Positions 1-64,000 of a stretch of 64,000 nucleotides of DNA are shown here, one piece after another. The notes under the pieces are model-generated. The model saw nothing but the letters and a program-made list of their open reading frames with translations. It did no database searches and was not told the DNA's origin. The DNA lies in the NCBI RefSeq assembly GCF_016741855.1, contig NZ_JAERRH010000003.1:744001-808000 (forward strand), in the 5' to 3' direction. How positions within the stretch are numbered: the first letter of the stretch is position 1; every line of letters starts with the position of its first letter. The position numbers and the translations under genes are program-made. The stretch is from Streptomyces musisoli (GTDB taxonomy: Bacteria > Actinomycetota > Actinomycetes > Streptomycetales > Streptomycetaceae).

Positions 1-228
1 CCCCAAGGGTACGGCGCCACGCCTCCTGAGCCCAGAGACCGCGCACGCTCCGTGAGCGGCCCCCCGACGTCCGTAGGGGTTCACCGGAGCATGCACGAGC
101 CGCGCCCGTAACGCAATGGTTGCTGCCCCGTACAGGCGGTTTGCACAGCCTTCACAGATGTACGGCCGGTGACCGACCGGTCGAACGGACGTTGTACCGG
201 GGTGAGCCACCGCCCCAGGGAGTACGAG

Positions 229-498
229 ATGCCCGGACGCCGAGCCAGCAGCGACCCGCACCCCGCACCGGACACCGCGAGCGATGTGATCCGCTGGGCC
301 GCCTTCAGCTGCGTGCTCGTGCCCGTGGTCCTCGTCTGGTACGGCACCTCGCTGGCCGGGGCCACGGGAACCGCGCTGGGCCTCGCCGCCGTCACGGCGG
401 TGTGCCGGCTGCTGCTGCGCCGCTCGGAGCGGTGCGCCGAGCGTTGCGCCACGCAAAGAGGCGGACGTCACACTCGAGGGCAGACACCGGTCGACTGA
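229..498 (+). CDS. Small membrane protein, function unknown
   Basis: An 89-residue protein. A polar N-terminus of about 20 residues is followed by two hydrophobic stretches (roughly residues 22-42 and 45-60) and a basic Arg/Cys-rich tail, so one or two membrane segments are likely. I chose the ATG preceded by AGGGAG about 8 bases upstream over an in-frame ATG at 169, whose extra residues look non-coding. It lies in the same direction as adpA, separated by about 380 bases. No family is recognised and I assign no function. Confidence 0.6.
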   Translation: MPGRRASSDPHPAPDTASDVIRWAAFSCVLVPVVLVWYGTSLAGATGTALGLAAVTAVCRLLLRRSERCAERCATQRGGRHTRGQTPVD

Positions 499-876
499 CC
501 TGTTTTCGCACCTTCGAGCGCTGGTTTTCAGCCAACTTCTGGATATCGCCCAGGAGGGGGCCGAACCACCCCTCAACCCCCGTTCCACCTGCACGGAAAG
601 GGTCCAGGGGCCGCTGCGCACCCTACGTGGTTTGGCCACTGCGACAAGGCGCACTTCCCTGCACGGCTCACGAGTGCAACGCTTCGTGATCGAATGCTTC
701 ACGCCAAGTTGTCATGTCGACAATGTCCGGCGTGTCGAACTGGTCACCGCGGGATCGCGGGAGCCAGTAAATTCGATCTTGACTGTCGTACGGCGGGGGA
801 CTCGTGCAGGACCGAGGGGAAACGTGCAGGAGCGACACAACCGAGGAGCCGCGACCACCGAGGGGGGCTTAGCAGT
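499..876 (+). promoter_or_regulatory. Long untranslated region upstream of adpA
   Basis: About 380 bases without a convincing gene. The base composition is more AT-rich than the flanking genes, as expected for a long promoter/leader region; adpA in other streptomycetes has such a long, multiply regulated upstream region. An imperfect inverted repeat (GGTTTTCAGCCAAC) lies near 523-537. I could not recognise a convincing AdpA or BldD box. A GAGGGGGG ribosome binding site sits about 10 bases before the adpA ATG. Confidence 0.5.
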
Positions 877-2097
877 ATGAGCCACGACTCCACTGCCGCA
901 CCGGATGCCGCGGCCCGGAAACTATCCGGGCGACGCCGCAAGGAGATCGTCGCGGTGCTGCTGTTCAGCGGCGGCCCCATCTTCGAGAGTTCCATTCCGC
1001 TGTCGGTGTTCGGGATCGACCGCCAGGACGCCGGCGTGCCGCGCTACCGCCTGTTGGTGTGTGCCGGCGAGGAAGGCCCGCTGCGGACCACAGGGGGCCT
1101 GGAACTCACCGCACCGCATGGGCTGGAGGCGATCTCACGCGCCGGGACGGTCGTCGTACCGGCCTGGCGTTCGATCACCTCACCGCCGCCGGAGGAAGCA
1201 CTCGACGCGCTGCGCCGGGCACATGAGGAAGGCGCCCGCATCGTCGGGCTGTGCACGGGCGCGTTCGTGCTCGCGGCGGCCGGACTGCTGGACGGCCGCC
1301 CGGCGACCACCCACTGGATGTATGCACCGACACTGGCCAAGCGCTATCCGTCGGTGCACGTCGATCCGCGGGAGCTGTTCGTCGACGACAGCGACGTGCT
1401 CACGTCGGCGGGTACGGCGGCCGGAATCGATCTCTGTCTCCACATCGTGCGGACGGACCACGGCAACGAGGCGGCCGGCGCGCTCGCCCGGCGCCTGGTG
1501 GTCCCGCCGCGCCGGTCGGGCGGCCAGGAGCGCTATCTCGATCGGTCTTTACCCGAAGAGATCGGCGCCGACCCGCTGGCCGAGGTCGTCGCCTGGGCGC
1601 TGGAACACCTCCACGAGCAGTTCGACGTGGAGACACTGGCGGCACGCGCCTATATGAGCCGCCGTACGTTCGACCGCCGGTTCCGCTCGCTGACCGGGAG
1701 CGCTCCGCTGCAATGGCTGATCACGCAGCGGGTGCTTCAGGCGCAGCGGCTGCTGGAGACGTCGGACTACTCCGTGGACGAGGTGGCGGGCCGGTGCGGA
1801 TTCCGCTCCCCCGTCGCGCTGCGCGGGCACTTCCGCCGCCAGCTCGGCTCGTCCCCCGCCGCCTACCGGGCCGCCTACCGGGCCCGCCGGCCGCAGGGCG
1901 ACAGGCCGGGTGAGGCGGAGCCGGCGGTGCCGGCGCACGGGCAGCCGGGCATGCCCCCGGGCCTGTCCGGTCCCGGACCGGTGCCCCCGGCGCCCGCCCT
2001 GCTGCACGACCACCGGGACGGCGGGGTGCCGATGCAGAGCCGCCGGGCCGCGGCCGGCGCGGTGGGCCTGCTGCCGGGGCCGCGCAGCGGCAGCTGA
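877..2097 (+). CDS. adpA: AdpA, AraC-family master developmental regulator with a TTA codon
   Basis: A 406-residue cytoplasmic DNA-binding protein. Residues about 20-200 form the DJ-1/PfpI (GATase1-like) dimerisation domain, with the LCTGAFVLAAAGLL stretch. Residues about 230-330 are an AraC double helix-turn-helix (DVETLAARAYMSRRTFDRRF; DEVAGRCGFRS). The C-terminal tail is Pro/Gly-rich and divergent. Length and order match AdpA of S. griseus and S. coelicolor, where it switches on aerial growth, sporulation and secondary metabolism. Leu225, in the linker between domains, is encoded by TTA (1549-1551), the codon read by the bldA tRNA. ornA follows 126 bases downstream in the same direction, the arrangement known from other Streptomyces. 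Confidence 0.96.
   Translation: MSHDSTAAPDAAARKLSGRRRKEIVAVLLFSGGPIFESSIPLSVFGIDRQDAGVPRYRLLVCAGEEGPLRTTGGLELTAPHGLEAISRAGTVVVPAWRSITSPPPEEALDALRRAHEEGARIVGLCTGAFVLAAAGLLDGRPATTHWMYAPTLAKRYPSVHVDPRELFVDDSDVLTSAGTAAGIDLCLHIVRTDHGNEAAGALARRLVVPPRRSGGQERYLDRSLPEEIGADPLAEVVAWALEHLHEQFDVETLAARAYMSRRTFDRRFRSLTGSAPLQWLITQRVLQAQRLLETSDYSVDEVAGRCGFRSPVALRGHFRRQLGSSPAAYRAAYRARRPQGDRPGEAEPAVPAHGQPGMPPGLSGPGPVPPAPALLHDHRDGGVPMQSRRAAAGAVGLLPGPRSGS
1549..1551 (+). promoter_or_regulatory. In-frame TTA codon (bldA control point) in adpA
   Basis: The codon lies in the context Ser-Leu-Pro-Glu-Glu, between the dimerisation and DNA-binding domains. TTA is very rare in Streptomyces and is read by the developmentally controlled tRNA bldA. 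In adpA it is the well-known link by which bldA governs differentiation. I noticed no other in-frame TTA in the genes of this window. Confidence 0.93.
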
Positions 2098-2116
2098 GCG
2101 GCGGCGGAACGACGAA

Positions 2117-2152
2117 GCGAAGAGGGCGGAGCCTTGACTCCGCCCCCTTCGC
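2117..2152 (+). terminator. Hairpin after adpA
   Basis: Two 15-base arms (2117-2131 and 2138-2152) with one mismatch enclose a 6-base loop, 20 bases after the adpA stop codon. It fits a Streptomyces terminator without a U-tract. Read-through into ornA is plausible, because only about 70 bases separate it from the ornA start. Confidence 0.7.
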
Positions 2153-2223
2153 CGTTCCCGCGAACCGACAAGGTCGCCGCACGGTCGGTCCAGCTCAGCG
2201 CGGCGCGCCGTAAGGTGAGACAC

Positions 2224-2826
2224 ATGAACGATCGCATGGTGTGGATCGACTGCGAGATGACCGGCCTCTCGCTGTCCGACGACGCGCTCATCGAGGTGGC
2301 CGCCCTCGTCACCGACTCCGAGCTGAACGTACTGGGCGAGGGGGTGGACATCGTCATCCGCCCGCCGGCCCGGGCGCTGGAGACGATGCCGGAGGTGGTG
2401 CGTCAGATGCACACCGCGTCCGGGCTGCTCGCCGAGCTGGAGAACGGCACGACCCTCCAGGACGCCGAGGAGCAGGTGCTGGCCTATGTGAGGGAGCACG
2501 TGAAGGAGCCCGGCAAGGCACCGCTGTGCGGCAACTCCGTGGGCACCGACCGCGGCTTCCTGCTGCGGGACATGCCGACCCTGGAGGACTACCTCCACTA
2601 CCGGATCGTCGACGTGTCCTCGATCAAGGAGCTGGCCCGCCGCTGGTACCCGCGGGCGTACTTCAACAGCCCGGAGAAGAACGGCAACCACCGGGCCCTC
2701 GCCGACATCCGCGAGTCGATCGCCGAGCTGCGCTACTACCGCGAGGCCGTCTTCGTGCCCCAGCCCGGCCCGGACTCCGACACCGCGAAGACGATCGCCG
2801 CCAAGCACGTCGTGCCCGCGCAGTAG
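2224..2826 (+). CDS. ornA: Oligoribonuclease OrnA
   Basis: A 200-residue DEDDh-family 3'-5' exoribonuclease that degrades 2-5 nt RNA fragments, including pGpG from c-di-GMP breakdown. Exo motif I (WIDCEMTGL) is at residues 8-16. The C-terminal motif III is HRALADIRESIAELRYY, with the catalytic His and Asp. Length equals the usual Orn size. I start at the ATG whose product begins MNDRMVWIDCEM; an earlier in-frame ATG at 2134 would add 30 unrelated residues. It follows adpA, as in S. griseus and S. coelicolor. The cdgA-type GGDEF/EAL gene 27 kb away makes pGpG, so the two gene products act on the same nucleotide. Confidence 0.95.
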   Translation: MNDRMVWIDCEMTGLSLSDDALIEVAALVTDSELNVLGEGVDIVIRPPARALETMPEVVRQMHTASGLLAELENGTTLQDAEEQVLAYVREHVKEPGKAPLCGNSVGTDRGFLLRDMPTLEDYLHYRIVDVSSIKELARRWYPRAYFNSPEKNGNHRALADIRESIAELRYYREAVFVPQPGPDSDTAKTIAAKHVVPAQ

Positions 2827-2833
2827 CCCGCCC

Positions 2834-2855
2834 GTGGGGCCCGGCCGGGCCCCAC
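2834..2855 (+). terminator. Perfect palindrome after ornA
   Basis: A 22-base perfect palindrome (two 11-base arms, GTGGGGCCCGG and its complement) begins 7 bases after the ornA stop. It is a likely factor-independent terminator for ornA. Confidence 0.7.
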
Positions 2856-2965
2856 GCGAGCCCGTGAACGGGCCCGCGCGAAAACCTGTGCGCGAGCACC
2901 CCTTCGGACCCTGTAGACTTCTTCTCGGCCGGTCGGGGAAACGACAAGTTCCACCGCCGGTCATG

Positions 2966-3038
2966 GTGGGTGTAGCTCAGCTGGTAGAGCACCTGGTTGT
3001 GGTCCAGGATGCCGCGGGTTCGAGTCCCGTCACTCACC
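2966..3038 (+). tRNA. tRNA-His (GTG)
   Basis: A complete cloverleaf. Acceptor arms GTGGGTG (2966-2972) and CACTCAC (3031-3037) pair with one G-T. The anticodon loop is TTGTGGT, anticodon GTG. The T-arm contains GGTTCGAGTCC. Base 73 is C, and G2965 immediately upstream supplies the G-1 diagnostic of tRNA-His. CCA is not encoded. It follows ornA. Confidence 0.97.
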
Positions 3039-3044
3039 CTGTGT

Positions 3045-3088
3045 CATCAGCCGGTGACTCCGTCGCGAGACGGGGTCACCGGCTGATG
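3045..3088 (+). terminator. Long hairpin between tRNA-His and the convergent MFS gene
   Basis: A near-perfect 44-base inverted repeat, arms CATCAGCCGGTGACxCCGTC and its complement around GCGA, starts 6 bases after the tRNA. It overlaps the last codons and the stop of the MFS gene on the other strand. It can serve as a bidirectional terminator for tRNA-His and the exporter. Confidence 0.85.
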
Positions 3089-4504
3089 CGTTTTCTCCGT
3101 ACCGGCCCCGCCCCGCAGCGGCACCTCCTTCACCAGCAGCGCCAGTGCGAACGCCACCGCGCACACTCCGGCGACCGTGAGGAAGACGTGCCGCGTGCCG
3201 GTCGCCACCGCGTGCCGGTAGGCCTCCCCCGCCGCCGTGGCCGGCACCGCCCGGGCGAAGAGCGAGCCGAAGACCGCGACGCCCAGTGAACCGCCCAGGG
3301 TGCGGAACAGGTTCGTCGCCGCCGAGGCCGCGCCCATGTCGGCCGGCCCGACACTGTTCTGGGCGATGGTCGTGGCCATCTGCATGGTGAAGCCCAGCCC
3401 CAGTCCGAGCAGCGCCATGGCGCACCCGGCCGTGAGCCGGGAGGTGCCGGTGTCCATCGTCGCGAGCAGCAGTGCGCCCGCCGTGAGCAGCAGGGTGCCC
3501 AGCACCGGGAACACCTTGTAACGGCCGGTGCGGGACATCACCTTGCCCGCGAGGTTGGAGGCGAGGACCACCGGGAGCATCATCGGCAGCAGGAGCAGAC
3601 CGGAGTCGGTGGCCGTGGCGCCCTGCACCGTCTGCTGGAAGAGGGGCAGGTAGAGCGCCGAGCCGAACATCACCACGCCGACCGCCGCCAGCAGGCCGAC
3701 GCCGAGCGGGAAGTTGCGGTGCCCGCTGAAGACGCGGGGCGGCAGCAGGGGTTCGGGGGCCCGCCGTTCCACCAGGACGAACCCGGCCGCGCCGAAAACG
3801 GCCAGTGCCCACAGCAGCAGCACCTGCCAGGACGTCCAGGCGTACGCCGTCCCCGCCCAGGTCGCCGCCAGCACGGCCGAACCGGTCGTGACCGTCAGCA
3901 CGGCGATGCCCGCCCAGTCGATGCGCGGCCGGGACGTCCGGGCCGGCGCGGGCAGCCGCAGCAGCAACTGCACCCAGGCGAGGGCCGCCAGGCCCAGCGG
4001 CAGATTGACGTAGAACGCCCAGCGCCAGCCGAGGTGCCCGGTGACGAAGCCGCCGACGAGGGGGCCGCCGACCACGCCGATGGCCATCACGGTGGCGGTC
4101 ATGCCCTGGTACCGGCCGCGTTCGCGGGGCGGCACGAGGGTGCCGACCAGGGCGAATCCCCCGGCGGCGAGGCCGCCCGCACCGATGCCCTGGAGGGCCC
4201 GGAACTCGATCAGCTGGACCATCGAGTGAGCCGCGCCGGCGAGGAGCGAGGCGAGCAGGAACACCGCGATCGAGGCCTGGAAGGCGAGCTTCCGGCCGTA
4301 GAGATCTCCGAGCTTTCCCCAGATCGGGGTCGCTATGGCGGTGGCCAGCGTGTACGCCGTGACGACCCAGGAGATGTGCTCGAGTCCTCCCAGGTCGCGG
4401 ACGATCGTCGGCATCGCGGTACCCACGATGTTGTTGTCGAGCATCGCCAGCAGCATGGCGAGCATGACGCCGAGCAACGTCCAGCGGACGTTTGCGACAG
4501 GCAT
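3047..4504 (-). CDS. MFS drug exporter, DHA2 (EmrB/QacA) family
   Basis: A 485-residue integral membrane protein with about 14 hydrophobic segments and the DHA2 signatures LDNNIVGTAMPTI in TM1 and GKLGDLYGRK in the first cytoplasmic loop (motif A). It is expected to use the proton gradient to export a hydrophobic compound or drug. I start at the ATG 8 bases after AAGGAG; an in-frame ATG at 4558 lies in the intergenic region. It is transcribed divergently from a TetR gene, the standard repressor/exporter pair. The final codons lie inside a terminator hairpin. Confidence 0.9.
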   Translation of the reverse strand: MPVANVRWTLLGVMLAMLLAMLDNNIVGTAMPTIVRDLGGLEHISWVVTAYTLATAIATPIWGKLGDLYGRKLAFQASIAVFLLASLLAGAAHSMVQLIEFRALQGIGAGGLAAGGFALVGTLVPPRERGRYQGMTATVMAIGVVGGPLVGGFVTGHLGWRWAFYVNLPLGLAALAWVQLLLRLPAPARTSRPRIDWAGIAVLTVTTGSAVLAATWAGTAYAWTSWQVLLLWALAVFGAAGFVLVERRAPEPLLPPRVFSGHRNFPLGVGLLAAVGVVMFGSALYLPLFQQTVQGATATDSGLLLLPMMLPVVLASNLAGKVMSRTGRYKVFPVLGTLLLTAGALLLATMDTGTSRLTAGCAMALLGLGLGFTMQMATTIAQNSVGPADMGAASAATNLFRTLGGSLGVAVFGSLFARAVPATAAGEAYRHAVATGTRHVFLTVAGVCAVAFALALLVKEVPLRGGAGTEKTHQPVTPSRDGVTG

Positions 4505-4559
4505 GACGGAGCGCTCCTTCCGGAGGGGTGGGGTGGGAACGCCCCCAGAAAAGCACACC

Positions 4560-4581
4560 GACTCACTAAGTGCAACGAGTC
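4560..4581. promoter_or_regulatory. Candidate TetR operator between exporter and regulator
   Basis: GACTC and GAGTC bound an imperfect 22-base dyad (centre ACTAAGTGCAAC) in the 117-base divergent intergenic region. It overlaps the region expected to carry the exporter promoter. It is the best candidate binding site for the adjacent TetR protein; this is inference from symmetry only. Confidence 0.4.
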
Positions 4582-4587
4582 AACATT

Positions 4588-4615
4588 TTGCCCTGCACAA
4601 CCGAAGGGGTAGTCT
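4588..4615 (+). promoter_or_regulatory. Probable leaderless promoter of the tetR gene
   Basis: TTGCCC (4588-4593), a 16-base spacer and TAGTCT (4610-4615) make a sigma-HrdB-like promoter. Its predicted start point falls on the ATG at 4622, so the mRNA would be leaderless, which fits the absence of a good ribosome binding site. Confidence 0.5.
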
Positions 4616-4621
4616 GCCTGC

Positions 4622-5248
4622 ATGACCGAGACGACGAGTGCCGGGCAGCAGGGGCCGGTCATGGGCCGCCGCGAACGCAAGAAGGCCGCGACCCGCCAGT
4701 CACTGGCGGACGCGGCCCTGGAGCTGTTCCTGCGGCACGGCTTCGACCAGGTGAGCATCAGGGACGTCGCGGAGGCGGCGGACGTCTCCACCACGACCCT
4801 CTTCAAGCACTTCCCGAGCAAGGAAGCGCTCCTCTTCGACATGGACGCGGACGTGGAGCAGGCGCTGGTCGCGGCGGTGCGCGACCGGGCACCCGGCACA
4901 CCGCTCCTGAAGGCGCTGCGCACGCACATGCTGGGCGCCCGCTCCGTCAAGGCGGAGTACGGCGAGCAGATCGCGGCCTTCGAACGGCTGGTCAACAGCA
5001 CGCCCGCGCTGGTCGATTACCACCGGCGCATGTGGATGCGTCATGAACGCGCCCTCGCCGAGGCCATCGCCGCCGACAGCGGCGCCCCCGCCGACGACCC
5101 GGTCTGCGCCGCCCTGGCCCATCTGGCCCTGGAGTCCCGCGCCCTCGCCGGTGCCGCCGCCGATCCGGAGGCCGCCGTCAACGCGGCGTTCGACCTGCTG
5201 GAGCAGGGCTGGGAGGCGGTACGCCCGGACGGCGGACGGGCTTCGTAG
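4622..5248 (+). CDS. TetR-family transcriptional repressor
   Basis: A 208-residue protein. The N-terminal helix-turn-helix spans about residues 20-66 (RQSLADAALELFLRHGF, then VSIRDVAEAADVSTTTLFKHF). The C-terminal ligand-binding part is variable. It is divergent from the DHA2 exporter with 117 bases between, so it most likely represses that exporter and itself and is released by a substrate. The ATG at 4622 lacks a Shine-Dalgarno but sits at the predicted transcription start; an internal ATG at codon 14 is an alternative. Confidence 0.92.
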   Translation: MTETTSAGQQGPVMGRRERKKAATRQSLADAALELFLRHGFDQVSIRDVAEAADVSTTTLFKHFPSKEALLFDMDADVEQALVAAVRDRAPGTPLLKALRTHMLGARSVKAEYGEQIAAFERLVNSTPALVDYHRRMWMRHERALAEAIAADSGAPADDPVCAALAHLALESRALAGAAADPEAAVNAAFDLLEQGWEAVRPDGGRAS

Positions 5249-5284
5249 GACCGCCGGAAAGCACCCGGAACCCGGCGGCCGGCG

Positions 5285-6340
5285 TCAGGAGGAGGCCCGT
5301 ACCACCAGCTCCGTGGCCAGCACCGCCTGACGGCGTTCCGGCCCCCGTGACGCGGCCGGGCGGCGGTCGGCGATCTCCGTGAGGAGGAGGTCGATCATCG
5401 CGCGGCCCATCTCCTCGATGGGCTGGCGGACGCTGGTGAGCGGCGGGTCCATGTGGCGGGCGATGGCCGAGTCGTCGTACCCGACGAGGGCGACGTCGTC
5501 GGGGATGCGGCGGCCCGCCTCGCGCAGCACCTGCCGGGCGCCGGCCGCCGTCACGTCCGAACCGGCGAACACCGCGTCCAGGTCCGGATGGCGGTCGAGC
5601 AGCGTCGTCATCGCGCGGCGGCCGCCCTCCTCGGTGAAGTCACCCGCCTCGATGAGGAGTTCGTCCACCGGGTGCCCGGCGTCGCGCAGGGCGTCGCGGT
5701 AGCCGTCGACGCGGCGCTGGGCGCCGTAGACGTCCAGCCGGCCGGTGATGTGCGCGATCCGGCGGCGGCCCCGGCCCAGCAGGTGCTCCACCGCCGAGCG
5801 GGCGCCGCCGTAGTTGTCCGAGTCCACCGAGGTGAGCGACTCGGCCGCCGAGCGCGGGCCGCTGATCACGGCCGGGATCTCCAGCTGGGCCAGGAGATCG
5901 GGCAGCGGGTCGTCGGCGTGCACCGAGACCAGCAGGACGCCGTCGACGCGGTGGGCGGCGAGGTACTGGGCCAGGCGCTGCCGTTTCCGGTCGCTGCCGG
6001 CGAAGATCAGCAGCAACTGCATCTCGGTGTCGGAGAGTTCCTGGCCGACCCCGCGCAGCATGTCGGAGAAGTACGGCTCGGCGAAGAACCGGGTCTCCGG
6101 CTCGGGGACGACCAGGGCGATGGCGTCGGTGCGGTTGGCCGCGAGGGCGCGGGCCGCGGTGTTGGGCACGTAGCCCAGCTCGGCGACGGCCGCCTCGACG
6201 GCGGCGCGGGTGGCGTCGCTGACCCGGGGCGAGCCGTTGATCACCCGGGAGACCGTGCCCCGCCCGACCCCGGCCCGGGCGGCGACCTCCTCCAGGGTGG
6301 GCCGCCGGCCGCCCCGGCCTCTCACACCGTTGCCTGCCAT
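5285..6340 (-). CDS. cebR: LacI-family repressor, CebR type
   Basis: A 351-residue regulator. The N-terminal LacI helix-turn-helix (TLEEVAARAGVGRGTVSRVING) is followed by a periplasmic-binding-protein-like sugar-sensing domain (from about residue 72) and the C-terminal DDVALVGYDDS motif. It lies 126 bases downstream of the beta-glucosidase gene, on the same strand as the uptake operon. CebR proteins bind TGGGAGCGCTCCCA-type sites and are released by cellobiose or cello-oligosaccharides. Such sites occur upstream of the binding-protein gene and at the beta-glucosidase start here. Family assignment is secure; the CebR identity rests on context and operators. Confidence 0.85.
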   Translation of the reverse strand: MAGNGVRGRGGRRPTLEEVAARAGVGRGTVSRVINGSPRVSDATRAAVEAAVAELGYVPNTAARALAANRTDAIALVVPEPETRFFAEPYFSDMLRGVGQELSDTEMQLLLIFAGSDRKRQRLAQYLAAHRVDGVLLVSVHADDPLPDLLAQLEIPAVISGPRSAAESLTSVDSDNYGGARSAVEHLLGRGRRRIAHITGRLDVYGAQRRVDGYRDALRDAGHPVDELLIEAGDFTEEGGRRAMTTLLDRHPDLDAVFAGSDVTAAGARQVLREAGRRIPDDVALVGYDDSAIARHMDPPLTSVRQPIEEMGRAMIDLLLTEIADRRPAASRGPERRQAVLATELVVRASS

Positions 6341-6466
6341 GGTCGCCGCCTTCCGCTCACCGCCGTCAGGCCAGGAATGTAACAGCCGGGCCGGTGACCC
6401 CCCGGATCCCGTGGGCGGCGGCCGGGCTCGGCCCGGGCCTGGGCCGCGCCCGCCGCCCGGCGCCGG

Positions 6467-7909
6467 TCACCGGGGCAGGGCGTTGTTCCCGATCACTCGG
6501 CTGTACCACCGGGCGCTGGCCTTGGGGATGCGGAGTTGGGTGGGGTAGTCGACGTAGACGGCGCCGAAGCGCTTCGAGTAGCCGTAGGACCACTCGAAGT
6601 TGTCCAGCAGCGACCACAGGAAGTAGCCGCGCACATCGGCCCCGTCGGCGATGGCTCGGCGGACCGCGTCCAGGTGGGCGTGCAGATAGGCGATCCGCTG
6701 CGGGTCGTCGACCCGTCCCTCGGGGGAGGCGTAGTCGTCGAAGGCGGCGCCGTTCTCGGTGACCATCAGCGGAAGCCCCGGGTGCGAGGCGGCCAGTCCG
6801 GTCAGCAGCGTGTGCAGCCCGGTCGCGTCGATGGCCCAGTTCATCGCGGTCAGCTCGTCGTTGGCGAGGTGGAAGGCGACGTGTTCGGAGCCGGTCCACG
6901 GGGAGTGGTCGCTCGCGCCGTGGCCGTCGTTCCTGGTGCCGGCTCCTTGGTCGGCGGCCAGGGAGACCACGGTCGGCGAGTAGTAGTTGACGCCGAGCAG
7001 GTCGATGGGCCGGGAGATCTCCGCCAGGTCCCCGTCGCGCACCAGCTCTCCCCAGTCGACCAGGTGCCGGGTGTCGGCCAGCAGGTCCTCGGGGTAGGCG
7101 CCGTCCAGGAGGGGCCCGGTGAAGATCCGGTTGCCGACCGCGTCGATGCGGCGCGCGGCCTCGGCGTCGGCGGGGCTGTCGGTGAGCGGGCGCACCTGGT
7201 GCAGGTTGAGGGTGACGGAGGTCTGCCCGGACGACGGCAAGGCCGCGCGCAGCGCGCCTACGGCCCGGCCGTGGGCCAGGTTGAGGTGGTGCGCGGCCCG
7301 CAGGGTGGCGGCCGGGTCGGTGCGTCCCGGCGCGTGCACGCCGGAACCGTAGCCGAGGAACGCCGAGCACCAGGGTTCGTTGAGGGTGGTCCAGATCCCG
7401 ACCCGGTCGCCGAGGGCGCGGGCGGCGATGCCGGCGTAGTCGGCGAAGCGGTGGGCGGTGTCGCGGTGCGGCCAGCCGCCCGCGTCCTCCAGTTCCTGCG
7501 GCAGGTCCCAGTGGTAGAGGGTGGCGACCGGCGTGATGCCGGCCTCCAGCAGCTCGTCGGTGAGGCGGCGGTAGAAGTCCAGGCCGCGCTCGACGCCGGG
7601 TCCGCGGCCGGTGGGCTGGACCCGCGACCAGGAGATGGAGAACCGGTACGCCTTGAGGCCGAGGTCCTTCATCAGCGCCACGTCGTCGCGGTACCGGTGG
7701 TAGTGGTCGGCGGCGATGTCGCCGGTGTCGCCGTTGCGGACCTTGCCCGGGGTGCGGCTGAAGGTGTCCCAGATGGAGGGGGTGCGGCCGTCCTCGGCGG
7801 CGGCGCCCTCCACCTGGTAGGCGGCGGTGGCCGCGCCCCAGACGAAGCCGGTCGGGAAGGAGGTGTCGGTGTGCGGCTGGGCCGTGGTCTCGGGTCGTAC
7901 GGCGGTCAT
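6467..7909 (-). CDS. bglC: GH1 beta-glucosidase (BglC type)
   Basis: A 480-residue cytoplasmic glycoside hydrolase family 1 enzyme without a signal peptide, expected to split imported cellobiose to glucose. The acid/base Glu178 lies in TLNEPW and the nucleophile Glu385 in VTENGAAF. The GH1 N-terminal signature [14 protein letters not shown] starts at residue 22. It is the last gene of the cebE-cebF-cebG-bglC set, about 270 bases after the second permease gene. A CebR-like half-palindrome (7912-7925) lies at its ribosome binding region, so it is probably controlled separately by CebR. A decayed copy of its 3' end lies at 12.7-13.0 kb. Confidence 0.93.
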
Positions 7910-7911
7910 GG

Positions 7912-7925
7912 TGAAAACGCTCCCA
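7912..7925. promoter_or_regulatory. CebR-like operator at the bglC start
   Basis: On the minus strand the sequence is TGGGAGCGTTTTCA, ending 2 bases before the bglC ATG. It shares TGGGAGCG and the terminal CA with the CebR consensus TGGGAGCGCTCCCA. It overlaps the ribosome binding site, so repressor bound there could block initiation. Confidence 0.55.
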
Positions 7926-8177
7926 GGGGGATGAGAAACGGACGCGGTCCGCAAGCAGGCGCGGAGAGGGGCGCGGTGCGGACGCGGCGGGGACGGACCG
8001 GGTGGCACCCGGTCCGGTACGACCCCGGTGGGCACCCGCTCCGGTACGCCCGCTGCGGGGCGGCCGGAAGGCGGGCGGGCCCGGACCGGGTACGAGAGGG
8101 GGGCCGACAGGAGGGGCGCCGGTCACAGGGCGGACCGGGCCGGACCGGGGTGGCCGGCCCGGCGGCGGTGGACCGGC

Positions 8178-9098
8178 TCAGCCCTTGACCGCGCCCGCCA
8201 TGATCCCTCCGACGATCTGCTTGCCGAAGACGACGAAGACCAGCAGCAGGGGCAGTGTGCTGATCAGCGCTCCGGCCATGACGATGCTCTGGTCGGGGGT
8301 GTAGGAGGCACTGAGCTGGCCGAGCGCCACCTGGATGGTGGGGTCCTCCTGGTTCAGCGCGAGGAACGGCCAGAAGAAGTCGTTCCACGCCTGGACGAAG
8401 GTGAGCATGCCCAGGACCATCATGGCGGGACGGGCCACGGGCAGGACGATGTTCCACACGATGCGTATGTTGCTCGCACCGTCCACCTTGGCCGCCTCGA
8501 TCAGCTCGTACGGCAGGGCCTCCAGCAGGTACTGGCGCATGAAGAAGACACCGAAGGCGCCGACCAGGGTCGGGAAGATCACCGACTCCAGCTTCCCGCC
8601 CCATCCGATGTCCGACATCATCATGAACAGCGGGACGACACTGAGCTGGGGCGGAACCGTCAGCGTGGCGATGACCGCGGTCATCAGCACGCCACGGCCG
8701 CGGAAACGCATCTTGGCGAAGGCGTATCCGGCGAGGGTGCAGAAGAACAGGGTGGCGGCGGTGATGCAGCCCGCCACGATGACGCTGTTGACGATGGCCT
8801 TGCCCAGGTGGGCCTGGTCCCAGGCCGCCTGGAGGTTGCCCCACAGTCTGCCGCCCGGCACGAGCGGCGGCGGGCTGTCCAGGACCCGCTGCTGGTCGTG
8901 CGAGGCGGCCACCAGCGTCCAGTACAGCGGGAAGACCGAACCGAGCCCGACGACGATCAGGGCTGCGTAGGTGAAGGGACCGCCCCTGAGCTGCTGGCCG
9001 GCTCCCAGCCGCAGGCGGGCACGGCCCTTGCGGGGGGCGGTGGGGAGCGGGGCCGGGCCGAGTTCCGGCGCGGTCTTGAGGGGACTGGCAGTGGTCAT
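8178..9098 (-). CDS. cebG: Sugar ABC transporter permease, CebG type
   Basis: A 306-residue inner-membrane permease of the carbohydrate uptake family (MalG-like) with about six transmembrane helices. The cytoplasmic EAA loop is ELIEAAKVDGASNIRIVWNI, which docks the ATPase. It starts 14 bases after the cebF stop, so the two are co-transcribed. No ATPase gene is present in the operon; in Streptomyces the shared MsiK ATPase serves such importers. A basic 40-residue N-terminus precedes TM1. Confidence 0.9.
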   Translation of the reverse strand: MTTASPLKTAPELGPAPLPTAPRKGRARLRLGAGQQLRGGPFTYAALIVVGLGSVFPLYWTLVAASHDQQRVLDSPPPLVPGGRLWGNLQAAWDQAHLGKAIVNSVIVAGCITAATLFFCTLAGYAFAKMRFRGRGVLMTAVIATLTVPPQLSVVPLFMMMSDIGWGGKLESVIFPTLVGAFGVFFMRQYLLEALPYELIEAAKVDGASNIRIVWNIVLPVARPAMMVLGMLTFVQAWNDFFWPFLALNQEDPTIQVALGQLSASYTPDQSIVMAGALISTLPLLLVFVVFGKQIVGGIMAGAVKG

Positions 9099-9112
9099 CG
9101 AAGTCGCTCCCG

Positions 9113-10105
9113 TCAGGCCGCGCTCTTGCGCACGAACCGGCCGACGATCCAGTTGATCAGGGCGATGAGCAGCAGCAGGACGAGCATGGCCCACGCCACG
9201 GCCGCCGCCGGACCCAAGTGGCCCAGCTTCCAGCCGTAGTTGAAGAGGTAGATGCTGAGCGTCTCGTACTGGTGCTCGCTGCCGCCGATCGCGCCGAGGG
9301 TGCCGCCCTGGAGCAGCAGCGGCTCGCCGAACAGCTGCATCGAGCCGATGGTCGAGATGACGATGGTGAACAGGATCGTCGGCCGCAGGGAGGGGACGGT
9401 CACCTTGCGGAACTGCTGCCAGCGCGTCGCCCCGTCGATGGAGGCGGCTTCGTACAGGTCGGTGGGGACCGCCTGCATGGCCGCCAGGTAGATGAGGGCG
9501 TTGTAGCCGGTCCAGCGCCAGATCACGATGACCGAGATGGCGATCTTCGAGGTCCACTCCCCGTTGCCCCAGTCGGTGTCGCCGGCTCCGAAGAAGTGCA
9601 GCACCCAGTTGAGGATGCCGCCGTCGGCACGGAAGACCAGCGCGAAGACCAGGGCGGCCGTGGCCACCGACGTGGCGTACGGGGTGAGGACGACGGTCCG
9701 CCAGAAGGTGCTGGCCCGCAGCTTGTAGTTGAGCAGGTGGGCCAGCCCCAGCGCCACCAGGAGCTGCGGGACGGTGGAGATGACACCGATGACGAAGGTG
9801 TTGAAGACGGCCGTCCAGAACTCGGAGTCCTGGAGGATCCTGGCGAAGTTGTCCCAGCCCACCCACTCGGACTGGTCGAGGCTCGTCATCTCCACCCGGT
9901 GCAGGGCGATCCAGCCGGTGTAGAGGAGCGGGTAGAGCCCGAAGGCACCGAAGATCAGGAAGAAGGGGGCGATGTAGGCGTACGGCGACGCCTTGTCGTC
10001 GAAGCGCCACAGCCGGGTACGCCATGTGCCGCGTCCGTGCGGCGCGGCACCGGTGCCGCCGGGCGGCGGCGTGCAGGCACCCCGGGCGGGGGTTGTCGTT
10101 GCCAC
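9113..10105 (-). CDS. cebF: Sugar ABC transporter permease, CebF type
   Basis: A 330-residue MalF-like permease with six or so membrane helices. Its EAA loop reads YEAASIDGATRWQQFRKVTV. I use the GTG start with AAGGA about 10 bases upstream; the reading frame stays open for 500 bases further, but that part is Pro/Arg-rich and looks non-coding. It lies between cebE (343 bases upstream) and cebG. With cebE it should import cellobiose/cellotriose or a related disaccharide. Confidence 0.9.
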   Translation of the reverse strand: MATTTPARGACTPPPGGTGAAPHGRGTWRTRLWRFDDKASPYAYIAPFFLIFGAFGLYPLLYTGWIALHRVEMTSLDQSEWVGWDNFARILQDSEFWTAVFNTFVIGVISTVPQLLVALGLAHLLNYKLRASTFWRTVVLTPYATSVATAALVFALVFRADGGILNWVLHFFGAGDTDWGNGEWTSKIAISVIVIWRWTGYNALIYLAAMQAVPTDLYEAASIDGATRWQQFRKVTVPSLRPTILFTIVISTIGSMQLFGEPLLLQGGTLGAIGGSEHQYETLSIYLFNYGWKLGHLGPAAAVAWAMLVLLLLIALINWIVGRFVRKSAA

Positions 10106-10448
10106 GAAGGGAGTCCTTCCCTGGAGGTTTCGGCCGGGTGGGGCGGGGGCGCGTCCGGGGACCGGCACCGGTCCGCCGCTCCCCCGGGCGGGCCGGTGCG
10201 GCGGCGGACGGCCCGCGCCGCGGCCTGACGTGCGTGTGAGGCGGAGCCCGGCCGTCGGCTGCCGGGCCCCGCCGGGCGGTCCGGCGGCGGCGCCCCTGCC
10301 GGGGCACCGCTCGTGCCGTCGGACACTCGCCTGCGCGGACCCGTGGCCCGTGCCGCGTACCGGGCGTCGCTCTGCCGGGCACGGCGCGGACGGCGCGCCC
10401 GCGCGGGCGGGGTGCGGTCGGCCGGCGGGCCCCCGCACCCGGGGCCGG

Positions 10449-11768
10449 CTAGCCGAGCGCCTTGTCGATCGATTCGGTCGCGGCCTTCCACGCGTCGTCG
10501 GGCGAGGTGCCGTGCTGCTCCATGTTGTTGATCTGGGTGGAGACCGTGTCCTTGATCGCGGCGTCCTTCGGGCCGAGCACCGCCTCGGGGATGGACTTGG
10601 CCTCCTCGGCGTAGATCTGCCCGATGGGGGCGTCACTGAAGTACGGGAGCTTGGCGTTCTTCACGTCGGCCAGTTCGTAGGCCTTCTTGTTGGACGGGAA
10701 GACGCCGATCGCCTTGAACACCGCGGCCTGCTGCTCGGGAGCGGTCAGCCACTTGACCAGCTCGGAGGCCTCCTTGACGTGCTTGCCGTTCTTGGGAACG
10801 GCCAGGAAGGAGCCGCCCCAGTTGGCCGCGGTCGAGCCGGGGGCGCGGGAGATGTCCCACTTGCCCTTGTAGGCGTCGCCGGAGTTGGTGGAGATCTGGC
10901 CGGCCATCCAGGCGGGGCAGGCCACGGTGGCCACGGTGCCCTTGCGCAGCGCGGCCGTCCAGGCGTCGGTGAACTGGGGCAGGCCCTGGGACAGCTTCTT
11001 GCCGGCGGCCTCGGCGGCCAGGTCCCAGCCCTGCTGCACGGACTGGCTCTCCTTGTACACCGGCTTGCCGTCGGCGTCGTAGTACTGCTGGGCGGAGGAG
11101 CTGACGACCGCGTTGTACATGGCGGACGCGGAGTCCATGAAGTAGGTGCCCGAGGGCGCCTTCTTCTTGTACTGCTCACCGAGTTCGAGGTAGTCCTCCC
11201 AGCCGCCGGCGACGGCCTTGGCGACGGCCTCGCGGTCGGTGGGCAGGCCCGCCTTCTCGAAGAGGTCCTTGCGGTAGCACAGCGACATGGGGCCGATGTC
11301 GGTACCGGCGCCGATCACCGTGCCGTCCTCGGCCGTGGCCTGCTTCTCCTTCCAGGACACCCAGTCGTTCACGTCGATCGTCTTGCCGAGGTCGGCGAAC
11401 TTGCCCGCCTGGGTGTCGACGACCTCCTTGATGCGCCCGACTTCGATGCCCGTGACGTCGCCGAGACCGCTGCCCGTGTTCAGCTGCTGAAGGAGCTTCG
11501 GGTAGTAGTCCTGCTCGTTGGCGGTGGTCTCCTCCTTGACCGTGATGTTCGGGTGCAGTTCGTGGTACTTGGCGAACAGGCCGGCCTCCTTGTAGCCGAA
11601 CTGCCCGAAGTCGGCCACCGTGAGGGTGATGTTCCCGTTGGCGTCCGCGGTGTCCGAGTCGTCGTCGCTGCTGCAGCCGGTCAGCAGCAGTGCGGAGGCC
11701 GTCAGGACCGTCGTGGCCACGGCCGTCGCTCTGCGGCCGTGACCACCGCCGGTGCGGGTGATGCGCAT
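10449..11768 (-). CDS. cebE: Sugar-binding lipoprotein, CebE type
   Basis: A 439-residue family 1 solute-binding lipoprotein. A signal peptide with Arg-rich start ends in the lipobox LLTGCSS at about residues 28-34. An acidic DDDSD linker and an extracellular binding domain follow. AAGGAG lies just upstream of the ATG. It heads the operon and captures the oligosaccharide for CebFG. An operator with one mismatch to the CebR consensus lies about 215 bases upstream. Ligand specificity (cellobiose, cellotriose or another beta-glucoside) is inferred from the linked GH1 enzyme and operators. Confidence 0.9.
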   Translation of the reverse strand: MRITRTGGGHGRRATAVATTVLTASALLLTGCSSDDDSDTADANGNITLTVADFGQFGYKEAGLFAKYHELHPNITVKEETTANEQDYYPKLLQQLNTGSGLGDVTGIEVGRIKEVVDTQAGKFADLGKTIDVNDWVSWKEKQATAEDGTVIGAGTDIGPMSLCYRKDLFEKAGLPTDREAVAKAVAGGWEDYLELGEQYKKKAPSGTYFMDSASAMYNAVVSSSAQQYYDADGKPVYKESQSVQQGWDLAAEAAGKKLSQGLPQFTDAWTAALRKGTVATVACPAWMAGQISTNSGDAYKGKWDISRAPGSTAANWGGSFLAVPKNGKHVKEASELVKWLTAPEQQAAVFKAIGVFPSNKKAYELADVKNAKLPYFSDAPIGQIYAEEAKSIPEAVLGPKDAAIKDTVSTQINNMEQHGTSPDDAWKAATESIDKALG

Positions 11769-12262
11769 TCCACTACTCCTTGTTCCAGTGGGGAACGGGA
11801 CCTCAGGATTCGGACCATCAGGGCTCGGTGGTCCGGACCTGCCCTCTCGGTTCGAGCAGCGGCCAGCCAACAGCACACGGCGTGCGGTGGAAAGGTGCTG
11901 GTCAACGATGTGCCATGCAAGGTAGAGGGGAAGGCCATGGGTGGTTCGATCCAAGCGGGAGAGGGCCCCCGGTCATTCCGTGGGACCGCTCCCACGCGGC
12001 ATGCCGGAAGACTCGTTGGTGGCAGGCCGGGTGTCAAGACTTGAAGACGGCGTTGTTGCGCAAGCGTGTTCAGCGCGTCACGGGAACGTGTCGCACCACA
12101 ACGCACGACCGGCCCGCCGTCCGGCTGTTGCGGACAGCGTCGGGGCAGGTCACCGGCGGGTCAATCCCCGCATCCGGCCAACTGCGCCCCGTCACACGGT
12201 GGTTGCCGCACGCCCGGGGTCAGAATGAGGCACCCGCCCCACGGACCGCCGGAAGGTGAACG
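11769..12262. other. Intergenic region between cebE and the decayed cebR copy
   Basis: Nearly 500 bases without a convincing gene. It contains the cebE leader and operator and an AT-richer patch around 11870-12070 expected to hold the cebE promoter. I see no RNA gene. Confidence 0.5.
11981..11994. promoter_or_regulatory. CebR-like operator upstream of cebE
   Basis: TGGGACCGCTCCCA, a palindrome differing at one base from the CebR site TGGGAGCGCTCCCA. It lies about 215 bases upstream of the cebE ATG and is the likely site through which cellobiose releases the operon. Confidence 0.75.
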
Positions 12263-12640
12263 ATGAGTCCTGCCGAACGGCCGCAGCCGCCCGGGACCGC
12301 GGACGTCCGGCGCCCGGCCCTGAACTCCGTGGCGCCCGCGCCGGCGTGGGCGCGGCACGGTCTCGCGGGTGATCAACGGATCCCCGAAGGTCAGCGACCG
12401 CTCCCGGGCGGCCGCCGAGCGGGCGATCGCGGAAGTCGGCCACGTGCCCGACAGCGCCGCCCGCCCCTGGCGACCCGCCGCACCGACGCGGTGGCGCTGG
12501 TCGTGCCCGACGCCGAGCACCGGCTGTTCTCCGAGCCGTACTTCTCGGGCGTCATCCGGGGCGTGTCCGCCGGACTCACCGCCGTCGGCATGCAGTTGCC
12601 GCCGGTCCTGACGGGGAACGAGCGAGGTGCCGGGTCCCGG
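12263..12640 (+). pseudogene. Decayed LacI/CebR-type regulator gene
   Basis: Translated piecewise in three frames, this strip matches the intact regulator at 5285-6340. RRPALNSVA is in one frame and RAGVG in a second. RGTVSRVINGSPKVSDRSRA through VPDSAAR is in a third, then back to ATRRTDAVALVVPDAEHRLFSEPYFSGVIRG. At least three frameshifts are needed, and homology stops near residue 125 of about 350. A GGAAGG ribosome site still precedes the ATG. It is on the opposite strand to the intact cluster and just upstream of a perfect CebR palindrome and a beta-glucosidase remnant. It appears to be the relic of a second cellobiose locus with its centre deleted. Confidence 0.85.
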
Positions 12641-12649
12641 GGCGCCCCT

Positions 12650-12678
12650 TTCGACATGGGAGCGCTCCCATGCATAAT
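12650..12678 (+). promoter_or_regulatory. Perfect CebR palindrome inside an intact-looking promoter
   Basis: CATGGGAGCGCTCCCATG (12655-12672) is an 18-base perfect palindrome containing the exact CebR consensus at 12657-12670. It fills the 17-base spacer between a -35-like TTCGAC (12650-12655) and a -10-like CATAAT (12673-12678). The promoter faces the beta-glucosidase remnant. It is a better operator than either of those in the intact cluster. Confidence 0.8.
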
Positions 12679-12707
12679 GCGGGCACTCGGCCCCTGGGAG
12701 AACCCTC

Positions 12708-13124
12708 ATGCCCGAACCGATGCCCGAACCGACGTCCGTGGCCTTTCCCGACCCCGACGGCCGCGTCCACGACCGCGAGCGCATCGCCTACCTCCACGGC
12801 CACCTCGCGGCGGTCCGCCGCGCCATCGACGACGGCGCCGACGTCCGCGGCTGCTTCCCGTGGTCCCTGCCGGACGACTTCGAGTGGGCGTACGGCTACG
12901 GCAAGCGGTTCGGGGCGGTGTTCGCGGACTTCGCGACGCTGGAGGGGACGCCGAAGTCGAGCGCGCGGTGGTACGCGGAGGCGGCACGGACGCGGGTGCT
13001 GGCGTCGGCGCCTGCGGGCTGGCCGGGAGGCGCCGGGTCCGGTGCCTGCGGGTTGGCCGAGCGGTGCCGGGTCCGGTGCCTGCGGGTTGGCCGAGCGGTG
13101 CCGGCTCCGGTGCCTGCGGGTTAG
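12708..13124 (+). pseudogene. 3' remnant of a GH1 beta-glucosidase gene
   Basis: Residues 12-95 of this 138-codon frame match the last 85 residues of the intact Bgl[55 protein letters not shown] and KSSARWYAE. Both catalytic glutamates and the rest of the barrel are missing. The frame starts with an ATG about 30 bases downstream of the CebR-operated promoter and runs into a 34-base tandem repeat. It could be translated, but the product cannot be an active glucosidase. Confidence 0.85.
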
Positions 13125-13172
13125 CCGAGCGGTGCCTGTCCGGTGCCTGCGGGTTAGCCGAGCGGTGCCGGT
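13007..13172. repeat. 34-bp tandem repeat, five copies
   Basis: Units beginning GGTGCCTGCGGGTTGGCCGA recur at 13007 (degenerate), 13041, 13075, 13109 and 13142, a period of 34, 34, 34 and 33 bases. The array extends the 3' end of the beta-glucosidase remnant and supplies its stop codon. Confidence 0.85.
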
Positions 13173-13225
13173 GTGCCGGCCGAAGGGCGCGGTCCGCCGG
13201 GGGCGGTCCGCGCGTGAAGATGCAC

Positions 13226-13277
13226 GCGGGACGCGTTTCCCGGCCGGGCGGGTGAGCCCGGCCGGGAAACGTCCCGC
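13226..13277 (-). terminator. Strong hairpin after the chitinase gene
   Basis: Arms of about 22 bases (GCGGGACG, a two-base bulge, GTTTCCCGGCCGGGC and the complement) surround GGGTGA, ending 8 bases from the chitinase stop codon. It is a likely terminator for the chitinase. Confidence 0.8.
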
Positions 13278-13285
13278 GGTGCCGG

Positions 13286-14770
13286 TCAGTTGTAGGTGCC
13301 GAACGCCTTCGAGAACGCGAACCTGTCCTGGGTGACCGAGCTGCACGTGGCGTCGGCGGTGGGCTTGATGCCGCCCTCGCACTGCTTGTCGCGGGTCGCG
13401 GACCACATGGAGAGCCAGCCGAGCCCCTTGGACTTGGCGAAGTTCACCAGCTGGGTGGCGTCCTCGACCTTGAAGACCTCGGAGGAGACGTCGTTGACGC
13501 CGATCATCGGGGTGACCGCGACCGTCTTCCAGGCGGCGGAGTCCGACAGGCCCAGCACGCTCTTGACCTGGGCCTGGGTGGCCGTCGCGGCCTGCTCGGC
13601 GTAGGTCCCCATGTCGCCGCTGTACGAGGCTCCGTAGTCCATCGCCATGATGTTGACGGTGTTGATCTTCACGCCGTTGGACTTGGCGTCGGCGAGGAGG
13701 TTCACGCCGTCCTGGGTGAGGCCCTCGGGCATCACCGGGAGGGTGTAGGAGACGTCCAGGCCCGGGTGCCCGGCCTGGAGCTTGGCGATGGCCTGGGCGC
13801 GCCGGGTGTTGGCGGCCGTGTTCGGCAGCGCGCCGCCCTCGACGTCGAAGTCGACCTTGGTCAGCTTGAACGCGTCGACCGCCTTGCCGTAGGCCGCCGC
13901 CAGCGCGTCCGCGGAGGAGCAGGTGGTGGCCAGCTCGGAGCCGGAGGCGCCGCCGAAGGAGACGCGCACGTCACCGCCCTTGGCGCGCAGGGCGCCGATC
14001 TGCGCGGCCACGGCGTCGCCGGTGAGGTCCGTGACACCGCCCCACTTCGGGGTGCAGCCGCCGCCGTCGGTGACGAAGGCGAGGTTGTAGGTCTTCACGC
14101 CGGTCGCGTCGGCGGCGCCGAGAAGGTCGAAGGCCGGGTAGAGGGAGGTGTCGACGTAGGGCGCGAAGCCGGCGGAGGCGGTGGTGCCCGTTCCGGTGCC
14201 GGTGCCGCCGGTCTGGGACGGGGTGGGCGTGGGGGTGGCGGTGGGGGTGCTCGTCCTGGTGGGCGTGGGGGTGCCGGTCTTGGTGGGGGCCGGCGTCGGG
14301 GACTGGGGCTCGGTGGGCCGGCCGCTCGGCTCGGGGGTGGCGCCGCCGTCCGCGGAACACTGGGCGTCGTCGATCCGGCAGCCCGTCGGGTCGCCGCTGC
14401 CGCTCACCACGAAGCCGATGGTCACCGACTTGCCGGGGGCGAGGCCCTCGGTGTCCCACTTGGCCGGCTTCACGGTGACGTGCCGGCCGCTGACGCTCGA
14501 CTCGCCGTTCCACAGGGAGCTGAGCGTGGTGCCGGCCGGGAGGTCGAACTCCAGTGTCCAGGTCTTCTCGGCCTGGCCGCTGTTGTTGGTGACGACGTAC
14601 TGGGCGGTGTAGCCGGACGACCAGTCGCTGGTCCTGGTGTAGGCGGCGTTCACGCCGGCCGCGTTGGCGGTGCCGGTGAGCAGGACCGCGCCGCCGCCGA
14701 TCACGGCCGCGGCGACCAGGCCGCCTATCGCCTTGTTCCTGCCACTGATCCTGCGCCGGTGCGTGCTCAT
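13286..14770 (-). CDS. Secreted GH18 chitinase with a CBM2 module
   Basis: A 494-residue modular exoenzyme. A basic twin-Arg-containing N-terminus and hydrophobic segment end in ANAAGV (signal peptide, about residues 1-37). A family 2 carbohydrate-binding module (VNAAYTRTSDWSSGYTA to about residue 135) follows, then a Pro/Thr linker (residues about 150-195) and a GH18 catalytic domain. The catalytic motif is VDFDVEGG, with the acid Glu at the expected place. It should cleave chitin or chitooligomers outside the cell. I prefer the ATG (MSTHRRR); a GTG six codons upstream is an alternative. No clear DasR site was seen upstream. Confidence 0.92.
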   Translation of the reverse strand: MSTHRRRISGRNKAIGGLVAAAVIGGGAVLLTGTANAAGVNAAYTRTSDWSSGYTAQYVVTNNSGQAEKTWTLEFDLPAGTTLSSLWNGESSVSGRHVTVKPAKWDTEGLAPGKSVTIGFVVSGSGDPTGCRIDDAQCSADGGATPEPSGRPTEPQSPTPAPTKTGTPTPTRTSTPTATPTPTPSQTGGTGTGTGTTASAGFAPYVDTSLYPAFDLLGAADATGVKTYNLAFVTDGGGCTPKWGGVTDLTGDAVAAQIGALRAKGGDVRVSFGGASGSELATTCSSADALAAAYGKAVDAFKLTKVDFDVEGGALPNTAANTRRAQAIAKLQAGHPGLDVSYTLPVMPEGLTQDGVNLLADAKSNGVKINTVNIMAMDYGASYSGDMGTYAEQAATATQAQVKSVLGLSDSAAWKTVAVTPMIGVNDVSSEVFKVEDATQLVNFAKSKGLGWLSMWSATRDKQCEGGIKPTADATCSSVTQDRFAFSKAFGTYN

Positions 14771-14901
14771 GCGCGTGCCTGCCTTCACTGCTCACGGGGG
14801 TCACAGGGGTGGTCGGCCCTGTGGGGTGCGGCAGCACGCTAGCGAGCCCGATTCGGACAAATGGCCTGTTCGAGACGGGTGTTGAAGACCTTATGGTGCG
14901 C

Positions 14902-16305
14902 TTAAGGAAGCGATCGGAGTCGGTTAAAGGTAGAGACCAGTCCGCGCGGCCGGCGCCGTCGCACCGCGCCCCGGTGGCCCCGGCCCACCGGCTTCCGTCC
15001 GTCGAGCTGGAACCAGATCCGCACCTCGGTGCCGCCCAGCACGGAGGCGCCGATGCGGACGTCGCCGCCGGTGGACTCGGCGAGCCGGCGGACGATGTCC
15101 AGGCCGAGGCCGGTGGAGCCGGTGGTGCCGGAGCCCCGGCCGCGGGCCATCGCCGCCTCCGGGTCGGGTATGCCGGGGCCCGCGTCGGAGACGAGCACGA
15201 TCACCGCGTCCTCGCCGTTGTGCACGTCGACCGCGAAGGCGGTGCCCTCGGCGGTGTGCCGGAAGACGTTGCCGAGCAGGGCGTCGAGCCCGGCGGCGAG
15301 GTCGGCGCGGGCCACGGGCAGCCGCACCGGCCGGTCGACGCCGGCCACTCGCCACTTGCGGCCCTCGTCCTCGGCGAGCGCGGACCAGAACTCCATGCGT
15401 TCGCGGACCACCTCGGCCGCGTCGCAGCCGGCGCCCGGCCCGGCGGCGGCCGTCTGCGGCTTGGCGTCCCGGGCGGTGCGGATGATGGTGTCGACCTCGC
15501 CCTCCAGCTGGGCGACGGCGGCCCGGGTCTGCTCGGCGGCCGGCCCGGCACCGAGGGAGGCCGCGTTCAGCCGCAGGACGGTGAGCGGGGTGCGCAGCCG
15601 GTGCGAGAGGTCGGCCGCCAGCTCGCGTTCGTTGGCGAGGAGCTGGACGACCTGGTCGGCCATGGAGTTGAACGCGACCGCGGCCAGCCGGAGTTCGGTC
15701 GGGCCCTCCTCCGGCACCCGGGCACCCAGCTTGCCCTCGCCCAGTTCGTGCGCGCCCTCGAGCAGTCGCCGTGCCGGACGCACCATGCGCACGCCGAGCC
15801 GGTCGGCGACCGCGACCGAGCCGACGATCAGGGCGAGGCCGACGGCGGCGAGCACCGCCCAGGCCGTGCCGACGCCGTTGGTCATCTCGGACTCGGGGAC
15901 GTACACCTCGACCACCGCGATGGCGCCGGAGCCGAGCGCGACCGGCTGGAGCAGGGCGGAGCCGCCGGGCACGGTGCCGGTGGAGGCGCGGCCGAGTCTC
16001 CGGACGGCCTGGATGTCGCGGGCGGCGGCGCGCTGCCGGCCGAGGTCCAGCGCGGCCCTGCCGTCGGCGGCCGGCAGGTGGACGGCCATCCCGGAGTCGG
16101 CGCCGGCCGAGGCCACGACCCGCTCCAGTTCCTCGCGGTCGGTGGTGATGGACAGCGCGGGCGCGACCGCGGCCGCCTCCCGCTCGGCGTTGGAGAAGGC
16201 GCGGTCCCGGGCCATCTCCTTGACGACCAGGCCGAGCGGCACGGCGAAGGCGACCACGACCATCGTGGTGACCGCCAGACAGACCTTGACGAGCGCCCAC
16301 CTCAT
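14902..16305 (-). CDS. Two-component sensor histidine kinase
   Basis: A 467-residue membrane kinase. TM1 is at residues 10-28, an extracellular sensor at about 32-143 and TM2 at about 147-167. HAMP follows, then the H-box ADLSHRLRTPL with His235. The ATPase domain has N (GLDALLGNVFRHT), G1 (VSDAGPGIPD) and G2 (GSTGLGLDIVRRLA) boxes. Its ATG overlaps the stop of the response-regulator gene by 4 bases (ATGA), so the pair is translationally coupled. The signal is unknown. The C-terminus ends in a basic tail. Confidence 0.93.
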   Translation of the reverse strand: MRWALVKVCLAVTTMVVVAFAVPLGLVVKEMARDRAFSNAEREAAAVAPALSITTDREELERVVASAGADSGMAVHLPAADGRAALDLGRQRAAARDIQAVRRLGRASTGTVPGGSALLQPVALGSGAIAVVEVYVPESEMTNGVGTAWAVLAAVGLALIVGSVAVADRLGVRMVRPARRLLEGAHELGEGKLGARVPEEGPTELRLAAVAFNSMADQVVQLLANERELAADLSHRLRTPLTVLRLNAASLGAGPAAEQTRAAVAQLEGEVDTIIRTARDAKPQTAAAGPGAGCDAAEVVRERMEFWSALAEDEGRKWRVAGVDRPVRLPVARADLAAGLDALLGNVFRHTAEGTAFAVDVHNGEDAVIVLVSDAGPGIPDPEAAMARGRGSGTTGSTGLGLDIVRRLAESTGGDVRIGASVLGGTEVRIWFQLDGRKPVGRGHRGAVRRRRPRGLVSTFNRLRSLP

Positions 16306-17006
16306 CGCGGCTCACCGTCCACGGGCGGTTCGAGCTTCACGCCGACGCCCCGGAGCGTGTGCAGGTAGCGCGGCCGTGCCGCCGTCTCCCCCAGCTTCCG
16401 GCGCAGCCAGGACAGATGGACGTCGATGGTCTGGTCGTCGCCGTAGGACTGCTGCCAGACCTCGGCGAGGAGTTCCTTGCGCGGGACGACGACCCCCGGC
16501 CGGCCGGCCAGGAAGGCGAGCAGGTCGAACTCGCGGCGGGTGAGGTCGAGCCGGACGCCGTCCAACTCGGCCTGGCGGCGCAGCGGGTCGACGGTCAGAC
16601 CGCCGACGCGGAGCACGGTCGGGGGCGTGTCCTCCGCACCGCCGGAGCGGGCCCGGCGCAGCACGGCCGCGATGCGGGCGGAGAGGTGCTCGACGGAGAA
16701 CGGCTTGGTCAGGTAGTCGTCCGCCCCGGCGTTCAGCAGCCGGACGATCTCCGTCTCGTCGTCCCGGGCGGTGGCGATGATGACCGGTACGTCGGTGATG
16801 CTGCGGAGCATCTTCAGCGCCTCGGAGCCGTCCAGGTCCGGCAGTCCGAGGTCCAGGATGACCACGTCGAAGCGGAGATGCGCGACCTCGCGCAGCGCCT
16901 CCAGTGCCGTACCGACGCTGCGCACGGTGTGCGCGGCGTCGGTCAGATGCCGGATGAGCGCCGAGCGTACGAACTGGTCGTCCTCGACCACGAGCACACT
17001 TGCCAT
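16302..17006 (-). CDS. OmpR/PhoB-type response regulator
   Basis: A 234-residue regulator with a receiver domain (phospho-acceptor Asp52 in VVILDLGLPDLDG, acidic DD at 9-10, Lys in the KPFSVEHL switch) and a C-terminal winged helix (LTRREFDLLAFLAGRPG, DDQTIDVHLSWLRRKLG). It partners the histidine kinase it overlaps. I start at MASVLVVEDD; an upstream in-frame start would add 23 residues. Target genes are not evident from sequence. Confidence 0.93.
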   Translation of the reverse strand: MASVLVVEDDQFVRSALIRHLTDAAHTVRSVGTALEALREVAHLRFDVVILDLGLPDLDGSEALKMLRSITDVPVIIATARDDETEIVRLLNAGADDYLTKPFSVEHLSARIAAVLRRARSGGAEDTPPTVLRVGGLTVDPLRRQAELDGVRLDLTRREFDLLAFLAGRPGVVVPRKELLAEVWQQSYGDDQTIDVHLSWLRRKLGETAARPRYLHTLRGVGVKLEPPVDGEPR

Positions 17007-17095
17007 GCGCCGCACCGTACGCCATGCGGACGACGCCGGGCGGGTGCCTGTGGACAACTCGGGGCACGTGCGCACCGCGGCGGGGCTGAGGCAGT

Positions 17096-17617
17096 ATGGC
17101 CCCGATGCGCAGAGGACTCGTACACGTACTGGCGTGGCTGCTCGCCACCGGAGCGGCGGTCACACTGTCGTGGTGGGGCGTGCACACGGTGATGGCGGGA
17201 ACGGCGTACGACCCGCCGCGCGCCCTGCCGGTCACGGCTGCCGACGCGGCGGCCCGCGACGTGAGGTCCGCGTCCCGGGCGCCCTCGCCGTCCGCCACCC
17301 CGTCCCTGACGGGGACGGCCCGGCCGGCGCCGACGCCCGCCCGCACCCCGGCCCGCTCGCAGGCCCCGTCGCCCACCGCCTCGGCCGGCGCGTCCGGCAG
17401 GGTCAGGTCCTACGACACCGACGGCGGCCGGGCGGTGTTCGACCTCGGCCCGGCCGACGCCACGCTGGTCTCGGCGACGCCGGGAACCGGCTGGTCGATG
17501 CAGGTGTGGAAGACGGAGAGCTGGATCCGGGTGGAGTTCAGCCGGGGCGCGGACCGGGTCTCGGTGTTCTGCACCTGGCACGACGGTCCGCCCCGGGTCG
17601 AGGTCGGAACCTACTGA
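17096..17617 (+). CDS. Secreted or membrane-anchored protein, function unknown
   Basis: A 173-residue protein with an N-terminal hydrophobic segment (residues 5-35), a Pro/Thr/Ala/Ser-rich linker (about 60-100) and a compact C-terminal domain (RVRSYDTDGGRAVFDLG ... FCTWHDGPPRVEVGTY). The layout suggests an exported or membrane-tethered extracellular protein. An ATG three codons downstream is an alternative start. It is divergent from the response regulator gene (89 bases), so it could be a target of that system. Its last 37 bases, including the stop, are duplicated downstream. Confidence 0.75.
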   Translation: MAPMRRGLVHVLAWLLATGAAVTLSWWGVHTVMAGTAYDPPRALPVTAADAAARDVRSASRAPSPSATPSLTGTARPAPTPARTPARSQAPSPTASAGASGRVRSYDTDGGRAVFDLGPADATLVSATPGTGWSMQVWKTESWIRVEFSRGADRVSVFCTWHDGPPRVEVGTY

Positions 17618-17663
17618 ACCGGACAGCCGCCCCGGGTCGAGGTCGGAACCTACTGAACCGGAC
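17588..17663 (+). repeat. 37-bp direct repeat spanning a stop codon
   Basis: CCGCCCCGGGTCGAGGTCGG and the following 17 bases (17588-17624) recur exactly at 17627-17663, a period of 39. The first copy encodes the C-terminus and stop of the preceding gene. The second is untranslated. Confidence 0.9.
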
Positions 17664-17697
17664 GGCCGCCCCGGCCGATCGGTCGGCGGGGGCGGCC
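17664..17697. terminator. Hairpin between convergent genes
   Basis: GGCCGCCCC...GGGGCGGCC arms around a GATC-centred stem lie between two convergent secreted-protein genes. It probably terminates both. Confidence 0.65.
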
Positions 17698-17732
17698 CTC
17701 ATCGTGGCGCTACGACGGCATGCGCGCCGGGG

Positions 17733-18083
17733 TCACTGCGCGCAGACGACGTAGACGGTTCCGCTGGCGGCGGCGCCGTTGGCCCGCTGCCGGATGTCGC
17801 CCTTCCAGCCGACCGGCTGGCCGGCGCCGTTCTGGACCGGCTCGGTGCGCGAGACGTACATGCTGGCCGGTGTGTCGACGCCGACACCGCCGCCGGTGGC
17901 CACGTAGCCGGAGGGACAGTAGATCGTGCTGGAGCCGGTGGTGAAGTACTGGGACCTGACGGTGGGGTTGGAGACCGCGGCGTCGGCCGAGGACGAGGTG
18001 AACGTGTTGAACGCGACGAGGGCGAGAAGGACCGCGGCGACCGCGCCCAGAGCGTAGGCGGTCCGTCGGACAGCAGCGCTCAT
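17733..18083 (-). CDS. Small secreted protein, function unknown
   Basis: A 116-residue protein with a signal peptide (basic start, hydrophobic core at about 10-27, SSSADAA cleavage region). The mature domain has two cysteines (IYCPSG and VVCAQ at the C-terminus), probably disulfide-linked. The ATG follows GAAAGGA by about 8 bases. The C-terminal half is rich in Gly, Thr and Val, suggesting a small beta-rich extracellular domain. No family recognised. Confidence 0.8.
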   Translation of the reverse strand: MSAAVRRTAYALGAVAAVLLALVAFNTFTSSSADAAVSNPTVRSQYFTTGSSTIYCPSGYVATGGGVGVDTPASMYVSRTEPVQNGAGQPVGWKGDIRQRANGAAASGTVYVVCAQ

Positions 18084-18248
18084 GTCCGTTTCCTTTCGGT
18101 TCCATCCGAAGTGATGGGCTACCAGATCAGCAGCAGTCGCAAAACGACACGCAGAATCCTCCTGAAATGACATGAGTTGCATTAAGGAAGGCCGTTTACG
18201 ACCGATATTGATCCACCCGGCAACCGGTTCGGCCCGGGCCGCGGGACG

Positions 18249-19130
18249 CTAACGGAACACCGAGGGCGGCGGGGCCGGCGAGGCCACCGCGGCATCGTCC
18301 GTCACCGGCACCGCACCACCGGTGAAGTCGGTGAGCGGCCGGCCGTGCTCGACCCGGCCGGGGTGCGGGTCGGAGGCGGCCCGGCGGGTGAGTTCGGCGA
18401 GCGGCAGCGGCAGGTCGGAGGCGACCAGGATCGCGTTGCCGAAGCGCCTTCCGCGCAGCACGGCCGCGTCGGCGATCAGCGCGAGTTCACCGAACCGGGC
18501 GGCGGCGGTGGCGACCTGGCCGCGCAGGTGGGCGAGGGGCGGGCCGTCGGCGAGGTTGGCCGCGTAGACACCGGACGGCTTCAGGGCCCGGCGGACCTCG
18601 TCCAGGAACTCGGTGGAGGTCAGGTGGGCCGGGGTGCGGGCGCCGCTGAACACGTCGGCGACGACCAGGTCCGCCCAGCCGTCCGGCACCTTGGCCAGGC
18701 CCGCGCGGGCGTCCACCGCACGCACCCGGATCCGCGCGCCCGGGTCCAGGGGCAGTTCGCGGCGGACCAGCTGGACCAGGCTCGCGTCCCGTTCCACGAC
18801 CTGCTGGGTGGAGCGGGGGCGGGTCGCGGCGACGTACCGGGCGAGGGTGAAGGCGCCGCCGCCGAGGTGCACGGCGTGCACGGGCCTGCCGGGCGGGGCG
18901 ACGAGGTCGATGACATGACCGAGGCGGCGCTGGTACTCGAAGGAGAGGTACGCGGGGTCGTCCAGGTCGACGTGCGACTGCGGCGCCCCGTCGATCAGCA
19001 GCGTCCAGGCCCGGCCGCGGTCCGGGTCGGGCACGAGCCGTGCGAGCCCGCCGTCGACCGGCTCCTCGACGGCCGTGACGGCGGCCGACCTGCGCCCTGT
19101 CCTGCCGGACGTGTTCCTGGACCTGCCCAT
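18249..19130 (-). CDS. Spermidine synthase-like methyltransferase-fold protein
   Basis: A 293-residue soluble protein with a Rossmann SAM-type fold. VHAVHLGGGAFTLARYVAA is motif I, QVVERDASLVQLV the acidic post-I strand, VRAVDARAGLAK motif II and DLVVADVFSG motif III. The overall order matches spermidine synthase-like (SpeE-fold) proteins common in actinobacteria. The N- and C-terminal extensions are unstructured. No partner such as an AdoMet decarboxylase lies nearby, so polyamine synthesis is not supported by context. Confidence 0.8.
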   Translation of the reverse strand: MGRSRNTSGRTGRRSAAVTAVEEPVDGGLARLVPDPDRGRAWTLLIDGAPQSHVDLDDPAYLSFEYQRRLGHVIDLVAPPGRPVHAVHLGGGAFTLARYVAATRPRSTQQVVERDASLVQLVRRELPLDPGARIRVRAVDARAGLAKVPDGWADLVVADVFSGARTPAHLTSTEFLDEVRRALKPSGVYAANLADGPPLAHLRGQVATAAARFGELALIADAAVLRGRRFGNAILVASDLPLPLAELTRRAASDPHPGRVEHGRPLTDFTGGAVPVTDDAAVASPAPPPSVFR

Positions 19131-19164
19131 CCGCCCATTTTCGCAGCCGGCGCGGGGGCGCGCG

Positions 19165-19575
19165 TCACCGGCAGCTGTCGGCCGCCTCGATCAGCCGGGC
19201 CGCCTCCCCCAGGGCCCGGCGCAGCACCACCGGGTCGGTGGCGAGGTCGGCATCGCCGGGCGGCAGCAGCCAGTCGGAGCCCTCCACCGGCGGCTCGGGG
19301 TTCAGCCGCAGCCCCCGCCCGTCGGTCTCCGTGCAGGTGCTGCCGGGCACGTCCCAGCCGGCGGCGGTGCCGGCCGGCACCAGGAAGCCGAGGGTGTCGC
19401 AGCCGCCGTCGTGCAGCACGGGTCCCACCGCGTCCACCGCCGCGCGCCGCAGGATGTCGACCGCCTCCAGCCCCTGCCGGGCCGGCACCGTCACGAGGTC
19501 GCACACCGGGTCACCCGCCGCGCCCGCGGACGACGACGGCAACGTACAAGGATCGTTGCTCTGGCTGGTCTCCAT
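19165..19575 (-). CDS. Conserved hypothetical protein
   Basis: A 136-residue protein with no signal peptide or membrane segment. It has several cysteines (DPCTLP, GDPVCD, GGCDTLG, GSTCTE) and a central DTLGFLVPAGTAAGWDVPGS stretch. The latter resembles a short motif seen in actinobacterial proteins labelled DNA primase/polymerase-like, but too little is present to assign activity. It is followed 34 bases later by the spermidine-synthase-like gene on the same strand. The start is the ATG giving METSQSN; two upstream in-frame ATGs are less likely. Confidence 0.65.
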   Translation of the reverse strand: METSQSNDPCTLPSSSAGAAGDPVCDLVTVPARQGLEAVDILRRAAVDAVGPVLHDGGCDTLGFLVPAGTAAGWDVPGSTCTETDGRGLRLNPEPPVEGSDWLLPPGDADLATDPVVLRRALGEAARLIEAADSCR

Positions 19576-19840
19576 GCCGGCCTCCACCACACAGCCCTGT
19601 TGCGGTCCATGAGGTGCAACGCGCGAGGTCGTCAACGGCTACGGCACAAGTGCGCCGCAAAGGATGGCACTTCATGGCAGATCGTGGATGAGATATCCGG
19701 TTTGTAGCCAAACACCGCGTGGCGGGTCCTTCACAGCAGGTACGTTCATGCCCGCTGGAACCAGGGCGTCACACGGGCGACTCGTCCGAAATCGTCCCGG
19801 TCCCGGCGTGGTTCGACGGTTCGCACGAGAGGACCCGGCC

Positions 19841-21334
19841 ATGGCGTCGTCAACCGTGACCTCGTCACAGCCCGAACGGCCACCCCGGCCGAACCTGGCC
19901 TTCCGGCAGCTGCGCGGCCGGCGCTCACCGGCCGAGTTCGCGGCGCTGGTACGGCGGGCGGCGCGCGAGATCGGTGAGCGGGTGAGCTGTGACGCGCGCT
20001 ACATCGGCCGGGTGGAGGCGGGCGAGATCCGCTGCCCCAACTACGCGTACGAACGGGTGTTCCTGCACATGTTCCCCGGCCGCACGCTCACCGACCTCGG
20101 CTTCGCGCCCCGCTCGTCCGTCCGCGGACGCTCGGCGCGCACGGCGGTGGAAACGCCTGAGGCATCCGCCCCCGACGGGGTACCCGGTGAGTCGGGCGGG
20201 GCCGGCGAACCGTACGACACGCAGGAACCGCACGAACCTCCCCCACGTTCTCGGCTTCGCTCGAACAGGGGGGACCCCCATGAGAAAGACCCCCTGAACC
20301 ACGAGGAGAGCGACGTGCTGCGTCGCGCATTCATGACCGGCGGAGGCGCCACGGTGGCCGCCGCCACGCTGGCCCCGCTGGGGCTCACCACCGGCGCCGC
20401 GGCGGCGGAACGGCCGCCGCGGCGTGCCGGGACCTCCGAGGCCACGGCGCTGGAGGAGGCGGTCCGCCGCATCCGGCTGCTCGACGACCGGCACGGCGCG
20501 GACGGCCTGTACCGGCGCGCGGCCGCTCCGTTGCGCGCGGCCTACGCGTTGCTCGACGCCGGCGCGACCCGGCAGACCACCGCGGACCGGCTCCACTCGG
20601 GCGCCGGTGAACTCGCCATCTCCGTGGGCTGGCTGGCCCACGACTCCGGCCGCTTCGAGGACGCGCGCTCGCACTACGCGGAGGCGCTGGCCACCGCCCG
20701 GATGACCGGAGACCCTGGGCTGGAGGCGCACGCCTTCTGCAACACCGCGTTCCTCGCCCGGGACACGGGCCGCCCACGGGAGGCGGTCCGGGCCGCGCAG
20801 GCCGCACAGCGCGCCGCCCAGCCGCTCGGCTCCGCCCGGCTGATGTCCCTGCTGGCGCTGCGCGAGGCGGGCGGCTGGGCGGGGCTCGCCGACCGCACCG
20901 GCTGCGAGCAGGCGCTGGTCCGCGCGCAGACCCTCTTCGAGCGGGGCCGCTCGGACGCCGACCCCGAGTGGATGAGCTTCTACGGCGAGGCCGAGCTGGA
21001 GGGGCTCGAGGCGCAGTGCTGGTCGACGCTGGGCGACTGGCGGCGGGCGTCCCGGCACGCGCGGCGGGCGGCCCATCTGCAGGATCCGCACTTCACGCGC
21101 AACATCGCGCTCTACACCGCCGAGCTGGCCGACGACCTCGCCCGCGAGGGGCGGCCCGACGAGGCGGCGGAGGCGGGGCTGCGGGTGCTGTCCCTGCTGG
21201 ACCAGGTCCAGTCCTCGCGCATCCAGGGGATGCTGGCGGGGACGGCGAGGGTGCTGTTGCCTCATCGGCGGGCGTCGGGGGTGTCGGAGTTCCTGGACCG
21301 GCACGCGTCCACGCCGCGGGTGGGAAAGGCGTAG
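19841..21334 (+). CDS. NsdA-like XRE/TPR regulator
   Basis: A 497-residue protein. Residues about 15-80 form an XRE-like helix-turn-helix (FRQLRGRRSPAEFAALVRRAAREIGERVSCDARYIGRVEAGEI). A disordered stretch follows, then a hydrophobic Ala/Gly segment (FMTGGGATVAAATLAPLGL) and a C-terminal array of TPR-like helices (about residues 240-480). The architecture matches the Streptomyces NsdA family, whose founding member in S. coelicolor negatively affects sporulation and antibiotic production. This is an NsdA-type paralogue by architecture; no specific target is inferred. Confidence 0.8.
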   Translation: MASSTVTSSQPERPPRPNLAFRQLRGRRSPAEFAALVRRAAREIGERVSCDARYIGRVEAGEIRCPNYAYERVFLHMFPGRTLTDLGFAPRSSVRGRSARTAVETPEASAPDGVPGESGGAGEPYDTQEPHEPPPRSRLRSNRGDPHEKDPLNHEESDVLRRAFMTGGGATVAAATLAPLGLTTGAAAAERPPRRAGTSEATALEEAVRRIRLLDDRHGADGLYRRAAAPLRAAYALLDAGATRQTTADRLHSGAGELAISVGWLAHDSGRFEDARSHYAEALATARMTGDPGLEAHAFCNTAFLARDTGRPREAVRAAQAAQRAAQPLGSARLMSLLALREAGGWAGLADRTGCEQALVRAQTLFERGRSDADPEWMSFYGEAELEGLEAQCWSTLGDWRRASRHARRAAHLQDPHFTRNIALYTAELADDLAREGRPDEAAEAGLRVLSLLDQVQSSRIQGMLAGTARVLLPHRRASGVSEFLDRHASTPRVGKA

Positions 21335-21340
21335 GTTCGA

Positions 21341-21710
21341 AGGGCCGGTTCCGGGCGCGGGGTGGGTTGGCCTGTAGTCGCCGGTCCGCGGGCTGGTGGT
21401 GGGCTTGTCGCGCAGTTCCCCGCGCCCCCTTCGGGGCGCCGGCGGTGGTCCCTGCTGAGGAAGGGGCCGGTCCCGGGCGCGGGGTGGGTTGGACGGTAGT
21501 CGGCGGTCCGCGGGCTGGTGGTGGGCTTGTCGCGCAGTTCCCCGCGCCCCCTTCGGGGCGCGGGCGCTGGTCACTGCTGAGGAAGGGGCGGGTCCGGGCG
21601 CGGGGTGGGTTGGACGGTAGTCGGCGGTCCGCGGGGCGGTGGTGGGCTTGTCGCGCAGTTCCCCGCGCCCCTTTCGGGGCGCCGGCGGTGGTCCCTGCTG
21701 GGTCCTTGCT
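21341..21710. repeat. 121-bp tandem repeat, three copies
   Basis: The block GGTGGGTTGG begins at 21361, 21483 and 21604, a period of 122 and 121. Each unit contains the sequence CTTGTCGCGCAGTTCCCCGC followed by GCCCC(C/T)TTCGGGGC, a hairpin. The array directly follows the NsdA-like gene. A related hairpin occurs near 57890-57930. Confidence 0.9.
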
Positions 21711-21722
21711 GCCGGGGAGCGG

Positions 21723-22319
21723 TCAGGGGGTCAGGTGGCCTACGTCGTTCCAGCTTTCGATGGCCGGTTCGCCGTAGGCCCAGCCCAGTACGGACAGCGA
21801 GGTCGGGTTCAGGCGTATGCGGGCCCCGAAGTCCAGGGGCAGCCCCAGCCACCGGGCGCCGATGGACCGCAGGATGTGACCGTGGGCGAAGACCAGGACG
21901 TCGCGGTCGGCCGAGCGTGCCCAGGACACCACCTCGTCCGCGCGCGCGGTCACGTCGGCGCGGGTCTCGCCGTCCGGCACGCCGTCCCGCCAGATCAGCC
22001 ACCCGGGCCGCACGGCCTGGATCTCGGCCGGGGTCATCCCCTCGTACGCGCCGTAGTCCCACTCCATCAGCGTGTCCCAGCGCTCGGCGCGCTCGCCGAA
22101 CCCGGCGAGTTCGCACGTCTCCCGCGCGCGGGACAGCGGGCTGGTGCGCACCTCCACGCCCTCCAGCCCGTCCAGCGGAGGGCGGTGCAGCCGCTCGCCG
22201 AGCAGCTTGGCCCCGCGCCGGCCCTCCTCCAGCAGCGGCACGTCGGTCCTGCCGGTGTGCTTGCCGGACAGCGACCACGCCGTCTGTCCGTGCCGGGCCA
22301 GCAGGATGCGCGGTGCCAT
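21723..22319 (-). CDS. Histidine phosphatase family protein
   Basis: A 198-residue phosphoglycerate-mutase-like phosphatase. The catalytic RHG motif is at residues 8-10 ([24 protein letters not shown]), the second His lies in [11 protein letters not shown], and the acid Glu in [17 protein letters not shown] precedes the ATG. It is probably a cytosolic phosphatase acting on a small phosphorylated metabolite; the substrate cannot be told from sequence. Confidence 0.88.
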
Positions 22320-22559
22320 GGGAGACCTCTCCGGGAGAGTGACGTCACATGGACGCCACGGAAACGACAACTGGATTCGGTCCCTCCATCATCGCGCACC
22401 CCGCCCCCAGGCAACCCGGCGGGCGATCCCGGCGTCTTCGAGGGCTGAGCGTGCGCCAGGCGTGACCGGAGTGCCCGCATGGGCGTCGTAGGGACCCCGT
22501 AAAGTGGCACGGTCGCCCGCCGGGGCGCACCGCACAGCAGAAGGGGGAGGGCGATCGGA

Positions 22560-23504
22560 TTGCCGCAGACCGAGACACCGGGCACCGAGGTGGCCCTCCG
22601 ATCCCGGCTGCGCTGGTGGACCGAGCTGCCGCTGATCCTGCTGGTCTACGCCTGCTACTCGGCCGGCCGGCTCCTCGCGCGCGGTGACGTCACCAGTGCC
22701 GTCGACCACGGCCTGACGATCCTGCGCATCGAGAAGGCGCTGCACCTCGACGCCGAGCACCCGCTGAACCGGCTGTTCACGCGCGCGTCCTGGCTCGGGG
22801 TGCCGGCCGACTTCTGGTACGCCTCGCTGCACTACCTGGTCACGCCCGTCATCCTGGTGTGGCTGTTCCGGGCGCGTGCCCGGTACTACCGCGCGGCCCG
22901 CACCTGGCTGATGTCGTCCACGTTCATCGGCCTGATCGGCTTCACCCTGCTGCCGACCTGCCCGCCCCGCCTGCTCTCGGCGGACCACGGCTTCGTGGAC
23001 ACGATGGCGCAGTACAGCTCGTACGGCTGGTGGGGCGGCGAGGCCAGCGCCCCGCGCGGTATGGGCGGCATGACCAACCAGTACGCGGCGATGCCGAGCC
23101 TGCACGTGGGCTGGGCCCTGTGGTGCGGTGTGATGCTGTGGCGGTACGGCGGCACGCGCCTGACGAAGGTCCTCGGCGTCCTCTACCCGCTGCTGACCGC
23201 GCTCGTGGTCATGGGCACCGCCAACCACTACTTCCTGGACGCGGTCGCGGGCGTCGCCGTGATGGGCGTCGGTCTCCTGCTGGCGCCGCGCGTGATGCGG
23301 GCCGCGGACCTGCTCCGGGACCGGCTGTCGCGCCGCACCGCACCGGTCACGCCGACCACCGGTTCCCCGATTGTCAGTGCCGGATGCCAGACTTCCGCGG
23401 GTGAGCGAATTCCACGGCAGCGCGAGTCGCAGTTCGACGACGCGGCCGGACCGGACGCCTCCCCCACCGACACGGGAGAAGGGGCTCCGGCACCGGCTCG
23501 CTGA
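22560..23504 (+). CDS. PAP2-family membrane phosphatase/transferase
   Basis: A 314-residue polytopic membrane protein with about six helices. The PAP2/inositol-phosphotransferase-like catalytic residues are in AAMPSLHVGWALW (SLH) and GTANHYFLDAVAGV (H, D), as in bacterial inositolphosphoceramide-synthase-like PAP2 enzymes. The predicted start is TTG with GGGGGAGGG upstream. The C-terminal 55 residues are polar and disordered. The 3' 104 bases overlap the first codons of the nuclease gene and contain its promoter. A lipid or lipid-linked substrate is likely. Confidence 0.8.
   Translation: MPQTETPGTEVALRSRLRWWTELPLILLVYACYSAGRLLARGDVTSAVDHGLTILRIEKALHLDAEHPLNRLFTRASWLGVPADFWYASLHYLVTPVILVWLFRARARYYRAARTWLMSSTFIGLIGFTLLPTCPPRLLSADHGFVDTMAQYSSYGWWGGEASAPRGMGGMTNQYAAMPSLHVGWALWCGVMLWRYGGTRLTKVLGVLYPLLTALVVMGTANHYFLDAVAGVAVMGVGLLLAPRVMRAADLLRDRLSRRTAPVTPTTGSPIVSAGCQTSAGERIPRQRESQFDDAAGPDASPTDTGEGAPAPAR
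23371..23393 (+). promoter_or_regulatory. DNA-damage-type promoter (PafBC / RecA-NDp pattern)
   Basis: TTGTCAGTG (23371-23379), an 8-base spacer and CAGACT (23388-23393) match the actinobacterial RecA-independent damage promoter consensus tTGTCRgtg-N8-TAnnnT except for C at the first -10 base. The predicted start lies at or next to the GTG at 23401, giving a leaderless mRNA for the nuclease-helicase operon. The promoter is inside the coding 3' end of the PAP2 gene. Confidence 0.7.
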
Positions 23505-24660
23505 GCTGCGCGGTCCCGACGTACCGGCCAAGTCCCTGGACGCGCGCGCCCTCGCGGCGCTCGCCGCCAACCCCGGGTGCTCCCGGCGGGCGATCCTGGA
23601 CGGCGCCGGGGTGGACAAGGCCCGGCTGGCCACCGCGCTGGGCGCGCCGTCCGGTTTCGGGCAGTCCCAGTTCGCGCTGACCCGGGGCAACGCGTTCGAG
23701 GCGAAGGTGAAGGCGGACGGCGGCGCGGAGCTGCTGCGGCTGGTGCACGCCCGGCTCGACCCGGGCGCGGAAGCGCCGGCCGGAGCGGCCGTGCCCGACC
23801 TGACCGCGCACGGCCCCGAGGGGCGTACGGCCCGTACGGCGCTGGCGCTGCGCGAGGCCGTGCGGGCCGGCGGCTGGACGCTGCTGGACCATCCGATGCT
23901 CGCCCTGGACGTGGCGGGTTCGCTCGCCTTCCTGGAGCCGGACGCGGTGGTGGTGCACCCCGACGGCGGCTGGTCGGTGGTGGAGATCAAGTCGTTCCCG
24001 ATGGTGGACGGCTCCGCGGACCCGGCGAAGGTGGGCGCGGCCGCCCGGCAGGCGGCGGTGTACGTGCTGGCGCTGGAGGAGGTCGCCGCCCGGCTCGATC
24101 CCGTCCCGCGGGTGCACCACCGGGTGCTGCTGGTGTGTCCCAGGGACTTCTCCAACCTGCCCACGGGCTCCGCCGTGGACGTCCGCAAGCAGCGCGCGGT
24201 CACCGCCCGCCAGTTGGCCCGGCTCACCCGTGTCGAGGAGATCGCCGGTGCGCTGCCCGAGGGCACGTGTTTCGCGCCCGACCGGTCCGCGGAGGAGCTG
24301 ACGGCGGCCGTGGAGGCGGTGCCGGCGACCTACGCGCCGGAATGCCTGGCGGCCTGCGAGCTGGCCTTCCACTGCCGGGAGCGCGCCCGTGCGGCCGGCG
24401 CGGTCACCCGCCTCGGCCGGCCCCTGCGGGCCGAACTGGGCGGCCTGGCCACGGTCGGGGAGGTCCTCGCGGCGGCCCACGGCGAGACCGGTGACCCGGA
24501 CGACCCGGCGGTCGCCGCGCTGCGCAGGGCGGCCGCCCTGCGCGCGGAAGCCCTCCGGTCGGCCGACGAGGCCGCGGCCCTGCGCGCGGAGGCCCTGCGC
24601 GCGGCGGGCCGGGCGCCGTCCCCGCGCGCGGAGGCCGGGGAGGTGTCCGCGTGTCCCTGA
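23401..24660 (+). CDS. RecB/Cas4-like PD-(D/E)XK nuclease with an Fe-S cysteine set
   Basis: A 419-residue protein. The RecB-family nuclease motifs are in order: GNAFEAK (Glu100), EPDAVV (Asp181), VVEIKSF (Glu195, Lys197) and QAAVYVLAL (Gln218, Tyr221). Four cysteines have the Cas4/AddB/Dna2 arrangement, one early (Cys60) and three late (Cys315, Cys319, Cys325 in ECLAACELAFHCRER), expected to bind a 4Fe-4S cluster. I start at GTG, at the predicted transcription start; a TTG ten codons upstream is possible. The stop overlaps the next gene by 10 bases. It is probably a single-strand exonuclease in DNA repair. Confidence 0.8.
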   Translation: MSEFHGSASRSSTTRPDRTPPPPTREKGLRHRLAELRGPDVPAKSLDARALAALAANPGCSRRAILDGAGVDKARLATALGAPSGFGQSQFALTRGNAFEAKVKADGGAELLRLVHARLDPGAEAPAGAAVPDLTAHGPEGRTARTALALREAVRAGGWTLLDHPMLALDVAGSLAFLEPDAVVVHPDGGWSVVEIKSFPMVDGSADPAKVGAAARQAAVYVLALEEVAARLDPVPRVHHRVLLVCPRDFSNLPTGSAVDVRKQRAVTARQLARLTRVEEIAGALPEGTCFAPDRSAEELTAAVEAVPATYAPECLAACELAFHCRERARAAGAVTRLGRPLRAELGGLATVGEVLAAAHGETGDPDDPAVAALRRAAALRAEALRSADEAAALRAEALRAAGRAPSPRAEAGEVSACP

Positions 24661-26240
24661 TCACCACCCTCGCCCGGCTGGAAGCCGTCGGCAGCGGCCG
24701 GGCGCAGCCGGCCGCGACCGTCCGGCACCGGCATCTGTCCGACCGCCCGCTGGTGTTCGTGCCGCTGACCACCGCCGGTGAGACGGGTGCCCCGCTCGGC
24801 GCGCTGGTCGGCACCGACCGGGACGCGCCCCGGCTGCTGGCCGTACCGCAGCCCCGGGACCGCGACCTGCGTTTCGCGTTCCTCGCCGACCTGGCCGACA
24901 TCGTCCTGCCGTACGTCGACGCGTACGCCGCGTCCGTGGAGGCGGCCGAGCGCACCGAGACCGACCCGGAGACCGGCAAGCGGGTCAAGGTGGAGGCCGA
25001 GCTGTGCGCGGACGCGCCGCAGCTGATCGTGCCGAGCCGCGCGGGCCTGGACTTCGTACGGCTGCTGGGCCGCTCGATGCGGTTCCGGCGTACCGCCGAG
25101 CAGGACCCGGACGCGCCCTATCCGGCGCCGCCGCGGGTGCCGCTGCTCGGCCGCTGGCTGACCCACTACGGCGAGCGGTCCCGGGTCCCCGGCTCCTCGC
25201 TCCTGCTCGCCCTGACCGAGGTGCTGTCCCGGCACTGGGCGACCGGACAGTCCGGGCTGGAGGACCAGCACCTGGGCGCGCTGCTCGCCTGGATCGACCC
25301 GCCGGACGGTCTGACCGGTGCCGAGGCCGCCCGCCGGGCCGAGCTGGAGCGGGACCCGGCCGGGCAGCTGCTGTGCCCGCCGGCCGGTCCCGCCACCGAC
25401 CCGGCGTTCGACAACAAGCTGCTGGCCCCGGCGATCGAGCGCTACGACCGCGCGCGTACGGCGCTGGCCGCCGCCGAGGACCCGCTGGAGGCCGACGACC
25501 GGCTGGCCGCGCTCACCGCGGCCGAGCGGGACGTCCGCGACCTCGTCGCGAGCCGCACCCGGCCCACCTGGGACGCGGTGTGGCGGGGCCTGGACCTGCT
25601 GCGGGCGCTGCCGGCGGGCGCGCAGGTGGAGGGGCGCTGGACCCGGGACCGCTGGTCGTTCACCGGGCACCGGGACCGGGTGCTGGCCGGCGAGCCTCCG
25701 CAGCCGCGCCGGGACGACGCGGTGACGGCGGCGAACAAGCTGGCCACGCGCGAGCGTGAACAGGGCCGCCTGGAGGCGCAGGAGGCGCTGGACGACCCGC
25801 TGGTGATGGCGGGACGGCGGCTGACCGGGGAGGCGTTCGCGGGCGAGGTGACCGACGTCGTGCCGGCGTACAGCGAGGGCAAGCGGCCGAGCCCGCGCCC
25901 GCTGGTGACGGTTCGCACGGACGACCGGCCGCATCTGGCGGAGCGCGCGAAGGTGTACCGCTCGCTGAACGGCAGGCCCCAGTCGGCGGAGTACGTCGGC
26001 TGCGAGGGCGACGGTGTGCTCGTGGTGCGGATCCTGGACAAGATGGGCCGCGGCAAGGAGCCCGAGCCGGGGTCGGTGCCGGAGAAGGGCGACCGGGTCT
26101 GCTTCACCCTGTTCGAGCACGAGCAGCGCGGCGGGGCGAAGCTGCCCGATCCGGAGGAGACCCCGTGGACGCACGGCGGTCCGCCGGGCGAGCCCGCGCC
26201 GGAGGCACCCGACACCGTGACCGAGGAGGACGTGCTGTGA
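24651..26240 (+). CDS. Unknown protein between nuclease and helicase genes
   Basis: A 529-residue soluble protein with no motif I recognise. The N-terminal third has beta-rich segments (RPLVFVPLTTAGETGAPLGALVG). The middle is helical and rich in Arg, Glu and Ala (about residues 255-400). The C-terminal part (ARLVTVRTDDRP-like to VCFTLFEHEQ) ends in an acidic tail. The GTG start follows GGGGAGG. It overlaps the nuclease gene by 10 bases and the helicase gene by 3, so the three are translationally coupled. It is presumably a scaffold, DNA-binding or regulatory subunit of the same machine. Confidence 0.8.
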   Translation: MSLITTLARLEAVGSGRAQPAATVRHRHLSDRPLVFVPLTTAGETGAPLGALVGTDRDAPRLLAVPQPRDRDLRFAFLADLADIVLPYVDAYAASVEAAERTETDPETGKRVKVEAELCADAPQLIVPSRAGLDFVRLLGRSMRFRRTAEQDPDAPYPAPPRVPLLGRWLTHYGERSRVPGSSLLLALTEVLSRHWATGQSGLEDQHLGALLAWIDPPDGLTGAEAARRAELERDPAGQLLCPPAGPATDPAFDNKLLAPAIERYDRARTALAAAEDPLEADDRLAALTAAERDVRDLVASRTRPTWDAVWRGLDLLRALPAGAQVEGRWTRDRWSFTGHRDRVLAGEPPQPRRDDAVTAANKLATREREQGRLEAQEALDDPLVMAGRRLTGEAFAGEVTDVVPAYSEGKRPSPRPLVTVRTDDRPHLAERAKVYRSLNGRPQSAEYVGCEGDGVLVVRILDKMGRGKEPEPGSVPEKGDRVCFTLFEHEQRGGAKLPDPEETPWTHGGPPGEPAPEAPDTVTEEDVL

Positions 26241-27574
26241 CGACCGTCGACTTCGATCCCGGAGCCGCGGCCGGCCGCGCCACCGACGCGATCCTCCACG
26301 ACACGCTGCACGGCACCGAGCGGGGTGTGGTGGTGGACTCGCCGCCGGGCGCCGGCAAGTCGACCCTGGTGGTCCGCGCGGCCCTGGAACTCGCCGACGC
26401 GGGGCGCCCGCTGATGGTGGTGGCCCAGACGAACGCCCAGGTCGACGATCTGGTCCTGCGCCTGGCCGAGAAGAACCCGGAGCTGCCCGTCGGCCGCCTG
26501 CACAGCAGCGACGCCGACGCGTACAACAAGGCGCTGGACGACCTGCCGCAGGTGCGTACGTCGGCGAAGGCGGCCGACCTGAGCGGGCTGCCGGTCGTCC
26601 TGTCCACCGCCGCGAAGTGGGCGCACGTGAAGGTGGACGAGCCCTGGCGGCACGCGATCGTGGACGAGGCGTACCAGATGCGGTCGGACTCCCTGCTGGC
26701 CGTCGCGGGCCTGTTCGAGCGGGCGCTGTTCGTTGGCGACCCCGGGCAGCTGGACCCGTTCGCGATCGTGGGCAGCGAGCAGTGGGCGGGCCTTTCGTAC
26801 GACCCCTCGGCCTCCGCGGTCACCACCCTCCTGGCCCACAACCCGGACCTCCCGCAGCACCGGCTGCCGGTGTCCTGGCGGCTGCCGGCCTCCGCGGCCC
26901 CGCTGGTCTCGAACGCGTTCTACCCGTACACCCCGTTCCGCAGCGGCACGTCCCACGGGGACCGCCGCCTGGGTTTCGCCGTCCCCTCCGACGGCTCCGG
27001 CCCGGACCGGGTGATCGACGAGGCCGCGGAGTCGGGGTGGGGTCTGCTGGAGCTGCCCGCCCGGCACACCCCGCGCACGGACCCCGAGGCGGTCCGGGCG
27101 GTGGCCACGGTGGTCCGCCGCCTCCTGGACCGGGGCGGCGCGGCGACGTCCGAGCGCTCCTCCGCCCCCACGCCGCTGACCGCCGACCGTGTCGCCGTCG
27201 GCACGGCCCACCGGGACCAGGCGGCGGCGGTCCGCGCGGCCCTGGCCGAGCTGGGCGTGCGGGACGTCACCGTCGACACCGCGAACCGCCTCCAGGGCCG
27301 TGAGTACGACGTCACGGTCGTCCTGCACCCGCTCTCCGGCCGCCCCGACGCCACCGCCTTCCACCTGGAGACCGGCCGCCTGTGCGTCCTGGCCTCCCGC
27401 CACCGTCACGCGTGCATCGTGGTCTGCCGCGCCGGCGTGACCGACCTCCTGGACGACTACCCCTCCACGGAACCGGTCCAGCTGGGCACGCTGGTGAAGT
27501 TCCCGGACGGCTGGGAGGCGAACCACGCGGTCCTGGCCCACCTGGCAGAACACCGAATCCCCTGGTCTCCCTGA
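26237..27574 (+). CDS. SF1B (Dna2/Upf1-like) DNA helicase
   Basis: A 445-residue ATP-dependent helicase. Walker A is SPPGAGKST (residues 35-43), Ia VVAQTNAQVDDL, motif II IVDEAYQM (141-148), III LFVGDPGQLDPF (164-175) and IV LPVSWRLP. Motif V is DTANRLQGREYDV and VI GRLCVLASRHRHA. The QGRE form of motif V and the compact size fit the SF1B Dna2/Upf1 group. The GTG start overlaps the upstream stop (GTGA). Together with the Fe-S nuclease two genes earlier it looks like a split Dna2. Its last 72 bases are repeated twice downstream. Confidence 0.85.
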   Translation: MTTVDFDPGAAAGRATDAILHDTLHGTERGVVVDSPPGAGKSTLVVRAALELADAGRPLMVVAQTNAQVDDLVLRLAEKNPELPVGRLHSSDADAYNKALDDLPQVRTSAKAADLSGLPVVLSTAAKWAHVKVDEPWRHAIVDEAYQMRSDSLLAVAGLFERALFVGDPGQLDPFAIVGSEQWAGLSYDPSASAVTTLLAHNPDLPQHRLPVSWRLPASAAPLVSNAFYPYTPFRSGTSHGDRRLGFAVPSDGSGPDRVIDEAAESGWGLLELPARHTPRTDPEAVRAVATVVRRLLDRGGAATSERSSAPTPLTADRVAVGTAHRDQAAAVRAALAELGVRDVTVDTANRLQGREYDVTVVLHPLSGRPDATAFHLETGRLCVLASRHRHACIVVCRAGVTDLLDDYPSTEPVQLGTLVKFPDGWEANHAVLAHLAEHRIPWSP

Positions 27575-27960
27575 CCCCCACCACCGCCCCACCCGACAAA
27601 CCCCCGGCACCACCAGCACCCACCCGCCGGACGGAGTCCGGCACGCCGCCGGAGGCGGCCGACGAACACAGCCCGGACGGCTGGGAGGCGAACCACGCGG
27701 TCCTGGCCCACCTGACAGAACACCGAATCCCCTGGTCTCCCTGACCCCCACCACCGCCCCGCCCGTCAAACCCCCGGCACCACCAGCACCCACCCGCCGG
27801 ACGGAGTCCGGCACGCCGCCGGAGGCGGCCGACGAACACAGCCCGGACGGCTGGGAGGCGAACCACGCGGTCCTGGCCCACCTGACAGAACACCGCACCC
27901 CCTGGCACCCCTGACCCCCACCACCGCCCCGCCCGACCAACCACCGGCACCCTGACCCAC
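27503..27960 (+). repeat. 170-bp tandem repeat copied from the helicase gene 3' end
   Basis: CCGGACGGCTGGGAGGCGAA begins at 27503 (inside the helicase gene), 27673 and 27843, a period of exactly 170. Each copy encodes PDGWEANHAVLAHL, EH and a stop codon, then a Pro/Thr-codon-like spacer with the hairpin GCCGGACGGAGTCCGGC. The last copy decays after about 90 bases. The downstream copies have no start codon in a good context and are not counted as genes. Confidence 0.92.
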
Positions 27961-28076
27961 ATCACCCCACCCGCCCGACCAACCCCCGGCACCACCTGAC
28001 CACCGGCGCCACCGGAACCACCGGCACCCACCCGACGGACCGGTAGGCAGGTGGGGGTGCGGAATAAACGGGGACA

Positions 28077-28123
28077 GCCTCCTGTTAGTGGGCCGAGGAC
28101 AGCTCACGTTCGCAACAGGAGGC
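28077..28123 (+). promoter_or_regulatory. Inverted repeat sequestering the ribosome binding site of the next gene
   Basis: GCCTCCTGTT (28077-28086) is exactly complementary to AACAGGAGGC (28114-28123), with 27 bases between. The right arm is the AGGAGG Shine-Dalgarno of the monooxygenase gene, so folding would hide it. It might be a translational switch or a protein-binding site. Confidence 0.6.
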
Positions 28124-28129
28124 GACACC

Positions 28130-29205
<1,076 letters not shown>

Positions 29206-29227
<22 letters not shown>

Positions 29228-31011
29228 GTCTGCGCCCCCAGCAGCTCGGAGATGCGATCCGGCGACACCGGGCGGGAGTACAGCCAGCCCTGCCCGGTGT
29301 CGCAGCCGATCCGGCGCAGCCGGGTGGCCTGGGCCGAGGTCTCCACGCACTCCGCGGTGACCGTCAGGCCGAGGCGGTGGGCGAGTTGGATCATCGCCTC
29401 CACGATGACCTCGTCGGCGGGGTTCGGCATGACCCCCTTGGCGGCCTCCTCGTACTGGAAGCCGCGGACGAAGGAGCCGTCCAGCTTCAGCGCGGAGACC
29501 GGCAGGCGGCTGAGGTAGGCGAGGTTCGAGTAGCCGGTGCCGAAGTCGTCGATGGCGATGCGCACACCCATGTCGCTGAGGGCCTGGAGGGCCTGGAGCG
29601 GGCGGCCCGCCGAGCCCATCACCGCGGACTCGGTCAGCTCCAGCTGGAGCAGGTGCGGGGCGAGCCCGGTCTCGGCGAGGGTCTCCGCCACGTCGGCCAC
29701 CAGGTCCGAGTCCCACACCTGCCGTACGGCCACGTTGACGCTGACGAAGATGGGCGGTTCATCGGGCCGGTCCAGCTGCCAGCGGCGGGCCTGCCGGCAG
29801 GCGGTGGCGAGTGCCCAGCGGCCGAGCTGCACGATCGAGCCGTCCTCCTCGGCCAGTCCGATGAACCGATTCGGCGTCAGCGTGCCGAACTGCGGGTGAT
29901 GCCAGCGGATGAGGGCCTCGACGCCGTTGAGCCGGCCGTCCTCCATGGCCACCAGCGGCTGGTACTCGAGGGCGAACTCACCGCGTTCGATGGCGGGCCG
30001 GAGGGTGGAGGACAGCGCCTGGCGGGTCATGCGGTGGGCGTTGCGCTCGGGGTCGAACAGCGTCCAGCGGCCCTTTCCGTCGGCCTTCGCCCAGTAGAGG
30101 GTGGTGTCCGCCGCCTGCATCAGGCCGGTCGCGGTCGTACCCGCCGCGTGCCGCTCGACGACGCCGATGGACGCGGTCAGGGACAGCCGCTGCCCGGACA
30201 GGTCGAAGGGTTCCTCCAGCGCCTTCAGCGCGGACTCGGCGAGATCGGCGAGCTGTTCGGTGCCGGTGGAGTCCTCGACCAGCAGCGCGAACTCGTCGCC
30301 GCCGAGCCGGGCCACCAGGGGGGTGGCGGCGCGCGCGTACCCGGCCTGGTCGGCGACCCGGGTCAGGCGTTCGGCCACGGCCGTGAGGAGCCGGTCGCCG
30401 AAGCGGTGGCCGAGGGTGTCATTGACGGCCTTGAAGCCGTCGACGTCCAGATAGCACAGGCCGATCCGGCCGGTGCCGCCCTGCTCGTACGACTCCGCCT
30501 CCAGCGCGGCCGTGAGCCGCTCGAAGAACAGCGTGCGGTTGGGCAGCCGGGTCACCGGGTCGTGCATCTGCAAGTGCCGCAGCTGCGCCTGGAGTTCACG
30601 TCGGGCACTCACGTCGGCGACCGACATCAGGACGCCGGGCTCACCATCGGCCAGCGGGGCGGCGGTGACCTGCACCCACACCGCCTGCCCCTCGGGGCGT
30701 TTGAGCCGGCGGGTGCAGCGCAGGCGGGCCTGCCGGCCGCGCAGCACCTCGCGGTAGGCGTGCCAGCTGCGGGCGTCCGAGGCCAGGTCCACCAGGTCGG
30801 CGGCGACCCGCCCGGTGAGTATGGCCGGATCGGCGCCGAGCAGTTCACCGAGGGCGGCGTTCGCACTGACGACGAAGCCCTCGGAGGACACGACCGCCAT
30901 GGCGAGCGGGGCGGCCGCGAAGACACGGTGGTAGGTGGTCTGGTGACTGTCTGTGACGGCTGACCGGTCGAGGTCTGCCGCGGGCGTCGGCCCTTCGGAC
31001 GTTCCGCTCAC
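29206..31011 (-). CDS. cdgA: PAS-GGDEF-EAL c-di-GMP enzyme, CdgA type
   Basis: A 601-residue cytoplasmic protein. A PAS domain (about 26-135) precedes the GGDEF domain with intact GGDEF at 237-241 but no RxxD inhibitory site. The EAL domain has EAL at 365-367 plus the downstream DDFGTGYSN and ECVET metal/catalytic motifs. Both cyclase and phosphodiesterase active sites are intact. Domain order matches S. coelicolor CdgA, a BldD target involved in development. The GTG start follows GGGAGCG; sequence upstream does not look coding. A BldD-box match lies about 170 bases upstream. Its EAL product pGpG is a substrate of ornA. Confidence 0.85.
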
Positions 31012-31332
31012 CGCTCGCTCCCGCAGTGCACTCGATCTCTGTCCGTGCCGGAAAGTGTGCCGATCATAGAGGCTGGCCCCGGGCCCTTCCAGCCACTCTC
31101 CAGTCTCCCGGACAGACCACAGGTTCTGACAGATCGTTTCTGCCCGCACCTGGACGGGTTCTTCAGCCCCCCGACCAGTTGTGACGTTCCGTGAGTGTTC
31201 CGGGGTGTCGAGCGCCGGAGCACGACGGCGCACGACGGGGGCGCGCTCACCCTTCCGGTGCAGGCAAACAGGGCATAAGGCAATGAATACCAGCAATCTG
31301 GTTGCGGGTCCCGAGAACCGCATCCGGAGGTC
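31012..31332. promoter_or_regulatory. Divergent intergenic region, cdgA / M6 protease
   Basis: About 320 bases, more AT-rich than its surroundings (31250-31330 especially). It must contain the promoters of both divergent genes. A BldD-box match lies inside. I saw no RNA gene. Confidence 0.6.
31182..31194. promoter_or_regulatory. Candidate BldD box upstream of cdgA
   Basis: TGACGTTCCGTGA fits the core TNAC-N5-GTNA of the BldD binding site. It lies about 170 bases upstream of the cdgA start and 140 bases upstream of the protease gene. BldD control of cdgA is known in S. coelicolor, which supports the match; the site itself is a short pattern. Confidence 0.65.
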
Positions 31333-32592
31333 ATGTCCGTGCCCAAGCTGCGCAGCACCGCCGCCGTGTTCACCACGATGTCGGCGCTCGCCGCGACCTC
31401 GATCCTCACCGGCCATTCGGCTGCCGAACCCTTCTCGACGACGCCCTGTGCCCTGCACCGCACCGACGCCCACCATTCGGAGGGTGTGGACACCTGGAGC
31501 CCTTCCTACACCCGTCCGACGGGCACGCTCGACGCCGTGCTGGTCTTTCTCTCCTTCCCGGACTCGGCCCCGCGCACCACGCCGGCGGAGCTGACGGCCG
31601 ACCACTTCCCCGCCACCAGCACCTTCTACGCGCAGTCGTCGTACGGCAGGTTCACGCTGCGCCCGCACCCGCTGGAGCGCTGGCTGCGCATGCCGCGCGC
31701 GTCGGCCTCCTACGCCATAAGGCGGGACTGGAACGCCGAGGACCGGGCGGCCTATCTGCGCGACGCGTTCGCCGTGGCGGACAAGGAGGTCGACTTCTCG
31801 CGCTACCAGGTCGTATATCTCGTCGCCGATCCGGACGCTCCCGGTGTCGACTCGGACGCCACCAAAGTGGTGAATCTCGAAACGCCGCTGCACGCGGACG
31901 GTACGGACATCCGCCGGGTCGTCACCGTGTTCGAACACCATCCGCCGGACCGTCTCGTCCTCGCCCACGAGACCGGGCACGTCTTCGACCTGCCCGACCT
32001 GTACCACCGCCCGGTCGACGGAAAGGGCGACTGGGACACCCATGTGGGCGACTGGGACCTGATGGGCAGCCAGTTCGGGCTGGCGCCGGACCTGCTCGCC
32101 TGGCACAAGTGGAAGCTGGGATGGCTGGATCCGCGCCAGGTGGTGTGTGTGCGGGGGGCCACGCCGACCCGCCTCACCCTGGAACCCCTCGCGGCCGGGC
32201 CCAATGTCCCGGTGCAGGGGACGGGCGGCGCTCCCGCCTTCGGCCTCGGCCACGGTGCCAAGCTGGCCGTCGTACGCACGGGTCCGGACAGCATCCTCGC
32301 CTTCGAGGCGCGCGGCGCGGCCGGCAACGACCGGGCGTCCTGCCGGCAGGGGATCCTGGTGTACCGGGTACGCGGGGGCGCCGCGTCCGGCGACGGCCCG
32401 GTCCAGGTGGTGGACTCCCATCCGCGTACCGAGGCCTGCTGGGAGAACTCGGTCTACCCGCCGCTCGCCGACGCGCCGGTCTCCCTGGGGGAGAGTTTCA
32501 CCGTGCCCGGGGACGACGTGAAGGTGGAGGCGGAGGGACGCACGGCGTCCGGGGCCTGGACGGTCAAGATCACCACAGGCACCGAAGGCTGA
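31333..32592 (+). CDS. Secreted M6-family zinc metalloprotease
   Basis: A 419-residue exported protease. The signal peptide (about residues 1-31) is followed by an immune-inhibitor-A-like domain. The zinc motif HETGH (His212, Glu213, His216) sits in LVLAHETGHVFDLPDLYH, and the downstream Met-turn-like WDLMGSQFG completes the M6/metzincin-like site. The ATG follows GGAGG closely. Its length is shorter than InhA, so it contains the catalytic domain plus a beta-rich C-terminal part. It is divergent from cdgA, with a BldD-like site between, so developmental control is possible. Confidence 0.88.
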   Translation: MSVPKLRSTAAVFTTMSALAATSILTGHSAAEPFSTTPCALHRTDAHHSEGVDTWSPSYTRPTGTLDAVLVFLSFPDSAPRTTPAELTADHFPATSTFYAQSSYGRFTLRPHPLERWLRMPRASASYAIRRDWNAEDRAAYLRDAFAVADKEVDFSRYQVVYLVADPDAPGVDSDATKVVNLETPLHADGTDIRRVVTVFEHHPPDRLVLAHETGHVFDLPDLYHRPVDGKGDWDTHVGDWDLMGSQFGLAPDLLAWHKWKLGWLDPRQVVCVRGATPTRLTLEPLAAGPNVPVQGTGGAPAFGLGHGAKLAVVRTGPDSILAFEARGAAGNDRASCRQGILVYRVRGGAASGDGPVQVVDSHPRTEACWENSVYPPLADAPVSLGESFTVPGDDVKVEAEGRTASGAWTVKITTGTEG

Positions 32593-32734
32593 CCCAAGAC
32601 GGCACCGACGCGTACACCGGCCGACCCGACGCCCACGACCCCACCCTGCCGACCGTCGGCACCACCGGCCCCACCAGACCGACGAACACCACCGACCCCA
32701 GCCTGCCCGGCGATCACCCCCACCGGCCCCTCCC

Positions 32735-32915
32735 CGGCCGACACCCACCATGCCGACCCGATGGGGGGTGCGGCTGGCGAAGCCCCGCCCCCTCCCCGGC
32801 CGACACCCACCATGCCGACCCGATGGGGGGTGCGGCTGGCGAAGCCCCGTCCCCTTCCCAGCCAACGCCCAGCGTGCCGACCCGATGGGGGTGTGGGTGG
32901 CGAAGCCCCCACCAC
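32735..32915. repeat. 62-bp tandem repeat, three copies
   Basis: Units containing ATGGGGGGTGCGGCTGGCGA begin at 32761, 32823 and 32885 (62-base period; the third is variant). They fill the gap between the protease and tRNA-Lys genes, otherwise empty of genes (32593-32993). The same family, inverted, lies at 49000-49265. Confidence 0.88.
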
Positions 32916-33075
32916 GCGCGGCGAAGCCGCGCAAAAACAGAGATGGCGACCCAGTTCCGCGCTTTCCGCGGACATGGATCGCCATCGTCATCGTGCGCCG
33001 CCAGGGACTCGAACCCCGGACCCGCTGATTAAGAGTCAGCTGCTCTAACCAACTGAGCTAGCGGCGCCTGCTGAC
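32840..33075 (-). repeat. Left copy of the tRNA-Lys inverted repeat
   Basis: About 235 bases comprising tRNA-Lys, 8 bases on its 5' side and about 155 bases downstream are repeated in inverse orientation at 48840-49077. I find only three differences by eye, all at the distal end. The stretch between tRNA and array contains GGCGATCCATGTCCGCGG and a GCGCGGCTTCGCCGCGC hairpin. Confidence 0.92.
32994..33067 (-). tRNA. tRNA-Lys (CTT), copy 1
   Basis: A 74-nt cloverleaf. Acceptor GCGCCGC pairs with GCGGCGC, discriminator A. The anticodon loop in CTGACTCTTAATCAG reads CTT. No CCA is encoded. It is identical to copies at 43070 and 48848. The 3' end of the upstream same-strand gene runs into its first bases. 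Confidence 0.97.
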
Positions 33076-33627
33076 GTCGTAGACCTTAGCATCCTGGTCG
33101 GCGGGAGGAAAAATCGAAATCCGTACGGCGGCCCGGGCGGCCCGTACGGCCGCCCAGAGCATGACCTCGGGTCCGGGCAGCCAGGGGTGCCGGGTGTCGG
33201 GCGCGACCAGCCAGCGGGCGGTTCCGGAGGTGTCGCCGCCGGTCAGGGGCGGGACGGTCACCGCGTCGCCCGTGCCGTGGCACAGCAGCGGCGGCACCTC
33301 CTGCGCCCGCTGGGACCCCCACTCCTCCCAGGCGAGCAGCGAGGGCAGCCGCTGGGCGGTGCCCGGGGCGGCGAAGAGCAGCATCCGGCCCCGGAACACC
33401 GCGACGGGGCCCGATCCCGCCCCTTCGTCCCACAGCCGGTCCAGCATCCGGCGCCCGAAGACCGCCGGGACGCTCACCACGTCGAAGGCGGTGCCGCAGG
33501 GCAGGACGACCGGGGCGTCCGGACGCTCCCGCCACAGGGCGAGCGTGCTCCGGGTATACGTTCCTGCCGAGGCGAGCCAGGCGACGCCGTCGGGGCTGAC
33601 ACACGTGACGTTCGGGGCGCTGCTCAT
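33058..33627 (-). CDS. Conserved hypothetical protein (weak DNA primase/polymerase-like resemblance)
   Basis: A 189-residue soluble protein. Segments such as DGVAWLASAGTYTRSTLALW, PCGTAFDVVSVPAVFGRRML and WLVAPDTRHPWLPG resemble Streptomyces proteins often labelled bifunctional DNA primase/polymerase-like, but I cannot see a complete catalytic triad, so activity is not claimed. The stop codon falls inside the tRNA-Lys gene, so the last three codons overlap the mature tRNA on the same strand. The start ATG lacks a good ribosome site; TAGATG 9 bases upstream suggests a leaderless mRNA. Confidence 0.65.
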   Translation of the reverse strand: MSSAPNVTCVSPDGVAWLASAGTYTRSTLALWRERPDAPVVLPCGTAFDVVSVPAVFGRRMLDRLWDEGAGSGPVAVFRGRMLLFAAPGTAQRLPSLLAWEEWGSQRAQEVPPLLCHGTGDAVTVPPLTGGDTSGTARWLVAPDTRHPWLPGPEVMLWAAVRAARAAVRISIFPPADQDAKVYDVSRRR

Positions 33628-33738
33628 GACATCTACATGTACAGCCGGTGAGCGGGTCGTTCTCCTGAGTTGCGGAAAACCGGGACAGGGTCGGCCGGGG
33701 AGGAGTATCTTGCCCGCCTGGCATATGCCCCCGGGTTG

Positions 33739-34107
33739 CTACAGCGGATCGGCGGGCGTGCCCCCGTCGCCCTCTCCGCGCATCAGGTCCCGCCCGAACT
33801 CGACCATCTTCTTCGCGTAGTCCTCGGTCCACTCCGCCCGGTCGGCGATGTCCGCCGGGGTCAGCCGGTCGAAGCGGCGGGGGTCGGCGAGCTGGGCCGC
33901 CGCGACGGCCTGGAACTCCACGGCGCGGTCGGCGGCCGCGCGGAACGCCTGGGTCAGCTCCGTCGCGCGGGCCAGCAGCTCCCGCGGATCCTCGATGGAC
34001 TCCAGATCGAAGAAGTGTTCGGGATCCGAGGCCGCCTCCGCGGGCTCGAAGAGCAGGGGCGCGGGGCGTAGCCGCGGTTCGTTACGACGCGGCGTGGGCT
34101 CCGCCAT
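33739..34107 (-). CDS. Small acidic hypothetical protein
   Basis: A 122-residue soluble protein, predicted mostly helical (residues 35-105), with an acidic Asp/Glu-rich composition. The clearest segments are LLARATELTQAFRAAADRAVEF and ADRAEWTEDYAKKMVEFGRDLM. It starts at the ATG 8 bases after GAGGAG. No family recognised. It lies between the hypothetical protein next to tRNA-Lys and the isomerase pair. Confidence 0.7.
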   Translation of the reverse strand: MAEPTPRRNEPRLRPAPLLFEPAEAASDPEHFFDLESIEDPRELLARATELTQAFRAAADRAVEFQAVAAAQLADPRRFDRLTPADIADRAEWTEDYAKKMVEFGRDLMRGEGDGGTPADPL

Positions 34108-34216
34108 GTCTTCACTCCTCCTCGTACGGTTCGCCGGCACCCCCTTCGGGTGGGCCACCGTCCATTGTCCCGCGCCCGCGCAAGGGGACCTACGGCCGAG
34201 GAGAGCGGGGCCGGGG

Positions 34217-34948
34217 CTATGCCTGAACCAACGGCTCCCGGGTGAACAAGGTCCCCAGCGAGGGCGCGTTCACCCGCCGGTCGGCGAGCCTCAGCCCCTC
34301 CCACACCGTGACCTGGTTGGCCGTGAGCACCGGCTTGGACAGCGCCTTCTCCAGCAGCCCGAGGTGCGCGGCCGTGTGCAGGGCCGTGTCCGGCAGCAGG
34401 ACGGCCTCCGCGTCGGGGGCGTCCGCGGCCCGCGCCAGCGTCAGCACGTCCTCCTCTCCCCAGGTGCCGACCTCCGCCGCCGTGACGACGCCGGAGGACC
34501 GCGTCCCGGTCACCTCCAGGCCCCCGGCCCGCAGGAAGTCCGCGAACAGGCCGGCGACGTCCTCCGGGTAGGTGGCGCCGACGGCGACCCGCCGGACGCC
34601 TATCTCCCGGGCCGCGTGCACGAAGGCGAAGGACGTCGACGAGGCCGGCATGCCCGCCAGCCGGGCCAGGGTCCGCACCTGGTCCTGGGCGCCCTCCCAG
34701 CCGTGCACGAAGCTGCCGCTGGTACAGGCCCAGACCACCGTCTCGGCCCCGGCCAGCCGCAGCCCCTCCACGCTCGCGGCGAGCCGCTCGGCGGAACCCA
34801 TCTCCACCAGCGCGTCCACCCGGTGCGCGTCCTCACCGATGTCGGTGTGGAACAGGTCCACCCGGATGTCGCTGCCCAGGAGCTGCTCGATGCGTGGATA
34901 GTCGTCCTCGGCGGAGTGGCCCGGGTAGAGGAATCCGAGTGCGGTCAT
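34217..34948 (-). CDS. Maleate isomerase / Asp-Glu racemase-family protein (second of a pair)
   Basis: A 243-residue enzyme of the Asp/Glu racemase superfamily (maleate cis-trans isomerase / arylmalonate decarboxylase / EutA group). The first catalytic Cys is in VVWACTSGSFVHGWEG. The position of the second Cys is occupied by Asp in AVLLPDTALHTA, which would prevent a two-cysteine racemisation. The ATG overlaps the upstream stop by 4 bases (ATGA), with GGAAGG 6 bases before. Tandem with a homologue it probably forms a heteromer or works on successive substrates. The substrate is likely the compound imported by the neighbouring EhuBCDA-like system. Confidence 0.8.
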   Translation of the reverse strand: MTALGFLYPGHSAEDDYPRIEQLLGSDIRVDLFHTDIGEDAHRVDALVEMGSAERLAASVEGLRLAGAETVVWACTSGSFVHGWEGAQDQVRTLARLAGMPASSTSFAFVHAAREIGVRRVAVGATYPEDVAGLFADFLRAGGLEVTGTRSSGVVTAAEVGTWGEEDVLTLARAADAPDAEAVLLPDTALHTAAHLGLLEKALSKPVLTANQVTVWEGLRLADRRVNAPSLGTLFTREPLVQA

Positions 34949-35730
34949 GTCCATCCTTCCTGCTGTTCTTCGGGCAGTGCGGGCCGTACGCGGGCGGCAT
35001 CGTCGAGCAGCGCCTGATAGGGCCCCACGGCCCGGGTACCCAGTCGGCGCAGCGCCGCCCACATCGTGACCTGGTTGGCCGAGATCACCGGCATGCGCAG
35101 CTCGGCCTCCAGTTGGGGGATCACGTCGTAGGTGGGGAGGTTGGTGCAGGACAGGAAGAGGGCGTCGGCGGTGCCGGGGCGGGCCGCCCTGCGCGCCATG
35201 CCGACAACGTCCCGGTACGGCACCCGCCAGATGTGCCGGGTCAGCCCCATGTAGGCGCAGCCGGTGACCCGTGCGCCGGCCTGCGCCACGTACTCCTCCA
35301 GCGCCCGGGTGACGGACACGGTGTACGGCGTGACCAGCGCGACCCGCCGGGCTCCCAGCTCGGCCAGCGCCTCCAGCAGCGCCCCCGAGGTGGTCAGCGC
35401 GGGCAGTTCGCCGGCCATGGTCATCGCCGCGCACATCGCCCGCTCCCCGGCGATCCCGTCGACGAAGCTGCCGGAGGTGCAGGCGTAGGCGACGACCTCG
35501 GGGGAGACCGCGGTCAGCGCCCGGACCGCCTCGCCGAGGGTCTCGTGCTCGCTGACCAGCCGGGCCAGGTCCAGGCTCACCTCGACCGGCACGAACGGGG
35601 TGCGGGTCAGATGCAGCGAGACGTCGTCGGGCACCCAGCGCCACAGCTCCCGGTCCAGGGCGAAGTCGAAGGGAGCCACCACGCCGACACCACGCTGCGG
35701 GCGGGGGCCGCCGAGAAAGGAGACGTCCAT
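34945..35730 (-). CDS. Maleate isomerase / Asp-Glu racemase-family protein (first of a pair)
   Basis: A 261-residue enzyme with two cysteine motifs, VVAYACTSGSFVDGIAG and ALFLSCTNLPTYDVI. It therefore keeps both catalytic Cys residues of the maleate isomerase/EutA group, unlike its neighbour. Its stop overlaps the next start. A GTG six codons upstream is an alternative start. It is divergent from the 2-hydroxyacid dehydrogenase gene by 127 bases. In the ectoine catabolic loci of proteobacteria a EutA protein of this family sits next to ehuABCD, the same association as here. Confidence 0.82.
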   Translation of the reverse strand: MDVSFLGGPRPQRGVGVVAPFDFALDRELWRWVPDDVSLHLTRTPFVPVEVSLDLARLVSEHETLGEAVRALTAVSPEVVAYACTSGSFVDGIAGERAMCAAMTMAGELPALTTSGALLEALAELGARRVALVTPYTVSVTRALEEYVAQAGARVTGCAYMGLTRHIWRVPYRDVVGMARRAARPGTADALFLSCTNLPTYDVIPQLEAELRMPVISANQVTMWAALRRLGTRAVGPYQALLDDAARVRPALPEEQQEGWT

Positions 35731-35857
35731 GGCTGACACCGGCCTCACGCTGGGAGACGAGTGGGCAACGGATCGTGGGTACGCCCGTGTTGACGAAGGT
35801 AGGTTCGGGTGCGAGCGTGGTCAATCCGCGCATGTCAGACGCCGGGAGCCGCCCCGC

Positions 35858-36811
35858 ATGACGCCGTCATCCCCCACCCTTCTGGTCCTCGACGCCGATC
35901 CGCCGCCCCGGCTCGGCCGCCTCACCGGCCGCGCCCGGATCGTCCACACGGACGCGGCGCGGCTGGCCGAGCGGCTGCCCGGCGCGGACGTGCTGCTGGT
36001 GTGGGATTTCACGTCGCACGCGGTGCGGGAGGCGTGGCCCGGCGACGGGCCCCGGCCGCGCTGGGTGCACACGGCGAGCGCGGGCGTGGACCATCTGATG
36101 TGCCCGGAGCTGGCCGCGTCGGACACGGTGGTCACCAACGCGCGCGGGATCTTCGACCAGCCGATCGCCGAGTACGTCGCGGCCCTCGTGCTGGCGGCCG
36201 CCAAGGACCTGCCGCGCACCCTGGAGTACCAGCGGGAGCGGACCTGGCGGCACCGGGAGACCCGGCGGGTGGCGGGCACGCGCGCGTGCGTCGTCGGCTC
36301 GGGCCCGATCGGCCGGGCGATCGCCCGCACTCTGAAGGCGCTGGGCGTGACGACGGCGCTGGTCGGGCGGGTGCCGCGGACCGGCGTGCACGGGCCGGCC
36401 GACCTGGACCGGCTGATCTCCCGGGCGGACTGGGTGATCGCGGCGGCTCCGCTGACCGGGCAGACGTACCGCATGTTCGACGCCCACCGGTTCGGCGTGA
36501 TGCAGCCCTCGGCGTTCTTCGTGAACGTCGGCCGGGGTGATCTGGTCGACGAGGAGGCCCTCGCCCGGGCGCTGACCCGGCGCTGGATCGCGGGTGCCGC
36601 CCTGGACGTGTTCGCCGCCGAACCCCTGCCCGCGGACAGCCCGTTGTGGGAGCTGCCCGGGCTGGTCGCGTCCCCGCACATGAGCGGTGACACGGTCGGC
36701 TGGCGGGACGAACTGGGCGCACAATTCGTGGAGTTGTACGAGCGGTGGGCGGCGGGCAGGTCACTGCGGAACGTGGTCGACAAGACGCGTGGTTACGTGC
36801 CGGGTCACTGA
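35858..36811 (+). CDS. D-isomer-specific 2-hydroxyacid dehydrogenase
   Basis: A 317-residue NAD(P)-dependent oxidoreductase. The Rossmann loop VVGSGPIGRAIARTLKALG replaces the usual GxGxxG with GSGPIG. The catalytic Arg lies in FFVNVGRGDLVDEEAL, the Glu in AALDVFAAEPLP and the His in VASPHMSGD. Length is normal. The ATG follows GGGAG by 10 bases. It opens the rightward cluster of dehydrogenase, amidase and ABC genes, implying oxidation or reduction of a hydroxy acid from the imported compound. Confidence 0.85.
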   Translation: MTPSSPTLLVLDADPPPRLGRLTGRARIVHTDAARLAERLPGADVLLVWDFTSHAVREAWPGDGPRPRWVHTASAGVDHLMCPELAASDTVVTNARGIFDQPIAEYVAALVLAAAKDLPRTLEYQRERTWRHRETRRVAGTRACVVGSGPIGRAIARTLKALGVTTALVGRVPRTGVHGPADLDRLISRADWVIAAAPLTGQTYRMFDAHRFGVMQPSAFFVNVGRGDLVDEEALARALTRRWIAGAALDVFAAEPLPADSPLWELPGLVASPHMSGDTVGWRDELGAQFVELYERWAAGRSLRNVVDKTRGYVPGH

Positions 36812-36827
36812 AGCCCTGGGAGGGTGC

Positions 36828-38234
36828 ATGCAGCTCACCGACCTGACCGCCGGACGGCTCCTCGACGGTTACCGCAAGGGCGAGTTCAGCCCGGTGGAGG
36901 TGACCGGGCAGGCGCTGGAGCGGGCGCGGCGGATCCAGCCGGAGGTGAACGCGTTCGTGCGGCTCACCGAGGAGGACGCGCTCGCCCGGGCCCGGGAGTC
37001 GGAGGCGCGCTGGCGGCGCGGTGAGCCCGCCGGACTGGTCGACGGGGTGCCGGTGACGGTCAAGGACATCCTGCTGCTGCGCGGCCACCCCACCCTGCGC
37101 GGGTCGAGGACCGTCTCCGAGCGGGGCGGCTGGGAGGAGGACGCGCCCCCGGTGGCCCGGCTGCGCGAGCACGGGGCGGTGTTCCTCGGCAAGACGACGA
37201 CGCCCGAGTACGGCTGGAAGGGCGTCACCGACTCCCCGCTGACCGGGATCACCCGCAACCCGCACGACCGCACGCGGACCGCGGGCGGCTCCAGCGGCGG
37301 CAGCGGGGCGGCGGTCGCGCTGGGCGCGGGCCCGCTGTCGCTGGGCACGGACGGCGGCGGCAGCATCCGCATCCCGGCCGCGTTCTGCGGGATCTTCGGG
37401 CTGAAGCCGACGTACGGCAGGGTGCCGCTGTATCCGGCGAGCGCGTTCGGCACGCTGTCGCACACGGGGCCGATGACCCGGGACGCGGCCGACGCGGCCC
37501 TGCTCCTCGACGTGATCGGCGCGCCCGACCCGCGGGACTGGTCGGCGCTGCCGGCCGCGCCCGGCTCCTTCACGGAGGCGCTGCGGTCGGGCGTGCACGG
37601 GCTGCGGGTGGCCTACTCGCCGTCGCTGGGCGGGCAGGTGGCGGTCCGGCCGGCGGTCGCCGCGGCGGTACGGCGGGCGGTGGCCGCCCTCGCCGATCTC
37701 GGGGCGTACGTGGTGGAGGCCGACCCCGATTTCACCGATCCCGTGGACGCCTTCCACACCCTGTGGTTCAGCGGGGCGGCCCGGCTGACCGAGAGCTTCT
37801 CGCCGCACCGCCGGCAGTTGCTGGACCCGGGGCTGCGGGAGATCTGCGCGCAGGGCGCCCGGACGAGCGCGCTGGAGTATCTGGCGGCGGTGGACGTCCG
37901 GATGAACCTCGGGCGGCGGATGGGGCGTTTTCACGAGCGGTACGACCTGCTGGTGACGCCGACGCTGCCGGTGACGGCGTTCGAGGCGGGGGTGGAGGTG
38001 CCGGCGGGGTCGGTGTTCCGGCGCTGGACGGGGTGGACGCCGTTCACGTATCCGTTCAATCTGACGCAGCAGCCCGCGGCCACGGTGCCGGTGGGAACCG
38101 ACGGGGACGGGCTGCCGGTGGGCATGCAGATCGTCGCGGCCCGGCACCGGGACGATCTGGTGCTGCGGGCCGCGCACGCCCTGTACGAGGCCGAGGCGGC
38201 TTCGGCACCGCCGGCCCCGCCCGTCGCGGCTTAG
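36828..38234 (+). CDS. Amidase signature-family enzyme
   Basis: A 468-residue hydrolase with the Ser-cisSer-Lys triad: Lys79 in VTVKD, Ser155 in GGSSGGSGAA and Ser179 in GGGSIR. It starts 16 bases after the dehydrogenase stop with GGGAGGG, so the two genes are co-transcribed. It should hydrolyse an amide bond in the compound handled by this cluster. In ectoine catabolism a hydrolase opens the ring, so this amidase may take that role, but the sequence alone does not identify the substrate. Confidence 0.9.
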   Translation: MQLTDLTAGRLLDGYRKGEFSPVEVTGQALERARRIQPEVNAFVRLTEEDALARARESEARWRRGEPAGLVDGVPVTVKDILLLRGHPTLRGSRTVSERGGWEEDAPPVARLREHGAVFLGKTTTPEYGWKGVTDSPLTGITRNPHDRTRTAGGSSGGSGAAVALGAGPLSLGTDGGGSIRIPAAFCGIFGLKPTYGRVPLYPASAFGTLSHTGPMTRDAADAALLLDVIGAPDPRDWSALPAAPGSFTEALRSGVHGLRVAYSPSLGGQVAVRPAVAAAVRRAVAALADLGAYVVEADPDFTDPVDAFHTLWFSGAARLTESFSPHRRQLLDPGLREICAQGARTSALEYLAAVDVRMNLGRRMGRFHERYDLLVTPTLPVTAFEAGVEVPAGSVFRRWTGWTPFTYPFNLTQQPAATVPVGTDGDGLPVGMQIVAARHRDDLVLRAAHALYEAEAASAPPAPPVAA

Positions 38235-38395
38235 CGCCGTCGCGGCGGGAAGAAGAGCCGACGTCCCGTCAGCCCCCGCCCGCCGGGGCGGCTCTCGCGC
38301 CCGCCCCGGCCGCTTCCGGGGAAACCGGCGGCCCGTCAGCCCCCTTCCGCCGGGGCGGCTCTCGCGCTTGCCCCGGCCGCTCCCGTCGAAGCGGC

Positions 38396-38890
38396 CTACG
38401 CGCGCCGGAAGGCCAGCGTCTCCCCCGCCGCGCCACCGCGCCACAGGTCGTTGCAGGCCTCGGCCATCCGGTCGAGGCCCTCGACGACCTCGCTCCACAC
38501 GATCCCCGGCACCCAGCCGACGTCGCCGTTGAGGAGCAGGTTGTTGCGCTCGTAGAACAGGGCGAGGTCGACCACCGTGGCGCCGGGGCGGACCTCGCGG
38601 TCGTAGCCGTAGGCCCGCGTGCCCAGTTCGGTTCCGGTGAAGGAGAAGTAACAGAGGTCGCCGGGAATCGGAGTGACCGTCGGGTTCTCCAGTGGGGGTT
38701 CCGTGGAGGCGAACGGCGGGAAGAGGGCGTAGATCTCGTTGCGCGCGTACTTCGCGTGGTAGACGTCCCCCGTGAGCGGCAGTGCCTCCCACACTGCGGC
38801 GCAGGTCAGGGGCGCGCGGTCGTCCAGCAGTCGTGCCGTGCAGTGCACGTCCCGCAGTTCGAGCGAGACGGTGACGAATCGATCGGCCAT
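38396..38890 (-). CDS. DUF3830-type protein
   Basis: A 164-residue soluble protein. The segments YHAKYARNEIYALFPPF and PGDLCYFSFTGTELG are typical of the DUF3830 family, predicted to be a small cyclophilin-like beta-barrel. Family members are often found next to amino-acid or ectoine-type ABC transporter loci. It is divergent from the EhuB-like gene, 47 bases away, so the two share a promoter region. Function unknown. Confidence 0.72.
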   Translation of the reverse strand: MADRFVTVSLELRDVHCTARLLDDRAPLTCAAVWEALPLTGDVYHAKYARNEIYALFPPFASTEPPLENPTVTPIPGDLCYFSFTGTELGTRAYGYDREVRPGATVVDLALFYERNNLLLNGDVGWVPGIVWSEVVEGLDRMAEACNDLWRGGAAGETLAFRRA

Positions 38891-38937
38891 GGAAACCAGG
38901 GTGCATAGCCGGGATGCGCTTGGGTAGCCGCGCCGCC

Positions 38938-39855
38938 ATGGCTCCACCACTTGGGAACGACGCACACACAACACGGCCGGAACACAGACACACCCGGCGC
39001 TCGGTGCTCGCGGGCCTCGCCTCGCTCGGTGCGCTGGGCGCGGCGGGCTGTACGCGGGTGGCGTCGGCGTCCGGCAAGGACGGCGGCGATCTGCTGGAGA
39101 GGCTGCGCGCGCAGGGCGTCGTACGGCTCGGGATCGCCGGTGAGATTCCCTTCGGGTACATCGACAGGGACGGGAATCTGACCGGGGAGGCGCCCGAGCT
39201 GGCGAAGGCGGTCTTCAAGCGGCTCGGGGTGGACCGGGTGCAGCCGGTGCCGACCGAGTTCGGCTCGCTGATCCCGGGCCTGAACGCGCAGCAGTTCGAC
39301 GTGGTGGCCGCGGGGATGTACGTCACCCCGGACCGCTGCGAGCAGGTGATCTTCGCGGATCCCGACTACCGGATGCCCGACGCCTTCATCGTCCGCAAGG
39401 GCAACCCGCTGGGGCTGCGCACCTACGCGGACGCGCTGCGCAAGCACGCCAAGGTGGCCACCGGGACCGGGTACGCGCAGATCCAGCACGCCGTGGAGGC
39501 GGGGTATCAGCAGGGCGACCTCGTCATCGTCCCCGATCAGGTCGCCGGGCTGAACGCGGTGGAGTCGGGGCGGGTCGACCTGTTCGCCGCCACGGCCGTC
39601 ACCGCCCGGCTCGTCGCGCGGGACTCCGCCAAGGCCGAGTCGACCGAGCCGTTCGTGGCGCTCGTGGACGGCAAACCGAAGGTCGACGGCGGCGCGTTCG
39701 CGTTCCGGCCGACGGAGACCCGGCTCAGGGACGCCTTCAACGCCGAGCTGCACAAGCTGCGCCGGAGCGGGGAGCTGTACCGGATCGTCCGGCCCTTCGG
39801 TTTCACCAAGGCCGAGATGACGGACCTGACCGCGAAGGAGCTGTGCGGCGGATGA
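38938..39855 (+). CDS. ehuB: EhuB-like substrate-binding lipoprotein (Tat)
   Basis: A 305-residue family 3 solute-binding protein. A twin-Arg (RHTRRSVLAG) and lipobox (GAAGCTRV) show it is a Tat-exported lipoprotein. The ligand domain begins VVRLGIAGEIPFGYIDRDGNLTGEAPEL and contains the PDRCEQVIFADPDY segment typical of EhuB. It delivers ectoine or a related amino-acid-like solute to the EhuCD permeases. Start is ambiguous (ATG at 38938 or 38914). The stop overlaps the permease start by ATGA. Confidence 0.82.
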   Translation: MAPPLGNDAHTTRPEHRHTRRSVLAGLASLGALGAAGCTRVASASGKDGGDLLERLRAQGVVRLGIAGEIPFGYIDRDGNLTGEAPELAKAVFKRLGVDRVQPVPTEFGSLIPGLNAQQFDVVAAGMYVTPDRCEQVIFADPDYRMPDAFIVRKGNPLGLRTYADALRKHAKVATGTGYAQIQHAVEAGYQQGDLVIVPDQVAGLNAVESGRVDLFAATAVTARLVARDSAKAESTEPFVALVDGKPKVDGGAFAFRPTETRLRDAFNAELHKLRRSGELYRIVRPFGFTKAEMTDLTAKELCGG

Positions 39856-40571
39856 CCTCGGGGCTCTGGGAACTCGTACTCAAGGGCATATGGACCACCG
39901 TCCAGTTGCTCGTGTTCAGCGCGCTGCTGGCCACGGCGGTGTCGTTCGCCGCCGGTATCGCGCGCACCCACCGGCTGTGGATCGTGCGTTTCGTCGCCGG
40001 TTTCTACACCGAGGTGTTCCGCGGTACCTCCGCGCTGGTGATGATCTTCTGGGTGTTCTTCGTGCTGCCCGTCGCGTTCGGCTGGCAGCTGGTGCCGATG
40101 TGGGCGGGCACGCTGGCGCTCGGCCTGACGTACGGCGCGTACGGCGCGGAGATCGTGCGCGGCGGGCTGAACGCGGTCGAGCCGGCGCAGAAGGAGGGCG
40201 GGATCGCGCTCAGCTTCACGCCCTGGCAGCGAATGCGGCTGGTGGTGCTGCCGCAGGCGGTGCCGGAGATGATCCCCTCCTTCTGCAACCTGCTGATCGA
40301 ACTGCTCAAGGGCACCGCGCTGGTGTCGGTCATGGGCATGGGCGATCTGACCTTCAGCGCCAATCTGGTGCGGCTCGCGCTGCAGCAGAGCGCGGAGATC
40401 TACACGTACGTGCTGCTGATCTACTTCGCGATCGCCTTCGTGCTGACCCGGCTGATGCGCTCCCTGGAGAAGCGGCTGAAGGCCGGGGTCGGCAAGGACG
40501 CCGGGACGTTCTCGGCCTCGCGTGAGCTGAAGCGGGCGCAGACGACCGGAGTGGGGGGACGGGTCGCATGA
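39852..40571 (+). CDS. ehuC: EhuC-like amino-acid ABC permease
   Basis: A 239-residue HisM-family permease with about five transmembrane helices. The EAA loop is GGLNAVEPAQKEGGIALSFT. It is coupled to ehuB and ehuD by 4-base ATGA overlaps at both ends. With EhuD it forms the pore of a polar amino-acid/ectoine importer. Confidence 0.85.
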   Translation: MTSGLWELVLKGIWTTVQLLVFSALLATAVSFAAGIARTHRLWIVRFVAGFYTEVFRGTSALVMIFWVFFVLPVAFGWQLVPMWAGTLALGLTYGAYGAEIVRGGLNAVEPAQKEGGIALSFTPWQRMRLVVLPQAVPEMIPSFCNLLIELLKGTALVSVMGMGDLTFSANLVRLALQQSAEIYTYVLLIYFAIAFVLTRLMRSLEKRLKAGVGKDAGTFSASRELKRAQTTGVGGRVA

Positions 40572-41218
40572 AGTGGGACTGGAACGCCGTGAGCGACTTC
40601 ATGCCGGACTTCTGGAAGGGGTTGCTGGTCACCCTTCAGGCCGTGGCCCTGGGGTCGCTGCTGTCCTTCTCCCTGGGCCTGGTGTGGACGCTGCTGATGC
40701 GGGCGCCGACCCGGTGGGTGCGCTGGCCGGTCGGGGTGGTCACCGAGTTCGTGCGCAACACCCCGCTGCTGGTCCAGCTGTTCTTCCTGTTCTACGTGCT
40801 GCCGGAGTGGGGTCTGACCTTCTCGGCGCTGGCCACCGGCGTGTTCGCGATCGGCCTGCACTACTCGACGTACACGATGCAGGTCTACCGGGCCGGCATC
40901 GAGGCGGTGCCGGCCGGGCAGTGGGAGGCGGCGACGGCGCTGAACCTGCCCCGGGGGCGGACCTGGACCGCGGTGATCCTGCCGCAGGCGATCCGCCGGG
41001 TGGTGCCCGCGCTGGGCAACTACGTGATCTCCATGCTGAAGGACACACCGATGCTGATGGTGATCACCGTGCTGGAGATGCTCGGGCACGCCCGGCTCTT
41101 CTCACAGGAGCACTTCCAGTTCACCGAACCCCTGACCGTGATCGGGGTGGCCTTCGTCCTCATCTCCTACCTGGCCTCCCTTCTGCTGCGAGCCCTGGAG
41201 CGACGCCTTGTCCGCTGA
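40568..41218 (+). CDS. ehuD: EhuD-like amino-acid ABC permease
   Basis: A 216-residue HisM-family permease. The EAA loop reads AGIEAVPAGQWEAATALNLP, and the N-terminal half holds the signature EFVRNTPLLVQLFFLFYVLP. It overlaps ehuC by 4 bases and the ATPase gene by 11 bases. It pairs with EhuC in the importer. Confidence 0.87.
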   Translation: MKWDWNAVSDFMPDFWKGLLVTLQAVALGSLLSFSLGLVWTLLMRAPTRWVRWPVGVVTEFVRNTPLLVQLFFLFYVLPEWGLTFSALATGVFAIGLHYSTYTMQVYRAGIEAVPAGQWEAATALNLPRGRTWTAVILPQAIRRVVPALGNYVISMLKDTPMLMVITVLEMLGHARLFSQEHFQFTEPLTVIGVAFVLISYLASLLLRALERRLVR

Positions 41219-42005
41219 CACCCCCTTGATGAAAGAACCCGACGCGAGCACCGGCACGGCCCTGGCCGGCGGTGAGCTGATCCGCCTGGAGGGGGTCACC
41301 AAGCGCTTCGGGACCAACACCGTGCTCGACGACCTGAACTTCTCCGTCGAGCCCGGCAAGCACGTCACCCTGATCGGCCCCTCCGGCTCCGGCAAGACCA
41401 CGATCCTCCGGCTGCTGATGACCCTCGCCAAGCCGGACGAGGGCACGATCACCGTCGACGGGCAGCGGCTCTTCCCGGCGCCGGAGAAGCAGGTCCGGGA
41501 GGTCCGCAAGAAGATCGGGATGGTGTTCCAGCAGTTCAACCTGTTCCCGAACATGTCGGTGCTGCGCAACATCACCGAGGCCCCGGTCCGGGTGCTCGGC
41601 CTGCCGAAGGACGAGGCCGAGGCGCGGGCCCGGGAGCTGCTGGACCTGGTGGGCCTCGCCGACAAGTGCGACGCGAAGCCGACCCGGCTCTCCGGCGGGC
41701 AGCAGCAGCGGGTGGCGATCGCCCGGGCGCTGGCCATGCGGCCGCAGGTGCTGCTGCTGGACGAGGTGACCTCCGCGCTCGACCCGGAGCTGGTCGCGGG
41801 CGTGCTCGACCTGCTCAGGGACATCGCGCGCAGCACCGACATCACGATGCTGTGCGTGACCCACGAGATGGGTTTCGCCCGGGACATCTCCGACCAGGTA
41901 CTGATGTTCGACGCGGGCCGGGTCATCGAGTCCGGGTCGCCGGAGAAGATCTTCGGCGATCCGGAGCAGGAACGTACCCGGGAGTTCATCAGCGCCGTCC
42001 TGTGA
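41208..42005 (+). CDS. ehuA: EhuA-like ABC transporter ATPase
   Basis: A 265-residue ATPase. Walker A is GPSGSGKTT, the Q-loop VFQQFNLFPN, the signature LSGGQQQRVAIARAL, Walker B VLLLDEVTSALD and the switch His in CVTHEMGFA. It powers the EhuBCD importer. I use the TTG start, 7 bases after GGAG and overlapping ehuD; ATG at 41229 is an alternative. Confidence 0.88.
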   Translation: MSADTPLMKEPDASTGTALAGGELIRLEGVTKRFGTNTVLDDLNFSVEPGKHVTLIGPSGSGKTTILRLLMTLAKPDEGTITVDGQRLFPAPEKQVREVRKKIGMVFQQFNLFPNMSVLRNITEAPVRVLGLPKDEAEARARELLDLVGLADKCDAKPTRLSGGQQQRVAIARALAMRPQVLLLDEVTSALDPELVAGVLDLLRDIARSTDITMLCVTHEMGFARDISDQVLMFDAGRVIESGSPEKIFGDPEQERTREFISAVL

Positions 42006-42199
42006 GCGGGGGGTGCCGGGCGGAAGTGCCGAGGTCCGGTCACTGGGTCATGACCGTGGCATATGCCAGAGGATCTCCGTCGCAGTTGGGGGCACGGGCG
42101 CACGGGATCCGATCTCGCCAACCCCCTCTCCTGCGCGGCCGTTTGACGGCTATCGTGGGTACGATCCGCCGACCCGGATCGCGGCCGAGGGGGACCGAC

Positions 42200-42952
42200 A
42201 TGAGGATCGAGCCGACCGCCCCGTACCACTCCGCCCAGGACGCGCTGCGCGTGCTGGAGACCGTGGCCCGGCACTCCGCCGGCGTCACCGACACCGAGCT
42301 GGCCCGCCGCACCGGCCTCGGCCCCGAGCGGCTCACCGCCCTGCTGCGGATGCTGCGCCGCGAGGGCTACGTCGAGCAGATCACCGACGGGGCGTACGTC
42401 ACCGGCGACACCCTGCGCCGGCTCACCTCGGCGCACGACCGGGAGCGGGCCCTGCGCGACAAGCTCCAGCACACCCTGGACCGGCTGCGCGACTCGGTCG
42501 GCGCGGCCGTCTACATGAGCCGGTACGTCGACGGTGAGGTCCGGGTCACCCAGTACGCCGCCGGGCCGGGCACCCCGGCGGTCAACGAGTGGGTGGACTT
42601 CCGCTGCTCCGCCCACGCCACGGCCGTCGGCAAGAGCCTGCTGACCCAGCTGGACCACAACGCCCGCCGCGACCACCTCGCCCGGCACAAGATGGCCCGC
42701 CTCACCTCGCGCACCATCACCAGCGACAAGCTGCTGCTGTCGCGCCTGGAGTCGCAGCCGCCGACGGTGCCGGTGCTCGACCTCCAGGAGTACGCGATCG
42801 GCACGGTCTGCGCGGCCGTGCCGATCACCGCGGGCTCCTCGGTCGGCTGCCTCGCCCTGTCCCTCCCGGTGGAGCACGCGCACCGGCTGAAGCAGGCCGC
42901 GGACGCCCTGAACCGCAACGCGGCACCGGTCCTGCTGTCCCTGACGATCTAG
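42200..42952 (+). CDS. IclR-family regulator
   Basis: A 250-residue regulator with an N-terminal winged helix-turn-helix (DALRVLETVARHSAGVTDTELARRTGLGPERL) and a C-terminal GAF-like effector domain (HATAVGKSLL; AIGTVCAAVPI). It lies 194 bases after ehuA, same direction, with GAGGGGG before the ATG. It is the probable regulator of the surrounding ectoine-like uptake and catabolic genes. Confidence 0.87.
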   Translation: MRIEPTAPYHSAQDALRVLETVARHSAGVTDTELARRTGLGPERLTALLRMLRREGYVEQITDGAYVTGDTLRRLTSAHDRERALRDKLQHTLDRLRDSVGAAVYMSRYVDGEVRVTQYAAGPGTPAVNEWVDFRCSAHATAVGKSLLTQLDHNARRDHLARHKMARLTSRTITSDKLLLSRLESQPPTVPVLDLQEYAIGTVCAAVPITAGSSVGCLALSLPVEHAHRLKQAADALNRNAAPVLLSLTI

Positions 42953-43069
42953 GACCTCTCGTCCGGATCCCGCCGGGCCCGCGGGGTGGTCACGAGCACC
43001 CCGCGGGACCAGGTAGTATTTTCTTCGTCGCCGGCCGCGGGAACGAAAACCGCGGAGGGCGGGAGTCAC

Positions 43070-43143
43070 GCGCCGCTAGCTCAGTTGGTTAGAGCAGCTG
43101 ACTCTTAATCAGCGGGTCCGGGGTTCGAGTCCCTGGCGGCGCA
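43070..43143 (+). tRNA. tRNA-Lys (CTT), copy 2
   Basis: Identical in its 74 bases to the copies at 32994-33067 and 48848-48921. Acceptor GCGCCGC/GCGGCGC, anticodon CTT. Flanks differ from the other two copies, so it is not part of the inverted repeat. A direct repeat GAGGGGCCCTTCG follows at about 43149-43182 and can fold as a terminator. Confidence 0.97.
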
Positions 43144-44802
43144 CACGGATGAGGGGCCCTTCGCGGAAGCGAGGGGCCCTTCGACGTCTTCCGCGGTCAG
43201 CCTCCGGTACGACTCCTCACCCGGCGGCCGCCACCACACCGGGTCCGTGCACCCGAACCCTTCCCGCCGCAGCCGCGCCCGCTCGATCTTGTTGGTCGCC
43301 GTCACCGGCATCCGCTCCACCACCCGCACGAACCGGGGTGCCATCTTGGTCCCGAGGTCCGGCTGGTTCCGCAGGAACGCCGCGAACCCGGCCGGGTCGA
43401 AGCTCCCGGCGACGGTCGCCATGACCTGGTCGCCGGTGACCGGATCCGGCACCCCGTACACGGCGACGGCGTCCGCGCCCTCGTACCGGGCGACGATGTT
43501 CTCGATCACCGCGGCGGCCAGGTTCTCCCCGTCGACACGGATGCGGTCGTCCGTACGGCCCGCGAAGTAGAGGTAGCCCTGGGCGTCGCGGTAGAAGAGA
43601 TCGCCCGTCCAGTACGCCCCCGCCCGGCGCCGTTCCGCCTCGGCGGCCGGGTTGCGCCAGTAGCCCTCGAAGGGGTTCGGGGCACGGTTGACCAGCTCGC
43701 CTATCGCCTCGTCCCCGTTCAGCAGCCGCCCGGAGCCGTCGAAGCGGGCCGGCGGGCACTCCCGTCCGGTGGCCGGGTCCAGCACCACCAGGCCGGGCCC
43801 GGCCGGACCCACCGCGCCCGCCGGGGTCCCCGGTGTCCACTGGATCGCCGCCCCGCCCTCGGAGGAGCCGTACCCCTCCACCAGCCGCACTCCGAAGCGC
43901 CGCTCGAAGGCGGCCGCGTCGACCGCGCCCGCCTCCGTCCCGAAGCCGAGCCGCAGCGGATTGTCCCGGTCGTCGGGTTTCGGCTCGGTGGCCAGGACGT
44001 ACTGGACGGCCCGGCCGACATAGGTGAAGTAGGTCGCGCCGTAGCGGCGCACGTCGGGCAGGAAGCCGGAGGCGGAGAAGCGCCGGCGCAGCGCCACCCC
44101 GGCTCCGGCGGCCAGCGCGGGAGCCCAGTCCGCGATCACGGCGTTGCCGTGGAACAGCGGCATGCAGATGTAGTGCACGTCGTCCGCGCCCACCCCGAAC
44201 CGCCGGACCAGGGCCCGGCCGGCCGCCGTCAGCCGGCCCTGGGAGCAGAGCGCGGCCTTCGGGGCGCCGGTGGAGCCGGAGGTGAAGTAGAGCAGCAGCC
44301 GGTCGGCCGGGGCCGCCCGGGACTGATCGGGCACGGCACCGCGGTAGGGGGCGAGGAGGGCGGCGTACTCCGGGGTGTCCGTGACGAGCAGCCGCACTCC
44401 CCCGCGTCCGGCTCCGCCCGCGCGGGGCGCCCCCTGCGCCAGGCCGAGCCCGGCCAGCAGCGGCAGGTGGGCCCGCTCGGTGACCAGCAGCGGGCACTCG
44501 GTGTGGCGGATGTCCCGGGCCAGCTCGGAGCCGCGCCGGGTGGGGTTGACGCCGGCGACGGCCGCCCCGGCGAGGGCCGCGGCACCCAGCCAGAGCGGGA
44601 ACTCCTCGGTGTTGTCGAGCAGCACCCCGACGTGCGGTACGGCACCGGGTGGGAGCAGGTCGGCCAGCAGCGCGGCGCGGGCGGCGGCGCCCGCGGCCAC
44701 CTCGTGGTGGGTCAGCACCCGGTCCTCGCACCACAGTCCCGGCCGGTGGTCCCCCCACCGCGCCGCCACCAGCCCGGCGACCGTGCCCGTCGTGGCATCC
44801 AT
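43105..44802 (-). CDS. Acyl-CoA synthetase (AMP-binding, FadD/FATP type)
   Basis: A 565-residue ANL-superfamily ligase. The phosphate loop is YFTSGSTGAPKAAL, A5 GYGSSEGGAAI and A7 YWTGDLFYRDAQGYLYFAGRTDD (split). The catalytic Lys is in TNKIERARLRREG. It activates a fatty or carboxylic acid as acyl-AMP and then acyl-CoA; context gives no substrate. The last 13 residues (VCAARDSNPGPAD) are the antisense of tRNA-Lys copy 2, so the stop lies inside that tRNA on the opposite strand. Confidence 0.87.
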   Translation of the reverse strand: MDATTGTVAGLVAARWGDHRPGLWCEDRVLTHHEVAAGAAARAALLADLLPPGAVPHVGVLLDNTEEFPLWLGAAALAGAAVAGVNPTRRGSELARDIRHTECPLLVTERAHLPLLAGLGLAQGAPRAGGAGRGGVRLLVTDTPEYAALLAPYRGAVPDQSRAAPADRLLLYFTSGSTGAPKAALCSQGRLTAAGRALVRRFGVGADDVHYICMPLFHGNAVIADWAPALAAGAGVALRRRFSASGFLPDVRRYGATYFTYVGRAVQYVLATEPKPDDRDNPLRLGFGTEAGAVDAAAFERRFGVRLVEGYGSSEGGAAIQWTPGTPAGAVGPAGPGLVVLDPATGRECPPARFDGSGRLLNGDEAIGELVNRAPNPFEGYWRNPAAEAERRRAGAYWTGDLFYRDAQGYLYFAGRTDDRIRVDGENLAAAVIENIVARYEGADAVAVYGVPDPVTGDQVMATVAGSFDPAGFAAFLRNQPDLGTKMAPRFVRVVERMPVTATNKIERARLRREGFGCTDPVWWRPPGEESYRRLTAEDVEGPLASAKGPSSVCAARDSNPGPAD

Positions 44803-44850
44803 GGCGGGGCAGGCTAACTGACATGACGTCAGAAAGGGAGGGTCGCGGCG

Positions 44851-45303
44851 TCACGCCTCCGCGAACATCATGTGCGCCACGGCCATGAAGACCAGGCAGA
44901 AGACGATGATCACGCCGAGGAAGGCCAGCAGGCAGCCGGACTCGAAGACGAGCTTGCCGCGGGACGGCGGGAGCGCGGTGGCCAGGTGGGGGTGGTCCGG
45001 GAGGTACCGCACGGTGACGAAGTCGCCCTCCAGGACGGTACCGGAACCGCCCTCCTCCTCGAACCGGATCGTGCGGCCCTCACGGGTGGCGTACTCGTAG
45101 ACGTGGTGCAGGGTCGTGTGGACGGACGTGTTGCCGCCGCCCCCGCTGGTCGTGGTGTACGTCCGCAGGCAGCGCGCCTCGGCCGTCAGTCCGTGCTCCC
45201 ACACACGGCTGATCCGCCGGGCGCGGAGGACCAGCCGGTACGCGGCGTAACCCATGCCCGCGATCATGAGGGTGGGCACCAGGTAGAAGAGCAGTTCGAA
45301 CAT
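44851..45303 (-). CDS. DUF3592-like membrane protein
   Basis: A 150-residue protein with membrane helices at both ends (residues 3-25 and 121-147) and a small beta-rich external domain between (TEARCLRTYTT ... VTVRYLPDHPHLA), the DUF3592 arrangement. Function unknown. It lies between the acyl-CoA synthetase and LPMO genes on the same strand, 48 bases from the synthetase start. Confidence 0.75.
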   Translation of the reverse strand: MFELLFYLVPTLMIAGMGYAAYRLVLRARRISRVWEHGLTAEARCLRTYTTTSGGGGNTSVHTTLHHVYEYATREGRTIRFEEEGGSGTVLEGDFVTVRYLPDHPHLATALPPSRGKLVFESGCLLAFLGVIIVFCLVFMAVAHMMFAEA

Positions 45304-45421
45304 GAGGTCCCCCCGAGGTCGGTGCGCCGCTCCGGAAGACCGGCGTGGCGGGAACCTATCCGGCGGGGCGCACCGTGGCGCTCAAGGGAACCTCAGTTTC
45401 CGTGCTGTGACGGACCGTCGG

Positions 45422-46027
45422 TCAGAAGGTGACGTCGGAACAGGCGTAGAACGCGTTGCCCGTGTCGGCGATCGTCCACACCGCGAGGATGACGTGGTGC
45501 CCGCTCAGGCCGGACGGCAGCGTGCCGCTGTGGCTGAGCGTGGCCGGCGGGCGCTGGCCGTTGTACGGCACCGTCAGGAACGGGGTGAGGTTGAGGTCCG
45601 ACCGGGAGAGGTTGTGGTTCTGGTCCCAGCCCGGCTTGGTGACGTAGTACTTGAAGTCCGTCGTGGCGTGCATGGCGGTGAACTGCCAGCGGAAGGTGTA
45701 CGACTGGCCGCCCGTCACCCTGGTGGTGGGCCAGGCCGCCCCGGACGGTGTCTTCGGCGCGCTGAGCTGGGCGAACTGGCTCAGCCCGGCATTGCAGAGC
45801 TGGCCGTCGGCGGGGCCGGCGGCCGGGAAGCCCTTCGGGCCCTCGACGCTCTGCGGCTCCCACTGGATCGAGCCGCAGTTCGTCACGGTGCCGTTCTGGC
45901 AGAGCTTCTGCCTGCTGATGGGGAGGTCGGTGTAGCCGTGGCCGCTGGCACCGCCGGTGGAGAGCGCGAAGGCTCCGGCGGTGACCGCGCCCAGCACGAC
46001 CGCGGACAACTTGGTCTTGGTGCGCAT
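45422..46027 (-). CDS. AA10 lytic polysaccharide monooxygenase (chitin-binding protein)
   Basis: A 201-residue secreted copper enzyme. The signal peptide ends GGASG, so mature residue 1 is His30 (HGYTDLPISRQKLC), one of the copper-brace histidines. The second is His120 in FTAMHATTDFKYY. The C-terminal F in ACSDVTF is typical of single-domain CHB/LPMO10 proteins. It oxidatively breaks crystalline chitin (or cellulose), making ends for the window's GH18 chitinase. AGGAG lies upstream of the ATG. A DasR-type palindrome lies about 45 bases upstream. Confidence 0.92.
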   Translation of the reverse strand: MRTKTKLSAVVLGAVTAGAFALSTGGASGHGYTDLPISRQKLCQNGTVTNCGSIQWEPQSVEGPKGFPAAGPADGQLCNAGLSQFAQLSAPKTPSGAAWPTTRVTGGQSYTFRWQFTAMHATTDFKYYVTKPGWDQNHNLSRSDLNLTPFLTVPYNGQRPPATLSHSGTLPSGLSGHHVILAVWTIADTGNAFYACSDVTF

Positions 46028-46071
46028 ACTGCCGCTCCTGGGGAACGTGGGGAGTTCGATGAGCCGTGCAG

Positions 46072-46087
46072 GTAGGTCTAGACCAAG
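46072..46087. promoter_or_regulatory. DasR-like palindrome upstream of the LPMO gene
   Basis: The perfect core GGTCTAGACC (46075-46084), extended to GGTCTAGACCA, matches the centre of the DasR site ACTGGTCTAGACCAGT. The outer bases do not match. DasR represses chitin-utilisation genes until glucosamine phosphates appear, consistent with the position just upstream of this gene. Confidence 0.65.
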
Positions 46088-46150
46088 TCTCAGATTATTG
46101 CCGTTAGTTGAACATGTCCATACCAATCGGGGGTGCGCTGCGACCGCCCC

Positions 46151-47287
46151 TCACACCGGCTCCGAGCGCCCCGAGCAGAACGCCACCGTCAGGTCCCGGA
46201 CCAGCGCCTTGCGTTCGTAGTCGTCCAGTTCGACCAGACCGCGCACGGTCAGCCGGGTCACCGTGTCCTCCACCGAGTCCACCACCGAGCTGAGCATGGT
46301 GGCCCGCTGCCGGGCGTCCAGCGCGGCGATCCGGCGCCGGTGCATCGCGGCGGCCACCTCGGGGGCGTAGTCCACCCGGACCGGCTGCACCGAGAACACC
46401 TCCAGGCCGACCGGCGCCGTCTCCGTGGCCACCAGCCGGGTCAGCGCGTCCCCGGCCGCGGTCGTCCCGCCCCGCGTCCCGCCCGCCGGCTCCACCGGCA
46501 CCCGGGCCAGCGCCGCCTCCACACACTCGCTCAGGTACGTCTCGTGGTCCTCGACACCGAGCAGCGCCCGCGCGCTGTCCCGTACCCGCCACACCACCAG
46601 CACGGCCACCCGCAGCGCCATCCCGTCGGGATCCGTCGCCGGCATCGCCTCGCTGCGCCAGTGCCGCAGGCGCACATCCACCCGGCGGCGGCGCACCAGC
46701 GGGTTCACCCACAGCAGCCCGGTGCGCCGGACCGTCCCGCGGTACCGCCCGAACAGGCCCAGCACCCAGGCCCGCCCGGTCCGCCCCCGGGCCAGCCCGC
46801 CGAAGCCGAACGCACCGAGCGCCCCGGCCCCGGCGTACGCGGCCCACTGCCCGGGACCGAGGCCGGAACCCGCGGACACCGGCAGGCGCAGCGCCTGTGC
46901 GGCGAGCGGCGGGAGCAGCCCCGCCCACCAGGTGGTGGCCAGGCAGCCGGTGAGCCCGCAGGCACCGGCGAGCAGTCCGGCCACCCCGGGCAGCACCCGC
47001 GCCGGGCGCTCCACCAGCTCCGGATCGACCTCCGGCAGCGGCCGTCTGCGCACCGGCGCCGGACGGCGCAGCCGGGGCTGCTCGCCGGTGCCCTGCCGGC
47101 GGGCCACCACGGCCGGCCGGAGCGGCACCTTCACCGGGTCGGGGTCGTCCCGGAACAGCAGATGGACGGGGATCTCGGTGGTCGCCTCGTTCTGGATCAG
47201 ACGGGCCGGCCGGGTGGCGGGGCCGGCACCGGCGCCGTCCGACTGCCCCTCGGATTCGGGCGGCGTGTGGGATGTGGTCGTACTCAT
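46151..47287 (-). CDS. SPFH/band-7 domain membrane protein
   Basis: A 378-residue protein. A polar N-terminus of about 90 residues precedes two hydrophobic segments (roughly 100-125 and 145-170). A band-7 domain follows (GTVRRTGLLWVNPLVRRRRVDVR ... GMALRVAVLVVWRVRDSARALLGVEDHETYLSE ... APVGLEVFSVQPVRVDYAPEVAAAMHRR), as in stomatin/prohibitin-like membrane-domain proteins. A short C-terminal helix ends the protein. It probably organises membrane domains; no partner is evident. Confidence 0.82.
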   Translation of the reverse strand: MSTTTSHTPPESEGQSDGAGAGPATRPARLIQNEATTEIPVHLLFRDDPDPVKVPLRPAVVARRQGTGEQPRLRRPAPVRRRPLPEVDPELVERPARVLPGVAGLLAGACGLTGCLATTWWAGLLPPLAAQALRLPVSAGSGLGPGQWAAYAGAGALGAFGFGGLARGRTGRAWVLGLFGRYRGTVRRTGLLWVNPLVRRRRVDVRLRHWRSEAMPATDPDGMALRVAVLVVWRVRDSARALLGVEDHETYLSECVEAALARVPVEPAGGTRGGTTAAGDALTRLVATETAPVGLEVFSVQPVRVDYAPEVAAAMHRRRIAALDARQRATMLSSVVDSVEDTVTRLTVRGLVELDDYERKALVRDLTVAFCSGRSEPV

Positions 47288-47383
47288 GCGTGCTCCAGCC
47301 TCCGCGCCAGACGCGTCATGAACAGGGGTGGGATGTGCGGGGACGGGCCGGGACCGGGCCGGGCGGCCGGCCCCGGCCCGGAC

Positions 47384-48661
47384 TCACGCGAACAGGCGGC
47401 GCCAGGTCTCCGGGCCCGGATAGCCGTCCGCCGCGCCGCCCCGCCAGCCCTGGGTGCGCTGGAACGCCTCGACGGCCCGCCGGTCCGCCTCGCCCCAGTG
47501 CGGGCCCGGACCGAGGGAGTAGAACCGGCCGAACCCCTTCTTCACCAGCTGGATGCCGAGCTGGGTGACGAAGTCGTTGCGCGCGCCCGGCCGGAAGTAC
47601 TGCCGGCCGGGGTAACCGGGCACCTCGTGCGGCGCGGGGCGGGGGCCGATGTCCTTGCCCTTCCCCGTGGCCAGCAGCTCCCAGGTGCGCCGGCCCGGCA
47701 GCCCGTCGGCGCCGGCGCCCGTCCAGCCCTGGGCCCGCTGGAACGCCTGGGTGGCGCGCCGGTCCGCCTCGCCCCAGACCGGACCCGGACCCTTGGTGTA
47801 GAACGCGCCGCCGCCCCTCGCGATCAGCATCTCGCCGAGCCGGGTCACGTACTTGTTGTCGGCGCCGGGCCCGAAGTAGGCCGCGCCCGGGAAGGGCACC
47901 GCCGCCTTCGCACCGGCCGCCGACTGGGCGCCGGCCGCGCTCTGCGGCAGGCCCTTGTAGCGGTAGGGGACGTACTTGTCGGTGTGGCTCCAGTAGGGGT
48001 ACGGGGTGGTCTGACTGCGGGTCTTCGGGGGCGTCTGCTCGTAGACCTTGTAGTAGGTATGAGTGTGGTCCGTCCAGCCACCGAAGATCACGACGTGGGA
48101 GCCCTTCTCCGGGTTGTCGGGATTGTGGTAGAGCAGGATGTCGCCGGGTTGCAGCTCCTCCTTGGTGATCTTCACTCCGAACTGGTCGAGGCTGCCCGTC
48201 CACTCGTTGCTCGGCAGACCCCAGGCCATGGAGACATAGCCCGAGCAGTCCTGGCGGTAGCCGTCGGACCAGAAGGCGCTCATGCTGTACGGCACCTTGG
48301 CGGCCACCCAGATCTTGGCCCGGTTGATGATCTCGGTCCGGGTGGTGGGGGGGATCGGGACGGCGGGGGTCTCGGTCGGCTTGCCCGCCGGACCGTGGAG
48401 CGGGGCCTTCTTGCCCTGCGGGGTGTCGGGTTCGCCGTCGCCGGGCTGGGCCTGGCGGTGCGGGGAGTGGCCGGGGGTGAGGGCGGCGGCCGGGGAGACC
48501 GTGCCGAGGGCGGCGGAGGCGGCGGCCACGACCACCACTCCGCGGGCCGCGCGATGGCCACGGCCGGGCAGCGGGCGAGAAGCCGGCCGCCGACCGTGGA
48601 CACAACCGGGACAGTCGCAATCGCTCGCGGGGTCGACTTCCTCGAACACCGGAGTGGTCAT
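47384..48661 (-). CDS. Cell-wall hydrolase, NlpC/P60-like with two C-terminal repeat domains
   Basis: A 425-residue protein. The N-terminus has an odd Cys cluster (DCDCPGC) before a hydrophobic segment (about 40-60) that may act as a signal/anchor. The catalytic domain (about 108-250) has Cys139 in RQDCSGYVSMAW and a His in GSHVVIFGGW, an NlpC/P60-like amidase. Two near-identical repeats of about 70 residues follow. Each has WGEADRR and AFQR followed by TQGW or AQGW and GLPG or GYPG, the peptidoglycan-binding-like domain common in Streptomyces endolysin-type proteins. It is expected to cut wall peptides during growth. Confidence 0.82.
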   Translation of the reverse strand: MTTPVFEEVDPASDCDCPGCVHGRRPASRPLPGRGHRAARGVVVVAAASAALGTVSPAAALTPGHSPHRQAQPGDGEPDTPQGKKAPLHGPAGKPTETPAVPIPPTTRTEIINRAKIWVAAKVPYSMSAFWSDGYRQDCSGYVSMAWGLPSNEWTGSLDQFGVKITKEELQPGDILLYHNPDNPEKGSHVVIFGGWTDHTHTYYKVYEQTPPKTRSQTTPYPYWSHTDKYVPYRYKGLPQSAAGAQSAAGAKAAVPFPGAAYFGPGADNKYVTRLGEMLIARGGGAFYTKGPGPVWGEADRRATQAFQRAQGWTGAGADGLPGRRTWELLATGKGKDIGPRPAPHEVPGYPGRQYFRPGARNDFVTQLGIQLVKKGFGRFYSLGPGPHWGEADRRAVEAFQRTQGWRGGAADGYPGPETWRRLFA

Positions 48662-48839
48662 GCGATCTGCCTCACATTCGGGGGTGATTTGTCCGCGAGT
48701 GTGCACGTTGATCAGTTTCCCAACTGCGTTCGAAACGCGCATTTTGACGGTCCGAACGATGTACGCCGCCCCCCGGGCGACGGACAGGCCACCCCGGCGT
48801 GGTCGGAAGCACCCCTGGAGGTCAGGTAGAGTTTTCCCT

Positions 48840-49077
48840 GTCAGCAGGCGCCGCTAGCTCAGTTGGTTAGAGCAGCTGACTCTTAATCAGCGGGTCCGGG
48901 GTTCGAGTCCCTGGCGGCGCACGATGACGATGGCGATCCATGTCCGCGGAAAGCGCGGAACTGGGTCGCCATCTCTGTTTTTGCGCGGCTTCGCCGCGCG
49001 TGGTGGGGGCTTCGCCACCCACACCCCCATCGGGTCGGCACGCTGGGCGTTGGCCGGGAAGGGGCCGGGGTTTCGCC
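48840..49077 (+). repeat. Right copy of the tRNA-Lys inverted repeat
   Basis: It begins GTCAGCAGGCGCCGCTAG and is the inverse of 32840-33075. It contains tRNA-Lys copy 3 and the same downstream stretch (GGCGATCCATGTCCGCGG, then the GCGCGGCTTCGCCGCGC hairpin). Confidence 0.92.
48848..48921 (+). tRNA. tRNA-Lys (CTT), copy 3
   Basis: A 74-nt cloverleaf identical to the other two. Acceptor GCGCCGC/GCGGCGC, discriminator A, anticodon CTT, no CCA encoded. It is inside the right-hand inverted repeat. Confidence 0.97.
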
Positions 49078-49265
49078 GCGGTCGGCACGGTGGGCGTCGG
49101 TCGGGAAGGGGCCGGGGCTTCCCTGCGCGTTTTGGGGGCTTCGCCACCCACTCCCCCCATCGGGTCGCCACGGTGGGCGTCGGCCGGGAAAGGGCCGGCG
49201 GCTTCGCTGCGGTCGCACGGTGGGCGTCGGCCGGTAGGGGGCCGGGGCTTCGCCGGGCGTGGTGG
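49000..49265. repeat. Array of about 60-bp units after tRNA-Lys copy 3
   Basis: About four degenerate units of the same family as 32735-32915 in inverse orientation, each with CGGTGGGCGTCGGCCGGGAA and a GGGGCTTCGCC block. The region 48922-49348 has no convincing gene. Confidence 0.8.
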
Positions 49266-49348
49266 GGCCGCCATCCGCACCCGCCGTGTCCCCGGTCGTG
49301 GCGGCCGGAACCGGGTCCTCCCCCCGAATGGCCGGATACCCTCTGGCC

Positions 49349-50038
49349 ATGGCAGCCCGGGACCTTCAGGAACGGATCAAGAAGCTGATCGTGGACCAGC
49401 GGCTGCCCTCGGGCGCCCCGCTGCCCACCGAGCCCGAGCTGATGCGGCTGCTCGGAGCGAGCCGGAACTCGGTGCGCGAGGCCCTCAAGGCACTCCAGGC
49501 GATGGGCATCGTCGAGATCCGGCACGGCTTCGGGACGTACGTCGGCTCGATGTCGTTCGCGCCGATGATCGAGGGCCTGGCCTTCCGGACCGTCGCCGGC
49601 CACTACCGCGGCGAGGACTCGCTGCTCCAGCTGCTGGAGCTGCGCGAGGCCGTCGAGACCGGGCTGGTGTCACGGCTCGCCGGACGGCTGCCGGAGACGG
49701 ACCTCGTGGAGCTGGAGGCACTCGTCCAGCGCATGGAGCGGGAGGCCGCCGAGGGGGCCGGGCTCGCCGAGACCGACCGCGCCTTTCACGCCACCCTCTA
49801 CCGGGGACTGGACAACGTGCTGCTCGGCGAGGTGCTGGAGGCGTTCTGGGACGCCTTCCACCGGGTGCAGCAGGACCTGGTGGACGTGCCGCAGGATCCG
49901 CGGGTCACCTGCCGCCAGCACCGGGAGATCCTGGACGCGGTCCGGTCCGGCGACTCCCTGCGCGCGGAGCGGGCCATACGGGACCACTTCGCCAACGTGC
50001 GCACCCGCCTGTCCCGGATGGCCGTGTCCCACCGCTGA
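49349..50038 (+). CDS. FadR/GntR-family regulator
   Basis: A 229-residue regulator. The N-terminal GntR winged helix (LPSGAPLPTEPELMRLLGASRNSVREALKAL) is followed by a helical FCD effector domain (about residues 95-225: LELREAVETGLV, DRAFHATLYRGL, CRQHREILDAV) with potential metal-binding His residues. I use the ATG giving MAARDLQERI; an ATG seven codons upstream is also possible. No obvious target lies next to it; the neighbouring genes are convergent or divergent. Confidence 0.85.
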   Translation: MAARDLQERIKKLIVDQRLPSGAPLPTEPELMRLLGASRNSVREALKALQAMGIVEIRHGFGTYVGSMSFAPMIEGLAFRTVAGHYRGEDSLLQLLELREAVETGLVSRLAGRLPETDLVELEALVQRMEREAAEGAGLAETDRAFHATLYRGLDNVLLGEVLEAFWDAFHRVQQDLVDVPQDPRVTCRQHREILDAVRSGDSLRAERAIRDHFANVRTRLSRMAVSHR

Positions 50039-50051
50039 CCCGCCGCGCGGA

Positions 50052-50708
50052 TCAGCCGGCCGCCTTCGTGAGGTACGACGAGACGACCACGTTCGCCGTG
50101 TAGCTGCGGGTGACGCGGTCGAAGGTGCCGCCACAGGTGATCAGGCGCAGTTCGGCCCGGCCTGGCTCACGGGGACCGTACGCCTGCCGGGCGTCGAAGC
50201 CCTCACGGGGCAGGACGCGGACGTCGTCGACGGTGAACTCGGCGACCTTTCCGTCCGCGCGGAAGACCCGGACCGTCTGGCCCGGCTTGAGGGTGCTGAG
50301 CTGGTAGAACACGGCGGGCTTGGTCTCGGTGTCCACGTGCCCCACCAGCACGGCCGCACCGGCGGCGCCGGGCTTGGGACCGCCGCCGTACCAGCCGACC
50401 ACGCCGGGCTGGTCGTACGGCGGCGGGTCGACCGCACCCTGGGCGTCCAGGCCCCGGGCCACCACCGGGGCCTGGACACCCAGGACGGGGATGTCGACGC
50501 GCTGGGGCACCGCGTCGGCCAGGGGCCGCGCCGCACGCGGCAGGCCGGCGGGGAGCCCGGCGGCGAAGACGTCGCCCGTGGCGGGGTCCCGCTCGACGCC
50601 GGTGACCCCTCGCCCCCACAGCCACAGCCCGAACAGCAGCAGCGCCCAGGCCAGGCCGGTGACGAGGCGCCCGGTGCCGGCGGTGCGCCCCTGGTCGTCG
50701 TCGGACAT
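50052..50708 (-). CDS. Class F-like sortase
   Basis: A 218-residue membrane-anchored transpeptidase. TM segment at about residues 14-33, then the sortase barrel with His124 in LVGHVDT, Cys192 in LITCGGTFD and an Arg at 200-201 (TRSYTANVVV). This is the actinobacterial class F type. It starts 9 bases after the stop of the gene before it, a secreted protein whose C-terminus resembles a sorting signal. It probably attaches proteins to the wall. The other likely substrate in the window is the LAXTG protein at 55.4 kb. Confidence 0.88.
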   Translation of the reverse strand: MSDDDQGRTAGTGRLVTGLAWALLLFGLWLWGRGVTGVERDPATGDVFAAGLPAGLPRAARPLADAVPQRVDIPVLGVQAPVVARGLDAQGAVDPPPYDQPGVVGWYGGGPKPGAAGAAVLVGHVDTETKPAVFYQLSTLKPGQTVRVFRADGKVAEFTVDDVRVLPREGFDARQAYGPREPGRAELRLITCGGTFDRVTRSYTANVVVSSYLTKAAG

Positions 50709-50714
50709 GGGCGC

Positions 50715-51290
50715 TCAGCCGGTACCGCGGCTCCGGCGGGCGCGCAGCCCGGCGGCGGCCGCGGCGATCCCGGCGAGCGCCAGGCCGGTCACCGCCTGGC
50801 CGGTGTCGGGACCGGAGCCGCTGGTGGCCACCGTGGCGAAGTGCGCGGTGCCGCCGCCGCCCGCGGGGACCGGGGAGACCGGGGAGGCGGAGGAGGCGGA
50901 CGGGCCGATGGGCTCCGCCGCCTGGGCGCCGTCCGGCGCGCCGACCGTGAGGTTGCCGGTGACCGACCGGTCGGCGCAGGTGACCTTCACGGCGTAGGCG
51001 CCAGGCTCCAGGTCGGTACGGATCCGGGTCTCGCCGGTCAGGACGCCCTGGGCGCGGTTCAGGATGCCGTCGGCGCCGGTCAGCCGGGCGTCGGAGACGA
51101 AGGCGGCCGAAGTGGCGATGCCCTGCTGGCCGGTGCAGCCGCCGACCCGCAGGGCGACGTCGGTGCCCGGCGCCGGGGAGGCGGGGGTCACGGTGACCGA
51201 GCCGTCCGCCGCGTGGGCCGCGGCAGCGACCGTCGCGACCGCCGTGGCGGCGAGGATTCCCGTACAGAGAGTGAGGCGTAGTGAGCCCAT
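50715..51290 (-). CDS. Secreted protein with a C-terminal anchor-like tail, sortase neighbour
   Basis: A 191-residue exported protein. Signal peptide to about residue 28, a beta-rich domain with two Cys (VGGCTGQQG, VTCADRS), a Ser/Pro/Ala linker, then SGPDTGQAVTGLALAGIAAAAAGLRARRSRGTG. The motif PDTG, a hydrophobic run and an Arg-rich end resemble a sorting signal, though it lacks the Leu of LPXTG/LAXTG. GGAGG precedes the ATG. It is the first gene of a pair with the sortase and is a candidate non-canonical substrate. Confidence 0.8.
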   Translation of the reverse strand: MGSLRLTLCTGILAATAVATVAAAAHAADGSVTVTPASPAPGTDVALRVGGCTGQQGIATSAAFVSDARLTGADGILNRAQGVLTGETRIRTDLEPGAYAVKVTCADRSVTGNLTVGAPDGAQAAEPIGPSASSASPVSPVPAGGGGTAHFATVATSGSGPDTGQAVTGLALAGIAAAAAGLRARRSRGTG

Positions 51291-51405
51291 CGTTAACCTC
51301 CAGATATCAGGAGGCTCCCCCGCGCAGGGCGCCCCCGCATCCTCGGGAGGCGCCCCGCTGCTCCGAACGGGTGATGCCGGGTTTCGGCCCGGCCGGTGCC
51401 CGTGC

Positions 51406-52188
51406 TCAGAGCACCAGGTCGACCAGGTCCGCGATGGAGTCGACGACCTGCGAGGGCCGGAACGGGTAGCGGTCGACGTCCTTCGGCTGGGTGACCCCGC
51501 TGAGCACCAGGAACGTGCGCATGCCGGCCTCCAGGCCCGCGAGCACGTCGGTGTCCATGCGGTCCCCGATCATCGCGGAGGTCTCGGAGTGGGCACCGAT
51601 CGCGTTCAGCCCGGCCCGCATCATGAGCGGGTTGGGCTTGCCGACGAAGTACGGCTTCTTGCGGGTGGCGGCGGTGATCAGGGCGGCCACCGAGCCGGTG
51701 GCGGGCAGGTCGCCCTCGGTGGAGGGGCCGACGTTGTCGGGGTTGGTGGCGATGAACCGGGCGCCGTCGTTGATCAGCCGGACGGCCTTGGTCAGGGCCT
51801 CGAAGGAGTAGGTGCGGGTCTCGCCGAGGATCACGAAGTCGGGGTCGTGGTCGGTGAGGATGTAGCCGATGTCGTGCAGCGCGGTGGTCAGGCCGGCCTC
51901 GCCGATGACGTAGGCGCTGCCGCCGGGCCGCTGGTCGTTCAGGAACTGGGCGGTGGCCAGGGCCGAGGTCCAGATGTTGTCCACCGGCACGTCCAGGCCC
52001 ATGCGCCGCAGCCGGGCGTGCAGGTCCCGGGCGGTGTAGATGGAGTTGTTGGTGAGCACCAGGAAGGGCCGGCCGGACTCCCGCAGCTTCTTCAGGAAGG
52101 CTTCGGCGCCGGGGATCGGAACGCCCTCGTGGATCAGTACGCCGTCCATGTCGGTGAGCCACGACTCGACGGGCTTGCGGTCTGCCAT
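51406..52188 (-). CDS. NagD-like HAD-IIA phosphatase
   Basis: A 260-residue HAD-superfamily hydrolase. Motif I is LTDMDGVLIHEG (two Asp), motif II VLTNNS, motif III the Lys in GKPNPLMM and motif IV GDRMDTDVLAG; the cap is the C2/IIA type. It probably dephosphorylates a sugar phosphate or nucleotide. GGAGA lies upstream of the ATG. The stop is about 115 bases downstream of the sortase-partner gene start. Confidence 0.9.
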   Translation of the reverse strand: MADRKPVESWLTDMDGVLIHEGVPIPGAEAFLKKLRESGRPFLVLTNNSIYTARDLHARLRRMGLDVPVDNIWTSALATAQFLNDQRPGGSAYVIGEAGLTTALHDIGYILTDHDPDFVILGETRTYSFEALTKAVRLINDGARFIATNPDNVGPSTEGDLPATGSVAALITAATRKKPYFVGKPNPLMMRAGLNAIGAHSETSAMIGDRMDTDVLAGLEAGMRTFLVLSGVTQPKDVDRYPFRPSQVVDSIADLVDLVL

Positions 52189-52266
52189 GCTGTGCGTCTC
52201 CTGGCTTATGTGCGGGCGAGAAGCGGGGGGCGCCGGAACCACGGCGTACCGACGCCCCCAGCCTAG

Positions 52267-52530
52267 TCAGGACGGGCCGATCCTGACCCCGTCGATCGCC
52301 CGGAACCGGTTGTCGCCGCCGGTGTACCGGAACCGCACCCCGGCGCTGGTCGCCCCCGCGGGCACCTGGAGGGTGACGCTCTCGGGCACGCCCGCGGTGT
52401 ACGGCACGCCTGCGGTGTAGGGCACGCCCGCGGTGTACGGCACGCCCGCGGTGTACGGCACGCCCGCGGTGTACGGCGCGACCGGCCGCGACGGCGGGCC
52501 GGACTCACATGGGCATCCGCTTCGACTCCG
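52267..52530 (-). pseudogene. C-terminal fragment of a secreted protein with six-residue repeats
   Basis: Read on the minus strand, five copies of VPYTAG are followed by SVTLQVPAGATSAGVRFRY and DNRFRAIDGVRIGPS, then a stop. That tail resembles the beta-sandwich end of a secreted enzyme or lectin-like module. No plausible start codon or signal peptide lies upstream: a stop is met 50-70 bases before the repeats and the HAD gene follows. It looks like a truncated gene end kept together with a repeat array. Confidence 0.6.
52385..52476. repeat. 18-bp tandem repeat, five copies
   Basis: GGCACGCCCGCGGTGTAC repeats at 52385, 52403, 52421, 52439 and 52457 with one or two substitutions. The period is a multiple of three and would add six-residue units to a protein. 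Confidence 0.9.
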
Positions 52531-53232
52531 TCACCGCGCGAGCAGGGTCGGCAGGCCGGCGACGGAGTCCAGGACGTGCGTGGCGCCGGCGGCGCGGAAC
52601 GCGTCGTCGTCGTGGGCGCCGGTGCGCACCCCGGCGACGAGTCCGGCTCCCGCCCGTACGCCGCTGAGCACGTCGTAGGAGGTGTCTCCGGCCACGGCGA
52701 TCTGCCGTACGTCGTCCGCCGCCTTCGTCCGGACGAACGCCTCCAGCACCATGTCCGGGTACGGCCGCCCGCGCCCGCCGGCGTCGGCCGGGCACAGGGT
52801 GAGCGGCACGAGGTCACGCCAGCCGAGGGCGTGCAGGACGGCGTCCTGGGTGACGCGGGCGAAGCCGGTGGTCAGGACGACGGTGCGGCCGCCGGCGGCC
52901 AGCTCCTCGATGGCCTCGCGGGCCCCGGGGACCGGCGCGATCAGGCCGGCGTCGACCAGTTCGCCGTACGCCTCCTCGAAGGCGTTGTTGGCGCGCCGGG
53001 CGCGGTCCTCGTCGCCGAACAGGTGCCGGAAGACGGAGATCTTGGACTCGCCCATGGTGGCGCGGACGTAGGCCAGGTGCTCGGCGTGCTCGGCGGAGCC
53101 GGGCTCGACGCCCAGCTCGGTGGCGGCCGCCTCGAAGGCGCGCTCGACCAGTCCGCCGTCGGCGACGGTCGTGCCGGCCATGTCGAGGACGACGAGACGG
53201 ATGTTCCCCGGGGTGTCGGTCGGGTTGTTCAT
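52531..53232 (-). CDS. Phosphonatase-like HAD hydrolase
   Basis: A 233-residue HAD hydrolase. Motif I is VVLDMAGTTVADGG, where Thr follows the two-Asp position as in PhnX-type phosphonatases. Motif II is VVLTTGFA, the Lys/Arg region GRPYPDMV and motif IV GDTSYDVLSGVRAG. It is translationally coupled to the FAD oxidoreductase gene upstream; a GTG at 53241 overlapping that stop is an alternative start. The pairing with a glycine-oxidase-like flavoprotein is known from putative phosphonate-catabolism loci. Substrate not established. Confidence 0.8.
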   Translation of the reverse strand: MNNPTDTPGNIRLVVLDMAGTTVADGGLVERAFEAAATELGVEPGSAEHAEHLAYVRATMGESKISVFRHLFGDEDRARRANNAFEEAYGELVDAGLIAPVPGAREAIEELAAGGRTVVLTTGFARVTQDAVLHALGWRDLVPLTLCPADAGGRGRPYPDMVLEAFVRTKAADDVRQIAVAGDTSYDVLSGVRAGAGLVAGVRTGAHDDDAFRAAGATHVLDSVAGLPTLLAR

Positions 53233-53237
53233 GGAGT

Positions 53238-54362
53238 TCACCAGCCCAGTTCGTTCGCGGTCGTCTCGGCTATCGCGGGGGAGCAGGTCATGCCGCGCCC
53301 GCCGGGCCCGGTGACCAGCCACACCCCCTCGTGCACCTCCTGGCGGTGCACCACCCGGCCGGGCTCGGTGCACTGCGCGTACACCCCCGCCCAGCGGTGC
53401 CGGATCCGCGGCAGCGGCCGGCCGAGGAAGGACTCCACGACGCCGGTGAGGTGCTCGTACGGCTCCTCGACGGTGTCGAAGGCGAAGGGGTGCTCGTACT
53501 CGTGGGTGTCGCCGATGGTCAGACCGCCGTCGGCGCGCTGCACCATGAGCAGCTGCATGCGGTGGGCGGCGGCGGTCTCGGCCTGCGGCTGCCGGGCGTT
53601 CAGTTCGTCCAGCGCCGGGGAGGCGTAGGCGGGGTAGTAGCGGAAGCTGTCGGCGTCGGCGACCGAGGTGGTCAGCGGCTCGCCGAGCGGGTCGGTCTGC
53701 ATCATCTGGAGGCGGACGCGGCGCACGGGCAGGCCGGGGCCGGCGAGTTCGCGGACCAGGCCGCCGAGCCAGGCGCCGGTGCACAGGACGACGGCGTCCG
53801 CGCGGTGCACGTCCCCGTGGTCGTCGCGGACGGTGCCGGCGGCGGTCACCTCGCGCACCTCCCGGCCCGGCAGGAAGGTGTAGTCCGGGGACTTCAGCAG
53901 TTCCCCGCGCAGGGCGAGCTGGGCGGTGCGGGGCTCGACGGCCGCGTCCCGCTCGCAGTACAGGGCCGCGGTGAAGTCGCCGCGCAGGGCGGGGTTGATC
54001 GCGCGGGCCTCGCCCGGGGTGAGCAGCTTGTAGCCGCGGGCGGCGGCATCGGCGCGGGCGACGGCGGCCTCGGCGACGGCGAGTTCGAGGGGCCCGCGGA
54101 CGGGGGTCAGGGACCCGATGGCCCGGAAGCCCAGCGCCGGGACGCGCGCGCCGATCTCCTCCCACAGTTCCCGTGCCCGCAGGGCGGCTTCCAGCTCTTC
54201 CCCACCGGCGCGGCCGCTGACCCAGATCTGCCCGAAGTTGCGCAGCGAGGCGCCGCGCGCCTCGGTCTCGCGCTCGATCTGGACGACCTGGTGGCCGCGC
54301 GCCACTGCCTGCCAGGCGTGCATGGTGCCCACCACGCCGGCTCCGACGACTGTCACTCTCAC
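53238..54362 (-). CDS. FAD-dependent oxidoreductase (glycine-oxidase-like)
   Basis: A 374-residue DAO-family flavoenzyme. The dinucleotide motif VVGAGVVGTMHAWQA is at the N-terminus, with a DAO core (PALRGDFTAALYC; GAWLGGLVREL) and the C-terminal flavin contact VTGPGGRGMTCSPAIAE. The GTG start follows GAGGAG. It is likely to oxidise an amine; the subfamily is linked in many genomes to phosphonatase-like HADs, as here, suggesting release of an aminophosphonate nitrogen. The downstream HAD overlaps it by a few bases. Confidence 0.85.
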   Translation of the reverse strand: MRVTVVGAGVVGTMHAWQAVARGHQVVQIERETEARGASLRNFGQIWVSGRAGGEELEAALRARELWEEIGARVPALGFRAIGSLTPVRGPLELAVAEAAVARADAAARGYKLLTPGEARAINPALRGDFTAALYCERDAAVEPRTAQLALRGELLKSPDYTFLPGREVREVTAAGTVRDDHGDVHRADAVVLCTGAWLGGLVRELAGPGLPVRRVRLQMMQTDPLGEPLTTSVADADSFRYYPAYASPALDELNARQPQAETAAAHRMQLLMVQRADGGLTIGDTHEYEHPFAFDTVEEPYEHLTGVVESFLGRPLPRIRHRWAGVYAQCTEPGRVVHRQEVHEGVWLVTGPGGRGMTCSPAIAETTANELGW

Positions 54363-54498
54363 GGCGGCAACGCTCCTCTCGGACGGGCAGCCGGAGACAT
54401 CCGGCCGACAACGAGAGCGTGAACGACCCATCTGGTTTTGGGCTAGACCCGTTACCTTCTTGTTATGAAGGATCTGTTGTCGCAGGGCCGGCTGCTTT

Positions 54499-55254
54499 TC
54501 AGCCGCCCAGGTGGGCCGTGAAGGAGAAGCGGTCGCCCCGGTACAGCGACCGCACCCGCTCCAGCGGCCGGCCTTCGGTGTCCCGGGAGATCCGGTGGAT
54601 CAGCAGCATCGGCAGGGCGGGCGGGGTGCCGATGAGGAGTGCCTCGCGGGGGGTGGCCAGCACGGTCTCGATGCGCTCGTCGGCGTCGCCGAAGGTGATG
54701 CCCTGGGCTTCGAGGTAGGCGTAGAAGGAGGAGTCGGGATCGAAGTCGGCGTCCAGGCGCGGCACCCGTCCGACGGCGACGTACGTGCTCTCCAGGCCGA
54801 CGCGCTCGTCGTCGGCGAGCAGCACGCGCTCCAGGTGCCAGACGGGTTCGCCCCGGGTGAGCCCGGTCTCGGCGGCGAGGGGCTCCGGGCACGGGAACCG
54901 GTCCAGGGTGACGACGGTACGGCCGGGGGTACGGCCCTGCCGGCGCACGCCCTCGGTGTAGCTGGCCAGGGACAGCGGCTGGGCCAGCTTGGGCCCGGCG
55001 ACGACGGTCCCGCGGCCCCGGCGCCGCAGCCGCCCCTCCAGGACCAGCTCCCGCACGGCCTGCCGCACGGTCTCGCGGGCCACGTCGTAGCGCTCGGCGA
55101 GGTCGCGTTCGGTGGGGATGACGCTGCCCTCCCCCAGCTCCTCCAGCAGCGACGCGATCCGCGCCTTCACCGCGTAGTACTTGGGGATGCGGCCGTGCTC
55201 GGGGATGCCTGAGCGAACGGGGGCGCCGGGGGCCTGGTCGTTCGGGTAGTCCAC
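54499..55254 (-). CDS. GntR/HutC-family regulator
   Basis: A 251-residue regulator. Winged helix at about residues 27-90 (VIPTERDLAERYDVARETVRQAVRELVLEGRLRRRGRGT), then a UTRA effector domain (about 105-248). GTG start, weak ribosome site. It lies 136 bases upstream of the flavoprotein gene on the same strand and is the likely local regulator of the FAD/HAD pair, plausibly sensing their phosphonate-like substrate. Its first codons lie inside an 83-base direct repeat. Confidence 0.85.
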   Translation of the reverse strand: MDYPNDQAPGAPVRSGIPEHGRIPKYYAVKARIASLLEELGEGSVIPTERDLAERYDVARETVRQAVRELVLEGRLRRRGRGTVVAGPKLAQPLSLASYTEGVRRQGRTPGRTVVTLDRFPCPEPLAAETGLTRGEPVWHLERVLLADDERVGLESTYVAVGRVPRLDADFDPDSSFYAYLEAQGITFGDADERIETVLATPREALLIGTPPALPMLLIHRISRDTEGRPLERVRSLYRGDRFSFTAHLGG

Positions 55255-55411
55255 GCAGGGATCGTCGCAGACGGGCCGGACGGACGGAGTACCGGACCAG
55301 GTTCAGCTACGGCCGCGGGCCGGTTCGCATAGCCCACGCAGGGAGCGCCACCGACGGGCCGGACGGACGGAGTACCGGACCCGGCTCAGCGACGGCCGCG
55401 GGCCAGCAGGA
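55246..55411. repeat. 83-bp direct duplication between the surface-protein gene and the gntR gene
   Basis: Two copies, 55246-55328 and 55329-55411. The second includes the stop codon and last codons of the LAXTG gene; the first contains the GTG start of the GntR gene. Both carry GACGGGCCGGACGGACGGAG and TACCGGACC, followed by TCAGC and ACGGCCGCGGGCC. Confidence 0.88.
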
Positions 55412-56456
55412 ACGCGGCGGCGCCGAGGCCGGACAGGGCGACGACGACGGCGAGCAGCCCGAGGGCGAGCCCCGGCCCGGTGCCCGCCAGCTGCCACGCC
55501 TGTTCCCCGGCCTCCTGGGTGAGGGACGGGGAGGAGTCGGGGGTGCCGGTGACGGCGGGGGTGGGCGTCACACCGCCGGACGAGGCGGTCGGCGTGCCCG
55601 AGGCGTCCTGAGCGTCCTGGCGGCCCGGGACGTCCTGGGCGTCCTGGGCGTCCTGGGTCTCCCGGCCGTCCTGGGCCTCCTCCGCTTCCTCGGTGTCCTG
55701 GGTGTCCCCGGTGTCCTGGCGCTCCCCCTCCTCCTTGGCGATCGCGAAACGGTAGGCGTCGGACTCCCCGACCCACTCCCCGTCCCCGTCACGCCGCTGG
55801 ACGGCGGCGGCGCTGACGGTGACCTCGTCGGGTGCGGTGTCGGAGGTGAGCGCGAGCCGGACCCGGACGCTGACGGTCTTGCCGGGCGGCACGGTGAACC
55901 CACCGAACCCGGGGGCGTCCAGCACACCGACCAGTTCGTTCGCGTCGGTGGTCTCGAAGGCCACCGGCAGGGCCCGGGAGCCGTCATAGAAGTCCAGCTG
56001 GGGCTGGTTCGCGCGCAGGGCCCGCTTGGCGTCCACGAGGACCACGACCGGGTGGACGCCGGCGCAGGTCAGCCGGGTGGTGTTGGTGAGGTCGATGTAC
56101 CAGGTGCCGTACCCGCCGCCGGCCACGTAGGAGCCGGGTCCGCCCCGGATCCGGGTGGCCAGCGGAAAGGCCCGCGCGTCGGCACCCGCACAGGCGGGCT
56201 GGACGGCGGCGGGCACGGCGGCGGCGGGCTTGGCGGCGGCGGGGTCGGCGGCCGCTGGCTCGACGGCGGCGGGCTTGGCGGCGGCGGGCACGGCGGCGGG
56301 TTTGGCGGCCGCTGGCTCGACGGCGGCGGGTTGGGCGGCCGCGTGCGCGGCTCCCGCCGGGAGGAGGAGCGGGAGGAGGGGGGTGGTGGCGGTGGCGACG
56401 GTTGCGGCCAGGCCGAGGGTCAGGGAGCCGAGGGACAGGGACGTGCACAGTCGCAT
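55386..56456 (-). CDS. LAXTG-anchored surface protein
   Basis: A 356-residue exported protein. Signal peptide (about 1-38), then an Ala/Pro/Val/Lys repeat (AAVEPAAAKP type, about 40-90). A beta-sandwich-like domain follows (about 95-235), then a Gln/Asp-rich segment of QDAQD units (about 245-290) and a Thr/Ser/Pro linker. The C-terminal sorting signal is LAGTG, a hydrophobic helix and ARGRR. LAXTG is the signal used by Streptomyces class E sortases; whether the class F-like sortase 5 kb away acts on it is unknown. Both low-complexity tracts are coded by short DNA repeats. Confidence 0.8.
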   Translation of the reverse strand: MRLCTSLSLGSLTLGLAATVATATTPLLPLLLPAGAAHAAAQPAAVEPAAAKPAAVPAAAKPAAVEPAAADPAAAKPAAAVPAAVQPACAGADARAFPLATRIRGGPGSYVAGGGYGTWYIDLTNTTRLTCAGVHPVVVLVDAKRALRANQPQLDFYDGSRALPVAFETTDANELVGVLDAPGFGGFTVPPGKTVSVRVRLALTSDTAPDEVTVSAAAVQRRDGDGEWVGESDAYRFAIAKEEGERQDTGDTQDTEEAEEAQDGRETQDAQDAQDVPGRQDAQDASGTPTASSGGVTPTPAVTGTPDSSPSLTQEAGEQAWQLAGTGPGLALGLLAVVVALSGLGAAAFLLARGRR

Positions 56457-56814
56457 GAACACATGACCATGCCGGAAGCACCGGAGGGCCGGGGCCCGCC
56501 ACTCCGACCGCACCGGCGCGGTCCGCCCGATCAGCGCACGTCCGGCGCCGCCTCGGACCGCAGATGCGCGTACGGCCGCACGGTCCGCGCCGGCAACTCA
56601 CGCCGAGGCCGCCGGGGCCGCCGGGACGCCGGGGCCGCCAGGACGCTGTACGGCCGACAAGCCGCCCGGTCAGCGCACACCGGCGCCGTCGGGGACCACA
56701 GCCGTATGGCCGCACAGGTCACTCCATCCGCGCCCCCCGGGGGCCACCGGGACGCTGTGCGGCCGCACGGTCCGCTCCGTCAGCGCACGTCCGCGCCGTC
56801 AGCGCGCCGCGCCG
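56457..56814. other. Intergenic region with imperfect repeats
   Basis: About 360 bases with no convincing gene. Imperfect repeats of the kind CGGCCGCACGGTCCGC and CAGCGCAC recur around 56520-56580, 56640-56690 and 56757-56815. The surface-protein gene promoter is expected near 56457-56530. Confidence 0.5.
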
Positions 56815-57096
56815 TCAGGGGCCGCAGATGCGCTGTGCCTGCGAGGCCGTGGAGACGGTCTTCGCCTCCGCGTCCCCCAGCGCCCGCCGCTGGGAGGCGT
56901 CCGGGTGTCCCCCGTCGGCGACGATGCGCTGAAGTTCCCTCTTCAGCGCCTGGTAGTCGTGCTCCGCCTGCCCGGCGACCGCGAGGGCCTCGTCGCAGGC
57001 GCCGCGCCCGGTGACGGGCGAGGCATGGGCCGGCGGGCAGAGCGCGAGCAGCGCGGCGGCACCCGCCGCGGCCAGGGCAGGACGGATGGACACCAT
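56815..57096 (-). CDS. Small secreted helical protein
   Basis: A 93-residue protein. Signal peptide (about 1-26: LAAAGAAALLALCPPAHA) and a short helical domain (EALAVAGQAEHDYQALKRELQRIVADGG ...) with two Cys at GACDEA and QRICGP, likely disulfide-bonded. GGGAGG lies 7 bases before the ATG. Not recognised. It sits in a run of genes for exported proteins. Confidence 0.72.
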   Translation of the reverse strand: MVSIRPALAAAGAAALLALCPPAHASPVTGRGACDEALAVAGQAEHDYQALKRELQRIVADGGHPDASQRRALGDAEAKTVSTASQAQRICGP

Positions 57097-57125
57097 GAAC
57101 GGACCTCCCGGGGCGGCTCACCCGG

Positions 57126-57614
57126 TCAGGACGAGAGCCTGACCCATCGGCTGCTGTCGCTCGTGTCGACGCATTCCTGGTAAGGGTTGGGGTCGCCCTG
57201 GCGTTCCCGGCACTTCCATGCGGCGCCGGCCGCGCGGACCTCGACGGACGTGCCCGCCGAGCCCCGCCAGACCTTGGTGTAGGCGGCCGCCACCCGGACA
57301 GCGGTGGCGCAGGACTTCTTCTCCGCCGCCCACACCGCGAGCCCGGACGCCTTGTCCGTTCCGCAGAAGGCGGGTTTCCGGTCCGGCGCCCGGTCCGTGC
57401 CCGCGAAGGCGTGGACGGGGACCGCGAAGGCCTGGACGGGGGGCGCGAAGGCGTGGACGGGGGGCGCGAAGGCGTGGACGGGGGGCGCGAGGGCTTGGGC
57501 GGAGGCCGCGAAGGTCTGGACGGGCGCTGCGAGGGCCTGGGCGGAGGCCGCGAGGCTGAAGATGGCGACGGCTCCCAGCAGGCCCGCCGCCGTTCTCATC
57601 CTGGTCGAATGCAC
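57126..57614 (-). CDS. Secreted protein with 8-residue N-terminal repeats
   Basis: A 162-residue protein. I use GTG, 8 bases after AAGGAGGG, in place of an ATG five codons later. A signal-like segment leads into repeats of PVHAFAPP type (about residues 25-70, coded by a 24-base DNA repeat). A Cys-containing domain follows (AFCGTDKASGLAVWAAEKKSCATAVRVA, YTKVWRG, KCRERQ, QECVD). Four Cys suggest two disulfides. Probably extracellular; function unknown. Confidence 0.72.
   Translation of the reverse strand: MHSTRMRTAAGLLGAVAIFSLAASAQALAAPVQTFAASAQALAPPVHAFAPPVHAFAPPVQAFAVPVHAFAGTDRAPDRKPAFCGTDKASGLAVWAAEKKSCATAVRVAAAYTKVWRGSAGTSVEVRAAGAAWKCRERQGDPNPYQECVDTSDSSRWVRLSS
57401..57552. repeat. 24-bp tandem repeat in the secreted-protein gene
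   Basis: About six units related to GCGAAGGCGTGGACGGGGGG, with a period of 24 bases, remain in frame and encode the P-V-x-A-F-A-x-x repeats. Confidence 0.85.
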
Positions 57615-58104
57615 TTGGTGCCCTCCTTGCCGGAAGGGGGGAGGCCGGGTGGATCGAGTACCCGTCCCGCCGTCCCTCCGCACACGCCGGGCCGGGGGGC
57701 GTCGCCGGGTGCGGAGGCGTTGGGGTGATCGTGCAGCATGGAGGCTGGTTGTGCAGCTTGAAGGACCGGGCACGCGGTTCGAGACCGGTCGCGCAACCTG
57801 GAGAACTCGTCGTGCGGCTTGGGATCCGGTCTGGCTGCCGGAGACCGGGCGCGGGGTCTGGCGGTCGGCCACACGATCGGAGGAGCCGGTCGCGCAGTTG
57901 CCGGCGCCCTTTCGGGGCAACGGCGCTCTCCGCCCCCGTAGCCGACGGGCGCCCCGGCGCGGGCAAGCGTGCCCACCCGCCGTACCTCGACTCCGGCACC
58001 GGGCACCGCGTCCGCGCCCCGACGCGAACAAGCCCGCCCGCCAGACACCGGCTCCGGCACTGACACTCGCACTCACACTCACACCCGCCGGCACCGGCAC
58101 CGCG
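57615..58104. other. Intergenic region, possible hairpin relative of the 121-bp repeat
   Basis: About 490 bases between the secreted-protein and ROK genes. A GTCGCGCAGTTGCCGGCGCC block with a TTTCGGGGC hairpin near 57890-57930 resembles the block inside the 121-base repeats at 21.3-21.7 kb. No gene or RNA recognised. Confidence 0.5.
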
Positions 58105-59784
58105 TCAGACGTCCCCCCGCCCGAACAGCGGCGCCAGCAGCAGCTGTGCCGCGCCCTCGGCCACCACCCGCTCCCCCCGCGGAGCGACCCGCACCGGCAC
58201 GGGCCCCCCGCTCCGGCCCTCCCGCCGGGCCCGCGCCCCCAGCACCTCGCCGACCCCCCGCACGTACGCCTCGGGCGCCCGGGCCACCGTCCGTCCCCCG
58301 AGCAGCACGACGTCGATGTCCAGCAGCCCCACCAGATTCCCGGCCGCGACCCCCAGCACCCGCGCCGCCTCGGCCACCTCTCCGCGCGCCGCCGCCCCGA
58401 GGCACAGCACCTCCACGCACCCCCGGTTGCCGCACTCGCACAGCGGCCCGTCCAGCTGGACCACCTGGTGCCCGAACTCGCCCGCCCCGGTCCGCGCCCC
58501 GCGATGCACGCTCCCGCCGAACACCAGCCCGGCCCCGAGCCCGGTACCGAGGTGCAGATAGGCGAAGGATCCGCCCGCGGCGTCCTGCGCACCCCCGACC
58601 GCCAGTCCGAGCGCCGCCGCGTTGGTGTCCTTGTCCACCGCCACCGGCACCCCTAGCCGCTCCGCGAGCGCGTCCCGCAGCGGGAAGCCGTCCCACTCGG
58701 GAAACCCGGTGACCCGGTGCAGCACCCCGTGCACGTGATCCAACGGCCCGGGCAGCGCAACCCCGACCCCCACCAGGGTCCCAACCCCGGCGAGCCCCTC
58801 ACCACCGGCACCGCAACCACGACCACCGGCCGCGCCGCCCCCGCCGACACCAGCGCCCACACCGCGACCGCCGGCAGCATCGCCCCCGCCACCACCGCCG
58901 GCCGCACCACGACCGTCGACCCCATCGCCCCCGTCGGCCCCATCACCGCCCTCAGCCGCACGACCATCGGCAGCTGGTCCACCACCACCTCTCGGCCCAG
59001 CCCCACCGCCCAGGCTCTCCCCCCTCGTCCCCGCCGTCCCCGCCGTCCCCACCGTTTCCTCAGCCGCCAGGTCCGCGACCACCTCGCGGACCGCCGTGCA
59101 CACCGCTCCCAGCACGGCCTCCGCGCCCGCCCCCAGGTCCAGCTCCCCGCGCCGCTCCCCCACCACGGCCCCGTCCAGATCCACGAGTACGACCCGCAGT
59201 TCGTCGCGGTCCAGATGCACCCCGACCGCGTGTCCCGCCTCCGGTACCAGCCGGAGCACGGTCCGCGGCTTGCCCCCGGTCGACGCCCGCCGTCCGGCCT
59301 CGGCCGCGAACCCCTGCTCCCGCAGCCGCGCGGTGATCTTGCTGACGGCCTGCGGGGTCAGCCCGGTGCGTTCGGCCAGCTCCAGCCGGCTGATGCCCTC
59401 GGCCCCGGCGTCCCGCAGCAGCCCCAGTACCAGCGCGGCGTTGTGGCTGCGCACCGCCCCCAGGTTCGCCCCCGCCGACCCACCGCTCCGCGCAGCCGCC
59501 CCCACCGGTCCACCGCCACTCGCCGTGACTCCCACCGGTCCACCGCCTCTCCTCGTCGCCCTCGCCTGACCGCCGCTTCCGGCCGTCGCCCTCGCCTGAC
59601 CGCCGCTGTCCGCCGCCGCCCCCGCCGCCGCCCCCGTCGTCGCCCTCGGCGTCGTCCCCGCCATCGCCCTCGCCTGACCGCCGCTTGCCGCCGTCGCCCT
59701 CGCCTGACCGCCGCTACCCGCCATCGCCCTCGCCTGACCGCCGCTACCAGGCGCCGCCCCCGCCGTCGCCCTTGTCCCGTCCAC
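58105..59784 (-). CDS. ROK-family transcriptional repressor with low-complexity insertions
   Basis: A 559-residue ROK regulator. Winged helix at about residues 105-165 (AVRSHNAALVLGLL ... GISRLELAERTGLTPQAVSKITARL), then the sugar-kinase-like fold. The zinc motif is CECGNRGCVE, and GTGLGAGLVFGGSVHRG the phosphate-binding region. Two oddities: about 100 N-terminal residues are GSGGQARATA-type repeats, and a Gly-rich loop of about 70 residues interrupts the kinase fold at about 240-310. A later start (GTG at 59535, 476 residues, with AGGAG upstream) would remove the N-terminal repeat. It is divergent from the Gfo/Idh gene, with an operator-like palindrome between. Confidence 0.82.
   Translation of the reverse strand: MDGTRATAGAAPGSGGQARAMAGSGGQARATAASGGQARAMAGTTPRATTGAAAGAAADSGGQARATAGSGGQARATRRGGGPVGVTASGGGPVGAAARSGGSAGANLGAVRSHNAALVLGLLRDAGAEGISRLELAERTGLTPQAVSKITARLREQGFAAEAGRRASTGGKPRTVLRLVPEAGHAVGVHLDRDELRVVLVDLDGAVVGERRGELDLGAGAEAVLGAVCTAVREVVADLAAEETVGTAGTAGTRGESLGGGAGPRGGGGPAADGRAAEGGDGADGGDGVDGRGAAGGGGGGDAAGGRGVGAGVGGGGAAGGRGCGAGGEGLAGVGTLVGVGVALPGPLDHVHGVLHRVTGFPEWDGFPLRDALAERLGVPVAVDKDTNAAALGLAVGGAQDAAGGSFAYLHLGTGLGAGLVFGGSVHRGARTGAGEFGHQVVQLDGPLCECGNRGCVEVLCLGAAARGEVAEAARVLGVAAGNLVGLLDIDVVLLGGRTVARAPEAYVRGVGEVLGARARREGRSGGPVPVRVAPRGERVVAEGAAQLLLAPLFGRGDV
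59550..59770. repeat. 30-bp type repeats in the 5' part of the ROK gene
   Basis: CGCCCTCGCCTGACCGCCGC recurs at least five times with spacing near 30 bases, in frame with the ROK gene on the minus strand. It may be 5' untranslated if the later start codon is used. Confidence 0.75.
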
Positions 59785-59807
59785 GGCCCCATTCTCCCCA
59801 CCGCTTG

Positions 59808-59834
59808 CACTTTCGCAACAGCGTTGCCAAAGTG
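59808..59834. promoter_or_regulatory. Candidate ROK operator between divergent genes
   Basis: A 27-base dyad: CACTTTCGCAAC, centre AGC, GTTGCCAAAGTG. Each arm has a single non-matching base. It is 7 bases from the dehydrogenase ATG and 23 bases from the longest ROK start. Operators of this TTTCGCAAC type fit ROK repressors. It probably controls both genes. Confidence 0.75.
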
Positions 59835-59840
59835 GGAGGC

Positions 59841-60914
59841 ATGACTGCTACCCCCCTCCGCGTCGGTCTGATCGGCTACGGCCTGGCCGGCTCCGTCTTC
59901 CACGCCCCGCTGATCGCCGCCACCGAGGGCCTCGCCCTGGACACGGTGGTCACCGCCAACCCGGAGCGGCAGCAGCAGGCACGGGCCGAGTTCCCGGACG
60001 TGCGGACGGCCGCCTCTCCCGACGAGCTGTTCGACCGCGCGGCCGAACTGGACCTCGTCGTCATCGCCTCCCCGAACAAGACGCACGTCCCGCTGGCCAC
60101 GGCCGCCCTGAAGGCGGGCCTGCCGGTGGTCGTGGACAAGCCGATCGCCGGCACCGCGGCCGAGGCCCGCGAGCTCGCCGCCCTCGCCGAGGAGCGCGGT
60201 CTGCTCCTGTCGGTCTTCCAGAACCGCCGCTGGGACAACGACTTCCTGACCCTCCGCCGGCTCCTCGCGGACGGCGAGCTGGGCGACGTCTGGCGTTTCG
60301 AGTCCCGCTTCGAGCGCTGGCGCCCGCAGCCCAAGGGCGGCTGGCGCGAGTCCGGCGACCCGGCGGAGATCGGAGGTCTGCTCTACGACCTCGGCAGCCA
60401 TGTCGTCGACCAGGCCCTGGTCCTCTTCGGCCCGGTCACCGAGGTCTACGCCGAGGCGGTCGTCCGCCGCCCCGGCGCCGAGACCGACGACGACACCTTC
60501 ATCGCGCTGACCCACGCCGGCGGTGTCCGCTCCCACCTCTACGTCTCGGCGACGGCCGCCCAGCTCGGCCCCCGCTTCCGGGTGCTGGGCTCGCGTGCGG
60601 GCTACGTCAAGTACGGGCTGGACCCGCAGGAGGCGGCCCTGCGCGAGGGCAGCCGCCCCGGCTCCACCGCCGACTGGGGCGCGGAGGACGAGGCGCTGTG
60701 GGGTCGCATCGGCTCCGGCGAATCCCCGCTGACCGGTGGCGGCAGGCCCGAGCCGACGCTCCCCGGCGACTACCCCGCCTACTACGCGGCCGTCGCCGAC
60801 GCCCTGCGCGGCGCCGGCCCCAACCCGGTGACCGCCCTGGAGGCGGCTGCCGCGCTCGACGTACTGGAAGCGGCCCGCAGGTCCGCCCTGGACAAGGTGA
60901 CGGTGACCCTCTGA
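59841..60914 (+). CDS. Gfo/Idh/MocA-family oxidoreductase
   Basis: A 357-residue NAD(P)-dependent dehydrogenase. The Rossmann motif is VGLIGYGLAGSVFHAPLI; the catalytic EKP motif is VVDKP, with Asp in place of Glu. The C-terminal domain contains DLGSHVVDQAL. It starts with GGGAGG and lies beside the ROK operator, so it is likely induced by a sugar or sugar derivative. The next gene's ATG overlaps its stop by one base (TGATG). Confidence 0.9.
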   Translation: MTATPLRVGLIGYGLAGSVFHAPLIAATEGLALDTVVTANPERQQQARAEFPDVRTAASPDELFDRAAELDLVVIASPNKTHVPLATAALKAGLPVVVDKPIAGTAAEARELAALAEERGLLLSVFQNRRWDNDFLTLRRLLADGELGDVWRFESRFERWRPQPKGGWRESGDPAEIGGLLYDLGSHVVDQALVLFGPVTEVYAEAVVRRPGAETDDDTFIALTHAGGVRSHLYVSATAAQLGPRFRVLGSRAGYVKYGLDPQEAALREGSRPGSTADWGAEDEALWGRIGSGESPLTGGGRPEPTLPGDYPAYYAAVADALRGAGPNPVTALEAAAALDVLEAARRSALDKVTVTL

Positions 60915-61396
60915 TGACCCCGACCACTCCCGAACTCGTCCCGTCCGTCGAGGAACTGGAGGCGCAGCAACGGCGCCTGGTGTTCCCGCGGTTCACCCAT
61001 GACGACGCCTGGGCCCTCGGCTCCCTGCTGTTCGAGCTGGCCCGGGAGCGCCGGGCGCCGGTCGCCATCGACATCCACCGCGCGGGCCAGCAGCTCTTCC
61101 ACGCCGCCCTGCCGGGCTCCACTCCGGACAACGACGCCTGGATCGCCCGCAAGCGCCGGGTGGTGGAGCGCTACGGCGCCGCCTCCTACCTGGTCGGCGC
61201 CCGTTTCCGGGCCAAGGGCACGACGTTCGAGGAGTCCTCCCGTCTCGACCCGGACGTGTACGCGGCCCACGGCGGCTCCTTCCCGATCACGGTCGACGGC
61301 GCCGGTGTGATCGGCGCGGTGACCGTCTCCGGCCTGCCCCAGCTCCAGGACCACCGGCTGGTCGTGGAGGCGCTGGAGCATTTCCTGGACGGGTGA
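60914..61396 (+). CDS. UPF0303/heme-binding-like (HbpS-type) protein
   Basis: A 160-residue protein of the UPF0303/DUF336 group. The clearest segments are PVAIDIHRAGQQLFHAALPG, DNDAWIARKRRVVERYG and VTVSGLPQLQDHRLVVEAL. Related proteins bind heme or corrinoid-like cofactors, but no such role can be read here. It is coupled to the dehydrogenase by TGATG and is probably part of the ROK-controlled operon. Confidence 0.82.
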   Translation: MTPTTPELVPSVEELEAQQRRLVFPRFTHDDAWALGSLLFELARERRAPVAIDIHRAGQQLFHAALPGSTPDNDAWIARKRRVVERYGAASYLVGARFRAKGTTFEESSRLDPDVYAAHGGSFPITVDGAGVIGAVTVSGLPQLQDHRLVVEALEHFLDG

Positions 61397-61479
61397 CGCG
61401 CCCGGGAATCATGTGAAGGGGCCCTCCGGTTGGGAATGCCTGTACGCATGATCACGGCCCGCCCCGGAGGGAACGCCCC

Positions 61480-62343
61480 ATGAGCACCTTGAAGGACAGG
61501 ATCGGCCGCTACGGCGTCTGGAGCGTCGCCCTGCGTTCCGAGGACTCCTCCCGGCGTGGAGAACTGGCGGAGGCGGCGGCCGAGTTGCAGGAACTCGGGT
61601 TCGGAGCCGCGTGGCTGGGCGGCAGCAGCGCGGCCCGGCACGCCGCTCCGCTGCTGGAGGCCACCAGCACGCTCGTCGTCGGCACCAGCATCCAGAGCAT
61701 CTGGCAGTACGACGCCGAGGAGAGCGCGGCGGCCTTCGCCGAGGTCGAGGCGGCCCACCCCGGCCGCTTCCTGCTGGGCCTCGGCGTGAGCCACGCCAAG
61801 CTCGCCGACCAGTACCGCCGCCCGTACTCGGCGCTGGTCCGCTACCTCGACGCCCTGGACGCGGCGGGCGTACCGGCCGACCGCCGTGTGCTGGCCGCCC
61901 TCGGCCCGAGGCTCCTGGAGCTGTCCCGGGATCGGGCGGCGGGCGCGGTGCCGTACCTGGTCACCCCGGAACACACCGCCCAGGCCCGCGGAGTCCTCGG
62001 CGAAGGCCCGCTGCTCGCACCGGAGTTGAAGGTCGTCCTGGAGCCGGACCCGTCCCGTGCCCGCGCCCTCGCCCGCGGGGCCCTGGCGATGTACCTCGCC
62101 CTGCCGAACTACACCAACAACTTCCTGCGCCTCGGCTTCACCGAGGAGGATCTCACCGGCGGCGGCAGCGACCGGCTGGTCGACGCGGTCTTCGCCTGGG
62201 GCGACGAGAACCGGATCCGCGAGCGCATCGACACCTTCCGGGCCGCGGGAGCGGACCACCTGGCCCTCCAGCCGATCACCGACGGCCCTCGGGACGCCCT
62301 CCCGCGGCAGGAATGGCGCAGACTCGCCGCCTGCCTGGCATGA
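61480..62343 (+). CDS. F420-type luciferase-like (LLM) oxidoreductase
   Basis: A 287-residue TIM-barrel oxidoreductase. YGVWSVALRSED opens the fold, followed by ELGFGAAWLGGSS and the HPGRFLLGLGVSHAKLADQ stretch. The C-terminal ADHLALQPI is typical of actinobacterial F420-dependent LLM proteins. The ATG follows GGAGGG. It stands 83 bases after the UPF0303 gene and may share its transcript. Substrate unknown. Confidence 0.85.
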   Translation: MSTLKDRIGRYGVWSVALRSEDSSRRGELAEAAAELQELGFGAAWLGGSSAARHAAPLLEATSTLVVGTSIQSIWQYDAEESAAAFAEVEAAHPGRFLLGLGVSHAKLADQYRRPYSALVRYLDALDAAGVPADRRVLAALGPRLLELSRDRAAGAVPYLVTPEHTAQARGVLGEGPLLAPELKVVLEPDPSRARALARGALAMYLALPNYTNNFLRLGFTEEDLTGGGSDRLVDAVFAWGDENRIRERIDTFRAAGADHLALQPITDGPRDALPRQEWRRLAACLA

Positions 62344-62349
62344 CCTGTC

Positions 62350-62575
62350 CGAGCCCGGGGGGGTTCGGGGAACTACGCGACCGGGCCGTGGGAACCGCAC
62401 GACCGGGCGCGGGGAACTGCGTGACCGCGCACGGGATCTGCACCACCGGGCGCGGGGAACCACACGACCGCACACGGGGAACCGCATGACGGCGCACGGG
62501 GAATCATGCAACCGGGCGCGGGATCTGCACCACCGGGCGCGGGGAACCGCACGGCCGGCCACAACGCGGTCGCGG
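62350..62575. repeat. Degenerate short repeats after the LLM gene
   Basis: A run of about ten units related to CGGGGAACCGCACGACCGGGC (17-18 base steps), alternating with CGGGATCTGCACCACCGGGC. It lies between the LLM gene and a convergent FAH gene. Individual elements recall the CGCGCAGTTCCCCGCGCC blocks elsewhere in the window. No gene was seen in 62344-62619. Confidence 0.75.
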
Positions 62576-62619
62576 CCGAAGATCAACGCCGCAGTTCCCC
62601 GGCGCTCCCGGCGGAGCGC

Positions 62620-63477
62620 CTACGCGTCCTTGAGCTGCTGCCGCTGCCGTCCGAGCCCCTCGATCTCCAGCTCGACCACGTCACCGGCCCGCAGGTACGG
62701 CTTGGGCTCGGGCTGTCCCATCGCCACCCCCGCCGGCGTCCCCGTGTTGATGACGTCCCCGGGGTGCAGCGTCATGAACCGGCTGAGGTACCGCACGACC
62801 TCACCCACGGGGAAGATCTGCTCGGCCGTCGTACCGTCCTGCTTCAGCTCCCCGTTCACCCACAGCCTCAGCGCAAGGGCCTGCGGGTCGGCCACCTCGT
62901 CGGCCGTCACCAGCCACGGGCCGAGCGGATTGAACGTCTCGCAGTTCTTGCCCTTGTCCCAGGTCCCGCCGCGCTCGATCTGGAACTCCCGCTCGGAGAC
63001 GTCGTGCGCCACCGCGTACCCGGCGACGTGCGCGAGCCCCTCCTCGGCCGACTCCAGGTAGCGGGCCGTACGGCCGATGACGACCGCGAGTTCGACCTCC
63101 CAGTCGGTCTTCACCGAGCCGCGCGGCACCAGCACCGTGTCGTGCGGCCCGACGACGGTGTCCGGCGCCTTGAGGAAGACGACCGGCTCGGTGGGCGGCT
63201 CGACGCCGGTCTCGCGGGCGTGGTCGTGGTAGTTGAGCCCGATGCACACGACCTTCCCGATCCGGCCGAGCGGGGGTCCGACGCGCAGTCCGGCCGCGTC
63301 CAGTACGGGCAGCTCACCGGCCTCGGCCGCCGCCCGCACCCGGCCGAGCGCGGCGCCGTCGGCGAGGAGCGCACCGTCGATGTCGTCCACGAGGCCCGAC
63401 AGGTCCCGCAGGGTCCCGTCGGCGTCGAGCAGTGCGGGGCGCTCCGCACCCGCCGTACCGACTCGCAGCAGCTTCAT
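62620..63477 (-). CDS. Fumarylacetoacetate hydrolase-family protein
   Basis: A 285-residue FAH-fold enzyme. Motifs: VVCIGLNYHDHARETG, PVVFLKAPDTVVGPHD, DWEVELAVVIGR (metal-binding Glu and Asp) and GDVINTGTPAGVAMGQ. It acts as a hydrolase, isomerase or decarboxylase on a beta-diketo-type acid, with Mg or Mn. The start is the ATG giving MKLLRVGTAG. It stands alone on the minus strand; its substrate is not predictable. Confidence 0.9.
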   Translation of the reverse strand: MKLLRVGTAGAERPALLDADGTLRDLSGLVDDIDGALLADGAALGRVRAAAEAGELPVLDAAGLRVGPPLGRIGKVVCIGLNYHDHARETGVEPPTEPVVFLKAPDTVVGPHDTVLVPRGSVKTDWEVELAVVIGRTARYLESAEEGLAHVAGYAVAHDVSEREFQIERGGTWDKGKNCETFNPLGPWLVTADEVADPQALALRLWVNGELKQDGTTAEQIFPVGEVVRYLSRFMTLHPGDVINTGTPAGVAMGQPEPKPYLRAGDVVELEIEGLGRQRQQLKDA

Positions 63478-63600
63478 GGTCACCGTCTCCCTCGATCGCG
63501 GGGCGCCCGCCGATGTGTGCGGCCATCGGAGGACTGGCTGATCCTCCAAGTCCGGCGTCCACTCCGCAAGACCCTGTTCACGTACTGGACCGTAGCCATG

Positions 63601-63765
63601 ACCGCTCAGCGGCACGGCGCGCCCTGCTCAGCGGTACGGCAGGGCGCGTTCGGCGGTACGCAGGGCCTGCTCAGCGGTACCAGGGCGCGTCCAGCGGTAC
63701 GGCAAGGGCCTGCTCAGCGGTACCAGGGCGCGTCCAGCGGTACGAGAGGGCCTGCTCAGCGGTAC
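63601..63765. repeat. 43-bp tandem repeat, four copies, including a gene end
   Basis: TGCTCAGCGGTAC begins at 63625, 63668, 63711 and 63753 (steps 43, 43, 42). The last copy is the 3' end and stop of the YidC-like gene on the minus strand. The others repeat those final codons and stop in its downstream region. Confidence 0.88.
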
Positions 63766-64000
63766 AGCACGGCCTGTTCCGCCGCGCTCCAGGCCGTACT
63801 GGTGACGATGTACAGCGCGGCGGCCAGCGGGACGACCGCCACCGTGACGAGGGTGAAGAAGGACAGGAACGGGGTGACCCGGGTGATCGCGGCGAGGCCG
63901 GGCACCTGGGCACCCGCGGCGAGCGGGGCGGCCTGCCGGGCCGTCGTCCGCCGGGCGCGCCGGTAGTTGACGGTGGCGACGGCCGCGACGAGGGCGAACA
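63756..64000 (-). CDS. YidC/Oxa1-family membrane insertase, partial
   Basis: The 3' 81 codons of a gene that continues beyond the window. The visible part reads FALVAAVATVNYRRARRT ... FLSFFTLVTVAVVPLAAALY ... AEQAVLYR. This is two hydrophobic stretches around a basic loop, as at the end of the YidC/Oxa1 insertase core. It would help insert membrane proteins. The conserved N-terminal motifs lie outside the window, so confidence in the family is moderate. Its final codons are copied in the repeat array downstream. Confidence 0.6.
   Translation of the reverse strand, partial: FALVAAVATVNYRRARRTTARQAAPLAAGAQVPGLAAITRVTPFLSFFTLVTVAVVPLAAALYIVTSTAWSAAEQAVLYR

Follow-up and report, generated by a model that had tools for sequence, protein, structure and literature searches.

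Remnants of a second repressor and a second glucosidase gene point to a probable module exchange at the ceb locus of Streptomyces

Results

Genes and remnants at the ceb locus

The window, i.e., the whole analyzed stretch of 64,000 nucleotides of Streptomyces musisoli DNA, contains an intact set of ceb genes and, next to it, the remnants of a repressor gene and of a glucosidase gene (Table 1). The intact genes are encoded on the minus strand, and from 11954 down to 5285 they have the order cebEFG-bglC-cebR, which is that of the gris type. The remnants on the plus strand are followed by the gene of a secreted CBM2 protein. Pfam gave CBM_2 only for its product, and no GH family, GH18 included, was found at E 0.001. 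Elsewhere in the window three tRNA-Lys(CTT) genes are located within 16 kb (32993-33067, 43070-43144 and 48848-48922, one of them on the other strand), which are possible marks of integrated elements.

Table 1. Features of the ceb locus, with positions in the window and the basis of each assignment.
Feature	Position	Strand	Basis
cebR_a, intact gene of a LacI-family CebR, last gene of the cluster	5285-6340	-	Pfam LacI and periplasmic-binding-like domains
bglC_a, intact GH1 beta-glucosidase gene of the putative incoming module	6467-8035	-	TIGR03356 BGL above cut-off; groups with stand-alone and gris-like loci
cebG_a, permease gene of the putative incoming module, start chosen by hand	8178-9098	-	tblastn, 85-96% in hybrid and stand-alone loci
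cebF_a, transporter permease gene, 5' limit approximate	9113-10252	-	tblastn
cebE_a, cello-oligosaccharide-binding protein gene of the putative incoming type, ORF start as listed	10449-11954	-	CebE comparison
CebR-type box of the intact operon, TGGGACCGCTCCCA, one asymmetric mismatch	11981-11994		box scan
cebR_b remnant from the start codon on, ~120 codons with three one-base deletions	12263-12621	+	alignment to intact relatives
Junction of deletion 1, breakpoints approximate	12622-12643	+	net 806 bp lost relative to S. flaveolus
Retained bglC_c promoter, TCGACA - 16 - CATAAT	12651-12678	+	promoter scan; -10 conserved in relatives
18-base perfect palindrome CATGGGAGCGCTCCCATG, ancestral bglC_c operator, with a perfect CebR box inside (12657-12670)	12655-12672		
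Degenerate second CebR box over the bglC_c start codon, four mismatches	12695-12708		
bglC_c remnant, first codons (12-bp duplication) fused in frame to the last ~85 codons; tail reads into repeats	12708-13124	+	alignment, Pfam
GC-rich tandem array of a 34-bp unit, 4.9 copies, directly downstream of the GH1 homology	13006-13171		repeat search
Gene of a secreted protein with CBM2, syntenic flank, adjacent to ceb in most hybrids in view	13286-14788	-	Pfam CBM_2

An earlier note on this DNA had reported a frame-shifted CebR-like gene and the C-terminal piece of a GH1 enzyme, and both were confirmed. DNA alignments to intact cebR_b genes gave 87% for S. flaveolus (12263-12621) and 91% for S. echinatus (12297-12615), each with three gaps, and each gap is one base that is absent from the window. 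On top of these frameshifts the 3' two thirds of the gene are deleted, and the distance from the start codon to the operator is 394 in the window versus 1200 in S. flaveolus. The product of a whole relative, the intact cebR_b of locus L021, is a LacI-family protein (Pfam LacI, 2.6e-16; Peripla_BP_3, 5.6e-38). CebR_a and intact CebR_b have 20 identical residues across the recognition helix, and thus they probably read the same box. With the CebR_b gene broken, CebR_a is the sole repressor of this pair left in the window. A tandem duplication of the intact cluster was rejected as the source of the relic, because the remnant DNA is only 75% identical to cebR_a and the clade of cebR_a does not include the whole relatives of the remnant.

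In the ORF of the bglC_c remnant, Pfam recognized positions 371-450 of the 453 positions of Glyco_hydro_1 (E 9.3e-24). The distance from the start codon to the PDPDGR motif is 39 in the window versus 1149 in S. flaveolus, i.e., a net 1110 bp (370 codons) were lost and, thus, the reading frame was kept. The regions of an intact relative that contain the NEP and TENG motifs, which we take to be the catalytic regions of GH1, are deleted, and a full-length GH1 fold with both catalytic glutamates is therefore absent. Judged from its sequence, the bglC_c piece is a remnant and no longer a member of the GH1 family. The 12-bp duplication and the 34-bp array, which was found in none of the four aligned relatives, are further signs of decay.

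The genome is a draft of 147 contigs, so frameshifts and gaps might be suspected to be assembly artefacts. This is hardly credible here, because one kilobase has two large and three single-base deletions as well as a tandem array, with whole genes on either side, and the site is deep inside a 979-kb contig.

Two layouts of the ceb locus in Streptomyces

A DNA search of 61 genomes, which gave some match in 59, mostly to one or the other gene, was the route to relatives with whole genes. The tblastn maps revealed two layouts. In the canonical layout cebR is divergent from cebE-cebF-cebG-bglC, while in the hybrid layout one strand has cebR_a, bglC_a and cebGFE_a and the opposite strand, next to them, has cebR_b and bglC_c. 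The locus in the window is of the hybrid layout, with cebR_b and bglC_c broken. The relic had been regarded as a second cellobiose locus; instead, relic and intact cluster form one hybrid locus, as in at least 36 other Streptomyces loci.

These hybrids were collected in two ways. A scan with intact cebR_b, in which the best 80 of 264 loci were analyzed, yielded 28 hybrids (L038-L062, L064, L067 and L079). In 24 of them cebR_a is seen, three (L042, L049, L052) are cut by contig ends, and L060 is rearranged. An intact cebR_b query favours intact copies, and scans with the relic DNA are less biased. At E up to 1e-60 the latter matched 15 of 391 and 15 of 393 other genomes; their union of 26 genomes comprised 24 hybrids, S. 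adustus with a stand-alone module, and one other genus. After removal of exact-match duplicates the second set added 8 loci, giving the minimum of 36 hybrids besides the window. L063, a 5.4-kb second contig of S. spiralis, was part of the hybrid list for trees and boxes and was excluded from all hybrid counts. It carries another cebE_a|cebR_b piece, the box of which has a different form (TGGGAACGATCCCA). The rearranged L060 belongs to S. mexicanus, and no cebF or cebG was found in it.

In the other hybrids cebR_b is full length throughout, in 28 of 28 loci of the cebR_b scan (no stops) and in 20 of 20 of the second set, i.e., in 36 distinct loci. Of these 36, 33 have a full-length bglC_c as well. 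Of the exceptions, S. echinatus has codons 395-475 only and its promoter is gone, in the hybrid of strain SID486 no bglC_c was found, and in genome G573 the promoter and the first 64 codons are gone. Including the window, bglC_c is damaged or absent in 4 of 37 hybrid loci, and cebR_b is broken in the window alone. A search of relatives for an intact version, which the earlier note had suggested, thus found both genes whole and confirmed that the copy in the window is the broken one. Both bglC genes of G573 (L167, 12576-13840 and 5935-7167) look damaged, as its bglC_a is without codons 94-152 (in frame); the assembly could be the cause.

Of all rows, that of S. echinatus was closest to the window in the trees of cebE and cebR_a, and in the bglC_a tree the two were sisters. 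Its bglC_c remnant and the relic in the window have a GCF change in common, and thus the decay may predate their split. At the bglC_c site of S. echinatus neither box nor promoter is retained.

The canonical sample consisted of ten loci (L025-L034) that were picked among the better hits and not at random. A CBM2 gene and a two-component pair flank L025-L027; some or none of these genes are in view in L028-L034. Either flank is in view in 30 of the 36 other hybrids (23 from the cebR_b scan, 7 added). L046, L052 and L159 are without these genes despite sufficient room, showing that the neighbourhood differs among hybrids.

Operators and promoter

The CebR consensus is given as TGGGAGCGCTCCCA in the available text of PMC4898821 and PMC5332605; that of PMC9953190 prints TGGGACGCGTCCCA, which is probably a slip. 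A perfect copy of this 14-bp palindrome is present in the window at a ceb promoter, inside the 18-base perfect palindrome that had already been noticed. Four boxes with at most two mismatches were found in the window versus 0.62 expected, and four were reached in 0 of 100 shuffles. The whole genome has four perfect boxes and four with one mismatch, compared to none for a reversed control pattern. By eye, two of the other three perfect boxes are located beside ORFs resembling secreted CBM- or cellulase-type proteins, and the remaining one is within or beside an ORF of another kind.

The promoter scan gave 10 of 12 hexamer matches (mean 0.0 in 50 shuffles). The palindrome had been placed exactly into a 17-base spacer. 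Promoter-like hexamers are indeed present, but the better -35 (TCGACA) gives a spacer of 16 and is overlapped by the palindrome by two bases, and 17 bases are possible only with the weaker -35 TTCGAC. The -10 CATAAT precedes bglC_c in 22 of 26 hybrids of the cebR_b scan and in 17 of 19 of the second set (12 loci in common). No conservation of the -35 across relatives was seen by eye, i.e., only the -10 is conserved. A perfect box lies upstream of full-length bglC_c in all 26 and all 19 hybrids, again with 12 in common and thus in 33 distinct loci. All 33 loci that keep bglC_c have this operator as the normal one; in the perfect palindrome the window retains the ancestral operator of bglC_c.

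The second box, over the start codon, has the form TGGGAGCGATTCCA in 14 of 26 hybrids of the cebR_b scan. A box of the start-codon type, TGGGAGCGCTTCCA, is present in 8 of the 10 canonical loci. It is at the start codon of bglC in seven, while L030 and L031 have it at an offset, L030 with one further mismatch. A perfect box was found at canonical bglC in none of the ten loci, and L034 is without any box.

The box of cebE_a, TGGGAGCGGTCCCA, is identical in the window and in 28 of 28 hybrids of the cebR_b scan (best 80 of 264 loci). The statement that the intact cluster has only imperfect operators is therefore true at up to two mismatches, but the imperfect form is conserved and no sign of decay, and neither operator of the window is unusual. 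For the same reason the idea that the relic took the good operator from the intact cluster was rejected.

Constraint on the relic

The cebR_b remnant beside the operator has diverged by ~9% from S. echinatus. By our own arithmetic, the chance that 14 bases stay unchanged is then ~0.27-0.52, with all or half of the changes on the window branch, so the unchanged box is no sign of selection. As far as these sequences tell, the persistence of the palindrome requires no selection.

For the GH1 C-terminus of the relic (74 codons) dN/dS was 0.21-0.45 against 11 intact hybrids and 0.41-0.45 against L038-L041, versus 0.07-0.25 in 15 pairs of intact hybrids. Against three canonical loci it was 0.66-0.82, compared to 0.18-0.23 in four pairs of intact hybrids and canonical loci. 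Rows of L045, in which the wrong paralogue (bglC_a) had been compared, were left out of these values. Because the ranges with the hybrids overlap slightly, a relaxed constraint on the GH1 remnant is likely, short of proof. Two changes to proline were found within a conserved motif.

The relic might have been retained for a function, with the operator as a CebR sink or with the 138-codon ORF as the source of a useful small protein under cellobiose control. Operator and -10 are intact, the box is among only four perfect ones in the genome, the ORF is in frame after the old start region, and the GH1 fragment is still recognized by Pfam. Yet the operator would be expected to survive by chance, the box over the start codon has decayed, dN/dS is raised though overlapping, and the ORF has the two prolines and a tail of tandem repeats. 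S. echinatus, moreover, keeps neither box nor promoter. Retention for a function is thus improbable, and the fragment is presumably without one. The orphan promoter, if working, may be repressed by CebR_a and would govern a frame without catalytic residues.

Ancestry of the pieces

Quick trees (LG+G4, SH-aLRT only) were calculated from hand-chosen rows, i.e., 62 of 116 for cebR, 59 of 91 for bglC and 47 of 73 for cebE. The cebR_a genes of hybrids clustered with canonical cebR (SH-aLRT 100, 24 rows), and hybrid bglC_c clustered with canonical bglC (100, 23 rows). The cebE_a genes of hybrids, stand-alone modules and gris-like loci grouped together (100, 24 rows), while cebR_b, together with repressors of Kitasatospora, Wenjunlia and Streptacidiphilus, formed a clade of its own (99). 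Judging by these groups, bglC_c and cebR_a are from the common cebR|cebEFG-bglC layout, and cebR_b belongs with cebEFG_a-bglC_a. As the earlier note had it, the two pieces of the relic are of a CebR-type repressor and of bglC type, with a perfect CebR box in a retained promoter; they differ in ancestry.

This bears on the proposal that the relic is a second, separate cellobiose locus in which one internal deletion fused the start of a cebR with the end of a bglC. The description is right about the two pieces and about their order. Its single-deletion form is refuted, however, by the promoter, operator and start codon of bglC, which are in place between the pieces and are flanked by two deletions. 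In addition, the whole relatives of the two pieces fall into different ceb lineages, and the arrangement is common to at least 36 other loci. The proposal as a whole is very improbable.

The five genes cebR_b, cebEFG_a and bglC_a were also found as a stand-alone module, on plasmid NZ_CP109476.1, in S. adustus and in strain RB17. Its proteins have 77-92% identity to the window (cebR_b compared to the S. flaveolus copy). It differs from the window by the absence of cebR_a and bglC_c beside it and by a cebE box of another form with one to two mismatches. S. adustus (G649) has, on contigs other than that of the module, a canonical cebE (87%) and bglC (87%). No canonical-type cebE was found in the hybrid genomes G000, G016 and G020, where the best match was cebE_a itself (50-52%) and others reached at most 36%. 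The outgroup loci L083, L087, L090 and L109 have a single divergent canonical layout. The module on its own, hybrids without canonical cebE and the divergent outgroup layout support a replacement of cebEFG. At the left junction, hybrids retain, by eye, just a short gene-adjacent stretch of the canonical region upstream of cebR_a. A plasmid search matched 47 records, none over 80% of the query, and H2 and H4 were inspected. NZ_CP109476.1 is a linear Streptomyces plasmid with a transposase gene (L036, 2434-2739) ~0.7 kb past the end of the module's bglC.

In the trees of cebE and cebR_b the stand-alone modules fall within the hybrids, and those in hand may thus derive from a hybrid locus instead of being the donor. 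In the cebR_a and bglC_c trees hybrid and canonical rows are mixed, and the inner branches have weak support. The bglC of the four outgroup loci is of the bglC_a lineage (74-77%), which means that bglC_c is "resident" only relative to nearer Streptomyces and that glucosidases, too, have changed hands.

Alternatively, hybrids could have arisen by differential loss and inversion from two adjacent ceb systems in an old ancestor. The nesting of the modules, the occurrence of hybrids in many species of the genus and the bglC_a-like glucosidase of the outgroup would fit. We nevertheless regard this origin as unlikely, because the module is present on a plasmid and, in S. adustus, apart from the canonical genes, and because the outgroup loci have their single divergent layout.

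The gris-like loci have cebEFG_a but another left junction, so a further exchange is needed for them. No remnants of cebR_b or bglC_c were found beside cebE_a in four of four such loci. Their order as an end state of hybrids after loss of both extra genes was set aside. A separate exchange was assumed, because upstream of cebR both L112 and L113 have retained a perfect box and sequence of the canonical kind, which are absent in hybrids.

Comparison with known ceb clusters

For S. scabiei, with cebR-cebEFG-bglC, the consulted sections of PMC9953190 and PMC5332605 place a CebR box upstream of cebE, and those of PMC5332605 a further one at the start of bglC, at -13. L028 and L030-L032 have this canonical layout. 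They were taken as the scab type because the CebE of L032, the one member tested, scored 716 bits to the structure 8BFY (S. scabiei CebE according to the part of PMC10714786 at hand), versus 417 for L025 and 381 for the window. The window is not of this type, since its cebEFG genes are of another lineage and in another order. Its cebR_a and the whole relatives of its bglC_c group with the scab type, but the bglC of canonical type survives in the window only as a relic. Between the two canonical groups CebE identity was 47-54%. The CebE proteins of three hybrids, that of the window among them, were 44-51% identical to either group, and the CebE of the window itself reached 44-50%. By contrast, the cebR_a of these canonical loci was 85-93% identical to that of the window, and their bglC_c 83-88% to that of L025.

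A similar pattern was seen between canonical loci. L028, L030, L031 and L032 versus L025, L026, L027, L029 and L033 have regulators and glucosidases that are 83-93% alike to one reference. Their transporter proteins are just 48-66% alike, a pattern of transporter-only exchange.

The intact cluster of the window resembles the gris type in that cebR is its last gene, as in S. griseus (PMC9953190), and all of its genes are on one strand. The type was represented by gris-like loci such as L112 of S. atroolivaceus; the window CebE was 74-79% identical to that of L101, L112 and L113. In contrast to the window, four gris-like loci are without cebR_b and bglC_c beside cebE_a, and L112 and L113 have their perfect box upstream of cebR.

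The cebEFG2-bcpE1 genes of S. scabiei are a second ceb system in one genome, at a separate locus and with the predicted operator TGGGAACGTTCCCA (PMC9953190, available sections), whereas the window has one fused locus with boxes of the TGGGAGCGCTCCCA type. The scab, reti and gris clusters are called non-orthologous in the same sections. Three main cluster types and xenologs are described in the available parts of PMC9953190, PMC5332605, PMC10974276, PMC10714786, PMC4898821 and PMC3377646, and no description of a hybrid ceb locus was found in these parts. Comparison of the loci suggests that several ceb lineages use one chromosomal address.

Discussion

The reading that we favour, with a probability of about 0.8, is a module swap, in which a module of the form cebR_b|cebEFG-bglC took over from the resident cebEFG and the surplus repressor and glucosidase are now being lost. 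The order and direction of events are our reconstruction. The ancestral state would have been cebR_a divergent from cebEFG-bglC_c, often followed by the CBM2 gene and the two-component pair. A self-contained module, with cebR_b divergent from cebEFG_a-bglC_a, would have inserted between the resident cebR_a and bglC_c and displaced cebEFG. The outcome would be a locus with two GH1 beta-glucosidases and a pair of repressors that share their recognition helix, and most descendants in hand would have retained all four genes. In the window strain the surplus pair would then have been broken, cebR_b by frameshifts and a deletion and bglC_c by an in-frame deletion. The palindrome would be the old bglC_c operator, stranded with its promoter between the two deletions. 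Cellobiose control would presumably be left to CebR_a at the conserved box of the cebE_a operon.

Taken on its own, the relic is an ordinary pseudogene pair with a left-over operator. It is of value as a pointer to a ceb locus, present in many Streptomyces, that combines two cello-oligosaccharide systems and contains two CebR-type repressors. We consider it rather probable that the Streptomyces ceb locus is a standing site of exchange, at which transporters that are ~50% alike are swapped between conserved cebR and bglC genes, often within the same flanks, so that several "non-orthologous" types share one address. Some exchanges would leave two CebRs for the same operator and two glucosidases, after which bglC_c would decay repeatedly (4 of 37). 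The window, the one locus in hand that lost the second repressor too, would represent a natural one-repressor state. Hybrid loci would thus be a simple explanation for the "non-orthologous" ceb clusters of different species, and they offer natural comparisons of strains with one or two repressors and one or two glucosidases, which may reveal whether repressors of the same operator divide labour.
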